DNA of 64,000 nucleotides from an uncultured Saprospiraceae bacterium (GCA_938002665.1 CALLAE010000040.1:1-64000), one strand, 5' to 3'; positions 1 to 64,000 are shown, numbered from the stretch's first letter. Notes: a model not told the origin generated them from the letters alone. Numbers and translations: made by a program.

Positions 1-66
1 TTCATCTGAATTCACTTTACAAAACTCATTTTCAACTACATATTTGAGATATAAATCTTTAGCAAA

Positions 67-381
67 ATGAAAAACATCATACTTACTTTCATAATCCTTC
101 TTGTTTCCAGTGCTCTATACTCACAAAATGGAAAGCAAAATGTCAAAGGTCTTATAATAGATAAGCAATCTGAAATTCCCCTCATAGGGGCCAGTATAAA
201 CTTAGTAAGCAACACTAGTCTTGGATCTGTTTTCGATGTAGATGGTAACTTTCTTATAAAAGACATTCCAGTGGGTAGACAAGCATTTGAGGTGAATTAC
301 CTTGGCTATGAACCCATTATCATACCTCTCATGGTAAGTCGAGAAAAGGTTAAAGACTTTAAGACCTGGCTAGATAGTTAG
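67..381 (+). pseudogene. N-terminal remnant of a CarboxypepD_reg-like (TonB receptor type) outer-membrane protein
   Basis: The 104-residue product has a clean signal peptide (about residues 1-19, ending in ALYSQ). A carboxypeptidase regulatory-like beta-sandwich follows (about 25-90), with the usual GxxIDxxSxIPLIGASI and GTxSDxDGxF-type pattern, seen here as GSVFDVDGNF, then VNYLGYEP. In Bacteroidota this module normally opens a TonB-dependent receptor or another large outer-membrane protein of 700-1100 residues. Here the sequence departs from the family right after the GYEPIII strand, continues with a charged unrelated tail and stops. No plug or barrel follows in any frame before the next gene on the opposite strand. 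I infer a truncated remnant. A functional stand-alone domain is possible but less likely. Confidence 0.55.
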
Positions 382-466
382 ATGCACTAAGTCAAAAACT
401 CTATGAATGTTCAGTACCACTTTTTATAGACCTGCGGTTAAAAAAGGAGTTCAATAAAAAATGCTA

Positions 467-898
467 CTAAGCCTTCTTCATAAATTCTTCTTTGTACAAG
501 ATAGGCTGTGGAAACTCATCTAAGTATGCCTGTCTGATAACATCAAAGGCCGTAACCACTCCTTTCAACTCATTGCGTAGGTTTACAACTGGCAGGGTCT
601 TAAATCGTTTATCAGCAAACAATTGTGCAGCAGTGCCTACTTTATCCTTTGGTGTGATGGTAAGCACATTAGTCGTCATAATTTCAGCGACAGTTTGATG
701 ACTATGACTAGGATCTTGATTGGTCTTTTTCCAGAGGTCATAGGAAGTCACCAGTCCTACCAGCTTTCCCTCTTCTACTACGGGCAACTGTTGCAGTTTC
801 TTTTCTAGCATCAGGTCGGTCACCTGCTTCACAGAATCATTGGGTGACACTGAAATATGATCTGTGGTCATTATACGACGGACTTCTTTATTCATCAT
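467..898 (-). CDS. Tandem CBS domain protein
   Basis: The 143-residue cytoplasmic protein consists almost entirely of two CBS domains (about residues 8-60 and 70-125). The halves share the family pattern: VRRIMTTDHISVSP with LPVVEEGKLVGLVTSYD in the first, and VAEIMTTNVLTITP with LPVVNLRNELKGVVTAFD in the second. CBS pairs form a Bateman module that binds adenosine nucleotides (AMP, ATP, SAM, c-di-AMP) and usually regulates an attached or partner domain. There is no effector domain here, so the partner is unknown. The gene stands alone, convergent with the upstream remnant and divergent from the PadR gene. The short tail after the second domain (LDEFPQPILYKEEFMKKA) resembles other stand-alone Bacteroidota CBS proteins. 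Confidence 0.9.
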   Translation of the reverse strand: MMNKEVRRIMTTDHISVSPNDSVKQVTDLMLEKKLQQLPVVEEGKLVGLVTSYDLWKKTNQDPSHSHQTVAEIMTTNVLTITPKDKVGTAAQLFADKRFKTLPVVNLRNELKGVVTAFDVIRQAYLDEFPQPILYKEEFMKKA

Positions 899-1057
899 AA
901 TGGTAAGTTTTATTTTACATAAGATACGCTTTATAACTGAATAATACTAATGAAATTGCCCAGCTATATGTGTTAGCTGCGACTTGTGGTGATTCCGTTT
1001 ATCTATAATTCTGAGAAGTTTGTCGGATTTTATCAGCTTTCTTAGCTAGTATAAGGT

Positions 1058-1065
1058 TATATTTG
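1058..1065 (+). promoter_or_regulatory. Candidate -7 promoter box (TATATTTG) for the PadR/PspC genes
   Basis: TATATTTG fits the Bacteroidota TAnnTTTG -7 element. It lies 46 bases before the ATG at 1112, which allows a leader of about 40 bases and argues for that ATG over the one at 1076. No convincing TTTG -33 element is seen at the usual spacing. Confidence 0.4.
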
Positions 1066-1111
1066 GAACTATGTTATGCATAGTACCATTTATAGCATTG
1101 AATACTCTAAT

Positions 1112-1435
1112 ATGAATCTAGATAATACCAAAGCACAGATGAGAAAAGGACTACTAGAACTATGTGTCCTCTCTATTATAGAAAAGATAGAGATGTATCC
1201 CTCAGACATCATACAGAAACTAAAAAGCTCCAAGATGATAGTCGTGGAAGGCACCCTCTATCCCCTACTCAACAGATTACTAAAATCAGAACTAGTCAGC
1301 TACAACTGGAAAGAGTCTAACTCCGGACCACCTAGGAAATACTATGTTATCACTGCTGAAGGCAAAGCCGCCCTCAAAGAGCTGAAGTCTACCTGGAAGG
1401 ACATGGAAGCTGCTGTCAATAACTCCTTAAACTAA
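1112..1435 (+). CDS. PadR family transcriptional regulator
   Basis: The 107-residue winged-helix protein carries the PadR N-terminal domain: KAQMRKGLLELCVLSIIE, then YPSDIIQKLKSS (recognition helix region), the diagnostic VEGTLYPLLNRLLKSELV, and a wing ending in PPRKYYVITAEGKAAL. PadR proteins are small dimeric repressors. I chose ATG 1112 over the in-frame ATG at 1076 because homologues begin just before the NTKAQMRKG segment and a -7 box lies close to 1076. The PspC-domain gene follows 38 bases downstream on the same strand. PadR plus PspC-domain protein is a frequent pair in Bacteroidota, so the regulator probably controls this small operon and perhaps other envelope genes. The ligand is unknown. 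Confidence 0.9.
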   Translation: MNLDNTKAQMRKGLLELCVLSIIEKIEMYPSDIIQKLKSSKMIVVEGTLYPLLNRLLKSELVSYNWKESNSGPPRKYYVITAEGKAALKELKSTWKDMEAAVNNSLN

Positions 1436-1473
1436 AAATCAACTAACCTATCTCTATACTCAAATAACACTTT

Positions 1474-2094
1474 ATGAAAAAAGTAGAAAATATAAATCTT
1501 GGTGGTAAGAAGTTCACTATAGACCAAGATGCTTATGATGAACTAGATTCTTATCTCCATTCTATAGAGAAAAAATTCTCTGCTTCGTCTGGAGTAGATG
1601 ATATCGTATACGACATAGAAACACGTCTGGCAGAATTGTTTGAAGAAAACCAGCTGGGTTCCTCCATTATAACCTTAGAGAAAGTCCAGAAGGTAAAAGC
1701 AATAATGGGCACGCCTAGTGATTTTAGTTCTCATGATGAGTTCTACATGCACTCAGATTCAGAGGGCAACTATGCTCAGAAAAGATTATTTCGAGATCCA
1801 GATGACAAAGTCGTAGCTGGGGTTGCATCAGGTCTGACAGCATACTTTGGTCTTGGATCACCACTACTATTCAGAGCACTTTTTGTAGCCATGGCCATTA
1901 CAGGAGTAGGCATGCTGCCCTATTTTTTACTCTGGCTCTTTGTTCCTGTAGCCAAAACAACTAGCGACAAGCTATCTATGTACGGCGAAAAAATCAATAT
2001 AGAAACCATTGCTCATTCCGTAGAAGAAAGTCTTACCGATATTAAAGATACTCTAGAAGACCTCGGAAAAAATTTAAAAAATAAAATGGGTTAA
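1474..2094 (+). CDS. PspC domain membrane protein
   Basis: This 206-residue protein has a cytoplasmic N-terminal helical region (about 1-95) that resembles the sensory helical segment often placed before PspC in Bacteroidota (ISIEKKF-like stretch, DIETRLAELFEE, VMGTPSDF-type motif seen as IMGTPSDF). The PspC domain (about 106-165) contains RLFRDPDDKVVAGVASGL followed by two membrane helices (LFRALFVAMAITG and MLPYFLLWLFVPV). A polar C-terminal helix follows. PspC proteins act in envelope-stress responses. With the adjacent PadR repressor this looks like an envelope-state sensing pair. It has no PspA or PspB partner in the window. Confidence 0.85.
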   Translation: MKKVENINLGGKKFTIDQDAYDELDSYLHSIEKKFSASSGVDDIVYDIETRLAELFEENQLGSSIITLEKVQKVKAIMGTPSDFSSHDEFYMHSDSEGNYAQKRLFRDPDDKVVAGVASGLTAYFGLGSPLLFRALFVAMAITGVGMLPYFLLWLFVPVAKTTSDKLSMYGEKINIETIAHSVEESLTDIKDTLEDLGKNLKNKMG

Positions 2095-2232
2095 TGATAA
2101 CCATTTCATTAATCCTCATCTACAAACTATCTATCATCATGAAAGAAACGATATCCATCCTCATCGCACTTATAAAAGCAGGTAAGGTCATCAACTTTTA
2201 AAAATATTTCTTACAATATTCCTTTCTAAGAA

Positions 2233-4518
2233 CTACCTAATTATGACCTCATCTACAAACAGCCATGCAGCATGTCCAGACCCTTGCTTCCCAGCTGGAA
2301 TGATTCCATAATTAGTAACATCTACTATAAGCTTTGTCGAAGGAGAAGATAGTTTCATCATCACTGTTGCTACTTTATCTTCTGTTTCGATATTGCTTTC
2401 CTCTGCTAGCAACTCTAGGGATTCTGCATCATAGATTCTTACTCGTGCTGGAAGATAAATCCACTGTCCCTGTCCTTTGTAAAACCTCAGCTCCACTGAT
2501 TGTGCAGCCTCGGCTAGAGAGATAGTAGCTACCATATCATCGCCTGCAAAGCCTAGCCACTCCATCCCACCGTACTTTTCATCACTCCCCTTTATGCCAT
2601 TTATGATACTTTGGGGTCCATTTCCGGAGTACTTTGCAGCAGGAGGATTTTCCAAGGTGATACTACCAGTATTTGCTAAGTGCTTAGAGTAAGTAATTTT
2701 TTTAGACTTCCCCTTCAGTTTTCCCTTCTCCATATGTAGTATATAGTCACCAGCTTCCTCTAGCTCTATACTACCACTCACTAACTCCTTCACTGAACTA
2801 TCGAGTGGTCGCTGATAGAAAACCTGAGAGCCAGCTAATGCATTAGAAAGATTAACAGCGACACCTTTGCCTTCGGTCACACTTATATCTAACTTAGGTT
2901 CCAGAAGATGGTTGGCGATGTTAGCCCCAGCTGCTGTCCACATAGTCGTATGATCAAATAATAGCTCACCGAATTTACCCAGCTCTTTACTATTCTTTCC
3001 CCATACCACTTCAGCTAAGGTTGCCATTCGCGTCATACCCATATACTCCACTTTCTCAAAAGTAGGCATATACTCTGTCCAGATGTTTCCCTGAGCACCT
3101 AGGATAAACTTATGCTTGTCTTCAGACAAAGCCTCTGGAATAATCTGATAATTATAGACCTTATCATATGGAAGATAGCCGCCTATCGCTAGTGGCTCAT
3201 CTTTGTCCTCAGACTGATAATAATCAAAGTAACAATTAGAAGTAGGAGTCATTATCACATCATGATTAGAATTAGCGGCATCTATGCCACCCTGCTCTCC
3301 TCTCCAGCTCATTACGGTCGCATTAGGTGCAAGGCCACCCTCCAGAATTTCATCCCAGCCTATGATAGATCGGCCTTTGCTATTTAGATATTTCTCTATT
3401 CTCTGAATAAAATATGACTGTAGGCCATGTTCATCTTTAAGGTCCTTTTCCGCTATGAGATCCTGACAGAAGCTACTTTCTTTCCACTGCTCCTTAGGGC
3501 ATTCATCACCACCTATATGGATGTACTTAGATGGGAATATTTCTAACAGCTCGTCGAAAACATTTTCTAAGAATTTAAAGGTCGTTTCTGTGGGACACAG
3601 AACGTCAAAAAAGATGCCCCACTTCTGTGCCACTTCTACTTGCTTACCATGACAACTGAGCTCTGGGTAAGCAGCAATAGCTGCAGTCATATGTCCAGGC
3701 AAGTCTATTTCTGGTACGACAGTAATACCACGTGCTGCGGCATAGGCAACGACCTCTTTCATTTGCGCTTGCGTATAGTACCCTCCGTATTTCTTGCCAT
3801 CATAAGTTTCTGGCTTATCACTGTAATGCCCTACTAAGGTCTGTGGTCGGTAAGCTGCTATTTCTTGTAGCTTAGGATATCGCTTGATTTCTACTCTCCA
3901 CCCTTGATCTTCTGAAAGATGCCAGTGAAAATTATTGAACTTATAAAAGGTGAGATAGTCCACATATTTTTTGATATCCTCTACATCGAAAAAGTGGCGG
4001 CCTACATCCAGGTGCATACCTCTGTAGGAAAACTGTGGATTATCGCTTAACTCTACCAGTGGCAATCTCCCCTTATTCAGCTGAAGTAATTGCAGTAAGG
4101 TCGCTAGACAATTTCTGAGATTCTCATCTTTGTCGTAATACAATCTTACAGTATCATCTATAATAGAAATCTTATACCCTACATCGTCATACTTATAGAG
4201 TTCTACATTAGCGACCCTGGACGAATTAGTACTTACTGGCATAGGCCAGCTTTCTAGCCAAGGCATATACTGCTCTAGCTTATCTCGGTCTCCATGAGCA
4301 AAAACTAAAGACTTTATTTCAGTAACTAGTCCTGGCGCGGATATGCTCTGAGGATGCGGAATGAGGGAAAGATTAGCAATAGAAAAGGAAGGCGACTGCG
4401 CTGCAGATGACTGCATAGGAGTCATATTTTTTAGATCATTACTCTGGATGGTAGACTGCTTAGTAGAACAAGCTATGAAGAGCATGGCAAAGCAAAATGT
4501 AAAGGGTATCTTTTTCAT
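2233..4518 (-). CDS. Beta-N-acetylhexosaminidase, GH20 family lipoprotein
   Basis: The 761-residue exported lipoprotein (lipobox around Cys17, MLFIAC) has an N-terminal GH20b-type domain (about 50-160) and a GH20 TIM-barrel (about 165-520). The barrel carries the catalytic Asp-Glu pair in HIGGDECPKEQW (D338-E339), plus GMHLDVGRHFF, FHWHLSEDQGWR and EIDLPGHMTAA, all typical of the family. The C-terminal portion (about 540-761) looks like an HX/F5-8-type beta domain. The enzyme removes terminal GlcNAc or GalNAc from chitin oligomers, glycans or muropeptides by substrate-assisted catalysis. As a lipoprotein it probably acts at the outer membrane or in the periplasm. It is separated from the phosphohexomutase upstream on the same strand by about 70 bases and could be co-transcribed. 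Confidence 0.95.
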   Translation of the reverse strand: MKKIPFTFCFAMLFIACSTKQSTIQSNDLKNMTPMQSSAAQSPSFSIANLSLIPHPQSISAPGLVTEIKSLVFAHGDRDKLEQYMPWLESWPMPVSTNSSRVANVELYKYDDVGYKISIIDDTVRLYYDKDENLRNCLATLLQLLQLNKGRLPLVELSDNPQFSYRGMHLDVGRHFFDVEDIKKYVDYLTFYKFNNFHWHLSEDQGWRVEIKRYPKLQEIAAYRPQTLVGHYSDKPETYDGKKYGGYYTQAQMKEVVAYAAARGITVVPEIDLPGHMTAAIAAYPELSCHGKQVEVAQKWGIFFDVLCPTETTFKFLENVFDELLEIFPSKYIHIGGDECPKEQWKESSFCQDLIAEKDLKDEHGLQSYFIQRIEKYLNSKGRSIIGWDEILEGGLAPNATVMSWRGEQGGIDAANSNHDVIMTPTSNCYFDYYQSEDKDEPLAIGGYLPYDKVYNYQIIPEALSEDKHKFILGAQGNIWTEYMPTFEKVEYMGMTRMATLAEVVWGKNSKELGKFGELLFDHTTMWTAAGANIANHLLEPKLDISVTEGKGVAVNLSNALAGSQVFYQRPLDSSVKELVSGSIELEEAGDYILHMEKGKLKGKSKKITYSKHLANTGSITLENPPAAKYSGNGPQSIINGIKGSDEKYGGMEWLGFAGDDMVATISLAEAAQSVELRFYKGQGQWIYLPARVRIYDAESLELLAEESNIETEDKVATVMMKLSSPSTKLIVDVTNYGIIPAGKQGSGHAAWLFVDEVIIR

Positions 4519-4587
4519 ACCTTAAACTATGAATTTTCTAAAACATCTGGATAGAAGTTTAGGAATTAATCTATGATTAAGAAGGAA

Positions 4588-6000
4588 TTAGCTGATACCT
4601 TCTTGGAGTGCCACATGGCCTGCATCTAGCAAACGCCTCACAGCTGCATCATCTTGTGCATGCCCATATACGCGTAGCACGGGCTCTGTGCCTGAGGGTC
4701 GCACCATAAGCCACTCATTATCTGAGAGATAAAACTTGTAACCGTCCGTATCTTCTGTTTTGATGACGGACTTGCCACCTATAGAAGTGATACCTCCTGA
4801 TTTACATTTTTGCATAATCGCCCATTTCTTGGACTCCTCTATGTGCAGATCATCTCTATCGAATTTGAACGATCCTACTTTGTCATAGATATCCTGGACA
4901 AGCTGTTCTAGAGACTTACCAGTCTTAGCCATAAACTCCATAATAACCAGACCTATCCAGATACCATCTCTTTCTTTGATATGACCTTTTACTGCAAGAC
5001 CGCCTGACTCCTCTCCACCCACTAGCACGTCTTCCTTGGTCATGATCTCAGCTATGTACTTAAAGCCTATTTTGGTAACTTCTAGATCTAGGCCGTATTG
5101 CTCTGCTAGTTGTACCATTTTATTCGTGACAGAAAAAGTAATAATGACTTTGCCATCGTACTTTTTATGCTCTTTCATATAGTAGAGCAGGAGTAATAAA
5201 ATGTGATGTGAATCCACAAATTCTCCTTTGGCATTATAGAGTCCTATTCTATCTGCATCACCATCATTAGCCAAGCCTATATTGAGCTTATCACTTTGAC
5301 TAAGCGCAGAAGAGAGTTCTCCTAGATTTCTATGTATGGGCTCTGGCGCTTGACCTTTGAAGGAAGGATTATAATCACAATGTAAGAGATGTGCATCTGG
5401 AAACAATCGTCGGATTACATTCTGACCAGCACCATACATGGCATCATAAGCCAGATTGATATTAGAATTCTTTATTAGATCAAGATCAAAATGCTCTTCT
5501 ACATGTGCTATGTACATGTCTTCTAGATTGACGTATTCTAGTAGCCCCTTTTCTTCATTGTCTGAAAGGGTTTGTAACTTACCTAGAGGAGAATCTGGGA
5601 TGATAGCTTCTACATCGGCTATATCACTGGGGATAGTAGGTCCACCATAAGAGGACTTGAGCTTAAATCCATTATAGCTAGGAGGATTATGACTGGCTGT
5701 AATAACCACTCCCATATCAGCTTTTAATTTTACCACTCCTAATGAAACCATCGGAGTAGACACAAAATTTTTATCCATGTAGACCTTGATTCCAAAATTG
5801 CAAAACACCTGTGTAGCTGTTTCACAAAACAAAGGTCCACCAAAGCGACAATCATAGCCTATCACTAATTTGGACATAGCCTTAGAATGCATCCATCTTG
5901 CTGTGGCTTCAGCAACACGTTTAACATTATCTACTGTATATTCTTTTGCGATGATGGCTCTCCATCCGTCTGTACCAAATTTTATCTCGACTTGACTCAT
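4588..6000 (-). CDS. Phosphoglucomutase/phosphomannomutase (alpha-D-phosphohexomutase)
   Basis: The 470-residue cytosolic enzyme has all four phosphohexomutase signatures. The phosphoserine loop is TASHNPPSYNGFK (Ser103). The metal-binding loop is NDGDADR (about 245-251). The sugar-specificity loop is GGEESGG. The phosphate-binding loop is RPSGTEP near the C-terminus. It interconverts hexose 1- and 6-phosphates, feeding nucleotide-sugar and glycogen metabolism; the sequence alone does not separate glucose from mannose preference. The first residues (EIKFGTDGWRAII) match the family start. It lies just upstream of the GH20 gene on the same strand. Confidence 0.93.
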   Translation of the reverse strand: MSQVEIKFGTDGWRAIIAKEYTVDNVKRVAEATARWMHSKAMSKLVIGYDCRFGGPLFCETATQVFCNFGIKVYMDKNFVSTPMVSLGVVKLKADMGVVITASHNPPSYNGFKLKSSYGGPTIPSDIADVEAIIPDSPLGKLQTLSDNEEKGLLEYVNLEDMYIAHVEEHFDLDLIKNSNINLAYDAMYGAGQNVIRRLFPDAHLLHCDYNPSFKGQAPEPIHRNLGELSSALSQSDKLNIGLANDGDADRIGLYNAKGEFVDSHHILLLLLYYMKEHKKYDGKVIITFSVTNKMVQLAEQYGLDLEVTKIGFKYIAEIMTKEDVLVGGEESGGLAVKGHIKERDGIWIGLVIMEFMAKTGKSLEQLVQDIYDKVGSFKFDRDDLHIEESKKWAIMQKCKSGGITSIGGKSVIKTEDTDGYKFYLSDNEWLMVRPSGTEPVLRVYGHAQDDAAVRRLLDAGHVALQEGIS

Positions 6001-6214
6001 CCTATTCCTTTTAAATAACAGTAACCATAACAGCCTACTAAAATCATCTAATTACCCTACCAAATAAGGGTTTTAGCTGGCAATATCCTAAAGCTGATAC
6101 CAAAAGATATTAACATACATTCTTAATCCTGAAAAATTCGGATCTATAAGCTGCTCTGACAAAGACCAAATATAAACATATTAAATAAAAATATAATATG
6201 TTACTTTGTACCTT

Positions 6215-6856
6215 ATGGACAGTTATAGGCACAAAGGACTCAGGAGACAGCTGGTAGAAGTTGTTAGAGCTAAGGGGATTACTAATACTCTAGTACTAGA
6301 TGCAATAGGAAGTGTACCGAGGCATCTCTTTCTCGATAAAGCCTTTGAGGAACAAGCTTATAAAGACAAAGCTTTGCCTATCTTGGCTAACCAGACCATT
6401 TCTCAGCCATATACAGTTGCCTATCAGACAGAATTACTAGATCCTCGACCGACTGATAAAATATTAGAAATCGGTACTGGATCTGGGTATCAGGCTGCGG
6501 TGCTATCCCATCTATGCAAGAAAATATACTCCATAGAGAGACAAGAAGCCCTATACAAGTACACCTCAAGGAAGCTTCCTGAGATCGGCTATGAGAAAAT
6601 AAGGACCTTGTATGGGGATGGATATCAGGGCTCTGAGAGATTTGCCCCATTTGATAAAATATTGGTAACAGCAGGTGCTTCATTCATCCCGCCAGCTCTA
6701 TTGGAACAATTGAAAGTGGGTGGCTACCTCGTAATTCCATTTGGCGATAAGGAGGTAAAAACCATGCTCAGAATTATAAAAACAGATACGGACAGCTACA
6801 AAGAAGAAGCCTATGGAGAGTTTAGATTTGTACCTTTTTTGGAAGGGATAGTTTAG
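6215..6856 (+). CDS. pcm: Protein-L-isoaspartate O-methyltransferase
   Basis: The 213-residue enzyme methylates the alpha-carboxyl of isoaspartyl residues from SAM and so starts repair of damaged proteins. Visible family features are RRQLVEVVRAKGI and VPRHLFL near the N-terminus, the substrate loop with TISQPYTVA, the SAM-binding VLEIGTGSGYQAAVL-type motif (here ILEIGTGSGYQAAVL), DKILVTAGA, and PALLEQLKVGGYLVIPFG. An in-frame TTG at 6206 would add three residues; I prefer ATG 6215. The gene stands alone between a minus-strand mutase and a convergent DUF4197 gene. Length matches the family. Confidence 0.94.
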   Translation: MDSYRHKGLRRQLVEVVRAKGITNTLVLDAIGSVPRHLFLDKAFEEQAYKDKALPILANQTISQPYTVAYQTELLDPRPTDKILEIGTGSGYQAAVLSHLCKKIYSIERQEALYKYTSRKLPEIGYEKIRTLYGDGYQGSERFAPFDKILVTAGASFIPPALLEQLKVGGYLVIPFGDKEVKTMLRIIKTDTDSYKEEAYGEFRFVPFLEGIV

Positions 6857-6868
6857 CCTCATGTTAGA

Positions 6869-6902
6869 TTAAAAAAAAGAGGATAGGTCTCCACCTATCC
6901 TC
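6869..6902 (-). terminator. Rho-independent terminator of the DUF4197 gene
   Basis: A perfect 10-bp stem (GAGGATAGGT with ACCTATCCTC, 6879-6888 and 6893-6902) has a 4-base loop. On the minus strand the stem is followed by an 8-base T run, about 80 bases after the stop at 6982. Confidence 0.85.
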
Positions 6903-6981
6903 ACTCATTACTCAATCTATACACAAACTCTGTTTCTTACAAAACTCAGGGTTGGTTTTTACAGTTACTAGCTTAACAGAA

Positions 6982-7725
6982 TTATTTCTTATCTAGTTTC
7001 CCAAAAACATCCATCAACAGTGGACTTGTCCTCTGCTCGACATCTGATCTGATACCACTTTCCTTGACTTCTATCAGACTGAATAAGCCATCCAAGGCCT
7101 TGCTATTCACATGATCATCTAAGTCAGGATTCATATCTTTCGTTAAGGGCAACTTGTTATATTTTGTCACTACCCCGTTCCAGTATTTGGTCGCATCGAC
7201 TTCATTAAGTGCCGACTTTATAATCGGCATAAATAACTTATACAAATTCTTCCTAGTAGAACTTTCAAGATATCGGGTAGCTGCATCAGGGTTACCAAAT
7301 AAGATATCTTTTGCATCTACGATAGTCATTCCTTTTATAGCGTCTATAAATATCGGGGTAGCTTCTTTAGCTGCTATTTCTGCGGCAGCATTCATTTTAG
7401 CTATTAGTTGCTCCTCCACATCTCCAAAACCAGGTACCATTTTTAGTTTGCTGATAACCTTTGCAGCATCTTTAGGGATTAGAATTTTATAAGGGGATTT
7501 TAGATAGCCATCTGTTGCGGATAACTTTGAGACAGCTTCCCCTACCCCTTTATTCAGGGCTTCTTTCAGTCCTCCTGAGATATCTAAGGCTCCTCCATCT
7601 GCTCCTCCTTTTTTCTTAAGTGAGCTAGCAGATTCTTTTGCTTTATCCAATAGTTTACCGAATTGTCCATACCCGCTAGTCGCAAGTAGAATCATTGTAA
7701 AGCTTAACAAAATGGTCTTTTTCAT
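6982..7725 (-). CDS. DUF4197 domain exported protein
   Basis: The 247-residue protein has a signal peptide (about 1-20, ending in GYGQ). Its mature part matches the DUF4197 pattern: ISGGLKEALNKGVGEAVSKLS, YLKSPYKILIPKDAAKV, MNAAAEIAAKEATPIFIDAIKGMTI-like, DAKDILFGNPDAATRYLESSTRKNLYKLFMPIIK and a final YNKLP segment. The family is widespread in the periplasm of Gram-negative bacteria and has no established function. It is predicted to be mostly alpha-helical. The gene is monocistronic, with its own terminator. Confidence 0.9.
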   Translation of the reverse strand: MKKTILLSFTMILLATSGYGQFGKLLDKAKESASSLKKKGGADGGALDISGGLKEALNKGVGEAVSKLSATDGYLKSPYKILIPKDAAKVISKLKMVPGFGDVEEQLIAKMNAAAEIAAKEATPIFIDAIKGMTIVDAKDILFGNPDAATRYLESSTRKNLYKLFMPIIKSALNEVDATKYWNGVVTKYNKLPLTKDMNPDLDDHVNSKALDGLFSLIEVKESGIRSDVEQRTSPLLMDVFGKLDKK

Positions 7726-7924
7726 AATTATTTATCCTTTTGACTTCCTAAGTATAACAGCTTAGCCAGTCGCTAAGTCTCTTTTGTTAACAACATTAAG
7801 ATTCCTTTAACCGACTTAGGCCATTTAGGGCAGTTATCAGACATATATTATATACGTAATTATCTCATAACTAGTTGGTTCGATATTTGAATTAAATATT
7901 GGAATATACTAGAATAGAGCAGAT

Positions 7925-9619
7925 ATGACGGAAATTTATATAAAAACAAGTAGAGCACAGGTTTCTAGAGCAGCCCTCCAAAGGCTCTATATTGCTATGC
8001 GTCACCTCTTCATAAGGGGATCCTACAAGCCCTTAGGCGTATCAGGAGAGGCGATGATAGATGCTCTTCTAGAGCTCAAGCCAGAAATCTACGGCTCTAT
8101 AGCAGATCCAGAACGTGTAGAGCTCAATGGTCTATTATATATCTTTCAAAGATTGCCGAAAGGAATAGAAGAATGCAGATATGTAAAGCTTATCAGTAGA
8201 GAGGGCTACGAAGCCTCTTCTTTCACAGCCATAATACCAGCTAAGAGAAGACGTAATTGCTACAGAGTGGATGCGGACCAGATGTATATAGAGATGACTA
8301 GAGGACATAGTGATGTCTATGATGTGCTTACCCACCTCACCTTCCTCTACATAGAAGCAGAAAAAATCCAACGCCATGCCTTAGACCATAGAGGTAGAAA
8401 GCGAAGAGAATGGGTAATGCTAGAAGAAATAATAGAGAAAATAAAAGCCAATAAAAAATTCAATCAAGACTTAGGTGTCACATATCTCAGTGCCCTGATA
8501 GGCAGGACCTATGAAGAAACAGCTCAGGCTGTCAAAACTTTTGCAGCTGCAGACCAAGTGAATAGTCTCTTCAATCTTGTCTACTGGATGGGACAGCTAA
8601 GTATAGAAGAATTGCAAAGTAAGAATGATAGGGAAATCAGTTTTTCTTCTAGACTTAGAGAAAAAGTGGGGATGCATATCTTCGGAACTATCTGGGCACA
8701 AAACATCAAAAAACACTTAGAGGAAAGAGGACTATTAGACAAACAGATACATATCATCAGTGCTAATCTGCACAGTGTCATGAATACTTTCTATGCTGGG
8801 GCTGCTCTGAAAAAGACCTCCAGAAAGAAAGCAGATTTCGAAAAGCTTATCGCCGAATTATCACAAAAGAAAAGCAAAGCAAAAAATAATAAAATCAGAG
8901 CCTATGCCCTTAAGCATGGCATGTCACAACTAGAAGACATATCAGGAACTAACATAGGTGTACAAGTCTTTGATCTGACCAAGCTTTCGCTGTCTACACT
9001 ACCACAACACCTCCAGCCTGGTCCGAAAAAGAAAAACAATAACAAAGTAATCATCGTCATGGACTATGCCTTCGGAGAGCAAGCTTATGAGTGCATGGAT
9101 GAATTGCTAAAACCTTATGAGAAACTAGATAATAAAATTCCACTCGATATCAGATCAGTCAATATTATGGGTAAGGCTGGAATTCTAGAAGGTAAGAAAG
9201 GAGACATCATGGTACCCAATGCCCATATCTTCGAAGGCTCAGCAGATAACTATGCTTTTAAAAATGGTCTGACGGCTACAGATTTTGAAGATTCTGGGAT
9301 TGATGTCTATACAGGCCCTATGATTACTGTGCTCGGTACTTCCTTACAAAACAAAGATATACTACGTTACTTCCATCTATCATCGTGGGGTGCAGCAGGA
9401 CTGGAAATGGAAGGTGCACATTATCAGAAAGCATTCCAAGCAGCATCTATGATAAGAAAAAGTATCAGCAAGAATGCTACCGTTCGTTATGCCTATTATG
9501 CATCGGACAATCCTCTTGAAACGGGAAGCACTCTAGCATCAGGAGGTCTAGGTCTAGAAGGTGTCAAGCCTACCTATGAGATTACAACCGCTATTCTAAA
9601 CGGTATATTCCAAAAATAA
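7925..9619 (+). CDS. DUF6909 family protein with nucleoside-phosphorylase-like C-terminal domain
   Basis: The 564-residue cytoplasmic protein has no signal peptide or membrane segment. The N-terminal half (about 1-330) is an alpha-rich domain I recognise as the Bacteroidota DUF6909 type (SRAALQRLYIAMRHLFIRG, YRVDADQMYIEMTRGHSDVYDVLTHL). The C-terminal half (about 340-560) looks like the nucleoside phosphorylase/nucleosidase fold: VIIVMDYAFGEQAYE, then GKAGILEGKKGDIMVP, GPMITVLGTSLQN, and GLEMEGAHYQKAF, where phosphorylases carry the ribose-binding MEG motif, and finally a YYASDNPLE loop. This suggests a purine nucleosidase or phosphorylase-like activity, possibly on AMP, but no substrate can be assigned. 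It is monocistronic, with a strong downstream hairpin. Confidence 0.75.
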   Translation: MTEIYIKTSRAQVSRAALQRLYIAMRHLFIRGSYKPLGVSGEAMIDALLELKPEIYGSIADPERVELNGLLYIFQRLPKGIEECRYVKLISREGYEASSFTAIIPAKRRRNCYRVDADQMYIEMTRGHSDVYDVLTHLTFLYIEAEKIQRHALDHRGRKRREWVMLEEIIEKIKANKKFNQDLGVTYLSALIGRTYEETAQAVKTFAAADQVNSLFNLVYWMGQLSIEELQSKNDREISFSSRLREKVGMHIFGTIWAQNIKKHLEERGLLDKQIHIISANLHSVMNTFYAGAALKKTSRKKADFEKLIAELSQKKSKAKNNKIRAYALKHGMSQLEDISGTNIGVQVFDLTKLSLSTLPQHLQPGPKKKNNNKVIIVMDYAFGEQAYECMDELLKPYEKLDNKIPLDIRSVNIMGKAGILEGKKGDIMVPNAHIFEGSADNYAFKNGLTATDFEDSGIDVYTGPMITVLGTSLQNKDILRYFHLSSWGAAGLEMEGAHYQKAFQAASMIRKSISKNATVRYAYYASDNPLETGSTLASGGLGLEGVKPTYEITTAILNGIFQK

Positions 9620-9652
9620 AAGAGGCCACTTTTATTTAAAAAGTAGCCTCTT
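9620..9652. terminator. Bidirectional hairpin terminator between convergent genes
   Basis: AGAGGC(C)ACTTTT pairs with AAAAGTAGCCTCTT across a short AT loop right after the stop at 9619. It serves the DUF6909 gene and the convergent gene ending at 9684. Confidence 0.75.
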
Positions 9653-9683
9653 ATTAATACCAAAAATTTAGAGGGGTTGGATC

Positions 9684-10055
9684 TTAGTTCATAGCCACAT
9701 TGGCATAAGTCAGTTCCTTGAAATTTTCGAAGTTAAAACCCAATCTATATTTTCCTGAGACGAACATAGATCGGCCTAAGGTGACCTTAGCAGCCATTAC
9801 TGGCAGCATGAATTCCATTTCTCCTGCGCCATTATAGATCAGGATAGAATGAATGTTTTCTTTTGTTTGGATAATGAGATTTTGTTCTACAGGCTCAAAC
9901 TCAGCCGAGTGAAAGAACTCAGATAGTTCTGGGGAGTCCAGTGAAACTTCTATATCAGCAGTTTTCAATAAGATTACCACATCACCTACTTCTTTAGTCA
10001 ATTGTGGTAGACTGATAGCTAAGTAGATGCAGCAACTCAAAAGTAAGTTGTACAT
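9684..10055 (-). CDS. Small exported hypothetical protein, sorting-domain-like C-terminus
   Basis: The 123-residue product begins with a hydrophobic segment (residues 2-16, LLLSCCIYLAISLP) that can act as a signal peptide. The mature part is predicted beta-rich: VVILLKTADIEVSL, then IHSILIYNGAGEMEFMLPV, then KVTLGRSMFVSGKYRLGF. The last ~50 residues have the strand spacing of a T9SS type A sorting domain (I-Y-x-x-x-G then V..G.Y.L.F) but lack the YPNPT opening. I do not recognise the family, so a short secreted or periplasmic protein is the safest description. It is transcribed alone and converges on the DUF6909 gene. Confidence 0.6.
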   Translation of the reverse strand: MYNLLLSCCIYLAISLPQLTKEVGDVVILLKTADIEVSLDSPELSEFFHSAEFEPVEQNLIIQTKENIHSILIYNGAGEMEFMLPVMAAKVTLGRSMFVSGKYRLGFNFENFKELTYANVAMN

Positions 10056-10302
10056 AATTTTGACTTTAACGATAACAAACTAGCCCAATACTGGGCAGTA
10101 TTCTTATTGAAGGATATAAGTGGGGTAGGTAGAAGTGGTTATATAAAATTATTGCAAATGCTTGTCCAATGTAGCTCTGTCTAGTCTAAATGTAAAATAG
10201 CTTACTAAAAGATCTCAGCATTAGGTATCAAAAAATTAGCCGTCCACATATTAACTCCGGCAATAAATGGTTAAATTGTCTATAACAAACTAAAGAAATA
10301 TT

Positions 10303-12051
10303 ATGCGCCTCATAATCAGTCTCCTTGTATGCTCATTATACCATTGCTTGCCTTGTCAAAGCCAGACTAACATTAAATTCACAAATCACTTAGCTGAGGA
10401 AATCATAAGGGGCAACTACGAAGTTACAGATTACTTACCATCACAACCCATAGAGAACCCTACTCAGGTGGTAGACTACCTAGTAGACAATGTAGCAGCT
10501 GACCAGCTAAAGAACTACCTTCTAGAGATGCAACAATTCCGGACTAGAAATACAGGATCAGATACTCTGCTTTCTGGATCAGGAATCGGAGCTGCAAGAG
10601 ACTGGGCACATAAGAAATTCGAATCATTCAATCAGGAAAATGGTAATCGACTTATAGTTTCTTACTTACAATTCGATATGAATATCTGTGGCCTTGATCA
10701 ACACAAAAATATTGTCGCAATCTTACCTGGTGTGGGAGTTGATAAAGAAGAGCTTGTCATCGTGGAAGGACATTTTGATTCTAGATGTGGGATAGCATGT
10801 GACACAGATTGCATTGCTCAGGGAATGGAAGATAATGCCAGTGGCTCTGCGCTCGTATTAGAAATGGCGAGAGTGATGAGCCAGCTCACCTTTAACAGGA
10901 CGATGATGTTTATGCTCACTATCGGGGAGGAACAAGGTCTTCACGGTGCCAATGCTATGGCAGAGTATTGTGAGTCTAACAGTATACCAGTTCGTGCTGT
11001 ATACAATAATGATGTCATCGGCGGTGTCCTTTGTGGAGAGACGGCTTCACCTCCTGGTTGCCCCAGTCTCAATCATGTAGATAGTATAAATGTGAGACTC
11101 TATTCACACGGCATATTTGATTCCAAGCACAAAGGCTTGGCTAGATATGTCAAGATGCAATACCAAGAGAACCTGAGAGATAAAATGGCTGTCAAGCCAG
11201 TAATAAGGATAATGAGCTCCGAAGATAGGACAGGACGGGGAGGGGATCATATTCCTTTCAGACAAAGAAACTTCAGCACCATCAGATTTACGTCAGCTAA
11301 CGAACATGGAGATGCAGATGTACATGCAGGATATACAGATAGACAACATACCACTGATGATATCCTCGGTGTAGATACTGATGGTGATACTGTACTAGAT
11401 AGCTTCTTTGTGGATTTCAACTACTTGCAAAGGAATACTCTGCTCAATGCAAATAGTGCAGCCATGACCGCTTTGGGACCACATGCTGTAGAGCTTGTTT
11501 CGGTAGAGCCATTGGTTGACGGATTTACAGTTACAATAGATGATCCGTACGATTATGGAAATTATCGAATAGGAGTAAGAACCACTTCTAATGATTTTGA
11601 CACTGTCTTTACTACCACCGAAAAGGTGACGACTCTCACAGGTTATGATCAGAGTTTTTTTCGCCACTATTTTGCAGCAGCAGCTGTTGATGAAAACGGG
11701 ATTGAGAGCTTGTTCTGTAATGAGCTCAGCAGCACTCTCTTACTCACCTCCGTCGATGTAGTCGGTAATGAAGCACAAGTAGAACTATTACAAAATCGCC
11801 CTAATCCTTTCGATGACAAAACGAGTATAGCTGTATGGGTAGAAGGAGAAGTAAATTACAAGAATGCTCAAATAGAAGTTATCAAACCATTTGGCTCAGT
11901 GATCTATAGATCAGAAATCAGTCTAGATCAAGGCATGAACGAAATATGGTATGACCACACAAATCATCATTTCAGTCCAGGGTTACTCTACTACAGATTA
12001 CTGATAGATGGCAAACATGTCAAAACTAGATCTATGGTTTACGCTTATTGA
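10303..12051 (+). CDS. M28 family zinc peptidase with T9SS C-terminal sorting domain
   Basis: The 582-residue protein has a signal peptide (about 1-21, ending CQSQ). The M28 aminopeptidase-like domain (about 60-390) shows the zinc ligands in order: His in VIVEGHFDSR, bridging Asp in EDNASGSALVLEMARV, the catalytic/metal Glu pair in GEEQGLHGA, Asp in NNDVIGG, and a late His near HADYTDRQHT (seen as HAGYTDRQHTTDD). A beta domain of about 90 residues follows. A type A T9SS sorting domain (about 505-582) opens with LLQNRPNPFDDKTSI and ends GLLYYRLLIDGKHVKTRSMV. It is a secreted or surface-attached exopeptidase, probably for nutrient proteolysis. The next gene starts 28 bases on but differs sharply in base composition. 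Confidence 0.92.
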   Translation: MRLIISLLVCSLYHCLPCQSQTNIKFTNHLAEEIIRGNYEVTDYLPSQPIENPTQVVDYLVDNVAADQLKNYLLEMQQFRTRNTGSDTLLSGSGIGAARDWAHKKFESFNQENGNRLIVSYLQFDMNICGLDQHKNIVAILPGVGVDKEELVIVEGHFDSRCGIACDTDCIAQGMEDNASGSALVLEMARVMSQLTFNRTMMFMLTIGEEQGLHGANAMAEYCESNSIPVRAVYNNDVIGGVLCGETASPPGCPSLNHVDSINVRLYSHGIFDSKHKGLARYVKMQYQENLRDKMAVKPVIRIMSSEDRTGRGGDHIPFRQRNFSTIRFTSANEHGDADVHAGYTDRQHTTDDILGVDTDGDTVLDSFFVDFNYLQRNTLLNANSAAMTALGPHAVELVSVEPLVDGFTVTIDDPYDYGNYRIGVRTTSNDFDTVFTTTEKVTTLTGYDQSFFRHYFAAAAVDENGIESLFCNELSSTLLLTSVDVVGNEAQVELLQNRPNPFDDKTSIAVWVEGEVNYKNAQIEVIKPFGSVIYRSEISLDQGMNEIWYDHTNHHFSPGLLYYRLLIDGKHVKTRSMVYAY

Positions 12052-12078
12052 GTAGTTACATGCAGTTAATTGAAATAA

Positions 12079-12789
12079 ATGAAAATAGGAATAATAATAA
12101 TTTCCGTTTTAATCTTGTCTACACTTGCACTTAAAGCTTTTAAGACAAAAAATTATCAAAACAGAACTCCACAATTCGTCGAGAAAGATGGAGATAATTT
12201 TAAAACCCATCTTCTTCCTAAAGTACCCAAAAATTGGGTTCAAGAAACAATTGACAAATTTGAAGGTAAGGAATATGATAAATATGACAATTACCATTAC
12301 AGGTTTTCAGACAAACTTTGCAATGACGTATACCGTAGCTATAAATATTGGGAAAAGGGTGAATCGCATTATGATTTTTTAAGCAAACTGAACGATACTC
12401 AAAAAATGTACTTTGCGTTGATAAATTTTGAAGGTCAAACTAATAATGGTGGAGTCTATCAATTTTTATATAACCAACCAGAAAATTCCATAATTACCTT
12501 AGAAGCACTAAAAGATGCAAAATTAATTAGGCTATCAAAAGATTATGAAATAGTATTAAACCAATTCTTTGGGAAATTCAGTACAATAAGTGAATTAAGG
12601 TCCAAATTTCAGAATGGTAAAATTAACTGGGAAAAAAGATGGAATTCTTTTGTTGAAGGATATAAAGAAATTCCACATGCGGAAAAAATTGAAGAATACT
12701 TTTATGAAGAAGAATATAGCAAAGAATACCATTCAAAAATAGCTCAGTTTGTTATCAACAATCAGAATAATTTGATGATAAAAGAATAG
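12079..12789 (+). CDS. DMP19 (DUF4375) family protein, AT-rich
   Basis: The 236-residue product has an N-terminal hydrophobic segment (about 2-20, IGIIIISVLILSTLALKAF) that is a signal anchor or signal peptide. A DMP19/DUF4375-like helical domain follows (about 75-180), recognised by LNDTQKMYFALINFEGQTNNGGVYQFLYN and the following ALKDAKLIRLS. The founding Neisseria DMP19 is a DNA-mimic protein, but most members of this family are uncharacterised, and an exported or membrane-tethered copy cannot be assumed to bind DNA-binding proteins. The gene is visibly more AT-rich than its neighbours, with heavy AAA, AAT and TTA use, which suggests horizontal acquisition. It has no matching partner gene. 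Confidence 0.75.
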   Translation: MKIGIIIISVLILSTLALKAFKTKNYQNRTPQFVEKDGDNFKTHLLPKVPKNWVQETIDKFEGKEYDKYDNYHYRFSDKLCNDVYRSYKYWEKGESHYDFLSKLNDTQKMYFALINFEGQTNNGGVYQFLYNQPENSIITLEALKDAKLIRLSKDYEIVLNQFFGKFSTISELRSKFQNGKINWEKRWNSFVEGYKEIPHAEKIEEYFYEEEYSKEYHSKIAQFVINNQNNLMIKE

Positions 12790-13002
12790 AATAAAAGCAT
12801 GTATCATTAGAGATATGATTCCATACCTACTCGTTCCTCGTGGAGACGACGACATATCATTATCCGAACTTTAAATAATCTTTAGAAAATTCATGGAGAG
12901 CTCTGTCACTAAAAAGGAAGCTCAGGCTGTTACAATTCCTACCTGGAATACGGTGCTACCTTTTTTTACTGAATGACTTCTAAGCCTTCTTATAAAAAGA
13001 AA

Positions 13003-13030
13003 AGACCACCCTAGGGGGTAGCCTTTTTTA
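13003..13030. terminator. Bidirectional terminator downstream of the BI-1 gene
   Basis: A 9-bp stem (AGACCACCC, 13003-13011, with GGGTAGCCT, 13016-13024, two G-T pairs on the minus strand) is flanked by T and A runs on both sides. It lies 20 bases past the minus-strand stop at 13050. The 213 bases between 12790 and the stem hold only two mini-ORFs that I do not support. Confidence 0.75.
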
Positions 13031-13049
13031 TTATATTTTGAAATCTGTT

Positions 13050-13814
13050 TTAGTCACTTTGTAACTTACTAAGCAATCTTAGGAACTCTACATATAACCA
13101 AACGATAGTAAATAACAAGCCCATGCCGAAATACCATTCGTAATGCCGTGCCAGTTGGTTTTGCTCTCCCTTTTCGAAATTGTCAAAATCCAAAAGCAAG
13201 TTAAGTGCTGCTACTCCTATGATAACAACCGTTATGCCTATCCCTATAGGTCCACCCTCATGTATGTAAGGAACAGTAAAGCCAGCAAAAGAACCTATCC
13301 AGCTGATAAGATATACGATCATTATCGCTCCTACAGCCATAGAAACTGCTGTCCTAAAGCCTTTAGTAACTGGTATTATTCCTGACTTATGTATCATAAG
13401 CATCGCCATCAGCGTACCTATTGTCAAGCTTACTGCCTGAAATATAACGCCGTCCATCATACCTGCATAGATATAGGAGACAGTTCCTACAAAGAGCCCT
13501 TGCAGGATAGCATAGAGCGGTGCTAATGTAGGAGCTAAGTGTGGCTTAAAAGAAGCTAAGAAAAATACAGCTGCTCCTCCTAGTGCGCCTATAGGCATGA
13601 AAATTTTCATAGGAGCAGTGTAGCTATAGAACGTAGCTACTAATAGTATAGCCACAAGAATCAAGGTCTTATTTACCGCACCACTGATAGTCATGTGTGC
13701 AGCTTCCTCATATATAGGGCCCCCTGTTCTCTTTTTTTCCAGCGTTGCTACTTTAGCTTTCGACATGTTCTTTTCGTTGAACATTGGGTTATTAGATTTC
13801 ATAAAGTTTTTCAT
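13050..13814 (-). CDS. Bax inhibitor-1/YccA family integral membrane protein
   Basis: The 254-residue protein has about seven membrane helices from residue 50 onward (VNKTLILVAILLVATFYSY, IGALGGAAVFFLASF, LAPLYAILQGLFVGTVSYIY, VSLTIGTLMAMLMI, VSMAVGAIMIVYLISWIG, IGITVVIIGVAALNLLLDFDN, YFGMGLLFTIVWLYVEFL). The LDFDNFEKG segment and the final acidic/basic C-terminus are characteristic of the bacterial YccA/BI-1 group. Members include pH-sensitive calcium-leak channels and FtsH-interacting proteins; the role here is not known. An in-frame TTG at 13841 would extend it, but ATG 13814 (MKNFMKSNNPMF) matches the usual SNPxF start. It lies 63 bases downstream of the M48 peptidase on the same strand, likely in one transcript, which recalls the membrane-proteostasis context of YccA. 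Confidence 0.9.
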   Translation of the reverse strand: MKNFMKSNNPMFNEKNMSKAKVATLEKKRTGGPIYEEAAHMTISGAVNKTLILVAILLVATFYSYTAPMKIFMPIGALGGAAVFFLASFKPHLAPTLAPLYAILQGLFVGTVSYIYAGMMDGVIFQAVSLTIGTLMAMLMIHKSGIIPVTKGFRTAVSMAVGAIMIVYLISWIGSFAGFTVPYIHEGGPIGIGITVVIIGVAALNLLLDFDNFEKGEQNQLARHYEWYFGMGLLFTIVWLYVEFLRLLSKLQSD

Positions 13815-13877
13815 ATCACTTTTTTTAGAAGTTTCGTTCAATGGTTTAGACGTATAACTAGTCCATAGGTACTGTTA

Positions 13878-14720
13878 TTATCTAAGATTAGAGTACTTTT
13901 TTATACTTTCTTGGATCTTTTGTCTTCTGTTTTCGGGACTAGGATGTGTACTTTGGAATTCTGGCTTATCACTTCCACCACTAGCCTCTTCTAGTATATC
14001 CATCACATCTATCATCTGTGTAGGGTCATAACCAGCCTCTATCATAAGTCTTATACCCCAGTCATCTGACTCTAACTCCTGGTCTCTACCATATTTCATA
14101 CTGGCATATTGTCCTACCATATTGGCGATAGACATCATGGAATAATCTCCTCCAAACATTAACATGACACTTTGCATCAGGCCTTGGATGAAATTCTGGC
14201 TGGCCATCCGCTCACCTCCATGTCGATGGATAACATGACCTATCTCATGCCCCATCACTCCTGCGAGCTGATCTTCATTCTGTAATCTACTGAAGAGGGC
14301 TGCAGTAATAAAGCATTGGCCTCCTGGCAGAGCGAAGGCATTGACTGCTTGCTCGTCCGCTAAGAGATGAAAATCATAAGGATAGCCTGAGGTTTTTGCT
14401 ATCGTATTATTAATAAGTCGTGCGCCTACTCTATCTACCATGTCTTGAGCGGCCTGGTCATGATGTAAGCCACCATGCTGAGCTGCCATTTGCTCTCTAG
14501 ACTGCAGTCCCATCTGGATCTCTTCGTCTACCGTCCAGCTGATCCTCTGATTCTCACCTGTGAGAGGATTGGGCTGAGTAGAGGTCATAAATTTTATAGC
14601 TTGAAATGCAGCCATCCCTAGGCCCATGATGAGCATCATTTTGAATCTGCCGCTACCTCCGCCTCGTCTTCCATATTGCTGCTGACCGCGTCCGTATTGG
14701 GGTTGTCTTCTTCCGTACAT
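13878..14720 (-). CDS. M48 family zinc metallopeptidase, membrane-anchored
   Basis: The 280-residue protein starts with a Gly/Arg/Gln/Tyr-rich cytoplasmic tail (1-26), then a signal anchor (about 27-43, MMLIMGLGMAAFQAIKF). The M48 domain carries HEIGH at 158-162, the third zinc ligand in the ELESDDWG motif near Glu215, and the usual ADEQAVNAFALPGGQCFITAALF substrate-side segment. The end reads FQSTHPSPENRRQKI, a standard M48 C-terminus. It probably degrades misfolded periplasmic or membrane proteins, like BepA/LoiP-type enzymes. The gene sits between the small membrane protein and the BI-1 gene on the same strand, consistent with an envelope quality-control cluster. Confidence 0.93.
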   Translation of the reverse strand: MYGRRQPQYGRGQQQYGRRGGGSGRFKMMLIMGLGMAAFQAIKFMTSTQPNPLTGENQRISWTVDEEIQMGLQSREQMAAQHGGLHHDQAAQDMVDRVGARLINNTIAKTSGYPYDFHLLADEQAVNAFALPGGQCFITAALFSRLQNEDQLAGVMGHEIGHVIHRHGGERMASQNFIQGLMQSVMLMFGGDYSMMSIANMVGQYASMKYGRDQELESDDWGIRLMIEAGYDPTQMIDVMDILEEASGGSDKPEFQSTHPSPENRRQKIQESIKKYSNLR

Positions 14721-14795
14721 GAGTTAGATTGTAAAAGTTGTATTCTTGGTTAAAACATAATTTTCTGCTTAAAAAGTTCTCTTAAGAACAGACTT

Positions 14796-15077
14796 CTAAG
14801 CCATAAAAAACTTTGCAAGCAAAAAGAGCATATAAGCAAAGGCTAGCCAAATAGAATAATCTAGATCTGGCATGATCTTCATTATCCAACAGATTATAAA
14901 GACTGGAATAGTTGCGAAGGCTATCGCTATGAATGGATGAGCAAGTATACGTCCAGTATAGGCTAAGGTACTGCTGAAATTCCATGCTTCTGGAACTATC
15001 CAAGGATTGATAACGGCAGCTATGACGATCATAACTACGACTAAGAGCTTGCTCCACCACTCTGTTCTAAAATCCAT
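14796..15077 (-). CDS. Small three-helix membrane protein
   Basis: The 93-residue product has three hydrophobic segments (about 10-27, 45-65, 75-91: LLVVVMIVIAAVINPWIV, HPFIAIAFATIPVFIICWI, WLAFAYMLFLLAKFFMA). I do not recognise a family. It is preferred over the overlapping frame on the same strand because its composition is that of a real membrane protein and its start lies in a normal position. It is upstream of the M48 and BI-1 genes on the same strand, with a 75-base gap, and may belong to the same transcript. The function is unknown. Confidence 0.65.
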   Translation of the reverse strand: MDFRTEWWSKLLVVVMIVIAAVINPWIVPEAWNFSSTLAYTGRILAHPFIAIAFATIPVFIICWIMKIMPDLDYSIWLAFAYMLFLLAKFFMA

Positions 15078-15155
15078 TTTTCGTCTTTTTGTTTTTTTAT
15101 CAAAGTAGATGCATAAACATCAACGTACAAATTAACAAAAAGCAGTATATATATT

Positions 15156-16679
15156 CTAAATCTTAATACCTAAGGTGAGCATTAATTTGGACTGAGTTAC
15201 CTCATTTCTTATAAATAGATCTTGATCAGCCGTCTCAGCAAAATAGGGCACGTAGCCTTCTTCTCTGATAAGATACTGGTAGGCTAGGTCCACATAGAGG
15301 ACATTAGCTCTGTAACCCAATCCTGCTGCAAGCACATAGTCTTGGCCTATTTCAGATACAAAGGGCTTTAAGCGACTAGAGAGACCTGCTCTTAGTCTAT
15401 ACTTATCGTAGGCCATTTCACCACCTAGATTAAATTCTAAACCAGAAGCTAAAGTGTTGGAAATCAGATTATTCTGAAATGTTTCGAATTCCGCATCCTC
15501 TATGAGATCTGATCTATAAGTAAAGTTATATCTATTGCTTCCATAATCGATGTAGTTAAGATCTAGATTTAAGAACCCTCTGAGTTTATCTTTACCCATC
15601 AGGGTACCTACAGAAGCTGTGAGTTTCATTGGTGTTCTTAATTTGTAGGCAAAGGCGCCAGGATCAGATTCTACTAACTGGAAAGGCTCTATACATTCAC
15701 TACAATCATAGAGCATAGAATTATAGAAATTATCATCTAGCCTGTAAAAGGTAGGCGACTGCACATTGAGCCCAAGTCTTACTTTTTTCATGATGCTGTA
15801 TCCGATACCTGCTTTGATATTGAATCCTATACCTGAGGTGGTAAAGCTTTGATTAAAGTTGAGCTTATTGAAGCCAGCTGGATCACCATCCGTGTCGTTC
15901 TCCTCATAGAACTTATTCTCCTCATAAGAAATCCATGGCATGCCGATGCCTATTCCTACTCGCAGTCCAGACTTTAATCTGCCTGCCCAGGCAAACTGGA
16001 GTTCATTGATATTACCAGATCTTTCTATCACTTCCTCCTTCTGAACCAGTTCATTTACTGAATTATCTCTTCCGATAGCTATATTAGTTGTGGAATCAAA
16101 AGTTATTTCCGTGAAATCATGTACATATCCCAGTGTATCATTAAAGAAGTATATTGCTCCTGTAAGGTCTGCTAGCTCTTCTGAAAATGGACTATAGAAT
16201 CCTGCACTTGCATTATTAGCCAGTGACTCTACTAGTGATCCTCGGTGAACTGCATCATAAGAATAGGTCTCTCCAAAATTTGCATACTGCTGAAAACCCA
16301 CCATGAAATTTGAGGTGACAAAAGAGCCATTATCAGGACTATTATTTATGACAAAAGCCACGTTATTTATCTGGACATTACGACCATCAGTGGAGCTGCC
16401 CACTTCTTCACCTAGATAGGTGCTAGTGGTTCGTGGATTGTTGTATGAAACAGAAACGGTCACTTCATTTTTTCTGAAATCGGCAATTCCAGAAACATTT
16501 GTGCCGATGACACCTATGTCTCCACCCATGGCTCCAAAAGCCCCACCTGCTCCTATGACTCTCGCAGTACCCCCTTGGTCTAGGATAGAATATCTGAGTG
16601 CATCAGAGATGTTTTGGGCAACAAGCGTAGATAGACTGCTGCAGAGAAACAACAAAGAAACGGTATATATATTTTTCAT
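15156..16679 (-). CDS. OMPP1/FadL/TodX family outer-membrane transporter
   Basis: The 507-residue protein has a signal peptide (about 1-21, ending TLVAQ). It is followed by the FadL-like N-terminal hatch region (NISDALRYSILDQGGTARVIGAGGAFGAMGGDIG with NVSGIADFRKNEVTVS) and a long beta-barrel with alternating aromatic strands, ending in the outer-membrane signature LMLTLGIKI. Family members import long-chain fatty acids and other hydrophobic compounds across the outer membrane. The N-terminal GGxGxAxGGD-type motif matches the many Bacteroidota OMPP1 proteins that precede other envelope genes. The exact substrate is unknown. It is transcribed leftward, 79 bases upstream of the small membrane protein. 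Confidence 0.88.
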   Translation of the reverse strand: MKNIYTVSLLFLCSSLSTLVAQNISDALRYSILDQGGTARVIGAGGAFGAMGGDIGVIGTNVSGIADFRKNEVTVSVSYNNPRTTSTYLGEEVGSSTDGRNVQINNVAFVINNSPDNGSFVTSNFMVGFQQYANFGETYSYDAVHRGSLVESLANNASAGFYSPFSEELADLTGAIYFFNDTLGYVHDFTEITFDSTTNIAIGRDNSVNELVQKEEVIERSGNINELQFAWAGRLKSGLRVGIGIGMPWISYEENKFYEENDTDGDPAGFNKLNFNQSFTTSGIGFNIKAGIGYSIMKKVRLGLNVQSPTFYRLDDNFYNSMLYDCSECIEPFQLVESDPGAFAYKLRTPMKLTASVGTLMGKDKLRGFLNLDLNYIDYGSNRYNFTYRSDLIEDAEFETFQNNLISNTLASGLEFNLGGEMAYDKYRLRAGLSSRLKPFVSEIGQDYVLAAGLGYRANVLYVDLAYQYLIREEGYVPYFAETADQDLFIRNEVTQSKLMLTLGIKI

Positions 16680-16786
16680 TTTGTCAGTGCTAGTAATCGA
16701 ATGTAAGACAATTATTCTGCTTGAAAAAGCTATTATCTACCTATGTCTTTAAGATAAAAACTATAATGAATGTTTAGTTCTTAGAC

Positions 16787-16830
16787 AAAAAAAAGGTGGG
16801 CAAAATTTTCATTCTGCCCACCTTATATTT
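16787..16830. terminator. Hairpin terminator between the charge-segregated protein and FadL gene
   Basis: A 10-bp stem (AAGGTGGGCA, 16793-16802, with TGCCCACCTT, 16815-16824) has A/T runs on both sides. It sits 33 bases past the minus-strand stop at 16857 and should terminate that gene before the FadL promoter. Confidence 0.85.
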
Positions 16831-16856
16831 TTTATGAATCTGATATCCCTAGAAGT

Positions 16857-17807
16857 CTATCTCCTTCCTCTTCTTCCGCTGCTTACTCTAGAGCTAGAAC
16901 TTCTGCTGCTAGATGAACTTCTAAATCCACTAGAAGCTGCCTTTCTCCAGTTACTAGAAGAAGATCTTGTCGCAGACTTAGTTCTATTAAATCTCGTACT
17001 CGTTCTTGGAGACTTAGTAGTAGTAGTTCTTGGAGAAGTCGTTCTCGGTGCACTCGTTCTCGGTGCACTCGTTCTAGGCGCCTTTGTTGCTTTTCTTGCT
17101 GTAGATCTTGTTCTAGGCGCATTCCCACCGTTAGACCCTCTGTAAGTCTGAGCTCTTGATCCACTTCTGTATCCTGTAGAAGCTCTTGAAGAAGTATTTC
17201 TTCTTGCTGTATTTATCGTGTTAGCACTAGGCGCTCCTCCTCTTGCATTGATAACTGATGGCGTATTTACTCTACATCCATTTCCTGCGTTTCCGTAGAA
17301 GCCTCCATATCCGCCTCCGAAACCATTGAAGCCAGCATTTCCAAAGCCTCCTATTCCGAAAGGACTATAACCACCTATCAGACCATAGGTCGTACCATAT
17401 CCTACCCTTGGGTAATATAAAGCGGATCCGAAAGGAGCAAATGCAAAATATCCACCTCTGCTAGCTCTTAGAGCATTGTAATATCTTAGACGCTGGATAT
17501 CTCTGAAGTAGAATGAGTTATATCTCTGCGTATAGAATGAATTAGGTCTGTGGAATCTGTTGATCCTATTAGTATAGTAATTACCAGATTCAGAGTAATA
17601 ATCCTCTCCGTAAGATTCGTAATCATCGTCGTCATATTCATCAGAATACTCAGAGTCATCATAGTCTATATTTTCTAAAGCCTCGTTATCCAAAGCTACT
17701 ACAGCATCATCAGCTGTTTCTGTGTAATAAAGATCATCATACTGAGCCTGTAAGCTTACAGCTGTGATCATAAGTACCATGAGAGATAAAAGATTCAATT
17801 TTTTCAT
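16857..17807 (-). CDS. Secreted charge-segregated protein (acidic N-terminus, Gly/Tyr middle, Arg/Ser/Thr-rich tail)
   Basis: The 316-residue protein has a signal peptide (1-21, ending SLQAQ). Three compositional zones follow. Residues 22-78 are strongly acidic and Tyr-rich (DYDDSEYSDEYDDDDYESYGE). Residues 80-180 are Tyr/Phe/Gly-rich (RYNSFYFRDIQRLRYY, GGYSPFGIGGFGNAGFNGF). Residues 185-316 are very basic and Ser/Thr/Pro-rich, with APRTS/SPRTT imperfect repeats and an SSSSRSSSSRVSSGRRGRR end. There is one Cys. I do not recognise a family, though short Bacteroidota relatives with a similar prolyl-oligopeptidase-like YPRVGYGTTYG patch may exist. The layout suggests a disordered, self-associating or polyanion-binding extracellular or periplasmic protein. 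The gene stands alone between two strong hairpins. Confidence 0.7.
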   Translation of the reverse strand: MKKLNLLSLMVLMITAVSLQAQYDDLYYTETADDAVVALDNEALENIDYDDSEYSDEYDDDDYESYGEDYYSESGNYYTNRINRFHRPNSFYTQRYNSFYFRDIQRLRYYNALRASRGGYFAFAPFGSALYYPRVGYGTTYGLIGGYSPFGIGGFGNAGFNGFGGGYGGFYGNAGNGCRVNTPSVINARGGAPSANTINTARRNTSSRASTGYRSGSRAQTYRGSNGGNAPRTRSTARKATKAPRTSAPRTSAPRTTSPRTTTTKSPRTSTRFNRTKSATRSSSSNWRKAASSGFRSSSSSRSSSSRVSSGRRGRR

Positions 17808-18277
17808 TTTTCTAGATTTTAAAAGTCAAGAAATATTATTTGGTATCAATTGATAGTTCGAATTTAATGCTATTCTGACCATCTTTCAGTTAATGCTAGC
17901 TTAATGTCGGCTTTAACTATGGTTAAAATTGATAACAAAGAACGTTTTAACTTACATCTATATAGACGCTAAATATTCGGTTTAGGTTCGAATTTAGAAC
18001 CTAAAAACTGGCTTTTAACTAAATTTTTCAAATTTATCAAGGTTTGTTAACACTTATTGTGGTTCTTAACATTTAAAATAAGGCTTATAGTGCTCTGATT
18101 AAGAAAAATAAACCTTCCCTTTTCCCCTCAAATAATTCGCAAAACTCTCGCCTTAGCTAGCTCAGAGTATCTCTTTGATTATTTTTTCAAAAAAATCCTT
18201 TATCAGGCATCGTTGCGCTCTAAATAGGAGTAACAGAGTTGTAAAACAAAATTCAACACTTCTAAAAAATAAAAAAA
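17808..18277. other. Long AT-rich intergenic region with inverted repeat
   Basis: This 470-base divergent region holds no supportable ORF. It contains a perfect 9-bp inverted repeat (TTTAGGTTC, 17981-17989, with GAACCTAAA, 17997-18005) and an 11-base direct repeat GTTCGAATTTA at 17856-17866 and 17986-17996. A smaller TTTAAC/GTTAAA pair lies near 17913. These may be operator sites for the minus-strand gene. No clear -7 box is seen. Confidence 0.4.
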
Positions 18278-18712
18278 ATGTTTAAATCAACTCTTTTCAT
18301 CGCAATCGCACTTATCATTTTTACTTCTTGTACTGAGGACTCTCTAGTGGATCCTATAGTAGGAGATTATACAGGTACCCTGATGATAAGTCCAGCAGAT
18401 ACAACAGCTATAACTGAAACTTTTGCAGATGTGGAAGTCACAGAGCATTCTCCAGAACAAATTTCAATAAGCTTAGGACCTCAGTACACAAATTATATAG
18501 GAGATGTATCTGAAGATTTCGAAATTACCACACAGAGTTATGAGGGAATATCTGCAGGTGGTCGAGAATTAATCTTTCCTACAGGAAAAGGAGAGTATAG
18601 GACAGATACTATAGTAGGCAGTAGTGAGAAAATTAAAACAATAACAATCTCTTTTGAAGACCAGGATGGAAGAGAGAATGCTGCTTGGCTTCAACTAGTA
18701 GAAAAAATATAG
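18278..18712 (+). CDS. Small lipoprotein, hypothetical
   Basis: The 144-residue product has a lipoprotein signal peptide with the lipobox around IFTSC (Cys18). The mature part is beta-rich, opening DPIVGDYTGTLMIS, a pattern seen in lipocalin-like or small calycin-type Bacteroidota lipoproteins in which a GxY/W-TG strand starts the barrel. There are alternating polar/hydrophobic strands, and it ends AAWLQLVEKI. No catalytic motif is visible. It is monocistronic, with its own terminator, and the function is unknown. Confidence 0.7.
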   Translation: MFKSTLFIAIALIIFTSCTEDSLVDPIVGDYTGTLMISPADTTAITETFADVEVTEHSPEQISISLGPQYTNYIGDVSEDFEITTQSYEGISAGGRELIFPTGKGEYRTDTIVGSSEKIKTITISFEDQDGRENAAWLQLVEKI

Positions 18713-18734
18713 AAACAACATTCCTAGTCTTGAT

Positions 18735-18772
18735 AATCCTTGTTTTTCCAATTAAGAGCAAGGATTTTTTTT
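18735..18772 (+). terminator. Rho-independent terminator of the small lipoprotein gene
   Basis: An 8-bp stem (AATCCTTG, 18735-18742, with CAAGGATT, 18759-18766) is followed by a T run. It begins 22 bases after the stop. Confidence 0.85.
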
Positions 18773-18819
18773 GCTTGGTTGGAAATTAGAGTTCCAAGAC
18801 ATAAATAATATCAAAACCT

Positions 18820-18827
18820 TACTTTTG
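18820..18827 (+). promoter_or_regulatory. Candidate -7 promoter box (TACTTTTG) for proS
   Basis: TACTTTTG is an exact TAnnTTTG element 26 bases before the proS ATG and after the preceding terminator. A -33 element is not clear. Confidence 0.5.
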
Positions 18828-18853
18828 CGGCACTAAGGACAAACAGAAAGCAA

Positions 18854-20320
18854 ATGGCTAAGGAAATTACAGCAAGATCAGAAGATTACTCCAAGTGGTA
18901 TAATGACATCGTCAAGAAAGCAGGACTAGCAGATAATTCTGCAGTTAGAGGATGCATGGTCATAAAGCCACTAGGTTACGGCATATGGGAAAACATGCGA
19001 GATCAGCTAGACAAGATGTTTAAAGATACCGGCCATGTCAATGCTTACTTCCCGCTCTTCATTCCCAAAAGTTTCCTGAGTAAAGAAGCGCAGCATGTAG
19101 AAGGCTTTGCAAAAGAATGTGCCGTCGTGACACATCACCGTCTCATGAATGACCCTAACGGTACAGGAGTCGTTGTAGATCCTACTGCCAAACTGGAAGA
19201 GGAACTCATAGTAAGGCCGACTTCCGAGACCATCATTTGGAATACCTACAGAGACTGGATACAATCTTATAGAGACCTCCCTCTCCTGATCAACCAATGG
19301 GCCAATGTGGTCAGATGGGAAATGAGAACGAGACCTTTTCTAAGGACTGCAGAATTTCTCTGGCAGGAAGGTCATACCGCCCATGCCACACGAGAGGAAG
19401 CCATCGCAGAGGCCGAGCAGATGCATGAAGTCTATGCAAGATTTGCAGAAGACTACATGGCCATGCCAGTTATCAAAGGTGCTAAGACTGCTAATGAGCG
19501 ATTTGCAGGAGCAGAGGAAACTTTCACCATAGAAGCGCTGATGCAGGATGGTAAAGCTTTGCAGGCGGGAACCTCTCACTTCTTAGGTCAGAATTTTGCT
19601 AAAGCCTTCGATGTAAAGTTTGCTGATAATAACAACAAAGAAGAATATGTATGGGCAACCTCATGGGGAGTTTCTACCCGACTAGTAGGAGGTCTTATAA
19701 TGACTCACAGTGATGACGAAGGTCTGGTCATCCCTCCTAGACTCGCACCTACTCAGGTTGTTATCGTCCCTATCCCTAAGCCTAATGAAGCAATTATGGA
19801 GGTGGCAGAAAAACTAGAAAAACAACTCAAAGGTGCTGGTGTCAGAATCAAAATAGACAGAGACAAAAAGAAGAGACCAGGCTTTAAGTTTGCGCAATAC
19901 GAAATGGAAGGGGTACCTATCAGAGTGGGCATAGGAATGAGAGACCTAGAAAAAAACGTGGTAGAAGTCGCTAGAAGAGACACCAAAGAGAAATCATCAG
20001 TGCCTGTAGAGGGACTAGATAGATATATCGTAGATCTCCTAGAAACTATCCAAAAAGACTTGTTCCAAAAAGCAGTCGATTACAGGACTGAGCACACTAG
20101 CGAAACCAATGACTACGAAGAGTTCAAAGAAATACTCAATACTAAAGGTGGATTTATAAAAGCTCACTGGGATGGCACCACAGAAACGGAACTCCAAATA
20201 AAGGAACAGACTAAAGCGACTATACGCTGTATCCCAAATGATGAAGGACCATCAGAAGGCAAGTGTATCCTTACAGGAAAGCCGAGCACTCAGAAAGTAT
20301 TGTTTGCTAAGTCCTATTAG
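18854..20320 (+). CDS. proS: Prolyl-tRNA synthetase, short archaeal/eukaryote-like type
   Basis: The 488-residue class II synthetase attaches proline to tRNA-Pro in the cytoplasm. Visible features are the class II motif 2 region [31 protein letters not shown], the PTSETIIW active-site stretch, [13 protein letters not shown], and motif 3 ([28 protein letters not shown]). The anticodon-binding domain (about 295-390) and a C-terminal extension ending VLFAKSY follow. The length and lack of a large inserted editing domain between motifs 2 and 3 place it in the eukaryotic/archaeal-like class (ProS type 3), the usual form in Bacteroidota. The DUF6495 gene follows 11 bases later, probably in one operon. 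Confidence 0.97.
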
Positions 20321-20331
20321 ACCTAGGCGCT

Positions 20332-20787
20332 ATGGTTAAGTACCGAGCACTTTCACCAGAAGAACTCCAGCTGATGGAAAAGGAGTTTGTAGACTTCTTA
20401 GTTGTGAATGGAATCACGGCTGCAGAATGGACATCCATCAAAGAAAAAGATAAAAGCAAGGCTGTAAAATTCACGGAGCTGTTCAGCGATGTCGTCTTTG
20501 AAAAAATGATGCGTAAAACCAGCCATGTGACCAAGCGCATGGGAACAATCCTGATGAGTTTTCACTTTGAAGAAGAGCATGCAACAATGATACTCGTAGA
20601 GAACTGGCAGGTAGCGAAACCTCTATCCGAGCTCGTAGAACAAGACCTTCGAGGTCAAAAATTACAACTGAGCACTCAGTCTAAATCCTACCAGAAAGTA
20701 AGAGAAGTAGAGTTATTCCAGCTCATACAAGGCGGGGCCATTGTATCTGATGGCCGGTTACATAACTGGTTAAGTAAGATGCTCTAG
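20332..20787 (+). CDS. DUF6495 family protein
   Basis: The 151-residue cytoplasmic protein has no signal peptide. The start VKYRALSPEELQLMEKEFVDFLVVNGI and the middle ADDWxxIK-like segment (AAEWTSIKEKDKSKAVKFTELFSDVVF) fit the small conserved Bacteroidota family DUF6495. It is predicted alpha/beta, and no catalytic motif is apparent. The 11-base gap from proS indicates co-transcription and so a possible housekeeping role, but no function is established. Confidence 0.8.
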   Translation: MVKYRALSPEELQLMEKEFVDFLVVNGITAAEWTSIKEKDKSKAVKFTELFSDVVFEKMMRKTSHVTKRMGTILMSFHFEEEHATMILVENWQVAKPLSELVEQDLRGQKLQLSTQSKSYQKVREVELFQLIQGGAIVSDGRLHNWLSKML

Positions 20788-20850
20788 ACTCTTCAGATCA
20801 TAACACCAAAATTGCATTTCTTGCACATAGACAAGTCCTCTTAACTTATC

Positions 20851-21045
20851 ATTTTGCTGTTCCTTGTCCTCACCTGCGACTCTCCTTACGATATTAAGTT
20901 ATTGCATGGCTCATGGATGGCAGCAACATGGACCCAAGTAGGAAGCAGAAAAGCTATTAACCAACTCATGGATTTTGAATTCAATCCTGATAAGAATTAC
21001 CTAATAGATTATGGCTCTGAAAAGTCCTGTAACAAAACTTGCTAA
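20851..21045 (+). pseudogene. Decayed lipocalin-like lipoprotein
   Basis: In the frame beginning near 20851 the translation opens with a hydrophobic run ending in a lipobox-like FLVLTC. It continues ...KLLHGSWMAATWTQVGSRK and FEFNPDKNYLIDYGSEKS, the first two strands of a lipocalin-like lipoprotein (LxGxWxxxxW then FxFxxDGxYxxxxG). It then hits a stop, far short of the ~130 residues expected. An in-frame TAA lies at 20842, and no ATG precedes the signal peptide. Both ends appear lost. I infer a pseudogene. The rest of the 335-base interval to 21122 shows no other gene. Confidence 0.55.
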
Positions 21046-21122
21046 TGGTAGTCTGGTACTCCATATAAATAGAGCAAGGTCTCTAGAGAAGAGTATCAGA
21101 GGCTAGAGGATAGCGCGCTAGC

Positions 21123-22439
21123 CTACTCCTTCCCATGACTTTTGATTATTTTCTGAGTCCAATTCTTTGTTCCAGCTATGACTTTTATAAAATAAGTGCC
21201 ATCTGGAAAAGCAGCCACATCCAGCACTCCATCCACTAGCTCTTTTCTTGCTGCCAGCTGCCCATCTGCCTTGTAGATTTCAACGTCCACTTTCTCTGCT
21301 TCAGAGAAGCCAGAAATAAATAATCGATCCATACAAGGAACTGGATACAGATAAGGTGCCTCTTCACTTACGGATAAGTCTTGATCACTTGAGGTCTTAC
21401 CTTGCCATTCTAGTCTGAATACTCTGTTGGTTACTGTCTGATTTTCTAACATGCCTCCAGCGAGGTATTGTAAGGTATCATTAATCACAGCTATACCTCT
21501 GAGGTCCATCGGCAGTAAATCCAACTGCTGTTCTGACCATGACCTACCATCAGTCGAGAACAAATCTCGATTAGCCGTAGGCACTCCGCCTGTACCGTTA
21601 TAAGCAATCCCATCAAAATTATAAGTTCGTTCACTACCACCTATCCAGTGCAACTCCTTGCCTACCGTTGTGGCTGCCATCCTATAACCGACAACCAAAG
21701 GGTCAGGTGTAGACAAGGTCCAGTCTATCCGAGTAGGATCAGTAGCATCAATAACTCCTTTACGCAAGTCATTCTGAATAGGAAAACCAAAAATCGAAGC
21801 CGCTCCTCCGAAATAGAAAATAGTATCATTCAATATCACTCCAGAAGCACCGAAAGATTTATAATCGTGGTTATTGGGTACTGCTTCCCCTACTAGCCAG
21901 GTATCATTTTCTGGATCATAAATTTGAACATCTGGAATATTAGTAGAATCATGCCAGCCAGTAATGAGGTATAACAGACTATCCCTCCACACAACCTGGA
22001 CATGATCATCAGTGGGTACTGGTATGGGACTGCCATCAGGAAGATATGCGTTAGATAGTATATCATATCTGTGGAGCTTATCTGAAGACACTTCAGAGCC
22101 ATCACTATTGACATAGTATCCACCTGTAATGTATATGATGTTGCCTATACGAGAAGCCGCACTTGCTATTTTGCCTCTGCTATCTGGAAGCGGGGGAATA
22201 GCAATGGACTCTCCTGTCTCTATATTATATCTGAAAGATCTTTGGTGAATACCAGAAAAACGTTTGGTGGAGTCTATTCCTCCAAAAGAAAACAGATAAG
22301 GCTGATCAGCTATAAAGCCTTCGCACACAGCATTATTACTGACCCTTTCTACAAGAGATCCTACTTCGGACACAGTCAGTTGGCCATGAACATTGTAGCA
22401 AAATAGAACGCATAAAATAATTGTAATCCTCCACTGCAT
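21123..22439 (-). CDS. Kelch-repeat protein with T9SS C-terminal sorting domain
   Basis: The 438-residue protein has a signal peptide (1-19, ending NVHGQ). About six kelch-type blades (about 25-355) follow, recognised by repeated spacing of GG...D and YxxxxxxW elements: IIYITGGYYVNSDG, DTWLVGEAVPNNHDYKSFG, IFYFGGAASIFG, LHWIGGSERTYN and QYLAGGMLEN. A type A T9SS sorting domain (about 360-438) begins with EEAPYLYPVPCMDRLFISG and ends FPDGTYFIKVIAGTKNWTQKIIKS. It is a secreted or cell-surface beta-propeller, probably binding carbohydrate or protein; some kelch propellers are sialate-metabolism enzymes, but no active site is recognised. It lies 22 bases downstream of the TPR lipoprotein on the same strand. 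Confidence 0.85.
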   Translation of the reverse strand: MQWRITIILCVLFCYNVHGQLTVSEVGSLVERVSNNAVCEGFIADQPYLFSFGGIDSTKRFSGIHQRSFRYNIETGESIAIPPLPDSRGKIASAASRIGNIIYITGGYYVNSDGSEVSSDKLHRYDILSNAYLPDGSPIPVPTDDHVQVVWRDSLLYLITGWHDSTNIPDVQIYDPENDTWLVGEAVPNNHDYKSFGASGVILNDTIFYFGGAASIFGFPIQNDLRKGVIDATDPTRIDWTLSTPDPLVVGYRMAATTVGKELHWIGGSERTYNFDGIAYNGTGGVPTANRDLFSTDGRSWSEQQLDLLPMDLRGIAVINDTLQYLAGGMLENQTVTNRVFRLEWQGKTSSDQDLSVSEEAPYLYPVPCMDRLFISGFSEAEKVDVEIYKADGQLAARKELVDGVLDVAAFPDGTYFIKVIAGTKNWTQKIIKSHGKE

Positions 22440-22461
22440 CTTAATAGTTTTTTTTGAGAGA

Positions 22462-24087
22462 CTATATAATTGCCTTCCTTGGTTTCTTAGATAGAATTAA
22501 TTTCAGATCTGCCGCAAGCTCTTCGGCTAACTTTTGTTTTCCCAGTTTCTTAGCTACATTCAATTTCCCTTTCAAAGAAATTAATCGTCTCGGATGTTTT
22601 TCTAGCAACTTATCATAAGCCACCTCTGCTTCATCATATCTATGCCCTTCCACCAGCGCCTCTGCATATTGCTCATAGATGGGCTTAAATACTGTCGGTG
22701 GTCCAAAGACCAGAGTAACTTTATCCTCTAAGGCGGTGGCTGCCTTGAGAATACTGAAATACTCTCTACTTTCTCCATTATACTTAGCCAGCCCTGCTTG
22801 CAGTTGCATAATCATGATATTAGTCATATCGATATCTTTCTGAGTGGGTGGTTTGCTCCCAGCTCCAGTTGCATTGCACATTTGTATTTTATCCTGACCC
22901 ACATTGAGGCTGGCGCGATAGACCTCATCTTGCATAGTCTTAATTATAGACTGGACCATATCAGGTCTTTTATGCAGCAGTGCCTTGATACCCTCTATAT
23001 AGAAAAAGCCTGCTTTTTTAGCAACGTTGAGATCAGCAATGTTGGCATTAATCATGGAGACTGGACCATCCCAAGTGTTAGTCTCTACCATATGGGCTCC
23101 TTTCATTGCTAGTAGATATACCCTTGCACTTTGTGTCGGTTTTTCAGCGGCATAGGATTTCATATCATTAAGCAGCTTGAGGGCGAGGTCGTTTTCGCCT
23201 CTCTGGAGTAAAGCATAATGCAACCAACTAAGGGCATGATAACTGGTGGGCATCATGGGGTGCTCCTGGTTAGTATGTACACTGGCGTTCCAGGAATCAA
23301 TATTAGAATTGACAACATCATTCCATCTGCCTTGTGCGATATAGATGTGGGAGGGCATGTGCAAAGCATGGGCAGCGTCTGGGGCGACCTTGGCATATCG
23401 GTCTGCGACTTCGGCAGCTTGGTCTGCATGTTCTGGATAATCTCTGGAATGTATAAAGTAATGCAAGGCCCCTGGGTGGATAGGATTCTCTTTCAGAACT
23501 TTACTGAGTATCTCTGCACTCTTATTATAGTCCTCTTGTTGCTTAGCGCTATCTGTTCCTCCTAAGATAGAGATTGCATAGAATGTTGCTACCTCGTGGT
23601 TACGAGGATACTTAGCATAGAGTTCTGCAAGGTAAGAGCGGTAGGCGGCATCGCGCTCATTTTTGGATCCTTTACCGTATAAGATTTCCATGGCTTTGAA
23701 TAAGTCTTTTTCCAGTGGTGTCTTGAACTTGGTGAGTCTCTCTTCTGGTGTGGCACCCATCCTAGCAAGTACGGACTGGGCTTCAGTGTAGAGCTGTCTA
23801 GCCCATAAGCCATGGTTGTATGACATAAGCTCTCCCCAATAAGCCATTCCAAAATTGGGGTCTTTCTGCTGGGCAGCTTGAAAAGCATGCATGGAGTCGA
23901 AATACTCAAAACTATGCAGATACAGTAGGCCCCTCTCAAAATCTGCCTGTGCTTCTGGAAGACCACTTACTTTAAAGTCTACTTCCCCTAGCCGAGGAGC
24001 CTTATTGGTCATGTCTGACTTCTCTGTGGCGTTTTGACAAGCCACAAAACAAAAAACGAGTGCAAGGAGAAAGGATGGTCTAAACAT
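22462..24087 (-). CDS. TPR repeat lipoprotein
   Basis: The 541-residue lipoprotein (lipobox FVAC, Cys17) is built of helical repeats. TPR-like pairs are visible around 55-80 (AQADFERGLLYLHSFEYFDSMHAFQAAQQKDPNFGMAYWGEL), 180-210, 285-310 and 470-510 (YDEAEVAYDKLLEKHPRRLISLKGKL). Central motifs such as HPGALHYFIHSRDYPEHADQA and APDAAHALHMPSHIYIAQGRW are conserved in a common bacterial family of TPR lipoproteins/secreted proteins of unknown function. These His-rich patches may bind a ligand or metal. The gene is probably co-transcribed with the kelch T9SS gene. It is upstream-isolated by a terminator. Confidence 0.85.
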   Translation of the reverse strand: MFRPSFLLALVFCFVACQNATEKSDMTNKAPRLGEVDFKVSGLPEAQADFERGLLYLHSFEYFDSMHAFQAAQQKDPNFGMAYWGELMSYNHGLWARQLYTEAQSVLARMGATPEERLTKFKTPLEKDLFKAMEILYGKGSKNERDAAYRSYLAELYAKYPRNHEVATFYAISILGGTDSAKQQEDYNKSAEILSKVLKENPIHPGALHYFIHSRDYPEHADQAAEVADRYAKVAPDAAHALHMPSHIYIAQGRWNDVVNSNIDSWNASVHTNQEHPMMPTSYHALSWLHYALLQRGENDLALKLLNDMKSYAAEKPTQSARVYLLAMKGAHMVETNTWDGPVSMINANIADLNVAKKAGFFYIEGIKALLHKRPDMVQSIIKTMQDEVYRASLNVGQDKIQMCNATGAGSKPPTQKDIDMTNIMIMQLQAGLAKYNGESREYFSILKAATALEDKVTLVFGPPTVFKPIYEQYAEALVEGHRYDEAEVAYDKLLEKHPRRLISLKGKLNVAKKLGKQKLAEELAADLKLILSKKPRKAII

Positions 24088-24420
24088 AGCGTAAACTTAC
24101 TATGCTAAAATATAGAATTAGGCATACATACTGTGACTATGCAATAAAAAAGGGCTCCGAGAGGAGCCCCTTATCTCTTTGGTTATCTATCATCTCTCAG
24201 GTGATATTTGAAGTAATAATCCAAAGGGATTTCATGAAGTAAACTAACGCTAAAGTAATAATAATGTGCGGATTACATATATAAAAAAAGATAAATTATT
24301 ATTTTTTCTATATGTTTTGTGATATCATGGAATGATTCAGACTTCAATTTCTAGGTGGAGTTACTAATAAATAAGTCTGAAACAAATAATGTATCTATTA
24401 TTGAAGAGCTCTACTAAAAC
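24088..24420. other. AT-rich intergenic region with one terminator
   Basis: These 333 bases between two minus-strand units hold the terminator at 24144-24170 and an AT-rich stretch to 24420. No ORF or promoter consensus can be supported. Confidence 0.4.
24144..24170 (-). terminator. Rho-independent terminator of the ruvB/DUF1648 unit
   Basis: A GC-rich 7-bp stem (GGGCTCC, 24152-24158, with GGAGCCC, 24163-24169) has a tetraloop and is followed on the minus strand by a T run. It lies about 250 bases past the stop at 24421. Confidence 0.85.
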
Positions 24421-24921
24421 TTACTCATCCTCAGAAAAGTATTGATCCCTGACCATATTGAATATAGGGATAAAAATTGCGGCTGTCAGACCCCATGTCA
24501 CCCATGACCAGTGTGGAAAAGGCTTGCCCAATGCAGCAGAGATACTGTAGGCAAACAATGAAAAAAATAACAAGACAACTATCAGATTAAGATGACTTGT
24601 ATGCTTAGCTACCTTAACAACATTTTTCTTGATAAAATTATCTGACTTGCCTCTGTAACCCGTCTGCCACTTTCTTAAGGTGGAAGCATCTGCCTTAAGC
24701 GAAAAATTAATTGACCAATCTACTATGAGGAAAGTAAGTAAACCTATCACAGGCAGCATCCAAATCATAATCTTTGGGCCCCAGCCATCTGCTTCCATCT
24801 TTGCATTGAAATGAGTAGGAATAGTGTCTGGTAAGATAGGATAGTAGTACATGCAAAGGGAAAACATCAAAGCCAAAAGAACATAACAGATTCGATTTAT
24901 ATCTCTTCGCTGGTCTTCCAT
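24421..24921 (-). CDS. DUF1648 domain membrane protein
   Basis: The 166-residue protein has four hydrophobic helices (about 10-27, 50-68, 108-127, 136-155). The DUF1648 signature around residues 29-47 is LPDTIPTHFNAKMEADGWGPK, matching the P-x-H-F/W-x(5)-DGWG pattern. DUF1648 occurs in SdpI-type immunity/antimicrobial-resistance proteins and in many uncharacterised membrane proteins. No SdpI extension is present, so no immunity role can be claimed. It starts nine bases after the ruvB stop on the same strand and is probably co-transcribed. Confidence 0.85.
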   Translation of the reverse strand: MEDQRRDINRICYVLLALMFSLCMYYYPILPDTIPTHFNAKMEADGWGPKIMIWMLPVIGLLTFLIVDWSINFSLKADASTLRKWQTGYRGKSDNFIKKNVVKVAKHTSHLNLIVVLLFFSLFAYSISAALGKPFPHWSWVTWGLTAAIFIPIFNMVRDQYFSEDE

Positions 24922-24930
24922 CTCAGCAGA

Positions 24931-25956
24931 TTAAAATAAGCTTCCACTTTGTGCAGGTGGAACGACACCGAGATGCTCGTAGGCTTTCTGAGTGGCTTCC
25001 CGCCCTCTTGGCGTCCTCTGAATAAAACCTTCCATAATAAGAAAAGGCTCATGTACTTCTTCTATAGTTCCTGCCTCTTCAGCTACTGCAGTCGCTATAG
25101 TCGTGAGACCTACTGGCCCACCTTTAAATTTCTGAATGATACAACTGAGAATCTTATTATCCATTTCATCCAGCCCACTATCATCTACATTAAGGGCATC
25201 TAGGCCATACTTGGCTATCTTCAAATCTATAATGCCATTCCCTTTTATCTGAGCAAAATCTCTTATCCTCCTCAGCAGTGCATTGGCAATACGTGGTGTG
25301 CCTCTCGATCTTCTAGCAATCTCTGCAGCTCCTTGCTCTTGGATAGGTATATCTAGGATGGCAGCTGAGCGATTGACTATTTTTTGTATGGTCACTAGGT
25401 CATAATAATCCAGATGACAATTAATCCCAAACCGAGCTCTCAATGGAGCCGTCAGTAAACCCATCCTGGTAGTCGCGCCCACCAAGGTAAAGGGTGCTAT
25501 CTCTATCTGAATACTTCTAGCACTAGGACCAGAATCTATCATTATATCTATACTGTAATCCTCCATAGCAGAATAGAGGTATTCTTCTACGACAGTATTC
25601 AGCCGATGTATCTCATCTATAAAAAGCACATCTCCTTCTTCGAGATTAGTCAATAAACCAGCCAAATCTCCCGCTTTCTCCAGTACCGGTCCTGAAGTCA
25701 TCTTGACGGCCGCACCCAGTTCATGTGCGATGATATGGCTCAGTGTCGTCTTTCCCAGCCCTGGCGGACCATGTAGTAATACATGGTCTAGCGCTTCCCC
25801 TCTGAGCTTAGCCGCTTCTATAAATACCTTAAGATTCTCCACTATCTTAGGCTGTCCTGAAAAATCACTGAGTAGCTGCGGGCGCAGTGCCTTCTCTATC
25901 TTTCTGTCGTCAGCAGAAAGTTCTGATTCTGAAGTATTTAATATGGGATTGGACAT
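24931..25956 (-). CDS. ruvB: Holliday junction branch migration DNA helicase RuvB
   Basis: The 341-residue AAA+ ATPase is the motor of the RuvAB branch-migration complex in recombination and repair. The Walker A is [11 protein letters not shown] (about residues 62-72), the Walker [12 protein letters not shown] (about 113-123), sensor 1 [15 protein letters not shown], and sensor 2 [18 protein letters not shown]. The C-terminal winged helix ends [20 protein letters not shown], which is highly typical. Length is normal. The DUF1648 gene follows directly. RuvA and RuvC are not in the window. Confidence 0.98.
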
Positions 25957-26089
25957 AGAGCGAAGGTATTAAGAAAAAAGCTAATAAGTTAGATAGAAGA
26001 GACGGTCATTTCCTACTATTCTATGGCTTTTAGGCCAAATTTGATTTCTTTTACGTCTATTATTTAACCATAAAAACTAATTAACAGAA

Positions 26090-26566
26090 ATGGGATTATT
26101 TTCTTTTATCAAAGGCGCAGGAGCGAAATTATTCAAAAAGAAAAAAGAGGTAGCAGCAGAAGTGACCGACAATAGATCTCTTGAAGAAATCAAAATCGAT
26201 GCGCTAAAAGGTGAGATTGCAAGGCTAGGTCTTCCTGTAAGTGATCTGCATATCGACTTAGGAGAACATGTAAATGTTACAGGCATTACTGATACAAATG
26301 CCAATAGAGAAAAGATCATACTAGCGCTAGGAAATGTAGAAGGTGTAGCAAGCGTAGGCGATATGATATCTGTAACTAATGCAGAACCGGAGTCTACTTT
26401 TCATGAGGTGAAATCAGGAGATACTTTATCTAAAATCTCTAAGCAAGTCTATGGTGACCCTATGAAGTACAATGCCATCTTCGAAGCTAATCAACCGATG
26501 CTCTCTCACCCTGACAAAATATACCCTGGTCAGATACTAAGAATCCCAGCAGCAGAACTGGTATAA
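26090..26566 (+). CDS. lysM: BON + LysM protein, YgaU/Kbp-like
   Basis: The 158-residue protein has no signal peptide. A basic N-terminal stretch (about 7-20, GAGAKLFKKKKEVAAE) is followed by a BON domain (about 28-90, IKIDALKGEIARLGL, VNVTGITDTNANREKI) and a LysM domain (about 105-153, FHEVKSGDTLSKISKQVYGD ... HPDKIYPGQILRIPA). The order and length match E. coli YgaU/Kbp (also called LysM), a cytosolic K+-binding stress protein. The start MGLFSFIKGAGAKLF is also typical of that group. It is divergent from ruvB, monocistronic and followed by a very stable hairpin. Confidence 0.92.
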   Translation: MGLFSFIKGAGAKLFKKKKEVAAEVTDNRSLEEIKIDALKGEIARLGLPVSDLHIDLGEHVNVTGITDTNANREKIILALGNVEGVASVGDMISVTNAEPESTFHEVKSGDTLSKISKQVYGDPMKYNAIFEANQPMLSHPDKIYPGQILRIPAAELV

Positions 26567-26590
26567 GTTCTCATAGACCCTATGAAAGCA

Positions 26591-26624
26591 AAAGCAATCA
26601 CGATGTATCGTGATTGCTTTTTTT
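26591..26624. terminator. Rho-independent terminator of the LysM gene
   Basis: A 12-bp perfect stem (AAGCAATCACGA with TCGTGATTGCTT) is followed by a T run, 25 bases after the stop at 26566. Confidence 0.92.
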
Positions 26625-26923
26625 ATGTCTATGTCATAATCATCAGCTAGCCAAAAAGAAAACAGTGGCTCAGAGACCAATTGAGGTAGGGATCCCTGAG
26701 CGATCACTGTAGGAAGTGTTCTATAAGACCGTCGGATGTTTTCGATTGGCTAGTTTTGGAACAATAGAGGAAACATCTAAAAGAGTCTTATAAAAGTTAG
26801 AGAGGGCTATTTCAGAAGTGTTACCCCTCATTTGAGGAAATTATTGATTCATTGCCCTACTGTAGAGACAAGAGATCATAGTCAAGCAGAATCATAAGAC
26901 TCTAATATTCAAGTCATCCTGGC
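26625..26923. other. Intergenic region, no gene recognised
   Basis: About 300 bases lie between the LysM terminator and the convergent thioredoxin-like gene. A distant 8-bp inverted pair (CTAGCCAA near 26646, TTGGCTAG near 26744) encloses a moderately GC-rich block with several stops in each frame. A structured RNA is possible but I cannot support one. Confidence 0.3.
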
Positions 26924-27850
26924 TTACTCTTCCAACATTTTAGCCCAGGCTTGCTCCAGGGGAAGAGTATATAGCATCTTATCAGGTCTGACTGAGCGGA
27001 GCTGTACTTTTTGTGTGGGACTCAAAAAAACACTTGCATCTTGCTTGGCAGCAAGGGCAGCATTAATTTTGGTTTTTTGAATCTCTGATAGCGCTAGGCG
27101 ACTATACTTACTTTTTTTAAGATAATACTGAGGGTCCTTGTCTATCTTATAGTCCTTTTTCTCTGGAACCGCTTTACACTTCGCCTGACTGGCATATTTG
27201 TCCAGTTGCTTTTTCTTAATCTGACTTTTATCAAAGTGGACTCTGACAACTTCAGCTCCATTCATCCATCCAGGTTCTGTAGCTATCACCCCTTCTCTCG
27301 CTCCTAGATGAGCTTCCCCACTCCAGAAACAGTACATCTGATAATAAGCGGTCTCCATTTCCCTAGATGATAGTTCTTGTTGTAAGATATCTAGATACTG
27401 TGGAACTCCTCTCCCACTTGCTTTCAGCGCTAGGCACAACTGAGAACTCAGGCCTGCAGAGGTATAGTCTCCAGACATACGTTCCATGATGTTCTTTCCA
27501 CTGGAGTCTATGATTCTGACTACCGGATTATTCCAACTGGGCTCGCCATACTTCTCTAGTATCTTTCTATCCTGTCCTCCTACATTATTATAGATAGCTA
27601 GAGGAACGAACTCATTTTCTATGGCATCTACTAGGAGTGGATGGCTCAGGACCTTGTCTCCATAATTACGGCAAGTTGCACAGCCTGGCACTTCTTGGAA
27701 AAGCAGAAGTATAGGTTTGTTTTTCTTTTCTGCTTCGGCTATCGCTTCATCATAAGATCTCATCCACCGGACAGTTCCTAGTTCTTGAATCTGGGCGGAC
27801 AGAGACAAAGTGATACAAAAAACAAATACTGAAAACAGAAAGTATCTCAT
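26924..27850 (-). CDS. Exported thioredoxin-fold protein with MsrA-like C-terminal domain
   Basis: The product (308 residues from ATG 27850) has a signal peptide ending SLSAQ. A thioredoxin-like domain has the redox motif CATC in LLLFQEVPGCATCRNYG, then FVPLAIYNNVGG and NPVVRIIDSSGK. Downstream, YCFWSGEAHLGAREGVIATEPGW and NGAEVVRVHFDKSQI resemble the GCFWxxE and GHAEVVxVxYDP segments of peptide methionine sulfoxide reductase A, keeping the Cys-Phe-Trp core with Tyr in place of the preceding Gly. The C-terminal part (KDPQYYLKKSKYSRLALSEIQ) is conserved-looking but not standard MsrA. In-frame starts at 27868 (ATG) and 27901 (TTG) are possible; 27850 gives the best signal peptide. I infer a periplasmic redox protein that may repair oxidised methionine. 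It is monocistronic. Confidence 0.7.
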   Translation of the reverse strand: MRYFLFSVFVFCITLSLSAQIQELGTVRWMRSYDEAIAEAEKKNKPILLLFQEVPGCATCRNYGDKVLSHPLLVDAIENEFVPLAIYNNVGGQDRKILEKYGEPSWNNPVVRIIDSSGKNIMERMSGDYTSAGLSSQLCLALKASGRGVPQYLDILQQELSSREMETAYYQMYCFWSGEAHLGAREGVIATEPGWMNGAEVVRVHFDKSQIKKKQLDKYASQAKCKAVPEKKDYKIDKDPQYYLKKSKYSRLALSEIQKTKINAALAAKQDASVFLSPTQKVQLRSVRPDKMLYTLPLEQAWAKMLEE

Positions 27851-28024
27851 GGTGTATAACATCTTCATAAATATAAGCAGAGACAAAGATAAATTGTTCA
27901 ATACTCTTGCGAAGGGAATTTCTTCAGTGTGATAACTCAGTAACCAGTTCCATAGTGGTTAACTAAAACCTACAGTAATACTGTATCTTAGCCAATAGAG
28001 AAATGATATTTTTGGGTAACACTA

Positions 28025-28603
28025 TTGAAATATAATACTCATATAGATAGGTATAGCTTGGAACACTACAAAATAATTGAGAAAGTTCGGGTTGATTTAG
28101 AATCGCGTAATGCTGTAATTAAGGAGCTTTATTATAATCAGAAGCTGCGTTCTATGATCAGTTCTTATGTCCATAAAAATAATGGGACTAAGACTGATGT
28201 GGACGACTTATTGACTTTTGGAATAATGAATTTCATTAAACAGTGCTACAGGCCTTTGTTTGAATTACAGAAGCCAGTAGAAGCTTACATCTTTTCTATT
28301 ATAAAATATGAATGGATGAAAAGAGCGAAAAAAAAGATGGATGTTGTGGCTGAGGATAAGAGACCGGAATGGACTGATGGAGAGACGATAGAAGAAGCTA
28401 TCATAGGAAGTGAAAGAATGGTGGCCCTGAGGGCTGCTATGAAACAGCTGGATGAGAAGTGCAGGTCCGTACTCACAATGTGGGCGAGCAATTATAAGAT
28501 GAGAGAGATTGCACTCAGGCTAGAATATAAATCTGAAGGGATGGCGAGGAAGAAAAAACACGAGTGCCTAGGTAAACTAAAATTACTTACTAAAGACATT
28601 TAA
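28025..28603 (+). CDS. Sigma-70 family (ECF-like) RNA polymerase sigma factor
   Basis: The 192-residue protein has a region 2-like segment (VDDLLTFGIMNFIKQCYRP ... EAYIFSIIKYEWMKRAKKK) and a region 4-like helix-turn-helix (MKQLDEKCRSVLTMWASNYKMREIALRLEYKSEGMARKKKHECLGKL). This layout is that of the divergent sigma factors common in Saprospiria and related Bacteroidota. The only upstream start is TTG 28025; the first in-frame ATG would remove about 40 residues of the region 2 lead-in, so TTG is preferred. The next gene starts seven bases on and encodes a membrane TPR protein, which I take to be its regulator. Confidence 0.85.
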   Translation: MKYNTHIDRYSLEHYKIIEKVRVDLESRNAVIKELYYNQKLRSMISSYVHKNNGTKTDVDDLLTFGIMNFIKQCYRPLFELQKPVEAYIFSIIKYEWMKRAKKKMDVVAEDKRPEWTDGETIEEAIIGSERMVALRAAMKQLDEKCRSVLTMWASNYKMREIALRLEYKSEGMARKKKHECLGKLKLLTKDI

Positions 28604-28609
28604 AAGAAA

Positions 28610-29251
28610 ATGGACAATTATACTTTGTTTGAATCTTATCTATCCCATAAGCTTTCGGAACAAGCTCGTCTAGACTTCGAACTGAAAAGAAAGAGCGACG
28701 CCGCTATCGAAGCAGCCTTTCAAGAGCACCTCCTCACACAAGCCTCCTTGGATATACTACAAGAAGAAGATGTCAAAGGGGTCATAAAAAACTTACAACT
28801 AGAAGAGGCAGCCAAAAAAGAAGGCAATAAATTCAAGTGGCGCATTATAGTCATTGCTGTTGCTCTGGCCTTGGCTGGTATATTGCTTAGTACGCTAAAG
28901 CTCAGCAGTGGCCATACTCAAGCCCAACTCGCAGAACTATACTACAAAGCTCCTATGGACAATACTACCCGGGGTGGTAATGATACCGAAGGAAGCAAAA
29001 CCATGATCTCCATAACTAAGGCACATGTTGCCTTTCAGGCCAAAGACTACGAGACTGCCGCAGTGAAATTTGAAGAAGCGCTGCAAACTGCTACTGGTGC
29101 AGAGAAAGAACGTGCCGAATGGTATCTCGCCTTAGCAATATTCACTACAGATCCTCCAAAGGCAAAACGCATGCTCGAGAGTATAGCTGAAAATCCACAA
29201 CATAAAAAGCATCCAGAAGCTGTAAAATTGCTAGCAGATTCTAGGTTTTGA
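28610..29251 (+). CDS. Single-pass membrane protein with TPR-like periplasmic domain, sigma-factor partner
   Basis: The 213-residue protein has a cytoplasmic helical N-terminus (1-73, with ELKRKSDAAIEAAFQEHLL), one membrane helix (about 76-95, RIIVIAVALALAGILLSTL), and a C-terminal TPR-like region (about 130-205, AHVAFQAKDYETAAVKFEEALQ and AEWYLALAIFTTDPPKAKRMLE). It starts seven bases after the sigma factor. A cytoplasmic helical tail plus an external domain just downstream of a sigma gene is the classic anti-sigma layout, although no ZAS zinc motif is visible. The anti-sigma role is inference. Confidence 0.75.
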   Translation: MDNYTLFESYLSHKLSEQARLDFELKRKSDAAIEAAFQEHLLTQASLDILQEEDVKGVIKNLQLEEAAKKEGNKFKWRIIVIAVALALAGILLSTLKLSSGHTQAQLAELYYKAPMDNTTRGGNDTEGSKTMISITKAHVAFQAKDYETAAVKFEEALQTATGAEKERAEWYLALAIFTTDPPKAKRMLESIAENPQHKKHPEAVKLLADSRF

Positions 29252-29306
29252 TTATAAATGTCTTCAGGGTTCTAGGTCTCCTATAATATTAGCTACATAA
29301 TCCCGT

Positions 29307-29314
29307 TAGGTTTG
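29307..29314 (+). promoter_or_regulatory. Candidate -7 promoter box (TAGGTTTG)
   Basis: TAGGTTTG fits the Bacteroidota TAnnTTTG -7 element and lies 13 bases before the ATG at 29328, implying a very short leader. No clear -33 element is seen. Confidence 0.35.
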
Positions 29315-29327
29315 TACAAAGCTATAA

Positions 29328-29708
29328 ATGAGATCACTTTCCTTACTGCTAATTGTACTATCTGCCTTCTTTCTATCATGTCAAGATAATACTGCACCCT
29401 CTATACGGCTAATAGTACCCGCTGAAGAAAAGACCTATTCCAATGATTTTCTTCTGGATGTCGCCATTAATCTATGGGGAGCAAATGACCTTGCCACCCT
29501 AAATTATTCAATGACGAATGTAGATCAAGATACAACCTATATCTCTGGAGACTGGATGAATGATAGTCTTTCAGTAGACTTTATCGTAGTAAGTGATTTT
29601 CTTTCCATTGCTGATCTTCCCGCTGGTCAATATACTTTCCTCGTAGAGGCGACAGATGATGATGGCAATTTTAATTCAGAAAGTAATTTGTTTACGATTG
29701 TAGATTAG
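29328..29708 (+). CDS. Small Ig-like lipoprotein, hypothetical
   Basis: The 126-residue product has a lipoprotein signal peptide (lipobox FFLSC, Cys18). One beta-sandwich domain follows, of the type APSIRLIVPAEEKTYSND ... LPAGQYTFLVEATDDDGNFNSESNLFTI, close in character to DUF4625/Ig-like Bacteroidota lipoproteins in which an acidic turn (DDDGN) resembles a calcium site. The function is unknown; such modules usually bind or display at the surface. It is monocistronic, with a downstream hairpin. Confidence 0.75.
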   Translation: MRSLSLLLIVLSAFFLSCQDNTAPSIRLIVPAEEKTYSNDFLLDVAINLWGANDLATLNYSMTNVDQDTTYISGDWMNDSLSVDFIVVSDFLSIADLPAGQYTFLVEATDDDGNFNSESNLFTIVD

Positions 29709-29767
29709 TGGCTCATCATTTTGGCGGTATGGTCATGACTTTGCCAGATTAGAATCTATAGAATTAA

Positions 29768-29800
29768 AAAAGGCCCATCTACAATATAGACAGGCCTTAT
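29768..29800. terminator. Hairpin terminator between convergent genes
   Basis: AAGGCC (29770-29775) pairs with GGCCTT (29793-29798) across a 17-base loop, flanked by an A run and a T-rich stretch, between the Ig-like lipoprotein and the convergent BNR protein. Confidence 0.6.
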
Positions 29801-29820
29801 ATTTCTCTATTTCCTATGAC

Positions 29821-32800
29821 TTACTCTATCATCTTTATTGCCCGTCCAGGTGTATAAGGCGCATCAGCTTCCTCTAACTTATTCTCCAGCGCAGCTAAGT
29901 CTTCCTTTACTAATTTCTTAAGGGCGCTTAGCATTGGCTCAAATTCTTCCTTGGCAATCTCATAGCTCATCTTATGTGTCTCAGTTGGATCCGCAGTAGA
30001 ATGTGCTTGTTCATAATTGATCCATCCTATTCGGCCATTAGGTGTAGGGGGCTGGTCTATATCCAATTTGGTTTTGATGTTATCACCGTAGAAACTTCTC
30101 TTGAAATCTTTCACTTCCTTACTCAGAGCATAATAATTCTCCAGCAAACTCTCCGATGGCTGATCTACTCTTTCTATCGCTACCTTGATATGTTTCATTC
30201 TGTTGTCCAACTCTCGAAGCATATGGCCTGCGCCCTGCATTTTCCGTGACAACTCTGCCAGATCTTTTTGGAATTTGGTTTTAGCTGCTTGGTCAATAGC
30301 TGGCATAACCTTATTATCAAGTGGAACTATTTCAAAAGAAACTGGCTCTACTAGCAGCTCTGAGGTACCATCATAAAATCTAGATAACTCCACCGTGTAA
30401 GTTCCAGGAGCTGCAAGCGGCCCCTCGTCCTTTCCTGCAAATGGATTATAGAAAGTTGGCTTACTGAGGTTAATAGGAGACTTAGTTGCATAACGCATAT
30501 CCCAGTGTAATCTATGAATGCCCTTCTTAGGTTTCTTAGTGATTTTTCTGACAACAGCACCTGCTGCATCTTTGATCGTAAAAATCAGCTGAGCAGAGGT
30601 CTCTTCATCTTCTGCTCGCAAGTCATCATAGCTTGGATAAGGATTACCCTTCTTAGCTTTGGTATCTTCTTTAGCTTGTTTTCTTCTTTGATCCTTGAGA
30701 GATTTAAAATCTTCATTGACGTAATAATCTATCATCACCACAGAGCCTAGGTCCTCCCCAGCATAAAACCCATCTCCCTGAAAAGATTTTCCTGGCAAGC
30801 CGAGTGGTGCTCTATATTCAAACTGCAAAGCCTTTCTTATAGGAAAGATCATTGCTTGCTCACCCATATTTCCATCTCCTACTTTACGCAATGCGGAGTA
30901 ATCATCCAGGACATAGAAACCTCTCCCAAAAGTCCCCAGCACCAAATCATTCTCTCTTCTTTGTATGGCCAAATCTCTGATAGCAACTGTCGGCACTCCC
31001 GCTTTGATTTGCTTCCAATGTCCACCACCATTACTACTAAAAAATACACCGAACTCTGTCCCACAGAACAAAAGATCTTTATCTATATGGTCTTGCTCGA
31101 TACTATATACACTGCCGCGTTCAGGCAGATTATTACTGATCTTAGTCCAGCTCATGCCTTTATTCATACTCTTGTAGATATAGGGCTTAAAGTCTCCATA
31201 CTTATGGTGATTAAAGGCAGCATACATTACATTAGCATCATGCTGAGAACAATAGACAGCATTGACATAACTGTTGTTAGGTACGCCTGCTATATTTGCT
31301 TTCTTCGTCCAGCTTCCACCACCATCAGAGCTTATCTGTATGAGTCCATCATCTGTGCCTACTACTAGTAAGTTTTTATCCTGAGGAGACTCAGAAAAAG
31401 CTACGATGGTTCCGTAAGGAGAAGTAGATCGATTTTTTGCCACGGCATCTATGCTCCATACCCTATCCATTATTTTCAGTTCGTTTCTATTTATCTGCTG
31501 TGTCAGGTCATCACTGATCACTTCCCAACTATTCCCATAATCATCACTTCTGAAAACTTTATTTGCTGCAAAGTACAATCGTCCAGAAACATGCTGACTC
31601 ACTTGTAAGGGTGCATCCCAGTTCCATCTATATCCATATTCTCCTTTTCTTTCCTTTGGTTGGATTCCGACTTCTTCTCCACTCTTCCTATCATATCTTA
31701 CCAGCACCCCGTACTGAGATTGTGCATAGACAATATCTGGGTTCTCTGGATCTACCTGTGACTCAAAGCCGTCTCCACCATGCGTTATAAACCAATCAGA
31801 ATTAAGTATACCATGATTAGTATTAGTTCGTGCAGGGCCACCCATACTAAAGTTATCTTGTGTACCTCCGTAGATGTGATAGAAAGGCTCATCATTATCT
31901 ACTGCAACTTTATAGAATTGTGTCACTGGCAGATTAGCTTTGAAATCCCAAGTTTTGGCAGCATCCCATGTTTCATAGATACCCCCATCACAACCTACTA
32001 GCCAGTGATTATTATCATTAGGATTAATCCATATGCAATGGTTGTCTACGTGCTTAGTGTCCTCTCCTACTTTCTGGAAAGACTTACCACCATTAGTACT
32101 TTTACTCATCCAGGTATCCATGGAATAGATAATATCAGCATTGATAGGATCAGCGATTATCTCTTGGTAGTAGTTACCACTGGTCACATGTCCACCTTGT
32201 TTATGCCAGCTCGCTCCCCTATCTGTCGACCTATAAAAACCACTTTTTCCTTGGGCAGCTTCTACGATTGCATATATTTTTTCAGGATCGGCAGGAGAGA
32301 TGGCCAGACCTATTCTACCTAGGTCTACACCAGGTAAACCCTTAGCTGATTTCTCCCAACTGTCTCCTCCATCAGTACTCTTATAAATCATAGATCCAGG
32401 ACCACCACCTAGGTAGGTAAAGACATGACGGGCACGCTGGTGAGCAGCTGCGTAAAGGACGTCAGGATCGCGAGGATCTATAATCATATCTGCTACTCCA
32501 GTGTACGCATCTATTTCTAAAGTAGCCTTCCAGGTCTCCCCACCGTCTGTAGACTTATAGACGCCTCTATCACCTCCTGAATTCCATAAAGGTCCGACTG
32601 AGGCCAACCAGATGATATCAGAATTTTCTGGGTGGACGATAATCTTAGAAATGTGTTCAGACATTTTCAGTCCCATATGCTTCCACGAAGCGCCTCCATC
32701 AGTAGACTTATATACACCATCACCATAGGCGACTGAGCGCTGATTATTATTTTCTCCTGTTCCCACCCAGATGGTGTTAGGATTACTAGGATCCATTGTA

Positions 32801-33126
32801 ACACAACCTATAGAGTAAGAGCCTTGGCTGTCAAAGATGGGTTCGTAAGTAGTACCAGAATTGACAGTTTTCCAGACACCACCAGAAGAGGTGGCTACAT
32901 AATAAATATGATGCTTATCCGGATGTACTGCAAAATCAGAGATTCTGCCTGAAGTAATCGCCGGCCCTACACATCTAAATTTGTGAGCTGAGATACTTAG
33001 TTCATCTATAGGCTTTTTGGCTTCAGTTTTTTCTTTGTTTTTATCTTTCTTTCTCTTTTGTGAAAAAAGAGCATCTGTTGTTAAAAACATAGAAAGGGCA
33101 AGTAATAATACTATTCTAATTTTCAT
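29821..33126 (-). CDS. Exported sortilin/VPS10-like BNR-repeat protein
   Basis: From ATG 33126 the protein has 1101 residues with a signal peptide (about 1-21, ending ALFSQ). A basic Lys-rich linker and a very large beta-propeller region (about 40-760) follow, with repeated Asp-box (BNR) motifs such as STDGGASWKHMG, STDGGETWKAT, STDGGDSWEKS, STDRGASWHKQ and SSDGGGSWTKK. Sortilin/VPS10 and xyloglucanase-like families share this propeller. The C-terminal third contains an Ig-like strand region (FTIKDAAGAVVRKI ... GIHRLHWDMRYATKSP) and a coiled/helical end. Such proteins are common in Bacteroidota and often annotated as glycosyl hydrolase or exo-sialidase-like, but no catalytic residues are identified. 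An upstream in-frame start at 33171 would precede the signal peptide and is rejected. It is probably periplasmic or surface. Confidence 0.85.
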   Translation of the reverse strand: MKIRIVLLLALSMFLTTDALFSQKRKKDKNKEKTEAKKPIDELSISAHKFRCVGPAITSGRISDFAVHPDKHHIYYVATSSGGVWKTVNSGTTYEPIFDSQGSYSIGCVTMDPSNPNTIWVGTGENNNQRSVAYGDGVYKSTDGGASWKHMGLKMSEHISKIIVHPENSDIIWLASVGPLWNSGGDRGVYKSTDGGETWKATLEIDAYTGVADMIIDPRDPDVLYAAAHQRARHVFTYLGGGPGSMIYKSTDGGDSWEKSAKGLPGVDLGRIGLAISPADPEKIYAIVEAAQGKSGFYRSTDRGASWHKQGGHVTSGNYYQEIIADPINADIIYSMDTWMSKSTNGGKSFQKVGEDTKHVDNHCIWINPNDNNHWLVGCDGGIYETWDAAKTWDFKANLPVTQFYKVAVDNDEPFYHIYGGTQDNFSMGGPARTNTNHGILNSDWFITHGGDGFESQVDPENPDIVYAQSQYGVLVRYDRKSGEEVGIQPKERKGEYGYRWNWDAPLQVSQHVSGRLYFAANKVFRSDDYGNSWEVISDDLTQQINRNELKIMDRVWSIDAVAKNRSTSPYGTIVAFSESPQDKNLLVVGTDDGLIQISSDGGGSWTKKANIAGVPNNSYVNAVYCSQHDANVMYAAFNHHKYGDFKPYIYKSMNKGMSWTKISNNLPERGSVYSIEQDHIDKDLLFCGTEFGVFFSSNGGGHWKQIKAGVPTVAIRDLAIQRRENDLVLGTFGRGFYVLDDYSALRKVGDGNMGEQAMIFPIRKALQFEYRAPLGLPGKSFQGDGFYAGEDLGSVVMIDYYVNEDFKSLKDQRRKQAKEDTKAKKGNPYPSYDDLRAEDEETSAQLIFTIKDAAGAVVRKITKKPKKGIHRLHWDMRYATKSPINLSKPTFYNPFAGKDEGPLAAPGTYTVELSRFYDGTSELLVEPVSFEIVPLDNKVMPAIDQAAKTKFQKDLAELSRKMQGAGHMLRELDNRMKHIKVAIERVDQPSESLLENYYALSKEVKDFKRSFYGDNIKTKLDIDQPPTPNGRIGWINYEQAHSTADPTETHKMSYEIAKEEFEPMLSALKKLVKEDLAALENKLEEADAPYTPGRAIKMIE

Positions 33127-33244
33127 CAGTGTCGTTTGTAATATAAATAACCTATGCTCATCAAGGAGCATAGCCGTACAATGTAATTAATTTATAAAAG
33201 CTTAAAAAACTTAAGTATACCTTTAGGTCATTTCTGTCCTATAA

Positions 33245-34447
33245 ATTTCAAAGCCTATCTCAGCTATAGCCATAAAAGTAAAACCATCCGTCCATAAGCT
33301 TATAAAAAGTGGACATCCTTGGCTCTTTGAATCTAGTATCTTAAAGCAAAGTAAAGATGGAGAAAGTGGCAGTATTGCTATACTTTTCGATAATAGGCAG
33401 AACAAGTTTCTAGCTCTAGGCCTCTATGACCCAGACTCCCCTATCAGAGTCAAAATCTTATCCACCACCAATGGCACCAAACTGAACCAAGATTGGTTTG
33501 ATGAAAAATTTAAACTTTGCTTAGCTAAGAGGGCCGCACTTGTAGCAACAGATACTACTGCATACAGACTCTGCTTCGGTGAAAATGACGGGCTACCTTC
33601 CCTTATCTGTGATGTATATGCTGATACAGCCGTACTAAAATTGTATTCCAAAATTTGGTTTCCATATCTAGAAAATATCAAAGAAAGTATCCTTAAGGTT
33701 AGGAGCTGCAAAACCATAGTTCTCAGACTGGCTAGAAAAGTGGTGGAGCAGATGGAGGCAAGCAGCTATGCAGACGGACAGGTAATCAATGGAGACTTAG
33801 AATCCGAAGACCTGACTTTTAAGGAACATGGTGTCGTATTCCGTGCCAATGTCATCAAAGGACACAAGACAGGATTCTTCCTAGACCATCGTCATAACAG
33901 AGTCAAAGTACAAGAACTGGCTAAAGGAAAAACAATTCTGGATGTCTTCTCCTATGCAGGAGGCTTTGCTGTACATGCCTTAGTAGGCGGCGCAACTGCA
34001 GTCACCTGCCTAGATCAAAGTGCCCAAGCTCTAGAACTCGCCAAAGAAAATGCCACCCTCAATAACAGCACTACTCAACTCAAGACGATTAAAGGTGATG
34101 CATTTACCATACTAAATGACCTCACAAACCGGGGCAAGCGCTACGACCTCGTTATCATAGATCCACCTGCCTTTGCCAAAGCTGCAAAAGAAGTCCCCCT
34201 CGCCCTCAATCAATATCAAAGATTAGCAACACTGGGTATCAACCTCGTTACCCATGGCGGCATCCTCCTTCTTGCCTCTTGTTCTTCGAGAGTCTCAGCA
34301 GATGACTTTTTTGAAAATATAGAAATAGGCATGAGAAAATCTAAAAGGAAATTTAGACTGCTGGAAAAGACTTTTCATGATGTAGATCATCCAGTAAGTT
34401 TTCCTGAAGGGGCCTACCTTAAGAGTGGGTATTTTTTAGTGGGATAG
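33245..34447 (+). CDS. Class I SAM-dependent rRNA methyltransferase (RlmI-like, PUA + methyltransferase), non-canonical start
   Basis: The full-length reading frame (about 400 codons) encodes a PUA-like N-terminus (VKPSVHKLIKSGHPWLFES, then SIAILFDNRQNKFLALGLYDPDSPIRVKIL), a linker with FGENDGLPSLICDVYAD, and a Rossmann methyltransferase with FKEHGVVFRANVIKGHKTGFFLDHR, ILDVFSYAGGFAVHAL and the catalytic-region motif VIIDPPAFAK, ending SCSSRVSADDFF. This fits the RlmI/RlmK-like 23S rRNA m5C methyltransferases in order and length. The domains need translation from before 33278, but the open frame after the stop at 33242-33244 contains no ATG, GTG or TTG until TTG 33641, which would delete the whole PUA domain. 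The best available start is ATT 33245 (or an ATA at 33266 or 33272). Confidence 0.85.
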   Translation: MSKPISAIAIKVKPSVHKLIKSGHPWLFESSILKQSKDGESGSIAILFDNRQNKFLALGLYDPDSPIRVKILSTTNGTKLNQDWFDEKFKLCLAKRAALVATDTTAYRLCFGENDGLPSLICDVYADTAVLKLYSKIWFPYLENIKESILKVRSCKTIVLRLARKVVEQMEASSYADGQVINGDLESEDLTFKEHGVVFRANVIKGHKTGFFLDHRHNRVKVQELAKGKTILDVFSYAGGFAVHALVGGATAVTCLDQSAQALELAKENATLNNSTTQLKTIKGDAFTILNDLTNRGKRYDLVIIDPPAFAKAAKEVPLALNQYQRLATLGINLVTHGGILLLASCSSRVSADDFFENIEIGMRKSKRKFRLLEKTFHDVDHPVSFPEGAYLKSGYFLVG

Positions 34448-34448
34448 G

Positions 34449-34575
34449 TTTCTTGGTGATTTGTGGATTTGTGATTAGTTGATTAGTGTTTTGTGATTTG
34501 GAATTTGGTACTTGGTACTTGGTGCTTGGTGCTTGGAAATTTGGTACTTGGTTCTTATTGCTTGATGCTTAAACT
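34449..34575. repeat. Degenerate 7-bp tandem repeats (TTGGTAC/TTGGTGC)
   Basis: A GT/T-rich low-complexity stretch contains TTGGTAC, TTGGTAC, TTGGTGC, TTGGTGC in direct succession near 34505-34532, with decayed copies on both sides (TTGTGATT and TTGATGC types). It fills the gap between the methyltransferase stop and the cobalamin riboswitch promoter. Confidence 0.75.
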
Positions 34576-34608
34576 TCAATTTAGATACTGATACTTAACA
34601 TTCTTTAC

Positions 34609-34616
34609 TACCTTTG
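34609..34616 (+). promoter_or_regulatory. -7 promoter box (TACCTTTG) of the B12 operon
   Basis: TACCTTTG is an exact TAnnTTTG element placed so that transcription would begin about 34620-34625, right where the riboswitch P1 begins. The position relative to the RNA start makes this the best promoter call in the window. Confidence 0.65.
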
Positions 34617-34624
34617 CCCCCTTA

Positions 34625-34785
34625 CTGGTGGACAACGAAGGTTATCCATAATAGGGAATTCGGTGCGAATCCGAAACAGTCCCCGCTGCTGTAAGGCTGT
34701 ATATGAAGTTCATAGATCTACAACCACTGTCATTTTATGACGGGAAGGCACTATGAACTCAGCTAAGTCAGAAGACCTGCCAGTA
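34625..34785 (+). promoter_or_regulatory. Cobalamin (AdoCbl-type) riboswitch
   Basis: The conserved core elements of the B12 riboswitch are all visible in order. They are an initial P1/P2 arm with GGTTATCC, the AATAGGGAA-type strand with the receptor GGTGCGAATCCG, CAGTCCCCGCTGCTGTAA, a variable P-arm (34700s), then CCACTG ... CGGGAAGGC and AGTCAGAAGACCTGCC. The next gene encodes a BtuB-like receptor, the classical target. It should turn the operon off when adenosylcobalamin is abundant. No intrinsic terminator is seen after it, so control of translation initiation is more likely. A GGAGGAAG sequence lies at 34809-34816. Confidence 0.95.
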
Positions 34786-34860
34786 TGAAATATTTTTTCA
34801 CAGCGCTCGGAGGAAGCAAAGTGAAATATAAAACTGAGTTACAACTTGTACTATACTGTC

Positions 34861-36735
34861 ATGATGAGACTGCTAGTCTGTATGCTATTGTCTATGCTAT
34901 TCCTCTTAGCGGAGGGACAAGTAGATACGCTATTGCAAAGGGACATAGATCTTATAACTGTGCAAGCAGATAGAACTAGCAAATCAGATTCAGTGCTAGC
35001 AATAACACCTACCACTCAGAACATCTCACAGCTGCTATCGACTAAGACTAATATCTACATTAAGTCCTATGGACTAGGTAGTCTTGCGACGCTTTCTCTG
35101 TGGGGAGGCAACGCCAGTCAGACCTTGATAGAGTGGGAAGGTTTGCCTATTTCTAATCCAATGTTGGGTCTTACAGATCTATCTCTGATCCCTATGAATA
35201 CTGGTGCAGAGCTCAGCCTAGAAAAGGGCGGTCTGTCTGCAGAGCATGGCTCAGGAGCTATAACAGGCCTGCTGCAGTTTTCACAAAATAAATTACCTGC
35301 AACTGAGCAGCTTGGGCTAACAGCGGGAGTAGGGTATGGGAGTTTTGGACAATGGAATTCTAATCTGGATATGACATACAGGAAGGGCCGATTTGCGGTG
35401 GCGCTTAGTGGCTTTAGCTCTTCTGCTGATAATGATTTTTCTTTTGAGTCTGGACAGACAGAGAAACAACAAACTAATGCTGACCTGAGCTATGCTGGCC
35501 TTACGGCATCTTCCACTATTAATATAGGAGAGCATCAGCGGATCGGCATAAACCTCTGGATACAAGAATCAGAAAAAGGTATCCCTCCTACCGCGGTACA
35601 GACTAACTCTGTGGCCCGACAAGAAGATATCACCCTTCGTTCAAAGCTCTTCTGGAAAATGGATAAAAAGAAATATAGTATCCATTCCCACTTGGCAATT
35701 TTAGATGAGCAGAATAATTATTCTGATTCCCTTAACCTCATCTTCACTAATAACAGATTCCAGAAAAAACTGCACCGTTCTCAATTCAAATACCATGAAG
35801 GCAAAGTACTTTATCGCTTGAGTTATGACCTAGATATCACCGACGGATTTTCTGATGCTTATGAAAACGAAAAACAGAATCTGACAAACTTTGCCATCTA
35901 CGCTGCGGCAGAATATTCGCTATCAGACTGGTCTATAAAAACCGGCTTACGAAAAGAATGGCGCTCCTTAGGTACACCTCCCCTTTTGCCTCTGATTAGT
36001 CTTGGCTATAACTTTAGACAAGTCTCTGCAAGACTGAAATTCTCACGAGAATATAGAGCTCCCACTTTGAATGAACTTTTCTGGGTACCGGGTGGCAACC
36101 TTGATCTCCTACCAGAAATGGGATGGAATCAAGAACTGCTGTTGTCTTCCAAGAATGTGTTCAAGGCAGGAATAGACTTAGAAACAAATTTCTTTCATAG
36201 AAAAATAGATAACTGGATTCTGTGGGCACCCTTGGACAATCAGTTACTTTGGTCTCCTTACAATCTAGGAGCAGTAAGGAGCTACGGTATAGATCTAGAA
36301 AGTTCCAAGGAACACCTCATCGGTACAGTCCTAAGCAGATGGGCAGTTGGCTATAATTACAACCGTTCAGAAAACTTGGTAGAACTTGCAGTACCAGAGA
36401 TAGCAGCAGGGGATCAGCTCATCTATACACCTAAGACAAAAGTTTATGTGAGTCACTCATCTAATTACAAAGGCACCAGCCTAGATATCAATGCCAATTA
36501 CACCAGTGCTGTTTCTGGAATCAATGAGGACCTCTCCAGCTACTGGCTACTCTCAGCAAGCCTGTCTTGGGAACTGCACCTGGGGAAGCTAAAAAATACA
36601 GTTTCACTGAACATAGAAAACCTAACAAATTCAAATTATAGAGTCATAGAAAGAAGGCCTATGCCAGGCAGATATTATCAGCTAAACTGGCGCATAAATT
36701 TCAATACATTAAATCAAACAAATAACAAACAATAA
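34861..36735 (+). CDS. btuB: BtuB-like TonB-dependent cobalamin receptor
   Basis: From ATG 34861 the protein has 624 residues with a signal peptide (about 1-20, ending LLAEGQ) and a TonB-box-like DLITVQADR. The plug domain (about 40-150) contains IYIKSYGLGSLATLSLWGGNASQTLIEWEGLPISNP and a GLSAEHGSGAITG end. The 22-strand barrel has TonB-receptor hallmarks such as EYRAPTLNELFWVPGGNLDLLPEMGWNQE and the final strand ENLTNSNYRVIERRPMPGRYYQLNWR. It lies 75 bases after a cobalamin riboswitch, so it most likely imports B12 or related corrinoids, powered by TonB. No N-terminal carboxypeptidase-like domain precedes it, as expected for BtuB. An in-frame TTG at 34846 is an alternative start. Confidence 0.9.
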   Translation: MMRLLVCMLLSMLFLLAEGQVDTLLQRDIDLITVQADRTSKSDSVLAITPTTQNISQLLSTKTNIYIKSYGLGSLATLSLWGGNASQTLIEWEGLPISNPMLGLTDLSLIPMNTGAELSLEKGGLSAEHGSGAITGLLQFSQNKLPATEQLGLTAGVGYGSFGQWNSNLDMTYRKGRFAVALSGFSSSADNDFSFESGQTEKQQTNADLSYAGLTASSTINIGEHQRIGINLWIQESEKGIPPTAVQTNSVARQEDITLRSKLFWKMDKKKYSIHSHLAILDEQNNYSDSLNLIFTNNRFQKKLHRSQFKYHEGKVLYRLSYDLDITDGFSDAYENEKQNLTNFAIYAAAEYSLSDWSIKTGLRKEWRSLGTPPLLPLISLGYNFRQVSARLKFSREYRAPTLNELFWVPGGNLDLLPEMGWNQELLLSSKNVFKAGIDLETNFFHRKIDNWILWAPLDNQLLWSPYNLGAVRSYGIDLESSKEHLIGTVLSRWAVGYNYNRSENLVELAVPEIAAGDQLIYTPKTKVYVSHSSNYKGTSLDINANYTSAVSGINEDLSSYWLLSASLSWELHLGKLKNTVSLNIENLTNSNYRVIERRPMPGRYYQLNWRINFNTLNQTNNKQ

Positions 36736-36739
36736 AAAA

Positions 36740-37708
36740 ATGAAACTAAGATTTACAATTTTAATTCTTGCGATAGTACAATTTTGTAGTGCACAGACAA
36801 CTTCAGATTTTGAAGGATTTACACTTGCACCAGATAGCTTTTTAAATGGCTCTGATGGGTCTATGGGATTTTCGGATGGCAACATTAGATTATTGAATGA
36901 TTACAATTCTGAGTGGGATTCGTGGTCTGGCTGGGCGATCTCTTCATTTACAGATACCACTACGCCTGGTTTTACTAATCAGTATAGTTCTATCAGTGGT
37001 ATAGGCGCTGAGGGCTCTGCTGCTTATGCTGTGTCATTTGTATCAGGAGTGAGTCTTTTGCATACTACAGATGCAGCTGAAGGGGGTACAGTGGAAGGCT
37101 TCTATATAAATAATGCGACGTATGCTTACCTGAGCATGCGGGATGGGGATGCTTTTGCAAAGAAATTTGGTGGTGAAGATGGTAACGATCCAGATTTCTT
37201 TTACCTCAGCATTAAGGAATATGGCGATAGAAATGTCAATAATGATAGCCTCATAGTATATCTAGCTGATTATCGTTCTGATGATAACACGGAGGATTAT
37301 ATTATAGACGAGTGGACTTATGTGGATCTTACTCGATTTGAAAACGTAGATACCTTATCCTTCCAGTTGTATTCCAGTGACAATGGCATGTTTGGGATGA
37401 ATACACCAGCCTACTTTTGTATAGATAATTTTACAACTACTGATATGAAACTAACAGCAGTGGAAGACGTTGAAAAAAGCAAAGTTACTGTATATCCCAA
37501 TCCTACTTCTGGACTGATACATTGTACTGGTACAGGCTATCTCTCCTCTTATGCCCTTTATGACATTTATGGTAATCTATTAGAAACTGCACAGATAGAA
37601 AGCAATGATTTCGAGCTGGATATTAGTGCTAGACCTTCAGGCAACTACTTGCTCATCACCCATGATAAGGATGGTAGGCCGTCGAGTCAAAGGATAATCA
37701 GACTATAA
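36740..37708 (+). CDS. DUF4465 protein with T9SS sorting domain, candidate secreted cobalamin binder
   Basis: The 322-residue protein starts four bases after the receptor's stop, so it is in the same riboswitch-controlled operon. It has a signal peptide (1-19, ending CSAQ) and a DUF4465-type beta-sandwich domain (about 22-235) rich in aromatic and Asp residues: DFEGFTLAPDSFLNG, WSGWAISSFTD, GFYINNATYAYLSMRDGD, and IDEWTYVDLTRFENVDTL followed by a FCIDNFTTTD end. A type A T9SS sorting domain (about 245-322) opens VTVYPNPTSGLIHCTG and ends PSGNYLLITHDKDGRPSSQRIIRL. DUF4465 proteins recur in Bacteroidota B12 loci; I recall, without being certain, that the BtuH family of B12 lipoproteins belongs here. 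The T9SS tail in place of a lipoprotein anchor suggests a surface-attached or released corrinoid binder. The substrate is inference. Confidence 0.85.
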   Translation: MKLRFTILILAIVQFCSAQTTSDFEGFTLAPDSFLNGSDGSMGFSDGNIRLLNDYNSEWDSWSGWAISSFTDTTTPGFTNQYSSISGIGAEGSAAYAVSFVSGVSLLHTTDAAEGGTVEGFYINNATYAYLSMRDGDAFAKKFGGEDGNDPDFFYLSIKEYGDRNVNNDSLIVYLADYRSDDNTEDYIIDEWTYVDLTRFENVDTLSFQLYSSDNGMFGMNTPAYFCIDNFTTTDMKLTAVEDVEKSKVTVYPNPTSGLIHCTGTGYLSSYALYDIYGNLLETAQIESNDFELDISARPSGNYLLITHDKDGRPSSQRIIRL

Positions 37709-38108
37709 TTTGGTAAAAAAACTAAGTTATTTCAAAACTAAAATAGGTAAACGATGGCTACATATCTAAATGTATTACAGACCATTACACATTGCATAAA
37801 TAATAATATAAAAATATCTAGTGGAAAACCCTGATTGCTTACCCAACCAATTAGATAATTAGTCTCGTCTTTACAGACAGATCAGCTATGAAAAAGCACT
37901 CACTTTAATTGAAGAATTATTAGAGGGTTTTTTCTCTTTAAATTCTTGAGGTCATAAAGTTGCCACGTAAACCAAATCTCAACTAAGGTTCAGTTTTCAT
38001 TGCAACTTTTGACCTTCTTTTTTTTCTGGTCTGAAGTAACTCCCTCCATTAGTAGATTTTGACAGATTTATATGTTATTTTCAGATTGACAATAACCAAT
38101 TAAATCTT
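37709..38108. other. Intergenic region with long-loop terminator upstream of the sigma factor
   Basis: These 400 bases contain no supportable ORF. Two hairpins are visible: a weak AGAG/CTCT stem at 37912-37947 and the long inverted repeat described separately. No exact -7 box is evident for the sigma factor gene. Confidence 0.4.
37950..38027 (+). terminator. Long-loop hairpin terminator after the B12 operon
   Basis: GGTCATAAAGTTGC (37950-37963) pairs with GCAACTTTTGACC (38002-38014), with a single bulged base. A 38-base loop can itself pair internally (AACC with GGTT). A T-rich tract (TTCTTTTTTTTCT) follows. It is 240 bases past the DUF4465 stop and 80 before the sigma factor gene. It may terminate the operon or attenuate the sigma factor. 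Confidence 0.6.
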
Positions 38109-38654
38109 TTGAGATTGGAATTAGATAACATCATAGCAGGATGCAAAAAGAATGACAGAAACTGCCAGGAGCAGTTGTATCGCCATTTTTTCCCTATGAT
38201 GATGTCCATGTGTATGAGATACATGGGCGATACTGACAAGGCTGCCGCTATAGTCAATGATGGTTTGCTCAAGGTATATACCAAGCTAGACCAATATCAA
38301 AACAAAGGCAGTTTTGAAGGTTGGGTCAGAAGAATCGTTTTCAGAAGTATTTCTGATGCTGTTCGGAAGGATTCTAATTATTTGAAATTTATGGTTTTTG
38401 AAGAGTTTGAAAAAAGCTCTGAGTCTTCTGCTCTAAGCAAACTCTATGAAGAAGATCTTCTTAAATTAATCAACAAGATCCCGACAGCGAGTGGAGATGT
38501 CTTTATCATGTATGCCATAAATGGTTATACACATAAAGAAATAGCAGAAAGACGAGGTATCAGTATCGGTACTTCTAAGTGGCATTACTCAGAGGCCAGA
38601 AAAAAACTTCAAGAACTGATTTTACAAGGAGAGACAAATATTAATGCAGGATAG
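38109..38654 (+). CDS. ECF sigma factor (RpoE-like)
   Basis: The 181-residue protein has sigma region 2 (about 15-80, YRHFFPMMMSMCMRYMGDTDKAAAIVNDGLLKVYTKLDQYQNKGSFEGWVRRIVFRSI) and region 4 (about 120-175, INKIPTASGDVFIMYAINGYTHKEIAERRGISIGTSKWHYSEARKKLQEL). This is a typical Bacteroidota ECF factor. No ATG precedes region 2 in this frame; TTG 38109 (or TTG 38115) fits the family start ELDNIIAGCKK. It overlaps the next gene by 11 bases, which signals translational coupling with the membrane-spanning barrel protein, the likely regulator. Confidence 0.93.
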   Translation: MRLELDNIIAGCKKNDRNCQEQLYRHFFPMMMSMCMRYMGDTDKAAAIVNDGLLKVYTKLDQYQNKGSFEGWVRRIVFRSISDAVRKDSNYLKFMVFEEFEKSSESSALSKLYEEDLLKLINKIPTASGDVFIMYAINGYTHKEIAERRGISIGTSKWHYSEARKKLQELILQGETNINAG

Positions 38655-39786
38655 CTCTAAGCAGATATATACAGAGGAATTTGTAGATAGTAAATGGAAA
38701 GACATGAGTGCAATACTCGATGCTGCCATGCCTGTCACAGAAAGAAAGAGCAACAATAAGCTCATCTGGTTGCTGTCATCTTTGTTGCTAATTTCTATCT
38801 CAGTTGCAAGCTATTATGCTTATCAATATGAGCATCTCATTCCTAGTGTAGAACTTGTCAAGGAACATACCATCTACAAGAACATCTACCTAAATCAAGA
38901 ACTACCTCATCCAAGTCCAGTGAGTAAGGCAACTAATTCTCCTAACAGCTCTTCTAAAAACATTACTACTTCGACATATACAGCAAAAGATATTACTAAG
39001 ACTATAGATTACCCTACCGCAAATTCTAGTCTACCCCAAACACGAGCAGTAAAAGTTGTCACAACAACCAACGATACCAATAGCAAAAAGAAACTAGAAG
39101 ACTTGACTCAATTATCAGCTACAAAAAGTCTGGTAGAGACTACCGAAGCTACCGTAGCCATAGAAAATAATAAAGAACTGAATACTAAGACAGATAACAA
39201 TCTTAAGCTCAATGCCATAGTATCAGCAATAGCAACAACAGATCTGGACTATACTGGTTACGGAATAGGTTCTAGTATTGAAATTCCATTGAGTAATAAA
39301 TTAGGGATAAATACAGGGCTTGCATTTAATATGCTTACCAGCGATAACTATTTTGTCAATGGTTTTAAGAGAGTAGAGGAAAGCATGAATACTCCGCAGC
39401 GACCTCCCAATCCTAATAAGCCAATCGAGTATACTGAAGAACTAAAGAGCTTTAAACAAATATCCCTTCCTGTGGGACTAAACTATAACCTATCTAATGT
39501 TATCAGTCTCAACTCAGGAGTACGGTTAAGATATACCTATGGCGCAGAACTAGAGGATATTCCAGTACCTACTAGACGCATGCCTGTGGAACCACAAAGC
39601 TTTTTCAACAAAACAAATGTGGGCTTATCAGCTGGTCTAAAGTACAGTCTGAATAACCATTTCAGCATTCTACTGGATTCGGAATGGGGTCTAGGATCTC
39701 TTGGGAATAGACCTGACTACGACAATCCGTCACGTCCAAATCATGATGTAAATCTCTTTAATCTGACTACCAGTCTGACATTCTAG
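38644..39786 (+). CDS. Predicted trans-envelope protein: cytoplasmic tail, membrane helix, linker and C-terminal outer-membrane barrel
   Basis: The 380-residue product overlaps the sigma factor gene by 11 bases. Residues 1-38 are a polar cytoplasmic segment (FVDSKWKDMSAILDAAMPV). Residues about 41-60 form one membrane helix (LIWLLSSLLLISISVASYYAY) without signal-peptide cleavage features. Residues about 65-185 are Ser/Thr/Asn/Lys-rich and low-complexity. Residues about 185-380 alternate polar and hydrophobic residues, as in a small outer-membrane beta-barrel (GIGSSIEIPLSNKLGINTGLAFN ... FKQISLPVGLNYNLSNVISLNSGVRLRYTYG ... FFNKTNVGLSAGLKYSLNNHFSILLDSEWGLG ... NLTTSLTF), ending in Phe. The gene order and topology suggest an anti-sigma protein whose sensor is its own barrel. 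No ZAS motif is seen and the topology is inference. Confidence 0.75.
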   Translation: MQDSSKQIYTEEFVDSKWKDMSAILDAAMPVTERKSNNKLIWLLSSLLLISISVASYYAYQYEHLIPSVELVKEHTIYKNIYLNQELPHPSPVSKATNSPNSSSKNITTSTYTAKDITKTIDYPTANSSLPQTRAVKVVTTTNDTNSKKKLEDLTQLSATKSLVETTEATVAIENNKELNTKTDNNLKLNAIVSAIATTDLDYTGYGIGSSIEIPLSNKLGINTGLAFNMLTSDNYFVNGFKRVEESMNTPQRPPNPNKPIEYTEELKSFKQISLPVGLNYNLSNVISLNSGVRLRYTYGAELEDIPVPTRRMPVEPQSFFNKTNVGLSAGLKYSLNNHFSILLDSEWGLGSLGNRPDYDNPSRPNHDVNLFNLTTSLTF

Positions 39787-39823
39787 ACTGCTTTCTCCCT
39801 TTATATTACCGTTTTTAAAGATT

Positions 39824-39842
39824 TATAGGTCTTTGACCTATA
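39824..39842. other. Perfect 8-bp hairpin downstream of the barrel gene
   Basis: TATAGGTC (39824-39831) and GACCTATA (39835-39842) are separated by three bases. They lie 38 bases past the stop at 39786. There is no T run, so a true intrinsic terminator is doubtful. Confidence 0.4.
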
Positions 39843-39965
39843 GCTATGTTTGATTTGATTATCTTCGGCTCGTTTCCAATAAAAATGCTAGAATAATGGC
39901 TCTAATGGAACTATCCGCTCCGTTAAAATGTCATTTTATAAGTATTCTATCACTAAAACCAAACT

Positions 39966-40415
39966 ATGGGGAGATCACAAGACAGTTTCAATAAGAAAGA
40001 AAGAGAAAAGAAAAGACAGAAAAAGAAAAAGGAAAAAAGAGAGCGAAAGCTAGCTAAGAAGACAGAGCCTAGCAAAGAAATAGAGTTCATGTATATGGAC
40101 GCAGACGGTAATCTTTCTGAAACTCCACCTGATCCAGACGAAAAAAGAGAAGAAATCAGCCTTGAAGATATCGAGGTGAGCATCCCTAAATCAGATAAAT
40201 CTGATACCCCTAACTTCATGCGATCCGGAGTAGTGAAATTTTTCAATACTGAAAAAGGTTACGGCTTCATTATGGATAGCGATTCTAAGCAAAGTGTATT
40301 TGTCCACATGGAAGGCTGTGTAGATAAGATAAAAGATAACGACAAGGTTACTTTTGAATTAGGCAAAGGACCCAAAGGACCCATCGCTACTGGTGTGAAA
40401 TTAAACAAGGCTTAG
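39966..40415 (+). CDS. Cold-shock domain protein with basic N-terminal extension
   Basis: The 149-residue protein has a very basic Lys/Arg/Glu N-terminal helix (1-36, KKEREKKRQKKKKEKRERK), an acidic linker (about 37-80), and a C-terminal cold-shock domain (about 85-149) with the RNA-binding motifs KGYGFI (RNP1) and VFVHM (RNP2). Cold-shock domains melt or bind single-stranded RNA and DNA. The extension probably gives extra nucleic-acid or ribosome contact, and this architecture is common in Bacteroidota. It ends in TAG at 40413-40415, and the next protein (YwbE) is encoded in the same frame directly after it. Confidence 0.92.
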   Translation: MGRSQDSFNKKEREKKRQKKKKEKRERKLAKKTEPSKEIEFMYMDADGNLSETPPDPDEKREEISLEDIEVSIPKSDKSDTPNFMRSGVVKFFNTEKGYGFIMDSDSKQSVFVHMEGCVDKIKDNDKVTFELGKGPKGPIATGVKLNKA

Positions 40416-40433
40416 ACAGTAAAATTCCCACCT

Positions 40434-40658
40434 CTGTTAGAAGGCACTTATAGAAAGAACATCTCCATAGGTCTGGAAGTATCTATCGTAGAAAAACAAA
40501 ACCAGCGCACAGGAAAACTGACAGTGGGAATAGTTCAGCGCTTACTCACTAAGTCGTCTTCTCATCCGCACGGTATCAAGGTACAGTTGGAGTCTGGCGA
40601 AATTGGTCGAGTAAAGCAAATACATTCTGACTCAGAATCAACTCATCACAACAACTAA
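40434..40658 (+). CDS. ywbE: YwbE family protein, apparent CTG start
   Basis: The frame immediately following the cold-shock stop encodes EGTYRKNISIGLEVSIV, then KQNQRTGKLTVGIVQRLL and SSSHPHGIKVQLESGEIGRVKQI, the complete short YwbE family (about 60-75 residues) in its usual order. The reading frame is open from the TAG at 40415 to TAA 40656-40658 but contains no ATG, GTG or TTG before the conserved core. CTG 40434 (giving MLEGTYRKN) matches the position where homologues start. YwbE proteins are small beta-rich (KOW/SH3-like) and of unknown function. Translation may use CTG, or rarely read through the TAG. It lies 9 bases before the P-loop kinase gene. Confidence 0.8.
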   Translation: MLEGTYRKNISIGLEVSIVEKQNQRTGKLTVGIVQRLLTKSSSHPHGIKVQLESGEIGRVKQIHSDSESTHHNN

Positions 40659-40666
40659 CACAACCT

Positions 40667-41158
40667 ATGCTCTATCTTATAGTAGGTAATACTGGAGCGG
40701 GGAAGACAACACATGCGCTCAAGCTAAAAGCTGAAAAAAAAGCCATTCTCTTTTCCATAGATAAATGGAATCGTGAATTGTTTATCCCAGACAGAACTGC
40801 AGAAAGTGATCTTTATTGGTTTTTGGAAAGGATAGAACGTTCTGAAACCATCATGATGGACCTGATACTCCAATTAGAAAGCACAGGTGTGGATAGCATC
40901 CTAGATCTTGGCTTCTCCAAAAAAGGATACAGAGATAAATTCATAAACTTTGCTGCTGAAAACAAGCTTACAGTCGAGCTGCATTATGTAGATGTTAGTC
41001 CTGAACAGAGATGGCAGAACATCCTTAAGCGGAACTCAGAAAAAGGACCTACCTATGAAATAGAAGTAACCCGTGAGAACTTTGAATTTATGGAAGACTG
41101 GTTTGAGGCACCTGAGGGAGATGAGCTGGCTAATGCGATTTTAGTAAAGACTATTTAG
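40667..41158 (+). CDS. P-loop ATPase/kinase (AAA_33, zeta-toxin-like fold)
   Basis: The 163-residue cytoplasmic protein has Walker A VGNTGAGKTT (about 6-15), a DKWN segment after the second strand (FSIDKWNRELFIPD), an ILDLGFSKKGYRDKF stretch in the Walker B/lid region and a basic lid with QRWQNILKRN. This is the small P-loop kinase group (AAA_33) that includes tRNA-repair, chloramphenicol-phosphotransferase-like and zeta-like kinases. The substrate cannot be inferred. There is no antitoxin-like neighbour, so a toxin role is not supported. It follows YwbE by 9 bases. Confidence 0.85.
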   Translation: MLYLIVGNTGAGKTTHALKLKAEKKAILFSIDKWNRELFIPDRTAESDLYWFLERIERSETIMMDLILQLESTGVDSILDLGFSKKGYRDKFINFAAENKLTVELHYVDVSPEQRWQNILKRNSEKGPTYEIEVTRENFEFMEDWFEAPEGDELANAILVKTI

Positions 41159-41187
41159 AATAAGTTTAATGAATAATATAATTAGTA

Positions 41188-41487
41188 ATGGCAAGTAAAA
41201 AAGAAATTCTAGGACTCATTAGAATCCTGATTACTCAAAAATTCGAAACACCGCAGGATGCTTTTCATTTCTTTGACAAAAACAAGGATGGGTATCTCAC
41301 CAAGAAAGAACTTAAGAAACTCGTCAAAGATGCCAGAGTAAATAGCCTTATTTCTGGTGTGGTCGCTGGTAAGATGATAGAGGGTCTAGACAAGGACAAG
41401 AACAAGAAATTTGACTGGCAGGAATTCAAAGCTGCAGTGGACTCTCTTATCAAAGAAGGGCTGAAAGAAGAGAAAAAATCTAAATAG
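41188..41487 (+). CDS. EF-hand calcium-binding protein, cytosolic
   Basis: The 99-residue protein lacks a signal peptide and holds two EF-hand loops with the Dx[DN]xDG spacing: DKNKDGYLTKKE (about residues 30-41) and DKDKNKKFDWQE (about 71-82). The first is canonical at all ligand positions; the second has Lys where Gly is usual. The protein ends in a Lys/Glu tail. It is probably a calcium sensor or buffer, and an unsecreted bacterial EF-hand pair is of some interest. It ends by overlapping the convergent endonuclease gene by 8 bases. Confidence 0.85.
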   Translation: MASKKEILGLIRILITQKFETPQDAFHFFDKNKDGYLTKKELKKLVKDARVNSLISGVVAGKMIEGLDKDKNKKFDWQEFKAAVDSLIKEGLKEEKKSK

Positions 41488-42526
41488 ACAGCTCGGTCGT
41501 TACCAAGTAATGATCAGAAAAAGAGCTGCGGCTGATATCATGACCTAGCACCTCTATGCGCTGATCTACAAAAATGTAATCTATTCTAAGTGCAGGAATC
41601 TTCTCTCCAAAAGTAGAGCCGATGCCTAGCCCTTCTTCTTCGAAGGTATCTTGCATGGTACCTTTAGCAACTGTGTAGACATGTGACTGAGGCGTATCAT
41701 TGAGATCACCACAGATAATGACAGGATGAGAAATCTTAGCGGCATGCTGATGGAGGAGTCTCGCTTGTCTTACACGATCCATACTGAACTTCTGATAGTG
41801 CTTGACGATACCGAGCAAAGCAGAATTAGACATAGCTTCTGGTGCATCTTCTTTGATAACCGAAGGTACCTTGCCGTCATGCCTATTGGATTCTAGATGA
41901 GTAGTGTATACCCTCACTAGCTTATCTGCCAGTTGTACATCTGCCCAGATGCATGTGTTGGCAATATTAGAATGAAAGTCTACTATACCCACTTCCTTAA
42001 AAGGATGCTTAGAATAAATAGCCACAGTCATCCCTTCCTTTTTGTGCTGGTAGGGGAAATCCATTGCATCAAGTAAGTACTTTTCAGACAGCTCACCATT
42101 CTCCTGAACACATAGAATTTCTATGTCATCATTGGCTTTGAGATAGGCTGAGAAATCTTGTTCTATTTTTTGCTTTTGCGCGGCAGGTGCAAAATGTATG
42201 GGCTTAGAAAAATTAGTGTTATACGTAGCTACCTTGATCGCACCTTCCACTGAGGCATCAGGTACACTTACATTCAGTATTCTAGAGCAGCTACCGACTC
42301 CGAGCACCATAGTCACTAAAGACAGTAAAGCCAGTCGTGATTTTATACACAGCCATACTGCGAGAGCAATAATATTAGCTAGAAGGAGTGCAGGATACCC
42401 TAATCCTAAAATCGGAAAGATAAACGAGGAGTCAGGGGTCATACGCGGCGCTAGGTAAGCACCTAGAGTGCAGATTACCAGCACAACATTGAGCACGATA
42501 AGTATCTTCCTCAGAATAGGATTCAT
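41480..42526 (-). CDS. Membrane endonuclease/exonuclease/phosphatase family protein
   Basis: The 348-residue protein has three N-terminal hydrophobic helices (about 7-25, 34-57, 62-80: ILIVLNVVLVICTLGAYLA, ILGLGYPALLLANIIALAVWLCI, LALLSLVTMVLGVG). An EEP domain (about 98-348) follows, with VATYNTNFSK (Asn), CVQENGE (catalytic Glu), VYTTHLESNRH, VIICGDLNDTPQSHVY (Asp/Asn) and the closing SFSDHYLV (Asp-His) plus RIDYIFVD. The active site is complete. In Bacteroidota such membrane-anchored EEP proteins often act as phosphodiesterases on lipids or nucleotides outside the cytoplasm; the substrate is unknown. It converges on the EF-hand gene with an 8-base overlap. Confidence 0.9.
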   Translation of the reverse strand: MNPILRKILIVLNVVLVICTLGAYLAPRMTPDSSFIFPILGLGYPALLLANIIALAVWLCIKSRLALLSLVTMVLGVGSCSRILNVSVPDASVEGAIKVATYNTNFSKPIHFAPAAQKQKIEQDFSAYLKANDDIEILCVQENGELSEKYLLDAMDFPYQHKKEGMTVAIYSKHPFKEVGIVDFHSNIANTCIWADVQLADKLVRVYTTHLESNRHDGKVPSVIKEDAPEAMSNSALLGIVKHYQKFSMDRVRQARLLHQHAAKISHPVIICGDLNDTPQSHVYTVAKGTMQDTFEEEGLGIGSTFGEKIPALRIDYIFVDQRIEVLGHDISRSSFSDHYLVTTELSI

Positions 42527-42606
42527 AAGACAAACATAATCTTTATTAGAAAGTATCTACTACTAGAGCCGACCTGAATTAGTACCTTTAAGGAAACAGG
42601 ATTATT

Positions 42607-43326
42607 TTGAAATCATACAGTCTACTTTTCGCGATAATATTTCTCAGTCTGTCTTTGCAAGGGCAAAACTTAAGTGGCAGTCAGTTACTAGACAAGGCCA
42701 TAAAGTATCATGATCCTAAAGGAAAATGGCCTAGCTTCAGTGGTTCTTTTGAAATACTTTCTCAAACCCCTTCAAAATCAGATAGGGTATCAAAAGTTAC
42801 GATCGATTTGCCTACTGAATCCTTCAGTGCCATCGCTACTAGAGATTCTGTGACCAGCTCTTATATAATAAGAAACAACAGTTGCGTTACCCTCTTAGCA
42901 GACTCTCTCAGGATAGCACAATTAGAAAAAAAGCCAAGAAGGAGTCATTGTGAGACCACCCGCCTCTACAGTAATTATTACACTTATCTATATGGGCTAC
43001 CTATGAAGCTCAAAGACCCTGGCACCATACTAGATGAAAAAGTAAGCAAACTAACTTTCAAAGGAAAAGAGTATCTCGTACTGAAAGCCAGTTACGAGGC
43101 AGGGGTGGGTTCAGATATATGGTTCTTCTACTTTGATCCAGAAACTTATGCCATGGAAATCTATCAGTTCTACAAACAAGATGAAGCGGGCAAGCAAAAA
43201 GATGATTCTGGTGAGTACATCTTACTAACTGAGGAAGCTTTGGTGCAGGGTATCAAAATGCCAAAGTCTAGAGCTTGGTATTATAATAAAGGTGACAAAT
43301 ATCTAGGCACGGATAGCCTGAGATAA
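42607..43326 (+). CDS. DUF6503 family exported protein
   Basis: The 239-residue protein has a signal peptide (about 1-19, ending LQGQ). The mature part follows the DUF6503 pattern of Bacteroidota: GSQLLDKAIKYHDPKGKWPSFSGSF, NYYTYLYGLPMKLKDPGTILD, and DIWFFYFDPETYAMEIYQFYKQD. The fold is predicted beta-rich, LolA/DUF3108-like. The start is TTG 42607, since no ATG gives the full signal peptide. A role in envelope or lipid binding is only inference. Close to the upstream start is a TACCTTTA sequence near 42580, one mismatch from a -7 box. Confidence 0.85.
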   Translation: MKSYSLLFAIIFLSLSLQGQNLSGSQLLDKAIKYHDPKGKWPSFSGSFEILSQTPSKSDRVSKVTIDLPTESFSAIATRDSVTSSYIIRNNSCVTLLADSLRIAQLEKKPRRSHCETTRLYSNYYTYLYGLPMKLKDPGTILDEKVSKLTFKGKEYLVLKASYEAGVGSDIWFFYFDPETYAMEIYQFYKQDEAGKQKDDSGEYILLTEEALVQGIKMPKSRAWYYNKGDKYLGTDSLR

Positions 43327-43356
43327 GTTTAAAATTTCATAACAAGAAAAATACTA

Positions 43357-43872
43357 TTGGGATTTGGATTTAATTTATTGATGATTTTTGTCATACTGCC
43401 ATCCACAGTAGTTCTTCTTTTATTATGGATAATATTCAGAAAGGCAATTTTTGGAAAAATATTGGGCCTAATCTGGGGTGGGATAATCTCGCTTTTTGTT
43501 CTGAGTTTAGTCCTTCACATATTCACTACAAAAATGAAGCTTACCAAAAACAAAATTTATGGAGAGTATGTAATTGATAGAAGTAAGTTTCCAGGTAGAC
43601 AGGCAGATTGGCAATATGACAATTTCAAATTCGAAATAACTAAGGACAATATCTTTCACTTTAGTTATAAGAGTTCCAATAGTGAATACGAAACTGAAAA
43701 AATACCAGTAAAAATTCTTGAGCAATATTATTCTGACAGATTAGAACTTGGAAAAGATACTACTAGACATCACATAGTAGTAGACAATCCGACTCTATAT
43801 AGAAATGTATGGAGTTTCTACTATGTATTCGAATCTGAAAAATTCGGGAATGTGTTTTTCAAAAAGAAATAA
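43357..43872 (+). CDS. AT-rich hypothetical membrane protein
   Basis: The 171-residue product has two N-terminal membrane helices (about 5-25 and 33-55, LMIFVILPSTVVLLLLWIIF and ILGLIWGGIISLFVLSLVLHIF). A C-terminal predicted beta-rich domain (about 60-171) follows, with KIYGEYVIDRSKFPGRQADWQYDNFKFEITKDN and YEFESEKFGN-like strands. I do not recognise a family. The gene is more AT-rich than its neighbours and its stop abuts that of the convergent M1 peptidase with no spacer. The start may be TTG 43357 or ATG 43381. It might be acquired DNA. Confidence 0.65.
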   Translation: MGFGFNLLMIFVILPSTVVLLLLWIIFRKAIFGKILGLIWGGIISLFVLSLVLHIFTTKMKLTKNKIYGEYVIDRSKFPGRQADWQYDNFKFEITKDNIFHFSYKSSNSEYETEKIPVKILEQYYSDRLELGKDTTRHHIVVDNPTLYRNVWSFYYVFESEKFGNVFFKKK

Positions 43873-46839
43873 TTACCTCAATACAGAAATAGGATTCTCA
43901 GCCATTCTCCAAAAATTCAGTCTATTGATATCCACCTTAAAAGAGATTCTATCAGAAAAATCACCCAATAAAAATTCCTCTGAATTGACCAAGGTTAGAT
44001 AAATGCCAGCAAACTCTCCTATCTCAAAAGCCAGCCCGCCAGCATAATAAAACTGCCCGCTTAGCTCTTCTGAAAGCTGACTCTTATTACTCAGATAAGC
44101 CAAATCCACAAAGGGTCTGAAACGCGTACCCAGAATAGAAAATGGTACATCTACTTTGACATTAAGCGCTGCCATATAATTGTTGCTTAAGGTATTGGCA
44201 TTTAGATTAGAGAGAGGATTTTTAAATCCACCCTCTGCCATCTGAAACTGCTTAGCTAAGCCACCCTCCTGCTCCGACCTGCCGAGATAGTAGCCTTCGT
44301 AAGTGTGATCGGTATTACCAGTCTGTGCTAGAGCAAAAGATCCTCTGGTGATGCCATCAGAATAATTGGCAGATCCTCTCTGACTGTTCATAGGAAAATA
44401 GCCTCCGAAGAAGCGTAGATGAAATTTAGAACCTTTGGTGTAGTAGATACTTCTATTATGTTCCAAACTCAACTTAAGATAGCTGTGTTTATCATTAAAT
44501 ACATTATTGTAGGATTCGTATTCCAACTGCACTAGAGAGTTCATCTGACTCAGCCTTCGAGCAGTGGACGTTCTATAGTTGATCTGATGGACATTGGATC
44601 TGGTGTATGAAGGTAAGCAAAGATCAGGGCAGAAGTCTTCTATCTTAAGATGGTGCAACTTATAATCTAAAGTCCTGTGCTGAACACCTTTCGATCTGAA
44701 CGTGAGTCTGACAGTAGGTACAAGCTTGGTATAGCTAAGGTCAGATGATAATACAGAGCCACTATCGTATAGGTACTTTCTTGCTTGCATCCCTACCGTC
44801 CATATGGGTCCTGAGCCTTTCCCTCTAAAGTCCTTCTCTATTGCACCGCTGCCAGCCAGTTCTCCACCTCTGATACCAAAACTAGGTGCCACATACCAGC
44901 GTAAATCATTGTAAGGAAAAAAAGAATTATACATCGCCAAGCCAAGCATAAGACCATCATAGTTATTATAGCCAGCGTATGGCGTCCATAACAAAGTCTT
45001 GGTATCACTATCTCTTTGCTGCCCCAGCCACTTGAGATTAATGGGTGCTCTTTTGAGTAGAGCTTTGCCAGGCCTGATATGATTATTCTTTCTGTTGATA
45101 TCTTCGAAAGGGATCTCGCCATTGATTGTGATGTGATCATAAGGGGCATTGGGAATAGCTATAACTTGTGATTGCTCAGCAGTGCCCACCCATTTGTTAT
45201 GAATAATAGTCCCATCCGCATCATAGGCTGTTACATGAAAAGGAATTTTAAAATCAGTTGCATTAGCAACGGAAACATTGAGTAATTCTCCATCCTCTTC
45301 GACACCTACTAATTTATAATCGTACTTCTTTCCTTGAGTTATAAGCTCATCGAAAAACCATGAAAGATCATTGCCGACTAGAGATTGGAAACTTTGCTTA
45401 AGATCTGCAGGACCAGGATGTTTGTGCAACCACTGGCTATAATATTGTTGCATAGCTGTTGCAAAAATTTCCTCTCCTAAGTAGCCCTCTAGATACTGTA
45501 ATGCAAAAGCCATGCGCTCATAGCTGTTCGATCCATAGGTAATCATATCTACCTCTTCAGAGTGCTGATCTATCCTACCCAACTTACCACAGCAATGTAG
45601 ATGGCAGACACCTGCTTGTAAGGCAGTATATTCTGGACTATCAGACTTTAAAAATTTAGGGATTATATTATCAAAGTTTGCAACGGGATACTTGCTGTCA
45701 TTATATTTTCTTTCGTAAAATGAATTAAGACCTTCATCCAGCCAAGGGTATCTGCGCTCGTTAGTTCCCAGTGCACTCTGAAACCAATTATGTCCTATTT
45801 CATGAGCAATAAGGTTATCCATATTTTGACCCAGATCATCCAGATCCACCATACTGATCATGGGATATTCCATTCCTCCTCTATAAGCTGAGTTGTCCAA
45901 GACTAAGGAGTACTGAGGGTAAGGATAAGAGCCTAATTCCTTTGAATAAAATTTCAAAGCATCTGACATATAATTCATCAACTCATCTCTTCCAGTCTCA
46001 AAGTTTGTCAGTAAGTGCATGCTGACTTCTTTTCCATCGTCCAAGGTAATAGACTTGGTCTCTGCAACAAAAGTTTCAGATGCAAACCAAGCAAAGTCAG
46101 GCACATTGGTAGCAGCATACTGAACCAGTTTCTCTCCACCCTCTTGCTCCTCTGACTGCACTATACCTGTCGCAGCATGCTTGAAAGAACTAGGCAAAAG
46201 CAACTCTACTTTATAATCTCCATATTCGGAATAAAACTCTCCTATATCTACATAAGGCATCGGATGCCAGCCTTCATTATCGTATACAGCTGGCTTAGGA
46301 TACCACTGCGTCATCTGGTAGAGGTCATCCTTATAGCCTCCCCTGCTAAAAACAGCAGGTAGCTTAACAATAAAATCTATAGTGAGGTCCAAAGTCTTTC
46401 CACTTTCTAAAGGCTCGTCTAGAATTACTTTTATGATGTCCTTATGTATTCTGTTACCTTGCCTATAGCTCTTGGTAACCAAAGCATTGTAGTCATCTCT
46501 GAACTCTAGCTTTTCATAGCCACCTCTTTTATCTTCTTTAGCGAAATAGAATGACCTATTTCCTAGTTCTAATTGTTGAGCTGCAAAGGCTGTGGAGTTG
46601 TCTTTGTAGGCATTCCACCAAGCATGAAAAATGATATGATCTAATCGGTCAGGAGAATTATTTTTATAACTCAACTGACAGGTGCCTTCTATCTTTTGTC
46701 CTACTGTATCTAACCGAACTGTTATATCATAATCTACTTTTTGTTGGAAGTAAGATTGGCTGTAAGTTTGTGCACAGAAAACGCAGCACAGAAAAGCTAG
46801 ATAAAGAAGTCTAGTAGACTGGATGGCAAGAGATATCAT
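43873..46839 (-). CDS. M1 family aminopeptidase with C-terminal beta-barrel-like extension
   Basis: The 988-residue exported protein has a signal peptide (1-27, ending QTYSQ) and an M1 N-terminal saddle domain (about 35-240). The gluzincin catalytic domain has RGGMEYPM (GAMEN-like substrate motif) and HEIGHNWFQSALGTNERRYP, with the third zinc ligand in WLDEGLNSFYE (the 18-residue HExxH-E spacing is exact). Residues past about 610 are not standard M1. They alternate aromatic strands (FPYNDLRWYVAPSFGIRGG, YLKLSLEHNRSIYYT, FAGIYLTLVNSEEF) like a small outer-membrane barrel and end in an aromatic-poor LR. M1 enzymes remove N-terminal amino acids. Exported barrel-fused forms are known from Bacteroidota, and the barrel reading is inference. 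Confidence 0.9.
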   Translation of the reverse strand: MISLAIQSTRLLYLAFLCCVFCAQTYSQSYFQQKVDYDITVRLDTVGQKIEGTCQLSYKNNSPDRLDHIIFHAWWNAYKDNSTAFAAQQLELGNRSFYFAKEDKRGGYEKLEFRDDYNALVTKSYRQGNRIHKDIIKVILDEPLESGKTLDLTIDFIVKLPAVFSRGGYKDDLYQMTQWYPKPAVYDNEGWHPMPYVDIGEFYSEYGDYKVELLLPSSFKHAATGIVQSEEQEGGEKLVQYAATNVPDFAWFASETFVAETKSITLDDGKEVSMHLLTNFETGRDELMNYMSDALKFYSKELGSYPYPQYSLVLDNSAYRGGMEYPMISMVDLDDLGQNMDNLIAHEIGHNWFQSALGTNERRYPWLDEGLNSFYERKYNDSKYPVANFDNIIPKFLKSDSPEYTALQAGVCHLHCCGKLGRIDQHSEEVDMITYGSNSYERMAFALQYLEGYLGEEIFATAMQQYYSQWLHKHPGPADLKQSFQSLVGNDLSWFFDELITQGKKYDYKLVGVEEDGELLNVSVANATDFKIPFHVTAYDADGTIIHNKWVGTAEQSQVIAIPNAPYDHITINGEIPFEDINRKNNHIRPGKALLKRAPINLKWLGQQRDSDTKTLLWTPYAGYNNYDGLMLGLAMYNSFFPYNDLRWYVAPSFGIRGGELAGSGAIEKDFRGKGSGPIWTVGMQARKYLYDSGSVLSSDLSYTKLVPTVRLTFRSKGVQHRTLDYKLHHLKIEDFCPDLCLPSYTRSNVHQINYRTSTARRLSQMNSLVQLEYESYNNVFNDKHSYLKLSLEHNRSIYYTKGSKFHLRFFGGYFPMNSQRGSANYSDGITRGSFALAQTGNTDHTYEGYYLGRSEQEGGLAKQFQMAEGGFKNPLSNLNANTLSNNYMAALNVKVDVPFSILGTRFRPFVDLAYLSNKSQLSEELSGQFYYAGGLAFEIGEFAGIYLTLVNSEEFLLGDFSDRISFKVDINRLNFWRMAENPISVLR

Positions 46840-46893
46840 ATTAAATATATTTTTAATATATAAGGATACAATATTAACTAAATAAGATGAAAC

Positions 46894-47469
46894 ATGATGA
46901 AGAGTAGAGCGCTGTTAACGACCACAGTCTTTTGTATCCTCTTCATGTGTTATGCTTGCAAGAGCACAAAAGCCACACTTGTAACAGTACCAGAAAAAAA
47001 CTATCTCTTTCCCTTAGAATGGATAGGACATTATGAAGGCGAGCTGACCATTTTCGGCATCGGGTCAGACACAACTAAGGTGGATATGCAGCTGAACATA
47101 GGGTCCCCTGATGCGACTGGCCTCTATCCTTGGGTACTTCAGTATGGAGAAAAAGACAAAAGATACTATGGACTAGAAGTTATCAATGCAGCTAAGGGAC
47201 ATTATCTGATAGACGAATACAACAGTATCAAACTAGACGCCTATCTAAGAGGCAATCATTTCATTTCTAGATTTGAGGTGAGTAATAATGATCTGATCTT
47301 TCATTATGAAAAGAACGCCTCAGGAATAAACATCAGTGTCTATGCCTCTAGCGCAACACCAATTTCTGAAACCGGAGGAGAAATTATCGCGTCAGATACG
47401 ATCCCCTCTGTCAGTGCCTTTCCGATGTATGGCTATCAGAAAGCGCTCCTCAAAAAAGTAGAGCGCTGA
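46894..47469 (+). CDS. Small beta-rich lipoprotein, hypothetical
   Basis: The 191-residue product has a lipoprotein signal peptide (MCYAC, about Cys22). The mature domain opens LEWIGHYEGELTIFG and contains LYPWVLQYGEKDKRYYGLEVINAAKGHYLIDEYNSIKLDAYLRGNHFISRFEV, a calycin/lipocalin-like pattern in which strands carry a W/Y-G-Y turn. I do not recognise the family by name. The next gene (CWC/DUF5522) starts inside its stop codon (TGATG overlap), so the two are coupled. Confidence 0.7.
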   Translation: MMKSRALLTTTVFCILFMCYACKSTKATLVTVPEKNYLFPLEWIGHYEGELTIFGIGSDTTKVDMQLNIGSPDATGLYPWVLQYGEKDKRYYGLEVINAAKGHYLIDEYNSIKLDAYLRGNHFISRFEVSNNDLIFHYEKNASGINISVYASSATPISETGGEIIASDTIPSVSAFPMYGYQKALLKKVER

Positions 47470-47819
47470 TGCCTAAAATAAAGTGTAGTGAATGCAGCCA
47501 GCCTCTAACCTGCCTCTCAAGTGGAGACTGCTGGTGCAATAGTTATCCCAAACTCATGGACCTCGATGATGCAAAGACCTGCCTCTGTGCTAAGTGTCTG
47601 GAACTAGCCTTAGCAAAGAAGATCCTAGATAATAACAAACAGCTTTCATCAGAGCAGATGAAAGAAGTGGGAGCCCTGGGAGAACCTGAGCAACTAATAC
47701 AAGATCTACATTATACTATGGAAATAGTCAAAGGAAAAAGGCTCATGATGCTCAGCAAGTGGTACTTATTGCGTAGAGGCTATTGCTGTGATAATGGCTG
47801 TCGTAATTGTCCTTATTAG
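47469..47819 (+). CDS. Cysteine-rich CWC plus DUF5522 protein
   Basis: The 116-residue cytoplasmic protein has an N-terminal CWC zinc-binding module (about 3-43, CSECSQPLTCLSSGDCWCNSYP with CLCAKCLELAL) and a C-terminal DUF5522 module (about 70-116, DLHYTMEIVKGKRLMMLSKWYLLRRGYCCDNGCRNCPY). DUF5522 ends in the C-C-x-x-x-C-R-x-C-P-Y pattern seen here. There are 13 Cys, so at least two metal sites or a cluster are likely. Both modules are known as separate short Bacteroidota proteins. The fusion here suggests a linked role, perhaps in metal or cluster handling, which is inference. It is translationally coupled to the upstream lipoprotein. Confidence 0.85.
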   Translation: MPKIKCSECSQPLTCLSSGDCWCNSYPKLMDLDDAKTCLCAKCLELALAKKILDNNKQLSSEQMKEVGALGEPEQLIQDLHYTMEIVKGKRLMMLSKWYLLRRGYCCDNGCRNCPY

Positions 47820-47825
47820 AAATCA

Positions 47826-48290
47826 CTAGCGCTGCGGCTTATCAGACACCTTCATATCTATATATGCTGTCATAACTTCCACATCTGCAGAATTTCTGAC
47901 AGACACAAAACAGATTTGATTACCGATTGTATCCCATTCTGGTTCACCTAGATCACAAACGGCTGTTAGATTGGTCTCAGCTTTTTTGAGATAAGCTACT
48001 TTCATTCCCACAGGTATCCATCTGCGATGCTTAGGAATAGAAGCTTCCATACATATACCAGCTGCAAATTCACACAGATTACACATGGCGATGGCATGTA
48101 CCGTTTTCAGATGATTATGTACAGAAGGTCTTTTTCTCATAGTGACCTTAATGTAGTTTTTGCTGATATCCTGGACTACAGGCTTAATAGTCGTAAAGTA
48201 AGGAGCCATTCTAGCGACAGCAGTTGAGAATAGATACTTTCCGAAAGGTAAGTATGCTAATTTCTTGTGTAAACTTAAGACTCTATTCAT
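47826..48290 (-). CDS. DUF4442 hotdog-fold protein (thioesterase-like)
   Basis: The 154-residue protein matches the DUF4442/PaaI-like hotdog pattern: INPFxxAxG-type start replaced by LPFGKYLFSTAVARMAPYFTTIKP, then KRPSVHNHLKTVHAIAMCNLCEFAAGICMEASIPKHRRWIPVGMKVAYLKKAET. The HxxTVHAxAMxNxxEFAAG helix holds the usual substrate-side residues. Such proteins hydrolyse or bind acyl-CoA. The acyl substrate is unknown. It stands alone between the CWC gene (convergent, 6-base gap) and cysQ (divergent). Confidence 0.85.
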   Translation of the reverse strand: MNRVLSLHKKLAYLPFGKYLFSTAVARMAPYFTTIKPVVQDISKNYIKVTMRKRPSVHNHLKTVHAIAMCNLCEFAAGICMEASIPKHRRWIPVGMKVAYLKKAETNLTAVCDLGEPEWDTIGNQICFVSVRNSADVEVMTAYIDMKVSDKPQR

Positions 48291-48435
48291 ACGAATTATA
48301 TGCTATTTCTAATGATAATAATGATTTCATTACAAGTCTTAAAGATATAGAATGCACCTTAGACTAGTAGCCAATGATAAATGGATTCCCTGTAATAAAT
48401 CGTAATATTGCCAGTAAAGAATTCTAACGAAAAAT

Positions 48436-49230
48436 ATGAAATACCAACACCTAGTTTCACTAATAAACCAAGTACTGCCTATCGCCAGAGCTGCTGGAGA
48501 TAAAATAATGGAAGTCTATGAAGATGTAGATAATTTTAATGTAGAACAGAAAGACGACAATTCTCCACTAACGCGAGCAGACAAGGAAGCCAACAAAATA
48601 ATCTGTGATGGTCTAGAAAAATTATCTGTACGCTACCCTATTATCTCTGAAGAAAATAAAGCAATACCTTATTCTGAAAGAAAAAACTTTGACTACTGCT
48701 GGATGGTAGATCCTCTGGATGGGACTAAGGAATTTATAAAAAGGAACGGAGAGTTTACGGTTAATATCGCTCTTATCCACCAGGGCCATTCTGTTGCAGG
48801 TGTGGTATATGCACCAGTACTGGATGAAATGTATTATGCAATCAAAGGACAAGGAGCCCTTAAAGTCTCTACAGGAAAAACATCAGCACTTGCTTCCACC
48901 TATTATCACAGCAAAGAAAAGGCACTGTCCATAGTATGCTCACGGTCACATCTTAATGAAGCTACCCAAGCTTTTATAGATGATTATGATGAGCCACTTA
49001 AAGTATCAAAAGGAAGCTCTCTGAAATTTTTGATTCTTGCAGCAGGCGGCGCACAAGTCTATCCAAGACTTGCCCCTACGATGGAATGGGATACTGCAGC
49101 GGCACATATCATCTTAGAAGAAGCAGGCGGCTCTATAGTCAAAGCAGAAAATGGGAAGCCACTGGAATACAATAAAGAAGACTTACTCAATCCACATTTC
49201 ATAGCCACTGGTAACAGACTGGATGCTTAA
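48436..49230 (+). CDS. cysQ: 3'(2'),5'-bisphosphate nucleotidase CysQ
   Basis: The 264-residue IMPase-fold enzyme hydrolyses the 3'-phosphate of PAP/PAPS and so recycles the by-product of sulfate assimilation. Visible motifs are the metal-binding SPLTRADKEAN, ISEENKAIPY, the signature WMVDPLDGTKEFIKRNGEFTVNIALI, and the C-terminal WDTAAAHIILEEAGGSI. Length and order match CysQ rather than inositol monophosphatase (FIKRNGEF). The S9 peptidase gene begins 27 bases on, so they may be co-transcribed, although no functional link is obvious. Confidence 0.95.
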   Translation: MKYQHLVSLINQVLPIARAAGDKIMEVYEDVDNFNVEQKDDNSPLTRADKEANKIICDGLEKLSVRYPIISEENKAIPYSERKNFDYCWMVDPLDGTKEFIKRNGEFTVNIALIHQGHSVAGVVYAPVLDEMYYAIKGQGALKVSTGKTSALASTYYHSKEKALSIVCSRSHLNEATQAFIDDYDEPLKVSKGSSLKFLILAAGGAQVYPRLAPTMEWDTAAAHIILEEAGGSIVKAENGKPLEYNKEDLLNPHFIATGNRLDA

Positions 49231-49257
49231 TTGTTTCCTAGAACTAATCACTCTACA

Positions 49258-51897
49258 ATGGTATACACGACTCCTATAATAGACAGAGAAATTCTCTTTG
49301 GAAATCCAGAAATATCCGGCGCACAGATCAGTCCTGATGGTCAGTTTATTTCTTTTATCAAACCCTTAGCTGGCGTCAGAAATATCTGGGTGAAACCCAT
49401 AGACGGTGCTTTCGAGAATGCAGTACCCGTGACTGATGATACTAATAGGCCTGTGAGTTCCTATTTCTGGAGTCGAGATAGCAAGTTTATTCTCTATGTA
49501 CAAGACAAAGGTGGGGATGAAAATTTCCATCTGTATTCTTTAGATCCTAGAGAAGGCTTCTCCGGTTCTATTCCTAAAGCCACTGACCTCTCTGATTATG
49601 GAGATATCAGAGCTATGATATATTCGCTACCTAAAAAGAGACCTGACTACATCTACGTCGGGATAAATGACAGAGACAAAGCTTGGCATGACTGTTATGA
49701 AATAGAGATAAAATCCGGTGCTCGTAAGCTCATCTACAAGAACGAAGAACAACTCAGCAGTTTTAGTTTTGATCTAGAAGCTGAGCTCAGACTTGCATCA
49801 CGATCTACTTCTGATGGGGGTTCAGAAATACTCAAGAAAGAAGGCGATAAATTTATTCCTATTCTATATGCTAATCTAGAAGAATCACTTAGTCCAATAA
49901 AATTTCATAAGGATGGGAGAATCTATTTTATCTCCAATGTAGGAGCGCCTGACCTAAGTGGTCTCTATCTCTATGATCTAGCGACTGAAGAGATGACCCT
50001 AGTAGAGTCTGATCCAGAACAACAAGTCGACTTAGCCAATGTCAGTTTCTCCAAAATAACAGAAGAACTCATTGCCACCATCTATGTGGGTGACAAAAAA
50101 AGAATCTACTGGAAAGATGCAAAGCATGAGTCTGCTTACAAAGATCTCAAAAAAGAATTTCCTGAAGCTGAAATAAGTGTGACGTCTATGACAAAGGACG
50201 AGACGAAATTCATCTTTTATGTCAATAGTGATACTGATCCTGGCAAAGCCTACCTTTTCTATAGAGATACTCAACTCATAGAATACCTCTATACACCGAG
50301 ACCAGACTTACCCTCCACACATCTGGTGCCTATGCAACCAGTGCGCTACAAGTCAAAAGATGGTCTAGAAATTCCTGCTTACCTCACTGTACCCAAAGAT
50401 AAGCCTAGTGATGGGCAAGTACCTGCTGTGATTTTCGTGCATGGAGGACCTTGGGCAAGAGATTACTGGGGCTATAATAGCTATGCACAATTCTATGCTA
50501 ACAGAGGCTATGCCGTCCTACAAGTTAACTTTAGAGGATCCACTGGCTATGGCAAAAAATTCCTCAATGCCGCCATCAATGAGTGGGGCGAAAAAATGCA
50601 AGATGATCTAACTGCTGGGGCTGATTTTCTTATTAGAGAAGGCATAGCTGATCCAAAGAAGATAGCCATAGCTGGTGGTTCTTATGGGGGCTACGCTACC
50701 TTGGCTGGACTAACCTTTACACCTGAAGTATATGCAGCAGGAGTTTCTATAGTCGGCCCTTCTAATCTTTTTACGCTACTGGAAACCATCCCACCTTACT
50801 GGGAGTCTGCCAGAGTGATGTTCCATAAGCGGATGGGCGATCCCAATACGGAAGAAGGCAAAGCCCAACTCAGAAGACAATCCCCTTTCTTCCACGCTTC
50901 TAAGATCCAGGCGCCACTGATGGTCGCACAAGGAGATAACGACCCCCGCGTCAAAACCAGTGAATCAGATCAGATCGTTATAGCGATGAGAGACTTAGGC
51001 CTACCCGTAAAGTATCTTAACTTCCCAGACGAAGGGCATGGCTTTGCTAATCCTGATAACAATATGTCATTCATAGCAGCTATGGAGGCTTTTCTAGCGG
51101 AGCATTTGGGTGGCAGATGTCAAGAGGAAATCCCTGATAGGCTACAAAGCATTCTGGATAAGGTCACGGTGGACATCACTGCACTGACAATGCCTGCAGT
51201 AGTCACTAAAGAAATGCTGAGTGCAGAACTTCCGACCGTCAACAAGAGTGCCTTGCCTGGACATTTTATCTACAATCTGAGTTTCGATATGAGAGGGCAG
51301 GTGATGAGTTTTGAAGTGCATAGAAAGATAAGCAGAGAAGGAGCGCTTACTGTTATATCAGACCAAGCTGACTCTGCATCTGGTTCTATGAGAGACAAAA
51401 GCCAGGTAAAAGGAACTGCCTTTACTCCTATCAATAGGTATTTCGAACAAGGTCCAATGCTCATAGAATACGACGTAGCAGATTATAAGATCAGTGGAAA
51501 AATGACTGTACAAGGAACTGAAAACAACATAGCATTAGACCCTGGTCACAGCTTTGTAATGGATGGACCTGCACTAGATACTTATCTTAGTTTATTGCCA
51601 CTTACAGAGAGCTATGAGACAACCCTTAGAGTTCTAGATTCTACTAATCAGAAATTCCAGACCTATAGTTTTAAAGTAACTGCTGTAGAAAAAATACAAG
51701 CCCAAGAGTGCTACGCTTGCCTACTACAATCAATAGATGGAGATGAAAAATCTCAAAATCTATGGTTTACAAAAACAGAGGCTCCTATCATGATGAAGAA
51801 GACTTCTGTCATCAAGGAGATGGGTGGAGCTAAGCTGCATGTGGAATTTGTGCGGATGGGAAGTGGGGAGCACATCAGCGAAGTGCCGCTAGCTTAG
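49258..51897 (+). CDS. S9 family (prolyl oligopeptidase-like) peptidase with extra C-terminal domain
   Basis: From ATG 49258 the protein has 879 residues. A WD-like beta-propeller (about 1-345, FGNPEISGAQISPDGQFISFIKPLAG) is followed by the alpha/beta-hydrolase (about 365-620). That domain has nucleophile GGSYGGYATLAG (Ser475), Asp in GDNDPRVKTSES, and His in EGHGFANPDNNMSF, plus the HGGPWARDYWGYN oxyanion stretch. The last ~245 residues (from about 632) are not part of S9. They are beta-rich (GHFIYNLSFDMRGQVMSFEVHRKISREG, FQTYSFKVTAVEKIQAQECYACLLQSIDGD, IKEMGGAKLHVEFVRMG) and resemble DUF3108-type lipid-binding domains. No signal peptide is visible. A TTG at 49231 would extend it by 9 residues. 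Confidence 0.9.
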   Translation: MVYTTPIIDREILFGNPEISGAQISPDGQFISFIKPLAGVRNIWVKPIDGAFENAVPVTDDTNRPVSSYFWSRDSKFILYVQDKGGDENFHLYSLDPREGFSGSIPKATDLSDYGDIRAMIYSLPKKRPDYIYVGINDRDKAWHDCYEIEIKSGARKLIYKNEEQLSSFSFDLEAELRLASRSTSDGGSEILKKEGDKFIPILYANLEESLSPIKFHKDGRIYFISNVGAPDLSGLYLYDLATEEMTLVESDPEQQVDLANVSFSKITEELIATIYVGDKKRIYWKDAKHESAYKDLKKEFPEAEISVTSMTKDETKFIFYVNSDTDPGKAYLFYRDTQLIEYLYTPRPDLPSTHLVPMQPVRYKSKDGLEIPAYLTVPKDKPSDGQVPAVIFVHGGPWARDYWGYNSYAQFYANRGYAVLQVNFRGSTGYGKKFLNAAINEWGEKMQDDLTAGADFLIREGIADPKKIAIAGGSYGGYATLAGLTFTPEVYAAGVSIVGPSNLFTLLETIPPYWESARVMFHKRMGDPNTEEGKAQLRRQSPFFHASKIQAPLMVAQGDNDPRVKTSESDQIVIAMRDLGLPVKYLNFPDEGHGFANPDNNMSFIAAMEAFLAEHLGGRCQEEIPDRLQSILDKVTVDITALTMPAVVTKEMLSAELPTVNKSALPGHFIYNLSFDMRGQVMSFEVHRKISREGALTVISDQADSASGSMRDKSQVKGTAFTPINRYFEQGPMLIEYDVADYKISGKMTVQGTENNIALDPGHSFVMDGPALDTYLSLLPLTESYETTLRVLDSTNQKFQTYSFKVTAVEKIQAQECYACLLQSIDGDEKSQNLWFTKTEAPIMMKKTSVIKEMGGAKLHVEFVRMGSGEHISEVPLA

Positions 51898-52023
51898 AGT
51901 TTCATATGTAGTTATTTTCTGCTATATTTAGATTCCATTCCACTTTTCATTAGTTAGGGTTAGCTCTGTTCTACCCTCTATCTCATTAGCCTTTTTATTT
52001 TCTGAATAATAAAATGAGAATTT

Positions 52024-53379
52024 ATGCGCAACACAATTTCAGTTTGCTTTCTTCTGTGTCTTTTTAATTGCCTAATTATTCATGCTCAGCAGGATTGTGA
52101 GGATGGGATGATATCTGAGGTGTATAACATCACTTTGTGTCCTGGAGAGTCTTACCTAGGATATGATTCTAGTGGTGTCTACTATGACACTATAGCTATT
52201 AGTCCTCATTGTGATTTGATCAGAACTTACTTTATTTCTGTATTCTCCTTAGCCCCGAAAACAATAGTAGGTATTGGCAATAACTTTTGTGATGAGATAA
52301 CTCAAGACTCATTATTTCTGATTGCACCCTTCGATGCCGTAGGTGGATGCAACTATATACCTGAGATAAATTTGCCAAATTTTGATGGAATCCTTCTCAT
52401 AGACACCATTTGCTTTGCTCAAAGTGATATGACTTTAGAGCCAGGTTTTTATTTTGATCTTGATACTACCAATCCTAATTGTGATTCTTCTACTTTACTT
52501 ATTGTGGTTCCAGTTCCTGAGAATACTTCAAGTTCCTATTCTATCTGTGCATTAGAAGATTTCCCAATGGCACTAATAGACACTACTGGGCAAGAAATAA
52601 CTGACGTCGGCTTGTATGCTGTAGAAAGGACTACAGCGGCTGGCTGCTCTTATATAGAAGAAGTGGAAATTACATCAGCAATTGTTCCAGCAGATATAAC
52701 TTTAGACACCACCATCTGCTCAGGCGCTTATCTATATGGACTCACTGAGACTGGGACTTATACAGTGGAAAGAAAAGATATCAATGGATGCAGCTACGAT
52801 ATTTATCTAAATCTCACAGTACGACCTCCAGTACCAGATATTAGAACTAATGTGACCATTTGTGAAAGTGACTTTGATGGTACCATACCTGAGCCCATAG
52901 AAAGGATAAACTCTAATGGCTGTCCATACTTAGAAATTTTAGATCTAACAATTCTAATGGAATCTAACTCAATAATCACGGCCGAGATCTGCGATGGTGA
53001 AGAATTCAATGGTTATACCGTAACAGGCAACTACACAGATATTCTGATAGCTGCAAATGGCTGCGATAGTATCATCACAACAGAGCTAACCGTGATCCCC
53101 CTTGCTGATTGTGATACTGCAGTAAAAGATACAGAACTTCCATATGAGTTCTCACTTACCCCTAACCCCTCTCATGGTACAATAAGAATAAGCAGCGTAT
53201 CGCCAATAAACAATTCTGGCTACAAAATAGTAGACATGCTAGGAAAGACAGTAATGAGTGCACTCCATCTACCTGACAATAACACCATTGATATTTCCAG
53301 CCTATCGAATGGCACTTATCTCTTTACATTAAAAAGAGCGGGAGCCAGAGATCGTGCAAAAATGATAGTCAAATTGTAA
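52024..53379 (+). CDS. T9SS-secreted Cys-patterned repeat protein
   Basis: The 451-residue protein has a signal peptide (1-22, ending IIHAQ). About five or six ~60-70-residue beta-modules follow. Each has a Cys-based pattern: VGIGNNFCDEI ... GGCNYIPEINL, ITLDTTICSGAYLYGLTETGTYTVERKDINGCSYDIYLNLTV and ITAEICDGEEFNGYTVTGNYTDILIAANGCDSIITTELTV. A type A T9SS sorting domain (about 375-451) follows, with FSLTPNPSHGTIRISSV and the end SNGTYLFTLKRAGARDRAKMIVK. These modules are common in large Bacteroidota adhesins; here only a short array remains. It is probably a surface-exposed adhesive or structural protein. It is monocistronic, with a strong terminator. Confidence 0.87.
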   Translation: MRNTISVCFLLCLFNCLIIHAQQDCEDGMISEVYNITLCPGESYLGYDSSGVYYDTIAISPHCDLIRTYFISVFSLAPKTIVGIGNNFCDEITQDSLFLIAPFDAVGGCNYIPEINLPNFDGILLIDTICFAQSDMTLEPGFYFDLDTTNPNCDSSTLLIVVPVPENTSSSYSICALEDFPMALIDTTGQEITDVGLYAVERTTAAGCSYIEEVEITSAIVPADITLDTTICSGAYLYGLTETGTYTVERKDINGCSYDIYLNLTVRPPVPDIRTNVTICESDFDGTIPEPIERINSNGCPYLEILDLTILMESNSIITAEICDGEEFNGYTVTGNYTDILIAANGCDSIITTELTVIPLADCDTAVKDTELPYEFSLTPNPSHGTIRISSVSPINNSGYKIVDMLGKTVMSALHLPDNNTIDISSLSNGTYLFTLKRAGARDRAKMIVKL

Positions 53380-53388
53380 AAACAAAAA

Positions 53389-53420
53389 AAGGGCTTTCAG
53401 CATGATGCCGAAAGCCCTTA
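53389..53420. terminator. Bidirectional terminator between convergent genes
   Basis: An 8-bp stem (GGGCTTTC, 53391-53398, with GAAAGCCC, 53410-53417), extendable to 11 bp, is flanked by an A run on the left and a T-rich tract on the right. Confidence 0.9.
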
Positions 53421-53446
53421 TATTATTTTTTATAAAGCTATACTAC

Positions 53447-55600
53447 TTACTCGCATTGCTGATAGAAGAAATGATTTCCACAAGTCTTCATGAAATGCAA
53501 CTGACAAGTATTTGGACCAGTTATTCTAAAAGCTTCTAAGTCTTTAGCATCTACAGGATCTAACTTTCTATATACAGTCTGATGTGTTCTTTTAGTACCC
53601 ATGTTACCTGATACCCCTCTAGGTACTCTCACTGATGACACTGAACTAGCACTTACATCCTTCCATCCATTCTCGAATCCTAACTGCTTGCTTATCCCAT
53701 CTAGGAATCGTCTTTCGCTTGCAGACCCTTTATACTTAGCGTTTAACTTATTGTAGAATCCACTAGCATCTAGTGAGTGAGAATTACCATACTCTGGTGC
53801 TCTACCTAAGACTTTCAGTGTCTTTGGAGCAGGACCTGGAGGAATTCTGAAAACAGGATTAGTCAAGTCATCACAATTACACGTAGGCGCTGGTGGTGGC
53901 GGTGGCGGAGGTGGTGTTTTCTCTACAACCACTGGTGGCGGTGGCGGTGGTGGTGTGCCTCCACATCCTTTTAGTAAAAACCATAGTAATGGAATCAATA
54001 ATAACAATAGCAGAGGCCAGAATTTCAAACAACCTCCTGCTGCTGCTTTTTCTGCTACTGGAGCAGCAGCTGCTACAGGAACTACTTTAGGTGGAGGAGG
54101 AGGTGGTACGACTTTTTTAGGTGGAGGAGGTGGCGGCGTCTTTTTGACTGCTACCTTCTTCTCTACTTTCTTAGTTACAACTGGTGCCGCTGCTGCTGCT
54201 ACTACCGGTGCTACCCAAGCCACAGTTTCCTGTACTTCCTTGGACATACATGATCTACCTACTTCTCTACCAGTGCCATCTTTTAGGACATTGATGAAAT
54301 ACTTACCTTTTTTGATAGTAGAGTATCTCTTTTCATTTTCCATGTTAGCTATGCAATGCTTGAGCTCATCAGCTCTTCCAGCTTCACTCGCAAAACCTTC
54401 ACTTCTCAGCCTTACTGAGCCATCTTTCTTATAGACTGCAAAATAAAACTGTCCGTCATCACCTTTGAATGTGGCTATATTATTTTTAGCATCAGTGATC
54501 TTATGCCCTTTGTAGGCATCGCACTTTAGATAGTCATCTTCTTTGACTTTACTTTTGGTTTCTTTGAGTACATTTCGCTTTTCTCCTATGACTTTTCTAC
54601 TCTTCTCTACTCCTTTACCCCTGCTTTTCTCTATACCTAAACTTCTACTTTTCTCTACCGCCTTTCCTCTACTCTTCTCTACTCCAGCACTTCTGCTTTT
54701 CTCTCCAAGATCATTTCTAGTTTCTCCTATTACCTTTCTACTCTTTTCTCCCAGATCATTTCTAGTCTCGCTGATAATTTTACCAGTAGCCAAACCACCT
54801 GCTGCACTAGCACCTTGGGCAACGCCTGATGGAGCAGAAGTACTCCCTGTTTTGTTCAGGCAACTCCTTCCAACCTCATTCCCGCTCTTATCTTTTAATA
54901 CCATCATGAAATACTTGCCTTTTTCCAACATAGTATACATGCTGTCGTCATTATGATACTTTAGTACACCTGACAACTCCTGGTCTCTATTTTTTGCAGT
55001 CTCAAAACCTTCACTTCTCAACTTTACACTGCCATCTACATTATATAAGGCGAAGTAGTATTGACCATTTTCATGCTTGAACATGGCCACATTATTCTTT
55101 TTATCATTTATAGTATGACCTTCATACTCCTTACAAGGAAGATAATCATCTTCTTTATCCTCAGCTTTTAGGATATCTCCTCCAGCTGCGGACCCAACTG
55201 CAGCAGCAACTCTTGCTGTTCCAGCAGCAGATTTCCCAGACATAAATGCAGCTAGTGCAGCATCTGCATCGGCTTTTGTTTTATAAGCCCCAGATTTTGC
55301 AATTTCTTGGTGGTTCCCAGCTTTGAGACTTAAGAAAAAACGCTTCATCTGTTCTACTACAGTCCATCTTTCAGTAAGTGTTTTGTTCTTATTGACAGAC
55401 GTCATGCCATTGTCTCTGGCTTTCTCTGAACTGTAGCCTTCACTTCTCATGAAAACTTTTCCTGCACTATCTAAAAGTGCAAAATAAAACTGCCCGTCAT
55501 GCTTAAATGTCGAAAATCCCTTAAGAAAATCTGAAGCGGGGTGGCCTTCATACTTAGAGAGGCCCAAATAATCGTCCTCTTTAAAATTCTTATTGTCCAT
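53447..55600 (-). CDS. Three-module DUF1508-like protein with KSR repeats, transmembrane segment and C-terminal domain
   Basis: The 717-residue product has no signal peptide. Three DUF1508 (YegP/UPF0339)-like modules lie at about 7-120, 149-248 and 353-454. Each shows EDDYLxCxxYxGH, FKxxDGQFYFAxxxxDGSVxLRSEGFxxxxxRxxEL and a GKYFxxVLKDxxGxEVGRS end. Residues 273-352 form a tract of KSR-containing repeats (VEKSRGKAVEKSRSLGIEKSRGKGVEKSRK). A Pro/Ala/Val-rich linker has PPPPPP blocks (488-520). A membrane helix (about 524-544, LKFWPLLLLLLIPLLWFLL) precedes a second Pro-rich block and a C-terminal domain (about 574-717) with Cys-x-Cys at 574-576 and YGNSHSLDASGFYNKLNAKYKG. Topology is probably modules inside, C-terminal domain outside. 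The role is unknown. Confidence 0.85.
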   Translation of the reverse strand: MDNKNFKEDDYLGLSKYEGHPASDFLKGFSTFKHDGQFYFALLDSAGKVFMRSEGYSSEKARDNGMTSVNKNKTLTERWTVVEQMKRFFLSLKAGNHQEIAKSGAYKTKADADAALAAFMSGKSAAGTARVAAAVGSAAGGDILKAEDKEDDYLPCKEYEGHTINDKKNNVAMFKHENGQYYFALYNVDGSVKLRSEGFETAKNRDQELSGVLKYHNDDSMYTMLEKGKYFMMVLKDKSGNEVGRSCLNKTGSTSAPSGVAQGASAAGGLATGKIISETRNDLGEKSRKVIGETRNDLGEKSRSAGVEKSRGKAVEKSRSLGIEKSRGKGVEKSRKVIGEKRNVLKETKSKVKEDDYLKCDAYKGHKITDAKNNIATFKGDDGQFYFAVYKKDGSVRLRSEGFASEAGRADELKHCIANMENEKRYSTIKKGKYFINVLKDGTGREVGRSCMSKEVQETVAWVAPVVAAAAAPVVTKKVEKKVAVKKTPPPPPPKKVVPPPPPPKVVPVAAAAPVAEKAAAGGCLKFWPLLLLLLIPLLWFLLKGCGGTPPPPPPPVVVEKTPPPPPPPPAPTCNCDDLTNPVFRIPPGPAPKTLKVLGRAPEYGNSHSLDASGFYNKLNAKYKGSASERRFLDGISKQLGFENGWKDVSASSVSSVRVPRGVSGNMGTKRTHQTVYRKLDPVDAKDLEAFRITGPNTCQLHFMKTCGNHFFYQQCE
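54535..54784 (-). repeat. Tandem repeat tract encoding KSR motifs
   Basis: This part of the DUF1508-like gene repeats short units encoding EKSR/GVEKSRG in imperfect tandem, nine EKSR/EKR-type occurrences in about 80 codons. The DNA repeats are degenerate, so recent slippage is not obvious. Confidence 0.8.
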
Positions 55601-55952
55601 TGTAGTAGATAGTTAGATAGATATTAAAAAAAATTTAATATGTGCCATATAAGATAGCAAATTTTCAAAACAACTTATCAATTCAATGAATACTAAGTTG
55701 TTGAGAAGCTTATATATTAGTGACTAATCAAATATATATTGGTCACCTTTTTACTTTGTTCTTCTTGGGTTTTTAACCTTTCGTTTTCCTTTTTAATAAA
55801 AGGAGTCAGTTTTAATTCAGGTCGACATTCTAGGTGGTGTGAATATATTATTGAAGACCAGCAATTACTGATCTATTCAGTATGAACATCAAATTTCATA
55901 CCAATTTTTCACAACTAACTCTAAAAGTGTTGTTTATATATAATATAATAAT
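55601..55952. other. AT-rich divergent intergenic region
   Basis: These 352 bases lie upstream of the DUF1508-like gene and downstream of the DUF1684 gene. They include a 9-bp inverted repeat (GTGACTAAT, 55720-55728, with ATTGGTCAC, 55738-55746, one G-T pair) followed by a short T run on the plus strand. No ORF is supported and no exact -7 box is found. Confidence 0.4.
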
Positions 55953-56840
55953 CTAATGTGTCTTTCTCTCTCCCACTAATAACTCCACATCCAATACATT
56001 TTTCTCGGGCGGAAGTGGGCAGGTAGCGAAATCAGAGAAGGCACAAGGTGGGTTTTGTAAGAGGTTGAAATCTAGGATGGTTGTCGTCTTTCCTTCACTA
56101 GGCTTTTTAGGATATAAAAATCTGCCACCACCATAAGTAGCAGCTCCATTAGTTGCATCCCCCAGAATGACGAAGTAATTTTCAGTTCCTTCATCTAGAG
56201 CTACTATCGTGTGCTCCTTCCCATTCAGAGTAAAGGTCAACTCAGCCGCCACAGGAAAATCATTTACATTACCGATGACATTGGTGATAGATACTGTTTC
56301 TTCTTTTTCTGGTACAGTCACCTTTGCAGTAACCTTGTAAGTAGGATTAATATCACAATAGGGAATGCCTTTAAACTGTAATCGTTGGTCTGCTAGGGTA
56401 TCCTTTAGACGGATGCCATACTTCTCTCCCCTTTTGATAATATACCAATAGAGTGATTTGTGATTAACGACTGTGGGTGGATAACTGACATCCACAACGC
56501 CTCCCATATATTCCTTACCCTCGGAACTTACCTGCACACCTTCCACCTTACCAAAGAACACTTCTCCCCCTTGCAACTGATAGGCACCAATGGTCTCCGT
56601 TTCTATCCTTGGAAAAATAATTTTATTATCCTCTGCCGCTCCTATAGTATTGACGCCGTCGCTCAGCCAGTGTAAGTCGATAACAGAGAGCCATCCCTCA
56701 GGCTTTCTAAGTTCTGTGACTCTTTCAGCACGTGCGGCCTCTACAGCTTTTACATAATCAGCCAATTCCTCTTGTGAGAGGTTTACCTTCTTGTTGCATG
56801 AAGCAAAAAGCAGTGCTAGTATCAGGAGGAGCATTCTCAT
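55953..56840 (-). CDS. DUF1684 lipoprotein
   Basis: The 295-residue lipoprotein (lipobox LFASC, Cys15) carries the full DUF1684 pattern: WLSVIDLHWLSDGVNTIGA, VNHKSLYWYIIKRGEKYGIRLKD, FKGIPYCDINPTYKVTAKV, and the strong signature NYFVILGDATNGAATYGGGRFLY followed by ILDFNLLQNPPCAFSDFATCPLPPEKN. The signature's two Cys and Asp residues may bind metal. The family is widespread and uncharacterised. The start overlaps the alaS stop by 4 bases (ATGA), so the two are translationally coupled, though a link to aminoacylation is not implied. Confidence 0.92.
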   Translation of the reverse strand: MRMLLLILALLFASCNKKVNLSQEELADYVKAVEAARAERVTELRKPEGWLSVIDLHWLSDGVNTIGAAEDNKIIFPRIETETIGAYQLQGGEVFFGKVEGVQVSSEGKEYMGGVVDVSYPPTVVNHKSLYWYIIKRGEKYGIRLKDTLADQRLQFKGIPYCDINPTYKVTAKVTVPEKEETVSITNVIGNVNDFPVAAELTFTLNGKEHTIVALDEGTENYFVILGDATNGAATYGGGRFLYPKKPSEGKTTTILDFNLLQNPPCAFSDFATCPLPPEKNVLDVELLVGERKTH

Positions 56841-59461
56841 ATCAGCAGTCCTTTGATTTTAGCTAGAGCAGCTGGGATACCTTCTGACTTACTTCCGCCT
56901 GCTGTTGCAAAAAATGCTTGTCCACCACCTCCGCCATTGATTTCCTTAGCGACCTCTCTCACTATATTTCCAGCATTCCACCCCTTACTCTCTACTAGGC
57001 TTTTGCTGATCATGATCATGAGCTGTGGTTTGCCATTAGATTCTAGACCTAAGGCATAGACGCCAGCACCCATCTCTTTCTCTAGACCGAAGAGTAAGGA
57101 CTTAGCAGCCTTACTATCGCCTAGTTCTATCTGCTCAGATAAGAAATTGTAACCATCCTCGGAAGCTATCTTATCCTTTAGCGTTCCCTTTATATCGCCT
57201 ACTTTCTCACTTTGTAATTTTTCTATTTGCTTTTTCAGTGCTTTATTCTCGTCTATTAGTTCATTGACTGAGCTTGCGATATCCTTAGGATTCTTAAAGA
57301 GCGCGGCAATACTGGAAAGCTCTGCTAGTTTGTCAGAGTAATACTGCTCAGTTGCTAGAGAGGTGATGGCCGTAATTCTTCTCACACCTGCAGCTATCCC
57401 CGTCTCAGAAACTATTTTGAAATGACCTATCTGTCCTGTATGATTTACATGACAGCCTCCACACAACTCTCTAGAATAGTCTTTATCAAAGGTTATCATC
57501 CGTACTGAGTCCCCGTACTTTTCTCCAAAGAGCATCATCGCACCGGCAGCCTTCGCCTCATCTATCGGCATGGCTCTATTTTCTTCCAGTGGGATATTGG
57601 CTCTGATTTTTTCGTTGACTATCTGCTCTACTTCTTTGATCTGTTCCTCAGTCATTTTTTCAAAGTGGGAAAAATCAAATCGCAATAAATCTTTCTTCAC
57701 CAGTGAGCCTTTCTGCTGCACATGGGTGCCTAGTACCGAGCGCAGAGCAGCATGCATGAGATGGGTCGCCGTGTGATTATTTTCTGTCAGGGATCTGTCA
57801 TCACTTTTTATCTGTGCAGAAATTGTATCACTAATATTTTCTGGTATCGTATCTATGTAGTGGATGATGACATTATTTTCCTTTTTGGTATCCAGAACTT
57901 TTATCTCTTTAGTACCGACCATCAAGGTACCCGTATCGCCTACTTGGCCACCACCCTCAGGATAGAAAGGTGTCTTGTCTAGGATCAATTGATTGAAAGC
58001 AGTGCCCTTTTCTTTTATAACTCTGTACTTCAGTGCACTGATGTTGTCAGCCGTATGCTCTTCATAACCGACAAACTCTGTTTCTGTGCCTTCTTTCACT
58101 ACTACCCAATCTCCTACTTCTTTAGATGCGTCTTCTCTACCTCTTCTCTTCTGCTCTGCTAGCGCTGCTTCAAAACCTTTCTCATCTACCCTCCAGCCTT
58201 TCTCTTCCGCAACCAGTCTAGTAAGGTCAAAAGGAAAACCGTAAGTATCATACAACTCAAAGGCATCTCTTCCACTCAGCGTACCATCATCTATTTTCAA
58301 GGCATCCAGCCGCTTAAGCCCATCCTCTAGTGTTCTCAAAAAAGATTTTTCTTCTTCCAAAATTACTTTGGTCACAAAAGCTTCCTGAGCTTTGAGATCA
58401 GGGAAGATATCAGCAAACTGATCTGCCAACATCGGCGTCAAGGTATGGAAGAAAGGCTCTTTGATATTGAGAAAAGAATAAATGTACCTGACTGCTCTCC
58501 TGAGAATTCTTCTGATCACATAGCCTGCACCTGTATTACTAGGCAACTCTCCGTCTGCAATGGTAAAGGCAACTGCTCTGATATGATCAGTCACTACCCT
58601 CATCGCAATATCAGTCATGTGGTCACCGCTATAATCCCCGGTATACTTGATTCCAGTTTTTTCTTCTAGATACTCGATATAAGGCGTAAAGAGGTCAGAA
58701 TCATAATTAGCTGTCTTATTCTGGATAATCATACAGAGCCGCTCAAAACCCATTCCTGTATCTATATGCTTAGCAGGAAGTGTTTCTAACTGGCCGTCCG
58801 CCTTTCTGTTGTATTGTATAAAGACCAGATTCCAGATCTCTATCACCATGGGATCATCCATATTGACCAAGTCCTTGCCTGGGTTGGCTGCCCGCTCTGC
58901 TTCAGACCGCATATCAAAGTGGATCTCACTACATGGACCACAAGGACCAGTATCACCCATCTCCCAGAAGTTATCCTTCTTATCGAAGTATAGAATTCTC
59001 TCTTGAGGCACATACTTCTTCCAGAAGTTCACCGCTTCTTCATCTGCCCCAGTCCCATCTATCTTATCGCCTTCAAAGACAGTTATATATATTCGTTCCT
59101 TTTCGAGACCGTAGACATTAGTCAATAGATCCCATGCATACTCTATAGCTTCTTCTTTAAAGTAATCACCGAAAGACCAGTTGCCTAGCATTTCGAACAT
59201 GGTATGGTGGTAAGAATCTCTACCGACTTCCTCTAAGTCATTATGCTTACCCGAGACACGGAGGCACTTTTGAGTATCCCCTACTCTGGTGTCCTTGGCG
59301 ATCTGATGTCCCAGAAAGAAATCCTTGAACTGATTCATCCCTGCATTAGTAAACATCAAGGTAGGGTCATCCTTTACCACTATAGGTGCTGAAGGAACTA
59401 TAGCATGGCCTTTGGATTCGAAATACTCCAAAAACTTACTTCTTATCTCTGCTGACTTCAT
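56837..59461 (-). CDS. alaS: Alanyl-tRNA synthetase
   Basis: The 874-residue class II synthetase charges tRNA-Ala and edits mischarged Ser/Gly. Motifs are in order: the start IRSKFLEYFESKGHAIVPSAPIV with DPTLMFTNAGMNQFKDFFLG, FEMLGNWSFGDYFKEEAIEYAWDLLT, the GGGQVGDTGTL strand of the editing-domain onset, HTATHLMHAALR (zinc/editing His pair), and ELCGGCHVNHTGQIGHFKI (Cys-x-x-x-His). The C-Ala domain ends GGGGGQAFFATAGGSKSEGIPAALAKIKGLL. Length is normal. It diverges from the M23 peptidase gene, an arrangement common in Bacteroidota. Confidence 0.98.
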   Translation of the reverse strand: MKSAEIRSKFLEYFESKGHAIVPSAPIVVKDDPTLMFTNAGMNQFKDFFLGHQIAKDTRVGDTQKCLRVSGKHNDLEEVGRDSYHHTMFEMLGNWSFGDYFKEEAIEYAWDLLTNVYGLEKERIYITVFEGDKIDGTGADEEAVNFWKKYVPQERILYFDKKDNFWEMGDTGPCGPCSEIHFDMRSEAERAANPGKDLVNMDDPMVIEIWNLVFIQYNRKADGQLETLPAKHIDTGMGFERLCMIIQNKTANYDSDLFTPYIEYLEEKTGIKYTGDYSGDHMTDIAMRVVTDHIRAVAFTIADGELPSNTGAGYVIRRILRRAVRYIYSFLNIKEPFFHTLTPMLADQFADIFPDLKAQEAFVTKVILEEEKSFLRTLEDGLKRLDALKIDDGTLSGRDAFELYDTYGFPFDLTRLVAEEKGWRVDEKGFEAALAEQKRRGREDASKEVGDWVVVKEGTETEFVGYEEHTADNISALKYRVIKEKGTAFNQLILDKTPFYPEGGGQVGDTGTLMVGTKEIKVLDTKKENNVIIHYIDTIPENISDTISAQIKSDDRSLTENNHTATHLMHAALRSVLGTHVQQKGSLVKKDLLRFDFSHFEKMTEEQIKEVEQIVNEKIRANIPLEENRAMPIDEAKAAGAMMLFGEKYGDSVRMITFDKDYSRELCGGCHVNHTGQIGHFKIVSETGIAAGVRRITAITSLATEQYYSDKLAELSSIAALFKNPKDIASSVNELIDENKALKKQIEKLQSEKVGDIKGTLKDKIASEDGYNFLSEQIELGDSKAAKSLLFGLEKEMGAGVYALGLESNGKPQLMIMISKSLVESKGWNAGNIVREVAKEINGGGGGQAFFATAGGSKSEGIPAALAKIKGLLI

Positions 59462-59719
59462 TATTTTACTTGACCTAATATTATATTAAATAATTATTAT
59501 ATATTTATATTACTACAAATCAATAGATTATACGTGTTTAAACTAATGATTTCCTTTAGTTAATACATAGATTAAAATCCTATATGAAAGATTTTAATGA
59601 GACAAAAATTATGATTTTCACTTATTGAAACCTATTTTCGTCAGCGCAAAGAATCCACCCGTGAGTATATCCTCTTTAACGTTAGTCAAAACTACTAATT
59701 CTAATATTGCTTAATTAGC

Positions 59720-60703
59720 ATGCGAAGAGAGAAATACGTATTTAATAAGAGTACCCTCCAATACGAGAAAGAACACAAAACCCTAAAGCAAAAGGTAACT
59801 AAAGTAATAGGCTTTACAGCCATAGTGCTTCTTTGCTCCCTAGGTCTTTATACAGCAGCATATACAGTTATTCCTACGCCGAAAGAATTATCTATGAAAC
59901 GGGAGATGGGTCAGATGGAGTACCAATTTGCGACCCTTAGTTCTGATTTTGAAAAGATATCCAGCAAACTAGAAAACCTTCAGACCAAAGATGCTGAAGT
60001 GCACAGAATGATCTTCGGTATAGATCCTATAGACGAGTCTATATGGGATGGTGGTACAGGAGGTAGCGAAGCAGATCAATACTTTACCTCAGTAACTAAC
60101 TCAGAGCAATACATCTCTGATGCTAAAGAAAAGGTCAACAAACTAGAATACAAACTAGAGTTACAGCGTAGCTCACTCGATACCATCTTTGCACTTGCTA
60201 AGCAAAGAGAAGAAAAACTAGCTTCTATCCCATCTATCAAGCCTGTACAAGAAGACAGACTGAAAAGAAAGATGAGACACATGTCTGGTTATGGGCTTAG
60301 AATACATCCTGTCCATAAAGTGAACAAGTTTCACAAAGGCATAGACTTTACAGCACCTAGAGGTACTGCTATCCAGGCTACTGGTAAAGGCGTTGTGAAA
60401 AGAGTACAAAAAAGAAAAATAGGCTATGGTAACAATGTTCTTATAGATCATGGTTTTGGTTACACCACTATGTATGCACATATGGACGAGATCAGTGTGA
60501 AGAAAGGAGATAAGGTTACTAAAGGCCAGCAAATAGGAACGATAGGAAGTACAGGAACTTCTACTGCTCCGCACCTACATTACGAAGTAAGAATAAATGA
60601 TAGACCTGTCAATCCTATAGACTACTGTATGGATGGCTTGTCGCCAGAAGAATACCAAGAACTAGTTACAAGAGCCGCTGCTGCAAATCAGTCCTTTGAC
60701 TAG
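59720..60703 (+). CDS. M23 family metallopeptidase (membrane-anchored peptidoglycan hydrolase)
   Basis: The 327-residue protein has a cytoplasmic tail (1-27), a membrane segment (about 31-51, VIGFTAIVLLCSLGLYTAAYTV), a coiled-coil (about 65-165, LSSDFEKISSKLENLQTK, KEKVNKLEYKLELQRSS), and a C-terminal LytM/M23 domain (about 190-310). The active-site residues are HKGIDFTAPRGTAI (His and Asp), YTTMYAHMD (His) and APHLHYEVRIN (HxH). It cleaves peptidoglycan cross-links or activates an amidase. The gene lies divergent to alaS, the typical Bacteroidota pairing. It is monocistronic, with a downstream terminator. Confidence 0.95.
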   Translation: MRREKYVFNKSTLQYEKEHKTLKQKVTKVIGFTAIVLLCSLGLYTAAYTVIPTPKELSMKREMGQMEYQFATLSSDFEKISSKLENLQTKDAEVHRMIFGIDPIDESIWDGGTGGSEADQYFTSVTNSEQYISDAKEKVNKLEYKLELQRSSLDTIFALAKQREEKLASIPSIKPVQEDRLKRKMRHMSGYGLRIHPVHKVNKFHKGIDFTAPRGTAIQATGKGVVKRVQKRKIGYGNNVLIDHGFGYTTMYAHMDEISVKKGDKVTKGQQIGTIGSTGTSTAPHLHYEVRINDRPVNPIDYCMDGLSPEEYQELVTRAAAANQSFD

Positions 60704-60773
60704 TCTAAAATAAACCACTAACCAACTTATCGTTATATTCTAGTACTAGCAAGAATATAATAACCAAAACTCT

Positions 60774-60806
60774 AGCCATTCGCTCTCCCAAGTGAATGGC
60801 TTTTTT
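60774..60806. terminator. Rho-independent terminator of the M23 gene
   Basis: AGCCATTC (60774-60781) pairs with GAATGGCT (60794-60801), followed by a T run, 71 bases past the stop and just before the convergent PQQ-propeller gene's stop at 60811. Confidence 0.88.
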
Positions 60807-60810
60807 CTTG

Positions 60811-62031
60811 CTATAACTCAAAATCATACACCAGCAAAGACCTATGATCAGCAGTGTACACGAGTCCTGTCTCAGCATCTACAGCGACTGCTCTATCGAA
60901 AGTCCACTCTTTATCTTCATCTCGGAAGGGTGCCAGTTCATTACGGAGTATCTCTCCTGTGAGGGCATCTATCACCATTATTCTATTCGTCGCACCTACC
61001 GTAACCGAGGAAAGATAGCACTTACCGTCATGATAGGCGATCTTACTTGGAGATCCTCCAGTAGTCGTATGCACTATTTCTTCTCCAGTGTGCACATCTA
61101 GTCCCACAAAAAACTGACTTGCATTATTACCATATACGATGCCCTCCGCTGCTGTCAGCTTATTATTGATTACAAAACTATTCCCATACCACTTCCACCA
61201 CTCTAGAGAGCCGTCCTCTACATTATAAGAATAAATGGCATCGTTACCCAAGAGTATCTGTCCATCCTCGAAGGAGGGCTGAGCTCCTGGAATTCCACTC
61301 AATGGAAATTTTATTGGTATAGTATCAGAAGTCCACTCAAGCCTGTCATCAGTAAGATTATAGAGATTAAGCCAGTTAATCTCAATGTGAGGAGAGGTTC
61401 CCCATTTCCCACTCAGAAAAGTAATATAGTCTTTACCATCCCAATAAAAAGGTAATGGAGCTCCTAATGAGACATATAAGCTATCGTCTTTTACTATATC
61501 GTAAATTGAATTCCAATTACCTTCAGAAATAACAGTAGCCACTATCGATTTATGAACTTGCCACTCCTGAGTCCTTATAGTAGAAATATTTTTTTCATGG
61601 CCAAAAATGATGGAAGCTCCAGATTCAACAGATCTATTTTTCCATAGTGTTTCACCAGTATTTATATCTATGCCATATGAAAGGTTAGAATGAGCTATGG
61701 CAAGAATTCCTTGATAAACATGGCTGACAAATCCAAAGCCCCTAGCAGGTATGCCAAATTCATCCATAGCTTCCTGCCATCTCCAGATAAGTTCCATAGA
61801 ATGTTTATCATAACAAATTATCCATCCTTCTTTTGTATCAAAATTTGTAATCAGATACATCACCTTATCTTCCCAGATCAGTGGTGTTTCTACAAGACAA
61901 TAAGCACCATTATCCAAGGATAAGGTATCCTTGAGATAAGGAATCGAAACTGTTACATCAGATGGTCCTTCATTCATCGCACAAGACGTTAACAAAACTC
62001 CAACTACCAGTAAAGAAAAAATATATTTCAT
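60811..62031 (-). CDS. PQQ-type beta-propeller lipoprotein
   Basis: From ATG 62031 the protein has 406 residues with a lipoprotein signal peptide (lipobox LLTSC, about Cys16). A propeller of repeated ~45-residue blades follows, each with a GETLWKN/GEEIVHTT-type strand: WIICYDKHSMELIWRWQEAM, GIDINTGETLWKNRSVESG, IYSYNVEDGSLEWWKWYGN, VGLDVHTGEEIVHTTTGG, and VIDALTGEILRNELAPF. This is the PQQ/BamB-like fold. As a lipoprotein it may bind partner envelope proteins; no enzyme residues are recognised. An in-frame upstream extension to 62199 has no signal peptide at its start and is rejected. Confidence 0.88.
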   Translation of the reverse strand: MKYIFSLLVVGVLLTSCAMNEGPSDVTVSIPYLKDTLSLDNGAYCLVETPLIWEDKVMYLITNFDTKEGWIICYDKHSMELIWRWQEAMDEFGIPARGFGFVSHVYQGILAIAHSNLSYGIDINTGETLWKNRSVESGASIIFGHEKNISTIRTQEWQVHKSIVATVISEGNWNSIYDIVKDDSLYVSLGAPLPFYWDGKDYITFLSGKWGTSPHIEINWLNLYNLTDDRLEWTSDTIPIKFPLSGIPGAQPSFEDGQILLGNDAIYSYNVEDGSLEWWKWYGNSFVINNKLTAAEGIVYGNNASQFFVGLDVHTGEEIVHTTTGGSPSKIAYHDGKCYLSSVTVGATNRIMVIDALTGEILRNELAPFRDEDKEWTFDRAVAVDAETGLVYTADHRSLLVYDFEL

Positions 62032-62044
62032 ATATAGAAGATTT

Positions 62045-62068
62045 AGTCTGTGCCCGAGGACACAGACT
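62045..62068. other. Perfect 8-bp hairpin before the PQQ gene
   Basis: AGTCTGTG (62045-62052) and CACAGACT (62061-62068) flank an 8-base loop in the 52-base gap between two minus-strand genes. There is no T run. It could be a weak terminator or leader structure. Confidence 0.4.
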
Positions 62069-62083
62069 ATTATTGCGTAATAA

Positions 62084-62962
62084 TTAAAAATCACAATGTT
62101 GAATTTCGAAAACTGAATTAAGGCCACTCGTCTCTTGAAAAGCACTATTAATTCTATCCCACACCTCTCTATTACTTTGCTCGCCAAAATGAGTAACATT
62201 ATCTACTAGATCAGTTCTATCAGCGCCAGTCAGTTGCTGGCTAGCCACAGTAACCACACCATCATTTGGTATGTTAGGTAGAAAAGTAATTACAGGTTTT
62301 TGGATTGTCGTCGTTCCGCCAGTGGGTATATCTGTACAAGGATCATTATTCATATCTAAGCAAATACCATTTAGACATCTTTTACTTTCCTGAGGTCCTC
62401 CTCCAGAAAAGCAATCTTGATCGGTAATACATTGCTCATTAGCAGGAAGTTGTATTTCCACTATTTCGAATGATTGTACTGCTCCTCCAGCGCCAATTAC
62501 TTCATGCCAACCATTCTCACTAGTTGCCAACCAATTAGCAGCTTCTCCAACTTCTGTTGATGCATCTAAGAATAGTGTACTTATGCCACCATTTGCCCAA
62601 GTACCAGGATTGTACCATTTCGGAGCTAAAATGCTACTTACCGATAAGAAAAAATCTGACAATCCATCCAATCCTAGTTCTGCCACTTGCATTATTTCAG
62701 GTATAGGCTTATCTTCTAGCATAGCAATTAAACTCGGATCTATGCCTTCTCTATTTGTGATTCCTTCTTGTATCAGATTCCAATGTACCGGAGAAGCAGC
62801 TTCGCCTGTAATCGCAACTGAAGGCAAGGTGCTAGGAGGAAGTTGTGATCCTGCTCCACCTACCTCAAGTTCTGTTATAGATTGTCCTGATGCTCCAAAA
62901 AAACCATTCATTATTCCTTCATTGTTGAGAACATAATACCGCGGATAGAGAACTTGTTTCAA
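62084..62962 (-). pseudogene. Truncated alpha/beta-hydrolase (lipase-like) C-terminal fragment
   Basis: The 292-residue open frame begins at TTG and shows no signal peptide, although it reads like the distal part of an exported lipase: IGEAASPVHWNLIQEG-like stretch, ITFLPNIPNDGVVTVASQQLTG (the Asp-loop before the catalytic His) and NVTHFGEQSNREVWDRINSAF (the His-loop). A Cys-rich insert (CITDQDCFSGGGPQESKRCLNGIC) lies between them. The expected upstream GxSxG nucleophile segment is absent, and no frame upstream to 63048 supplies it. I infer a 5'-truncated relic. A true short ORF cannot be excluded, as the frame is open for 879 bases. Confidence 0.5.
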
Positions 62963-63048
62963 TTACTCTCTCCAAAATACAAATTATGTTCTTCCAAAAG
63001 TAAAAGATGTTCATTTCCTAAAATTTCATAACTGAGATGAAAATCTGG

Positions 63049-64000
63049 CTATCGACTCACAACAAATTTCTGCACCTCATCTCCTACACTTATAAAATAC
63101 AATCCAGAAGGTAGTAGGCTCACCCTAATGCTCTGAACCTCACCCTCTACCTTACCTTGTTGTACCAGCTTCCCAGTTGCGCTGTGGATAGTATATTCTA
63201 AATCTGAATACTCTTTATTCAAAACAACGTAGATGTAATCTGTGGTAGGGTTAGGAAATATTAGCAGACTAGAGTCTACATTTGGATCTGCAACTCCTGA
63301 ACTAGGGATTTCGGACACCATTGTATTCAGAGTCGTATTAGTCACAATAGCTGGGTTGTTATCAAAATAGATATGTGCTGTATTTTCTATAGCCGTAAAT
63401 TCTTCCAAGTCAGAACGTGGACTTATCGTGTAACTCAGAAAGCCATGACTTTCAGGTTCGTTATGCACTGAGTCAGGCAAGAAGATATTATCAAAAACAA
63501 ACTGAACAGCATTCTCCTCCAATTTTATCTCCGTCACACGATGGCTCGCTCCAATAAAATGAAAAGTACTGAGATCAAGATTAGAATCTAGGGTATCAGT
63601 TATAGAAACATCCTGCGCAAAATAGTTGCCTGTATTCTGAAAGCGTATGGTATACTGCAGCGTCTCTTCTTCAAACAAAGTGTAGTTCTCGTCTTGCACT
63701 CCAGCAGGATGCACTTGCTTGTCATTTGGGTCATAGGCACATAGGAATTCTCTCTCGTAAGATTGTGTCTCACCGACATAGCTCTCACCCTGAGCATTGG
63801 TATATTCTGAATTTAAAGCATACTCATAAAAATTTCCAAGCGGAATCTCATCTATGCCAGGCGCTAGATATTCAAGTTCTATTTCTATCCTTTGTCCAGG
63901 CAACATATTTTCTAGTTCAAAGCTGAGCTCCGTCCCGGTCATAGAAGCAAAGGGCCAAGAGGCACTGATAAAATCTCCAAAGCCCGTATAATATAGAACC
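63049..64000 (-). CDS. T9SS-secreted protein with DUF11-like repeat, 5'-truncated by window edge
   Basis: The reading frame is open to the right edge of the window, so only the C-terminal ~316 residues are seen. There is a DUF11/conserved-repeat type beta-domain (about 95-205 of the visible part). It contains CAYDPNDKQVHPAG, the usual transition sequence before an ETLQYTIRFQNTGNYFAQDVSITDTLDSNLDLSTF module, and ends IENTAHIYFDNNPAIVTNTTLNTM. A type A T9SS sorting domain follows, with LLIFPNPTTDYIYVVL and the end LPSGLYFISVGDEVQKFVVSR. It is probably a long surface or secreted protein; homologues with this ending are usually over 1000 residues. Confidence 0.88.
   Translation of the reverse strand, partial: VLYYTGFGDFISASWPFASMTGTELSFELENMLPGQRIEIELEYLAPGIDEIPLGNFYEYALNSEYTNAQGESYVGETQSYEREFLCAYDPNDKQVHPAGVQDENYTLFEEETLQYTIRFQNTGNYFAQDVSITDTLDSNLDLSTFHFIGASHRVTEIKLEENAVQFVFDNIFLPDSVHNEPESHGFLSYTISPRSDLEEFTAIENTAHIYFDNNPAIVTNTTLNTMVSEIPSSGVADPNVDSSLLIFPNPTTDYIYVVLNKEYSDLEYTIHSATGKLVQQGKVEGEVQSIRVSLLPSGLYFISVGDEVQKFVVSR

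What the first reader, a model, noticed from the sequence alone, without database searches (positions are those of the whole stretch)
34609..37708. Riboswitch-controlled B12 operon in which the second protein is a T9SS-secreted DUF4465, candidate cobalophore
Seen in sequence: a -7 box, a complete cobalamin riboswitch, a BtuB-like receptor and, four bases later, a DUF4465 protein with a signal peptide and a type A T9SS sorting domain. Known: cobalamin riboswitches control corrinoid uptake, and gut Bacteroidota use surface lipoproteins to grab B12 for the receptor. Inference: here the binder is exported by T9SS instead of anchored as a lipoprotein, so it could be surface-glycolipid-attached or released as a diffusible corrinoid scavenger. 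I know of no described T9SS-delivered B12 binder.
Basis: partly seen in the sequence, partly recalled or inferred. Interest (0 to 1): 0.75.

Follow-up and report, generated by a model that had tools for sequence, protein, structure and literature searches.

The report
T9SS-secreted vitamin B12 catcher operon
An environmental bacterium carries, under a vitamin B12-sensing RNA switch, an outer-membrane B12 importer together with a B12-grabbing protein that is sent to the cell surface by the type 9 secretion system instead of being lipid-anchored as in gut bacteria; the grabbing domain itself is already known to bind B12.

Summary
DUF4465 is no longer of unknown function: BtuJ1, BtuJ2 and six further members bind B12 (PMC12751083, PMC13398666). 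The window protein has the BtuJ1 fold (Z 26), the four shared B12-contacting residues, and a separate CTD with the T9SS fold (Z about 10). The class 'DUF4465 plus C-terminal sorting domain' was already counted in 2025 (229 of 824 sequences), so it is not unheard of. New here: in Saprospiraceae this is the standard arrangement. A riboswitch lies just upstream in 74 of 79 testable genomes, DUF4465 follows BtuB in 56 of 61 loci, and all 55 proteins examined carry the sorting domain, none with a clear lipobox. It sits where other Saprospiraceae have the lipoprotein BtuG. Best explanation: a riboswitch-controlled, T9SS-displayed corrinoid-capture protein feeding its own BtuB. Whether it stays attached or is released (the 'cobalophore' idea) cannot be told from sequence. 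A new variant of a known kind, moderately interesting, with clear tests.

The parts
34609..34616 (+). -7 box TACCTTTG (Bacteroidota promoter element TAnnTTTG)
   Evidence: Sequence; same motif at the same place in 47 of 121 related riboswitch loci, 0 at control positions
34609..34798 (+). Cobalamin riboswitch aptamer (RF00174)
   Evidence: 109.6 bits, model 1-189/189; the only RF00174 match in the genome
34861..36735 (+). BtuB-like TonB-dependent outer-membrane corrinoid receptor (624 aa from ATG 34861)
   Evidence: Plug, TIGR01779 best but below cut-off, only BtuB structures matched
36740..37708 (+). DUF4465 protein with T9SS type A sorting domain (322 aa), BtuJ-like
   Evidence: PF14717 178 bits, PF18962 31 bits, TIGR04183 27 bits; model pLDDT 91.7
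36740..36793 (+). Sec signal peptide (MKLRFTILILAIVQFCSA), no lipobox
   Evidence: By eye; predicted helix 2-15; same pattern in relatives
36794..37447 (+). DUF4465 corrinoid-binding jelly roll (residues 19-236)
   Evidence: Z 26 to BtuJ1-B12 (9qpm, 9fct) and to D5EK51-B12 (9hmu)
37121..37123 (+). Tyr128, equivalent of B12-contacting Tyr146 of BtuJ1 (DE helix)
   Evidence: Alignment; Y in 48 of 55 homologues; contact list in PMC12751083
37400..37414 (+). HI-loop motif NTPAY (residues 221-225), equivalents of Asn241, Thr242, Tyr245 of BtuJ1
   Evidence: N, T and P in 55 of 55, Y in 48 of 55 homologues
37478..37705 (+). T9SS type A C-terminal sorting domain (residues 247-322)
   Evidence: Z 10-11 to CTDs of mirolase, NucA and RemA (8qb1, 8glk, 8gl6); 55 of 55 relatives match TIGR04183 and PF18962

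Best explanation
A corrinoid-scavenging operon of a Saprospiraceae bacterium that uses B12 but probably does not make it. When cobalamin is scarce the riboswitch lets the operon be expressed (inferred from the riboswitch class). BtuB goes into the outer membrane. The DUF4465 protein crosses the inner membrane by Sec and the outer membrane by T9SS (SprA/PorV route, sorting domain probably removed by PorU). Its jelly-roll domain captures corrinoid outside the cell and passes it to BtuB, which imports it with TonB energy. It holds the operon place that the lipoprotein BtuG has in other Saprospiraceae. Shown by computation: the parts, the fold, the conserved binding residues, the sorting domain, a T9SS translocon in the genome, the operon linkage. 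Inferred: B12 binding by this very protein, actual secretion, hand-over to BtuB. Open: attached or released (I lean to attached, about 60 to 40).
For: Riboswitch complete and directly upstream. DUF4465 members bind B12 (PMC13398666, PMC12751083). Model matches BtuJ1-B12 at Z 26 and keeps Y128, N221, T222, Y225. T9SS CTD by sequence and fold, in 55 of 55 relatives. SprA and at least 150 CTD matches in the genome. Riboswitch upstream on the same strand in 74 of 79 genomes; BtuB directly before DUF4465 in 56 of 61 loci, gap under 110 bp in 51 of 53. MetH and methylmalonyl-CoA mutase present, CbiC absent.
Against: No binding, secretion or expression data for this protein or any close relative. The receptor is far below the TIGR01779 cut-off. 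T9SS sorting domains are very common here, so one more is not by itself telling. Inner-membrane BtuCDF is not in the operon and only one weak FecCD permease was found. The genome is 87.5% complete, so absences are weak.
Confidence: 0.85

Rival explanations
1. Cobalophore: PorU frees the protein, it diffuses as a soluble corrinoid scavenger and is recaptured by BtuB, much as a haemophore works.
For: A sizeable subset of T9SS cargo is released into the medium (PMC10202324); there is no lipobox.
Against: Release loses the vitamin to neighbours. The gene sits directly behind BtuB, in the place of the membrane-bound BtuG. Attachment to surface glycolipid is the other common fate of such cargo.
Confidence: 0.3
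2. BtuG replacement: the T9SS-delivered DUF4465 docks on BtuB as a lid and is needed for uptake, as BtuG is in Bacteroides.
For: Same operon place as BtuG; BtuG follows in only 2 of 56 BtuB-DUF4465 loci; partner type clusters on the BtuB tree (7 changes against a shuffled mean of 32).
Against: Clustering is expected from joint inheritance alone. The sampled loci without DUF4465 were chosen for lacking it. B. theta BtuJ works beside BtuG, not instead of it (PMC12751083). About half of the BtuB loci without DUF4465 have no partner at all, so BtuB need not have a lid.
Confidence: 0.3
3. The DUF4465 domain here binds another ligand (for example a glycan) and the link to the riboswitch is incidental.
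For: No binding data for this protein; the jelly roll also resembles carbohydrate-binding modules at Z about 8.5.
Against: Eight diverse members of the family bind B12 (PMC13398666); the binding residues are kept; the domain is 55% identical to the window protein on average against 22% for the CTD; the riboswitch link holds in 74 of 79 genomes and five loci have DUF4465 straight after the riboswitch without BtuB.
Confidence: 0.05

Closest known systems
BtuJ1 / BtuJ2 (DUF4465, IPR027828) of Bacteroides thetaiotaomicron; PDB 9fct, 9qpm, 9i2l
   Same: Same Pfam family, fold (Z 26 and 22) and B12-contacting residues; in cobalamin-riboswitch operons with BtuB
   Different: BtuJ are lipoproteins found on cells and vesicles; the window protein has no lipobox and carries a T9SS sorting domain
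D5EK51 of Coraliomargarita akajimensis and the other DUF4465 proteins tested in PMC13398666 (PDB 9hmu)
   Same: Closest solved relative by sequence (E 7e-27); binds B12
   Different: Other phyla or families; no T9SS domain is mentioned in that paper
DUF4465 sequences with IPR026444 counted in PMC12751083 (229 of 824)
   Same: Apparently the same domain architecture; never together with a lipoprotein signal
   Different: Only counted there; no operon, riboswitch or secretion route described
BtuG (DUF5074 propeller lipoprotein lid of BtuB; PDB 8p97, 8p98, 8bmx)
   Same: Same operon place after BtuB under a cobalamin riboswitch; external corrinoid capture
   Different: Unrelated fold, lipid-anchored; found in place of DUF4465 in other Saprospiraceae
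HBP35 of Porphyromonas gingivalis (T9SS-exported haem binder; from my own knowledge)
   Same: A cofactor-binding protein taken to the surface by a T9SS sorting domain
   Different: Haem, unrelated binding domain; not examined here

Membership tests
DUF4465 (PF14717) B12-binding family | Pfam PF14717 over its cut-off | tested here: met
   178.2 against 25 bits
DUF4465 (PF14717) B12-binding family | BtuJ-type augmented jelly-roll fold | tested here: met
   Z 26, 209-211 residues aligned at 2.3 A to BtuJ1
DUF4465 (PF14717) B12-binding family | Tyr in DE helix and N-T-P-x-Y in HI loop | tested here: met
   Y128, N221, T222, P223, Y225
DUF4465 (PF14717) B12-binding family | Binds cobalamin in vitro | not testable with these tools
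   Bench work needed
Surface lipoprotein (BtuG/BtuH/BtuJ type) | Lipobox cysteine after the signal peptide | tested here: not met
   None in the window protein; no clear lipobox in 61 riboswitch-linked DUF4465 proteins, one doubtful regex hit inside a hydrophobic stretch
T9SS type A cargo | C-terminal TIGR04183 / PF18962 domain | tested here: met
   26.9 against 23 and 31.2 against 27 bits; CTD fold Z 10-11
T9SS type A cargo | T9SS translocon in the genome | tested here: met
   SprA 1544.6 bits; PorV and PorU were not searched
T9SS type A cargo | T9SS-dependent secretion | not testable with these tools
   Bench work needed
BtuB (TIGR01779 equivalog) | TIGR01779 over its cut-off | tested here: not met
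   57 against 599.7 bits
BtuB-type corrinoid receptor in the wider sense | Nearest solved structures are BtuB | tested here: met
   Four PDB matches, all BtuB entries of Bacteroides (that 8p97_A and 8bmx_C are BtuB follows from their partner chains)
Cobalamin riboswitch (RF00174) | Covariance-model match over gathering score | tested here: met
   109.6 against 31.5 bits
BtuG | DUF5074 propeller | tested here: not met
   Only DUF4465 and the sorting domain match
Cobalophore (released corrinoid scavenger) | Free in the medium and used after re-uptake | not testable with these tools
   T9SS cargo may be anchored or released (PMC10202324); sequence does not decide

The most novel reading that the evidence does not exclude
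In Saprospiraceae a T9SS-delivered jelly-roll corrinoid binder functionally replaces the BtuG lipoprotein lid of BtuB, and in one genus a BtuG-like propeller has itself gained a T9SS sorting domain in place of its lipid anchor: two unrelated B12-capture scaffolds moved from lipid anchoring to T9SS display.
Probability: 0.3. Interest if true: 0.65.

Novelty: new variant of a known kind. Interest (0 to 1): 0.45.

Why it matters
Corrinoid capture at the cell surface has been worked out in gut Bacteroides with lipoproteins. Here a largely environmental family uses another export route for the same job as its standard design. That would extend T9SS cargo to vitamin capture and offers a direct test of whether B12-capture proteins are private (attached) or public (released). 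The three BtuB arrangements in this one family (DUF4465 on T9SS, BtuG lipoprotein, no partner) give a natural comparison of how much the partner matters.

Tried and rejected
Chance co-location: rejected, 74 of 79 genomes linked. Sorting domain as a false hit: rejected, 55 of 55 relatives and a fold match. Expression platform: a fold of 34780-34880 is no better than shuffles (z 0.17) and no + strand terminator was found, so control by transcription or by translation stays open. The model of the T9SS propeller was too poor to search (pLDDT 50.1 from two sequences). Literature searches joining T9SS with cobalamin binding gave no paper that describes such a protein (open-access papers only). L106 was first searched in the PDB with a reference 12 codons out of register; only the Pfam run with the right reference is used.

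Full report
What is there. The window lies in a 3.76-Mb draft genome (180 contigs, 87.5% complete) of a Saprospiraceae bacterium (family inferred from the named homologues). It holds a complete cobalamin riboswitch at 34609-34798 (109.6 bits), a BtuB-like TonB-dependent receptor at 34861-36735, and after a four-base gap a 322-residue protein at 36740-37708 with a signal peptide, a DUF4465 domain (178 bits) and a T9SS type A sorting domain (31.2 and 26.9 bits, both over the curated cut-offs). The next gene on that strand starts 400 bases further on and is an ECF sigma factor. The -7 box at 34609-34616 is credible: TAnnTTTG stands at position 1 or 2 of the riboswitch match in 45 of 121 related loci (47 within the first 30 nt) and at neither of two control positions.

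What DUF4465 does. It is no longer an unknown. BtuJ1 and BtuJ2 of B. theta are DUF4465 lipoproteins that bind cyanocobalamin (BtuJ1 Kd about 0.15 nM) and deliver it on vesicles (PMC12751083). Eight diverse members bind B12 (PMC13398666). An AlphaFold2 model of the window protein built with 54 homologues (pLDDT 91.7) matches BtuJ1-B12 and D5EK51-B12 at Z 26. The four conserved residues that hydrogen-bond B12 in BtuJ1 and BtuJ2 (Y146, N241, T242, Y245 in BtuJ1) are Y128, N221, T222 and Y225 here. N221, T222 and P223 are invariant in all 55 proteins.

How it is exported. Residues 247-322 form a separate domain that matches T9SS sorting domains solved in the SprA-PorV translocon (8glk, 8gl6, 8glj) and the sorting domain of mirolase at Z about 10. 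All 55 proteins match PF18962 and TIGR04183 and none has a clear lipobox. The genome has SprA and at least 150 sorting-domain matches, so T9SS is an ordinary route in this organism, which lowers the surprise of any single case. But in the same kind of riboswitch locus the BtuG-like proteins are lipoproteins: the N-terminal cysteine is invariant in 25 of 25, 24 of 25 match DUF5074, and their profile finds solved BtuG chains at E 3e-84. So the export route goes with the protein family and is not random.

How general it is. DUF4465 is present in 126 of 298 Saprospiraceae genomes sampled and a cobalamin riboswitch in 223. The riboswitch table was cut at 150 rows; among the 79 DUF4465 genomes whose riboswitch was listed, 74 have it upstream on the same strand at 0.3-2.9 kb, and in the other five the two lie on different contigs. 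In 61 loci with DUF4465 (window included), 56 read riboswitch, BtuB, DUF4465 and five read riboswitch, DUF4465. The gap between BtuB stop and DUF4465 start is under 110 bp in 51 of 53. In 60 loci from genomes without a DUF4465 match, 15 have BtuB then BtuG, nine BtuG alone, 30 BtuB alone and six neither. Partner type clusters strongly on the BtuB tree (7 changes against a shuffled mean of 32); this is expected if operons are inherited whole, so it supports stable pairing and does not prove contact. The comparison loci were chosen for lacking DUF4465, so mutual exclusion is only partly tested, and two loci hold both (L192, L194).

Need for B12. The genome has B12-dependent methionine synthase and methylmalonyl-CoA mutase, no CbiC and one riboswitch: a likely corrinoid user that scavenges, with the caveat of incompleteness. 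Only one weak FecCD-type permease was found, so the inner-membrane step is open.

Mechanism. Most likely: low cobalamin; riboswitch permissive; BtuB and DUF4465 protein made together; DUF4465 protein exported by Sec and then T9SS; corrinoid captured outside; hand-over to BtuB; TonB-driven import. Shown by computation: parts, fold, residues, linkage, sorting domain. Inferred: binding, secretion, hand-over. Attached or released cannot be told, since T9SS cargo may be either (PMC10202324). I lean to attached because the gene takes the place of BtuG beside BtuB, but this is weak.

Novelty. The domain's function and the existence of the sorting-domain class (229 of 824 sequences) are both published; that IPR026444 is the T9SS sorting-domain entry is my own knowledge. 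I found no paper that names the T9SS route for it, describes this operon, or tests such a protein (open-access papers only). So it is a new variant of a known kind: a BtuB plus external corrinoid-binder system with the binder on the T9SS route. An unexpected lead is a possible second case. In one genus (L106, L140, L141) a cobalamin riboswitch precedes a propeller-like protein that matches the BtuG profile along its length, though weakly (23 and 15 bits with filters off; hhalign probability 96%), and carries a T9SS sorting domain. Its structure could not be predicted well, so this stays a lead.

Noticed in passing
L106:435-1733, L140:511-1821 and L141 (one genus, g22): Cobalamin riboswitch followed by a propeller-like protein that weakly matches the BtuG profile along its length and carries a T9SS sorting domain, without a lipobox: possibly a second B12-capture scaffold moved to T9SS.
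   Followed up: partly
L130, L181, L183, L206, L208: Proteins of about 544-554 aa with two DUF4465 domains in tandem and one T9SS sorting domain, under cobalamin riboswitches.
   Followed up: no
L192 and L194: Riboswitch, BtuB, DUF4465 with sorting domain, and further down a BtuG lipoprotein: both capture proteins in one locus.
   Followed up: no
L091, L104, L107, L109, L138, L147, L158, L159, L174: Cobalamin riboswitch directly before a BtuG-like lipoprotein with no BtuB next to it.
   Followed up: no
L079, L083: Planctomycetota DUF4465 relatives whose C-termini look like PEP-CTERM anchors by eye, a third way of export.
   Followed up: no
window about 33230-34447, + strand: The upstream 23S rRNA methyltransferase-like gene has an open frame and sensible protein upstream of TTG 33641, but no ATG, GTG or TTG start there: unusual start codon, sequence error or broken start.
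   Followed up: partly
L150: Cobalamin riboswitch directly before genes that look by eye like class I ribonucleotide reductase small and large subunits.
   Followed up: no
window 52024-53379 (+) and 63049-63942 (-): Two more proteins with T9SS sorting domains in the window, one with no other known domain and one with DUF7619.
   Followed up: no
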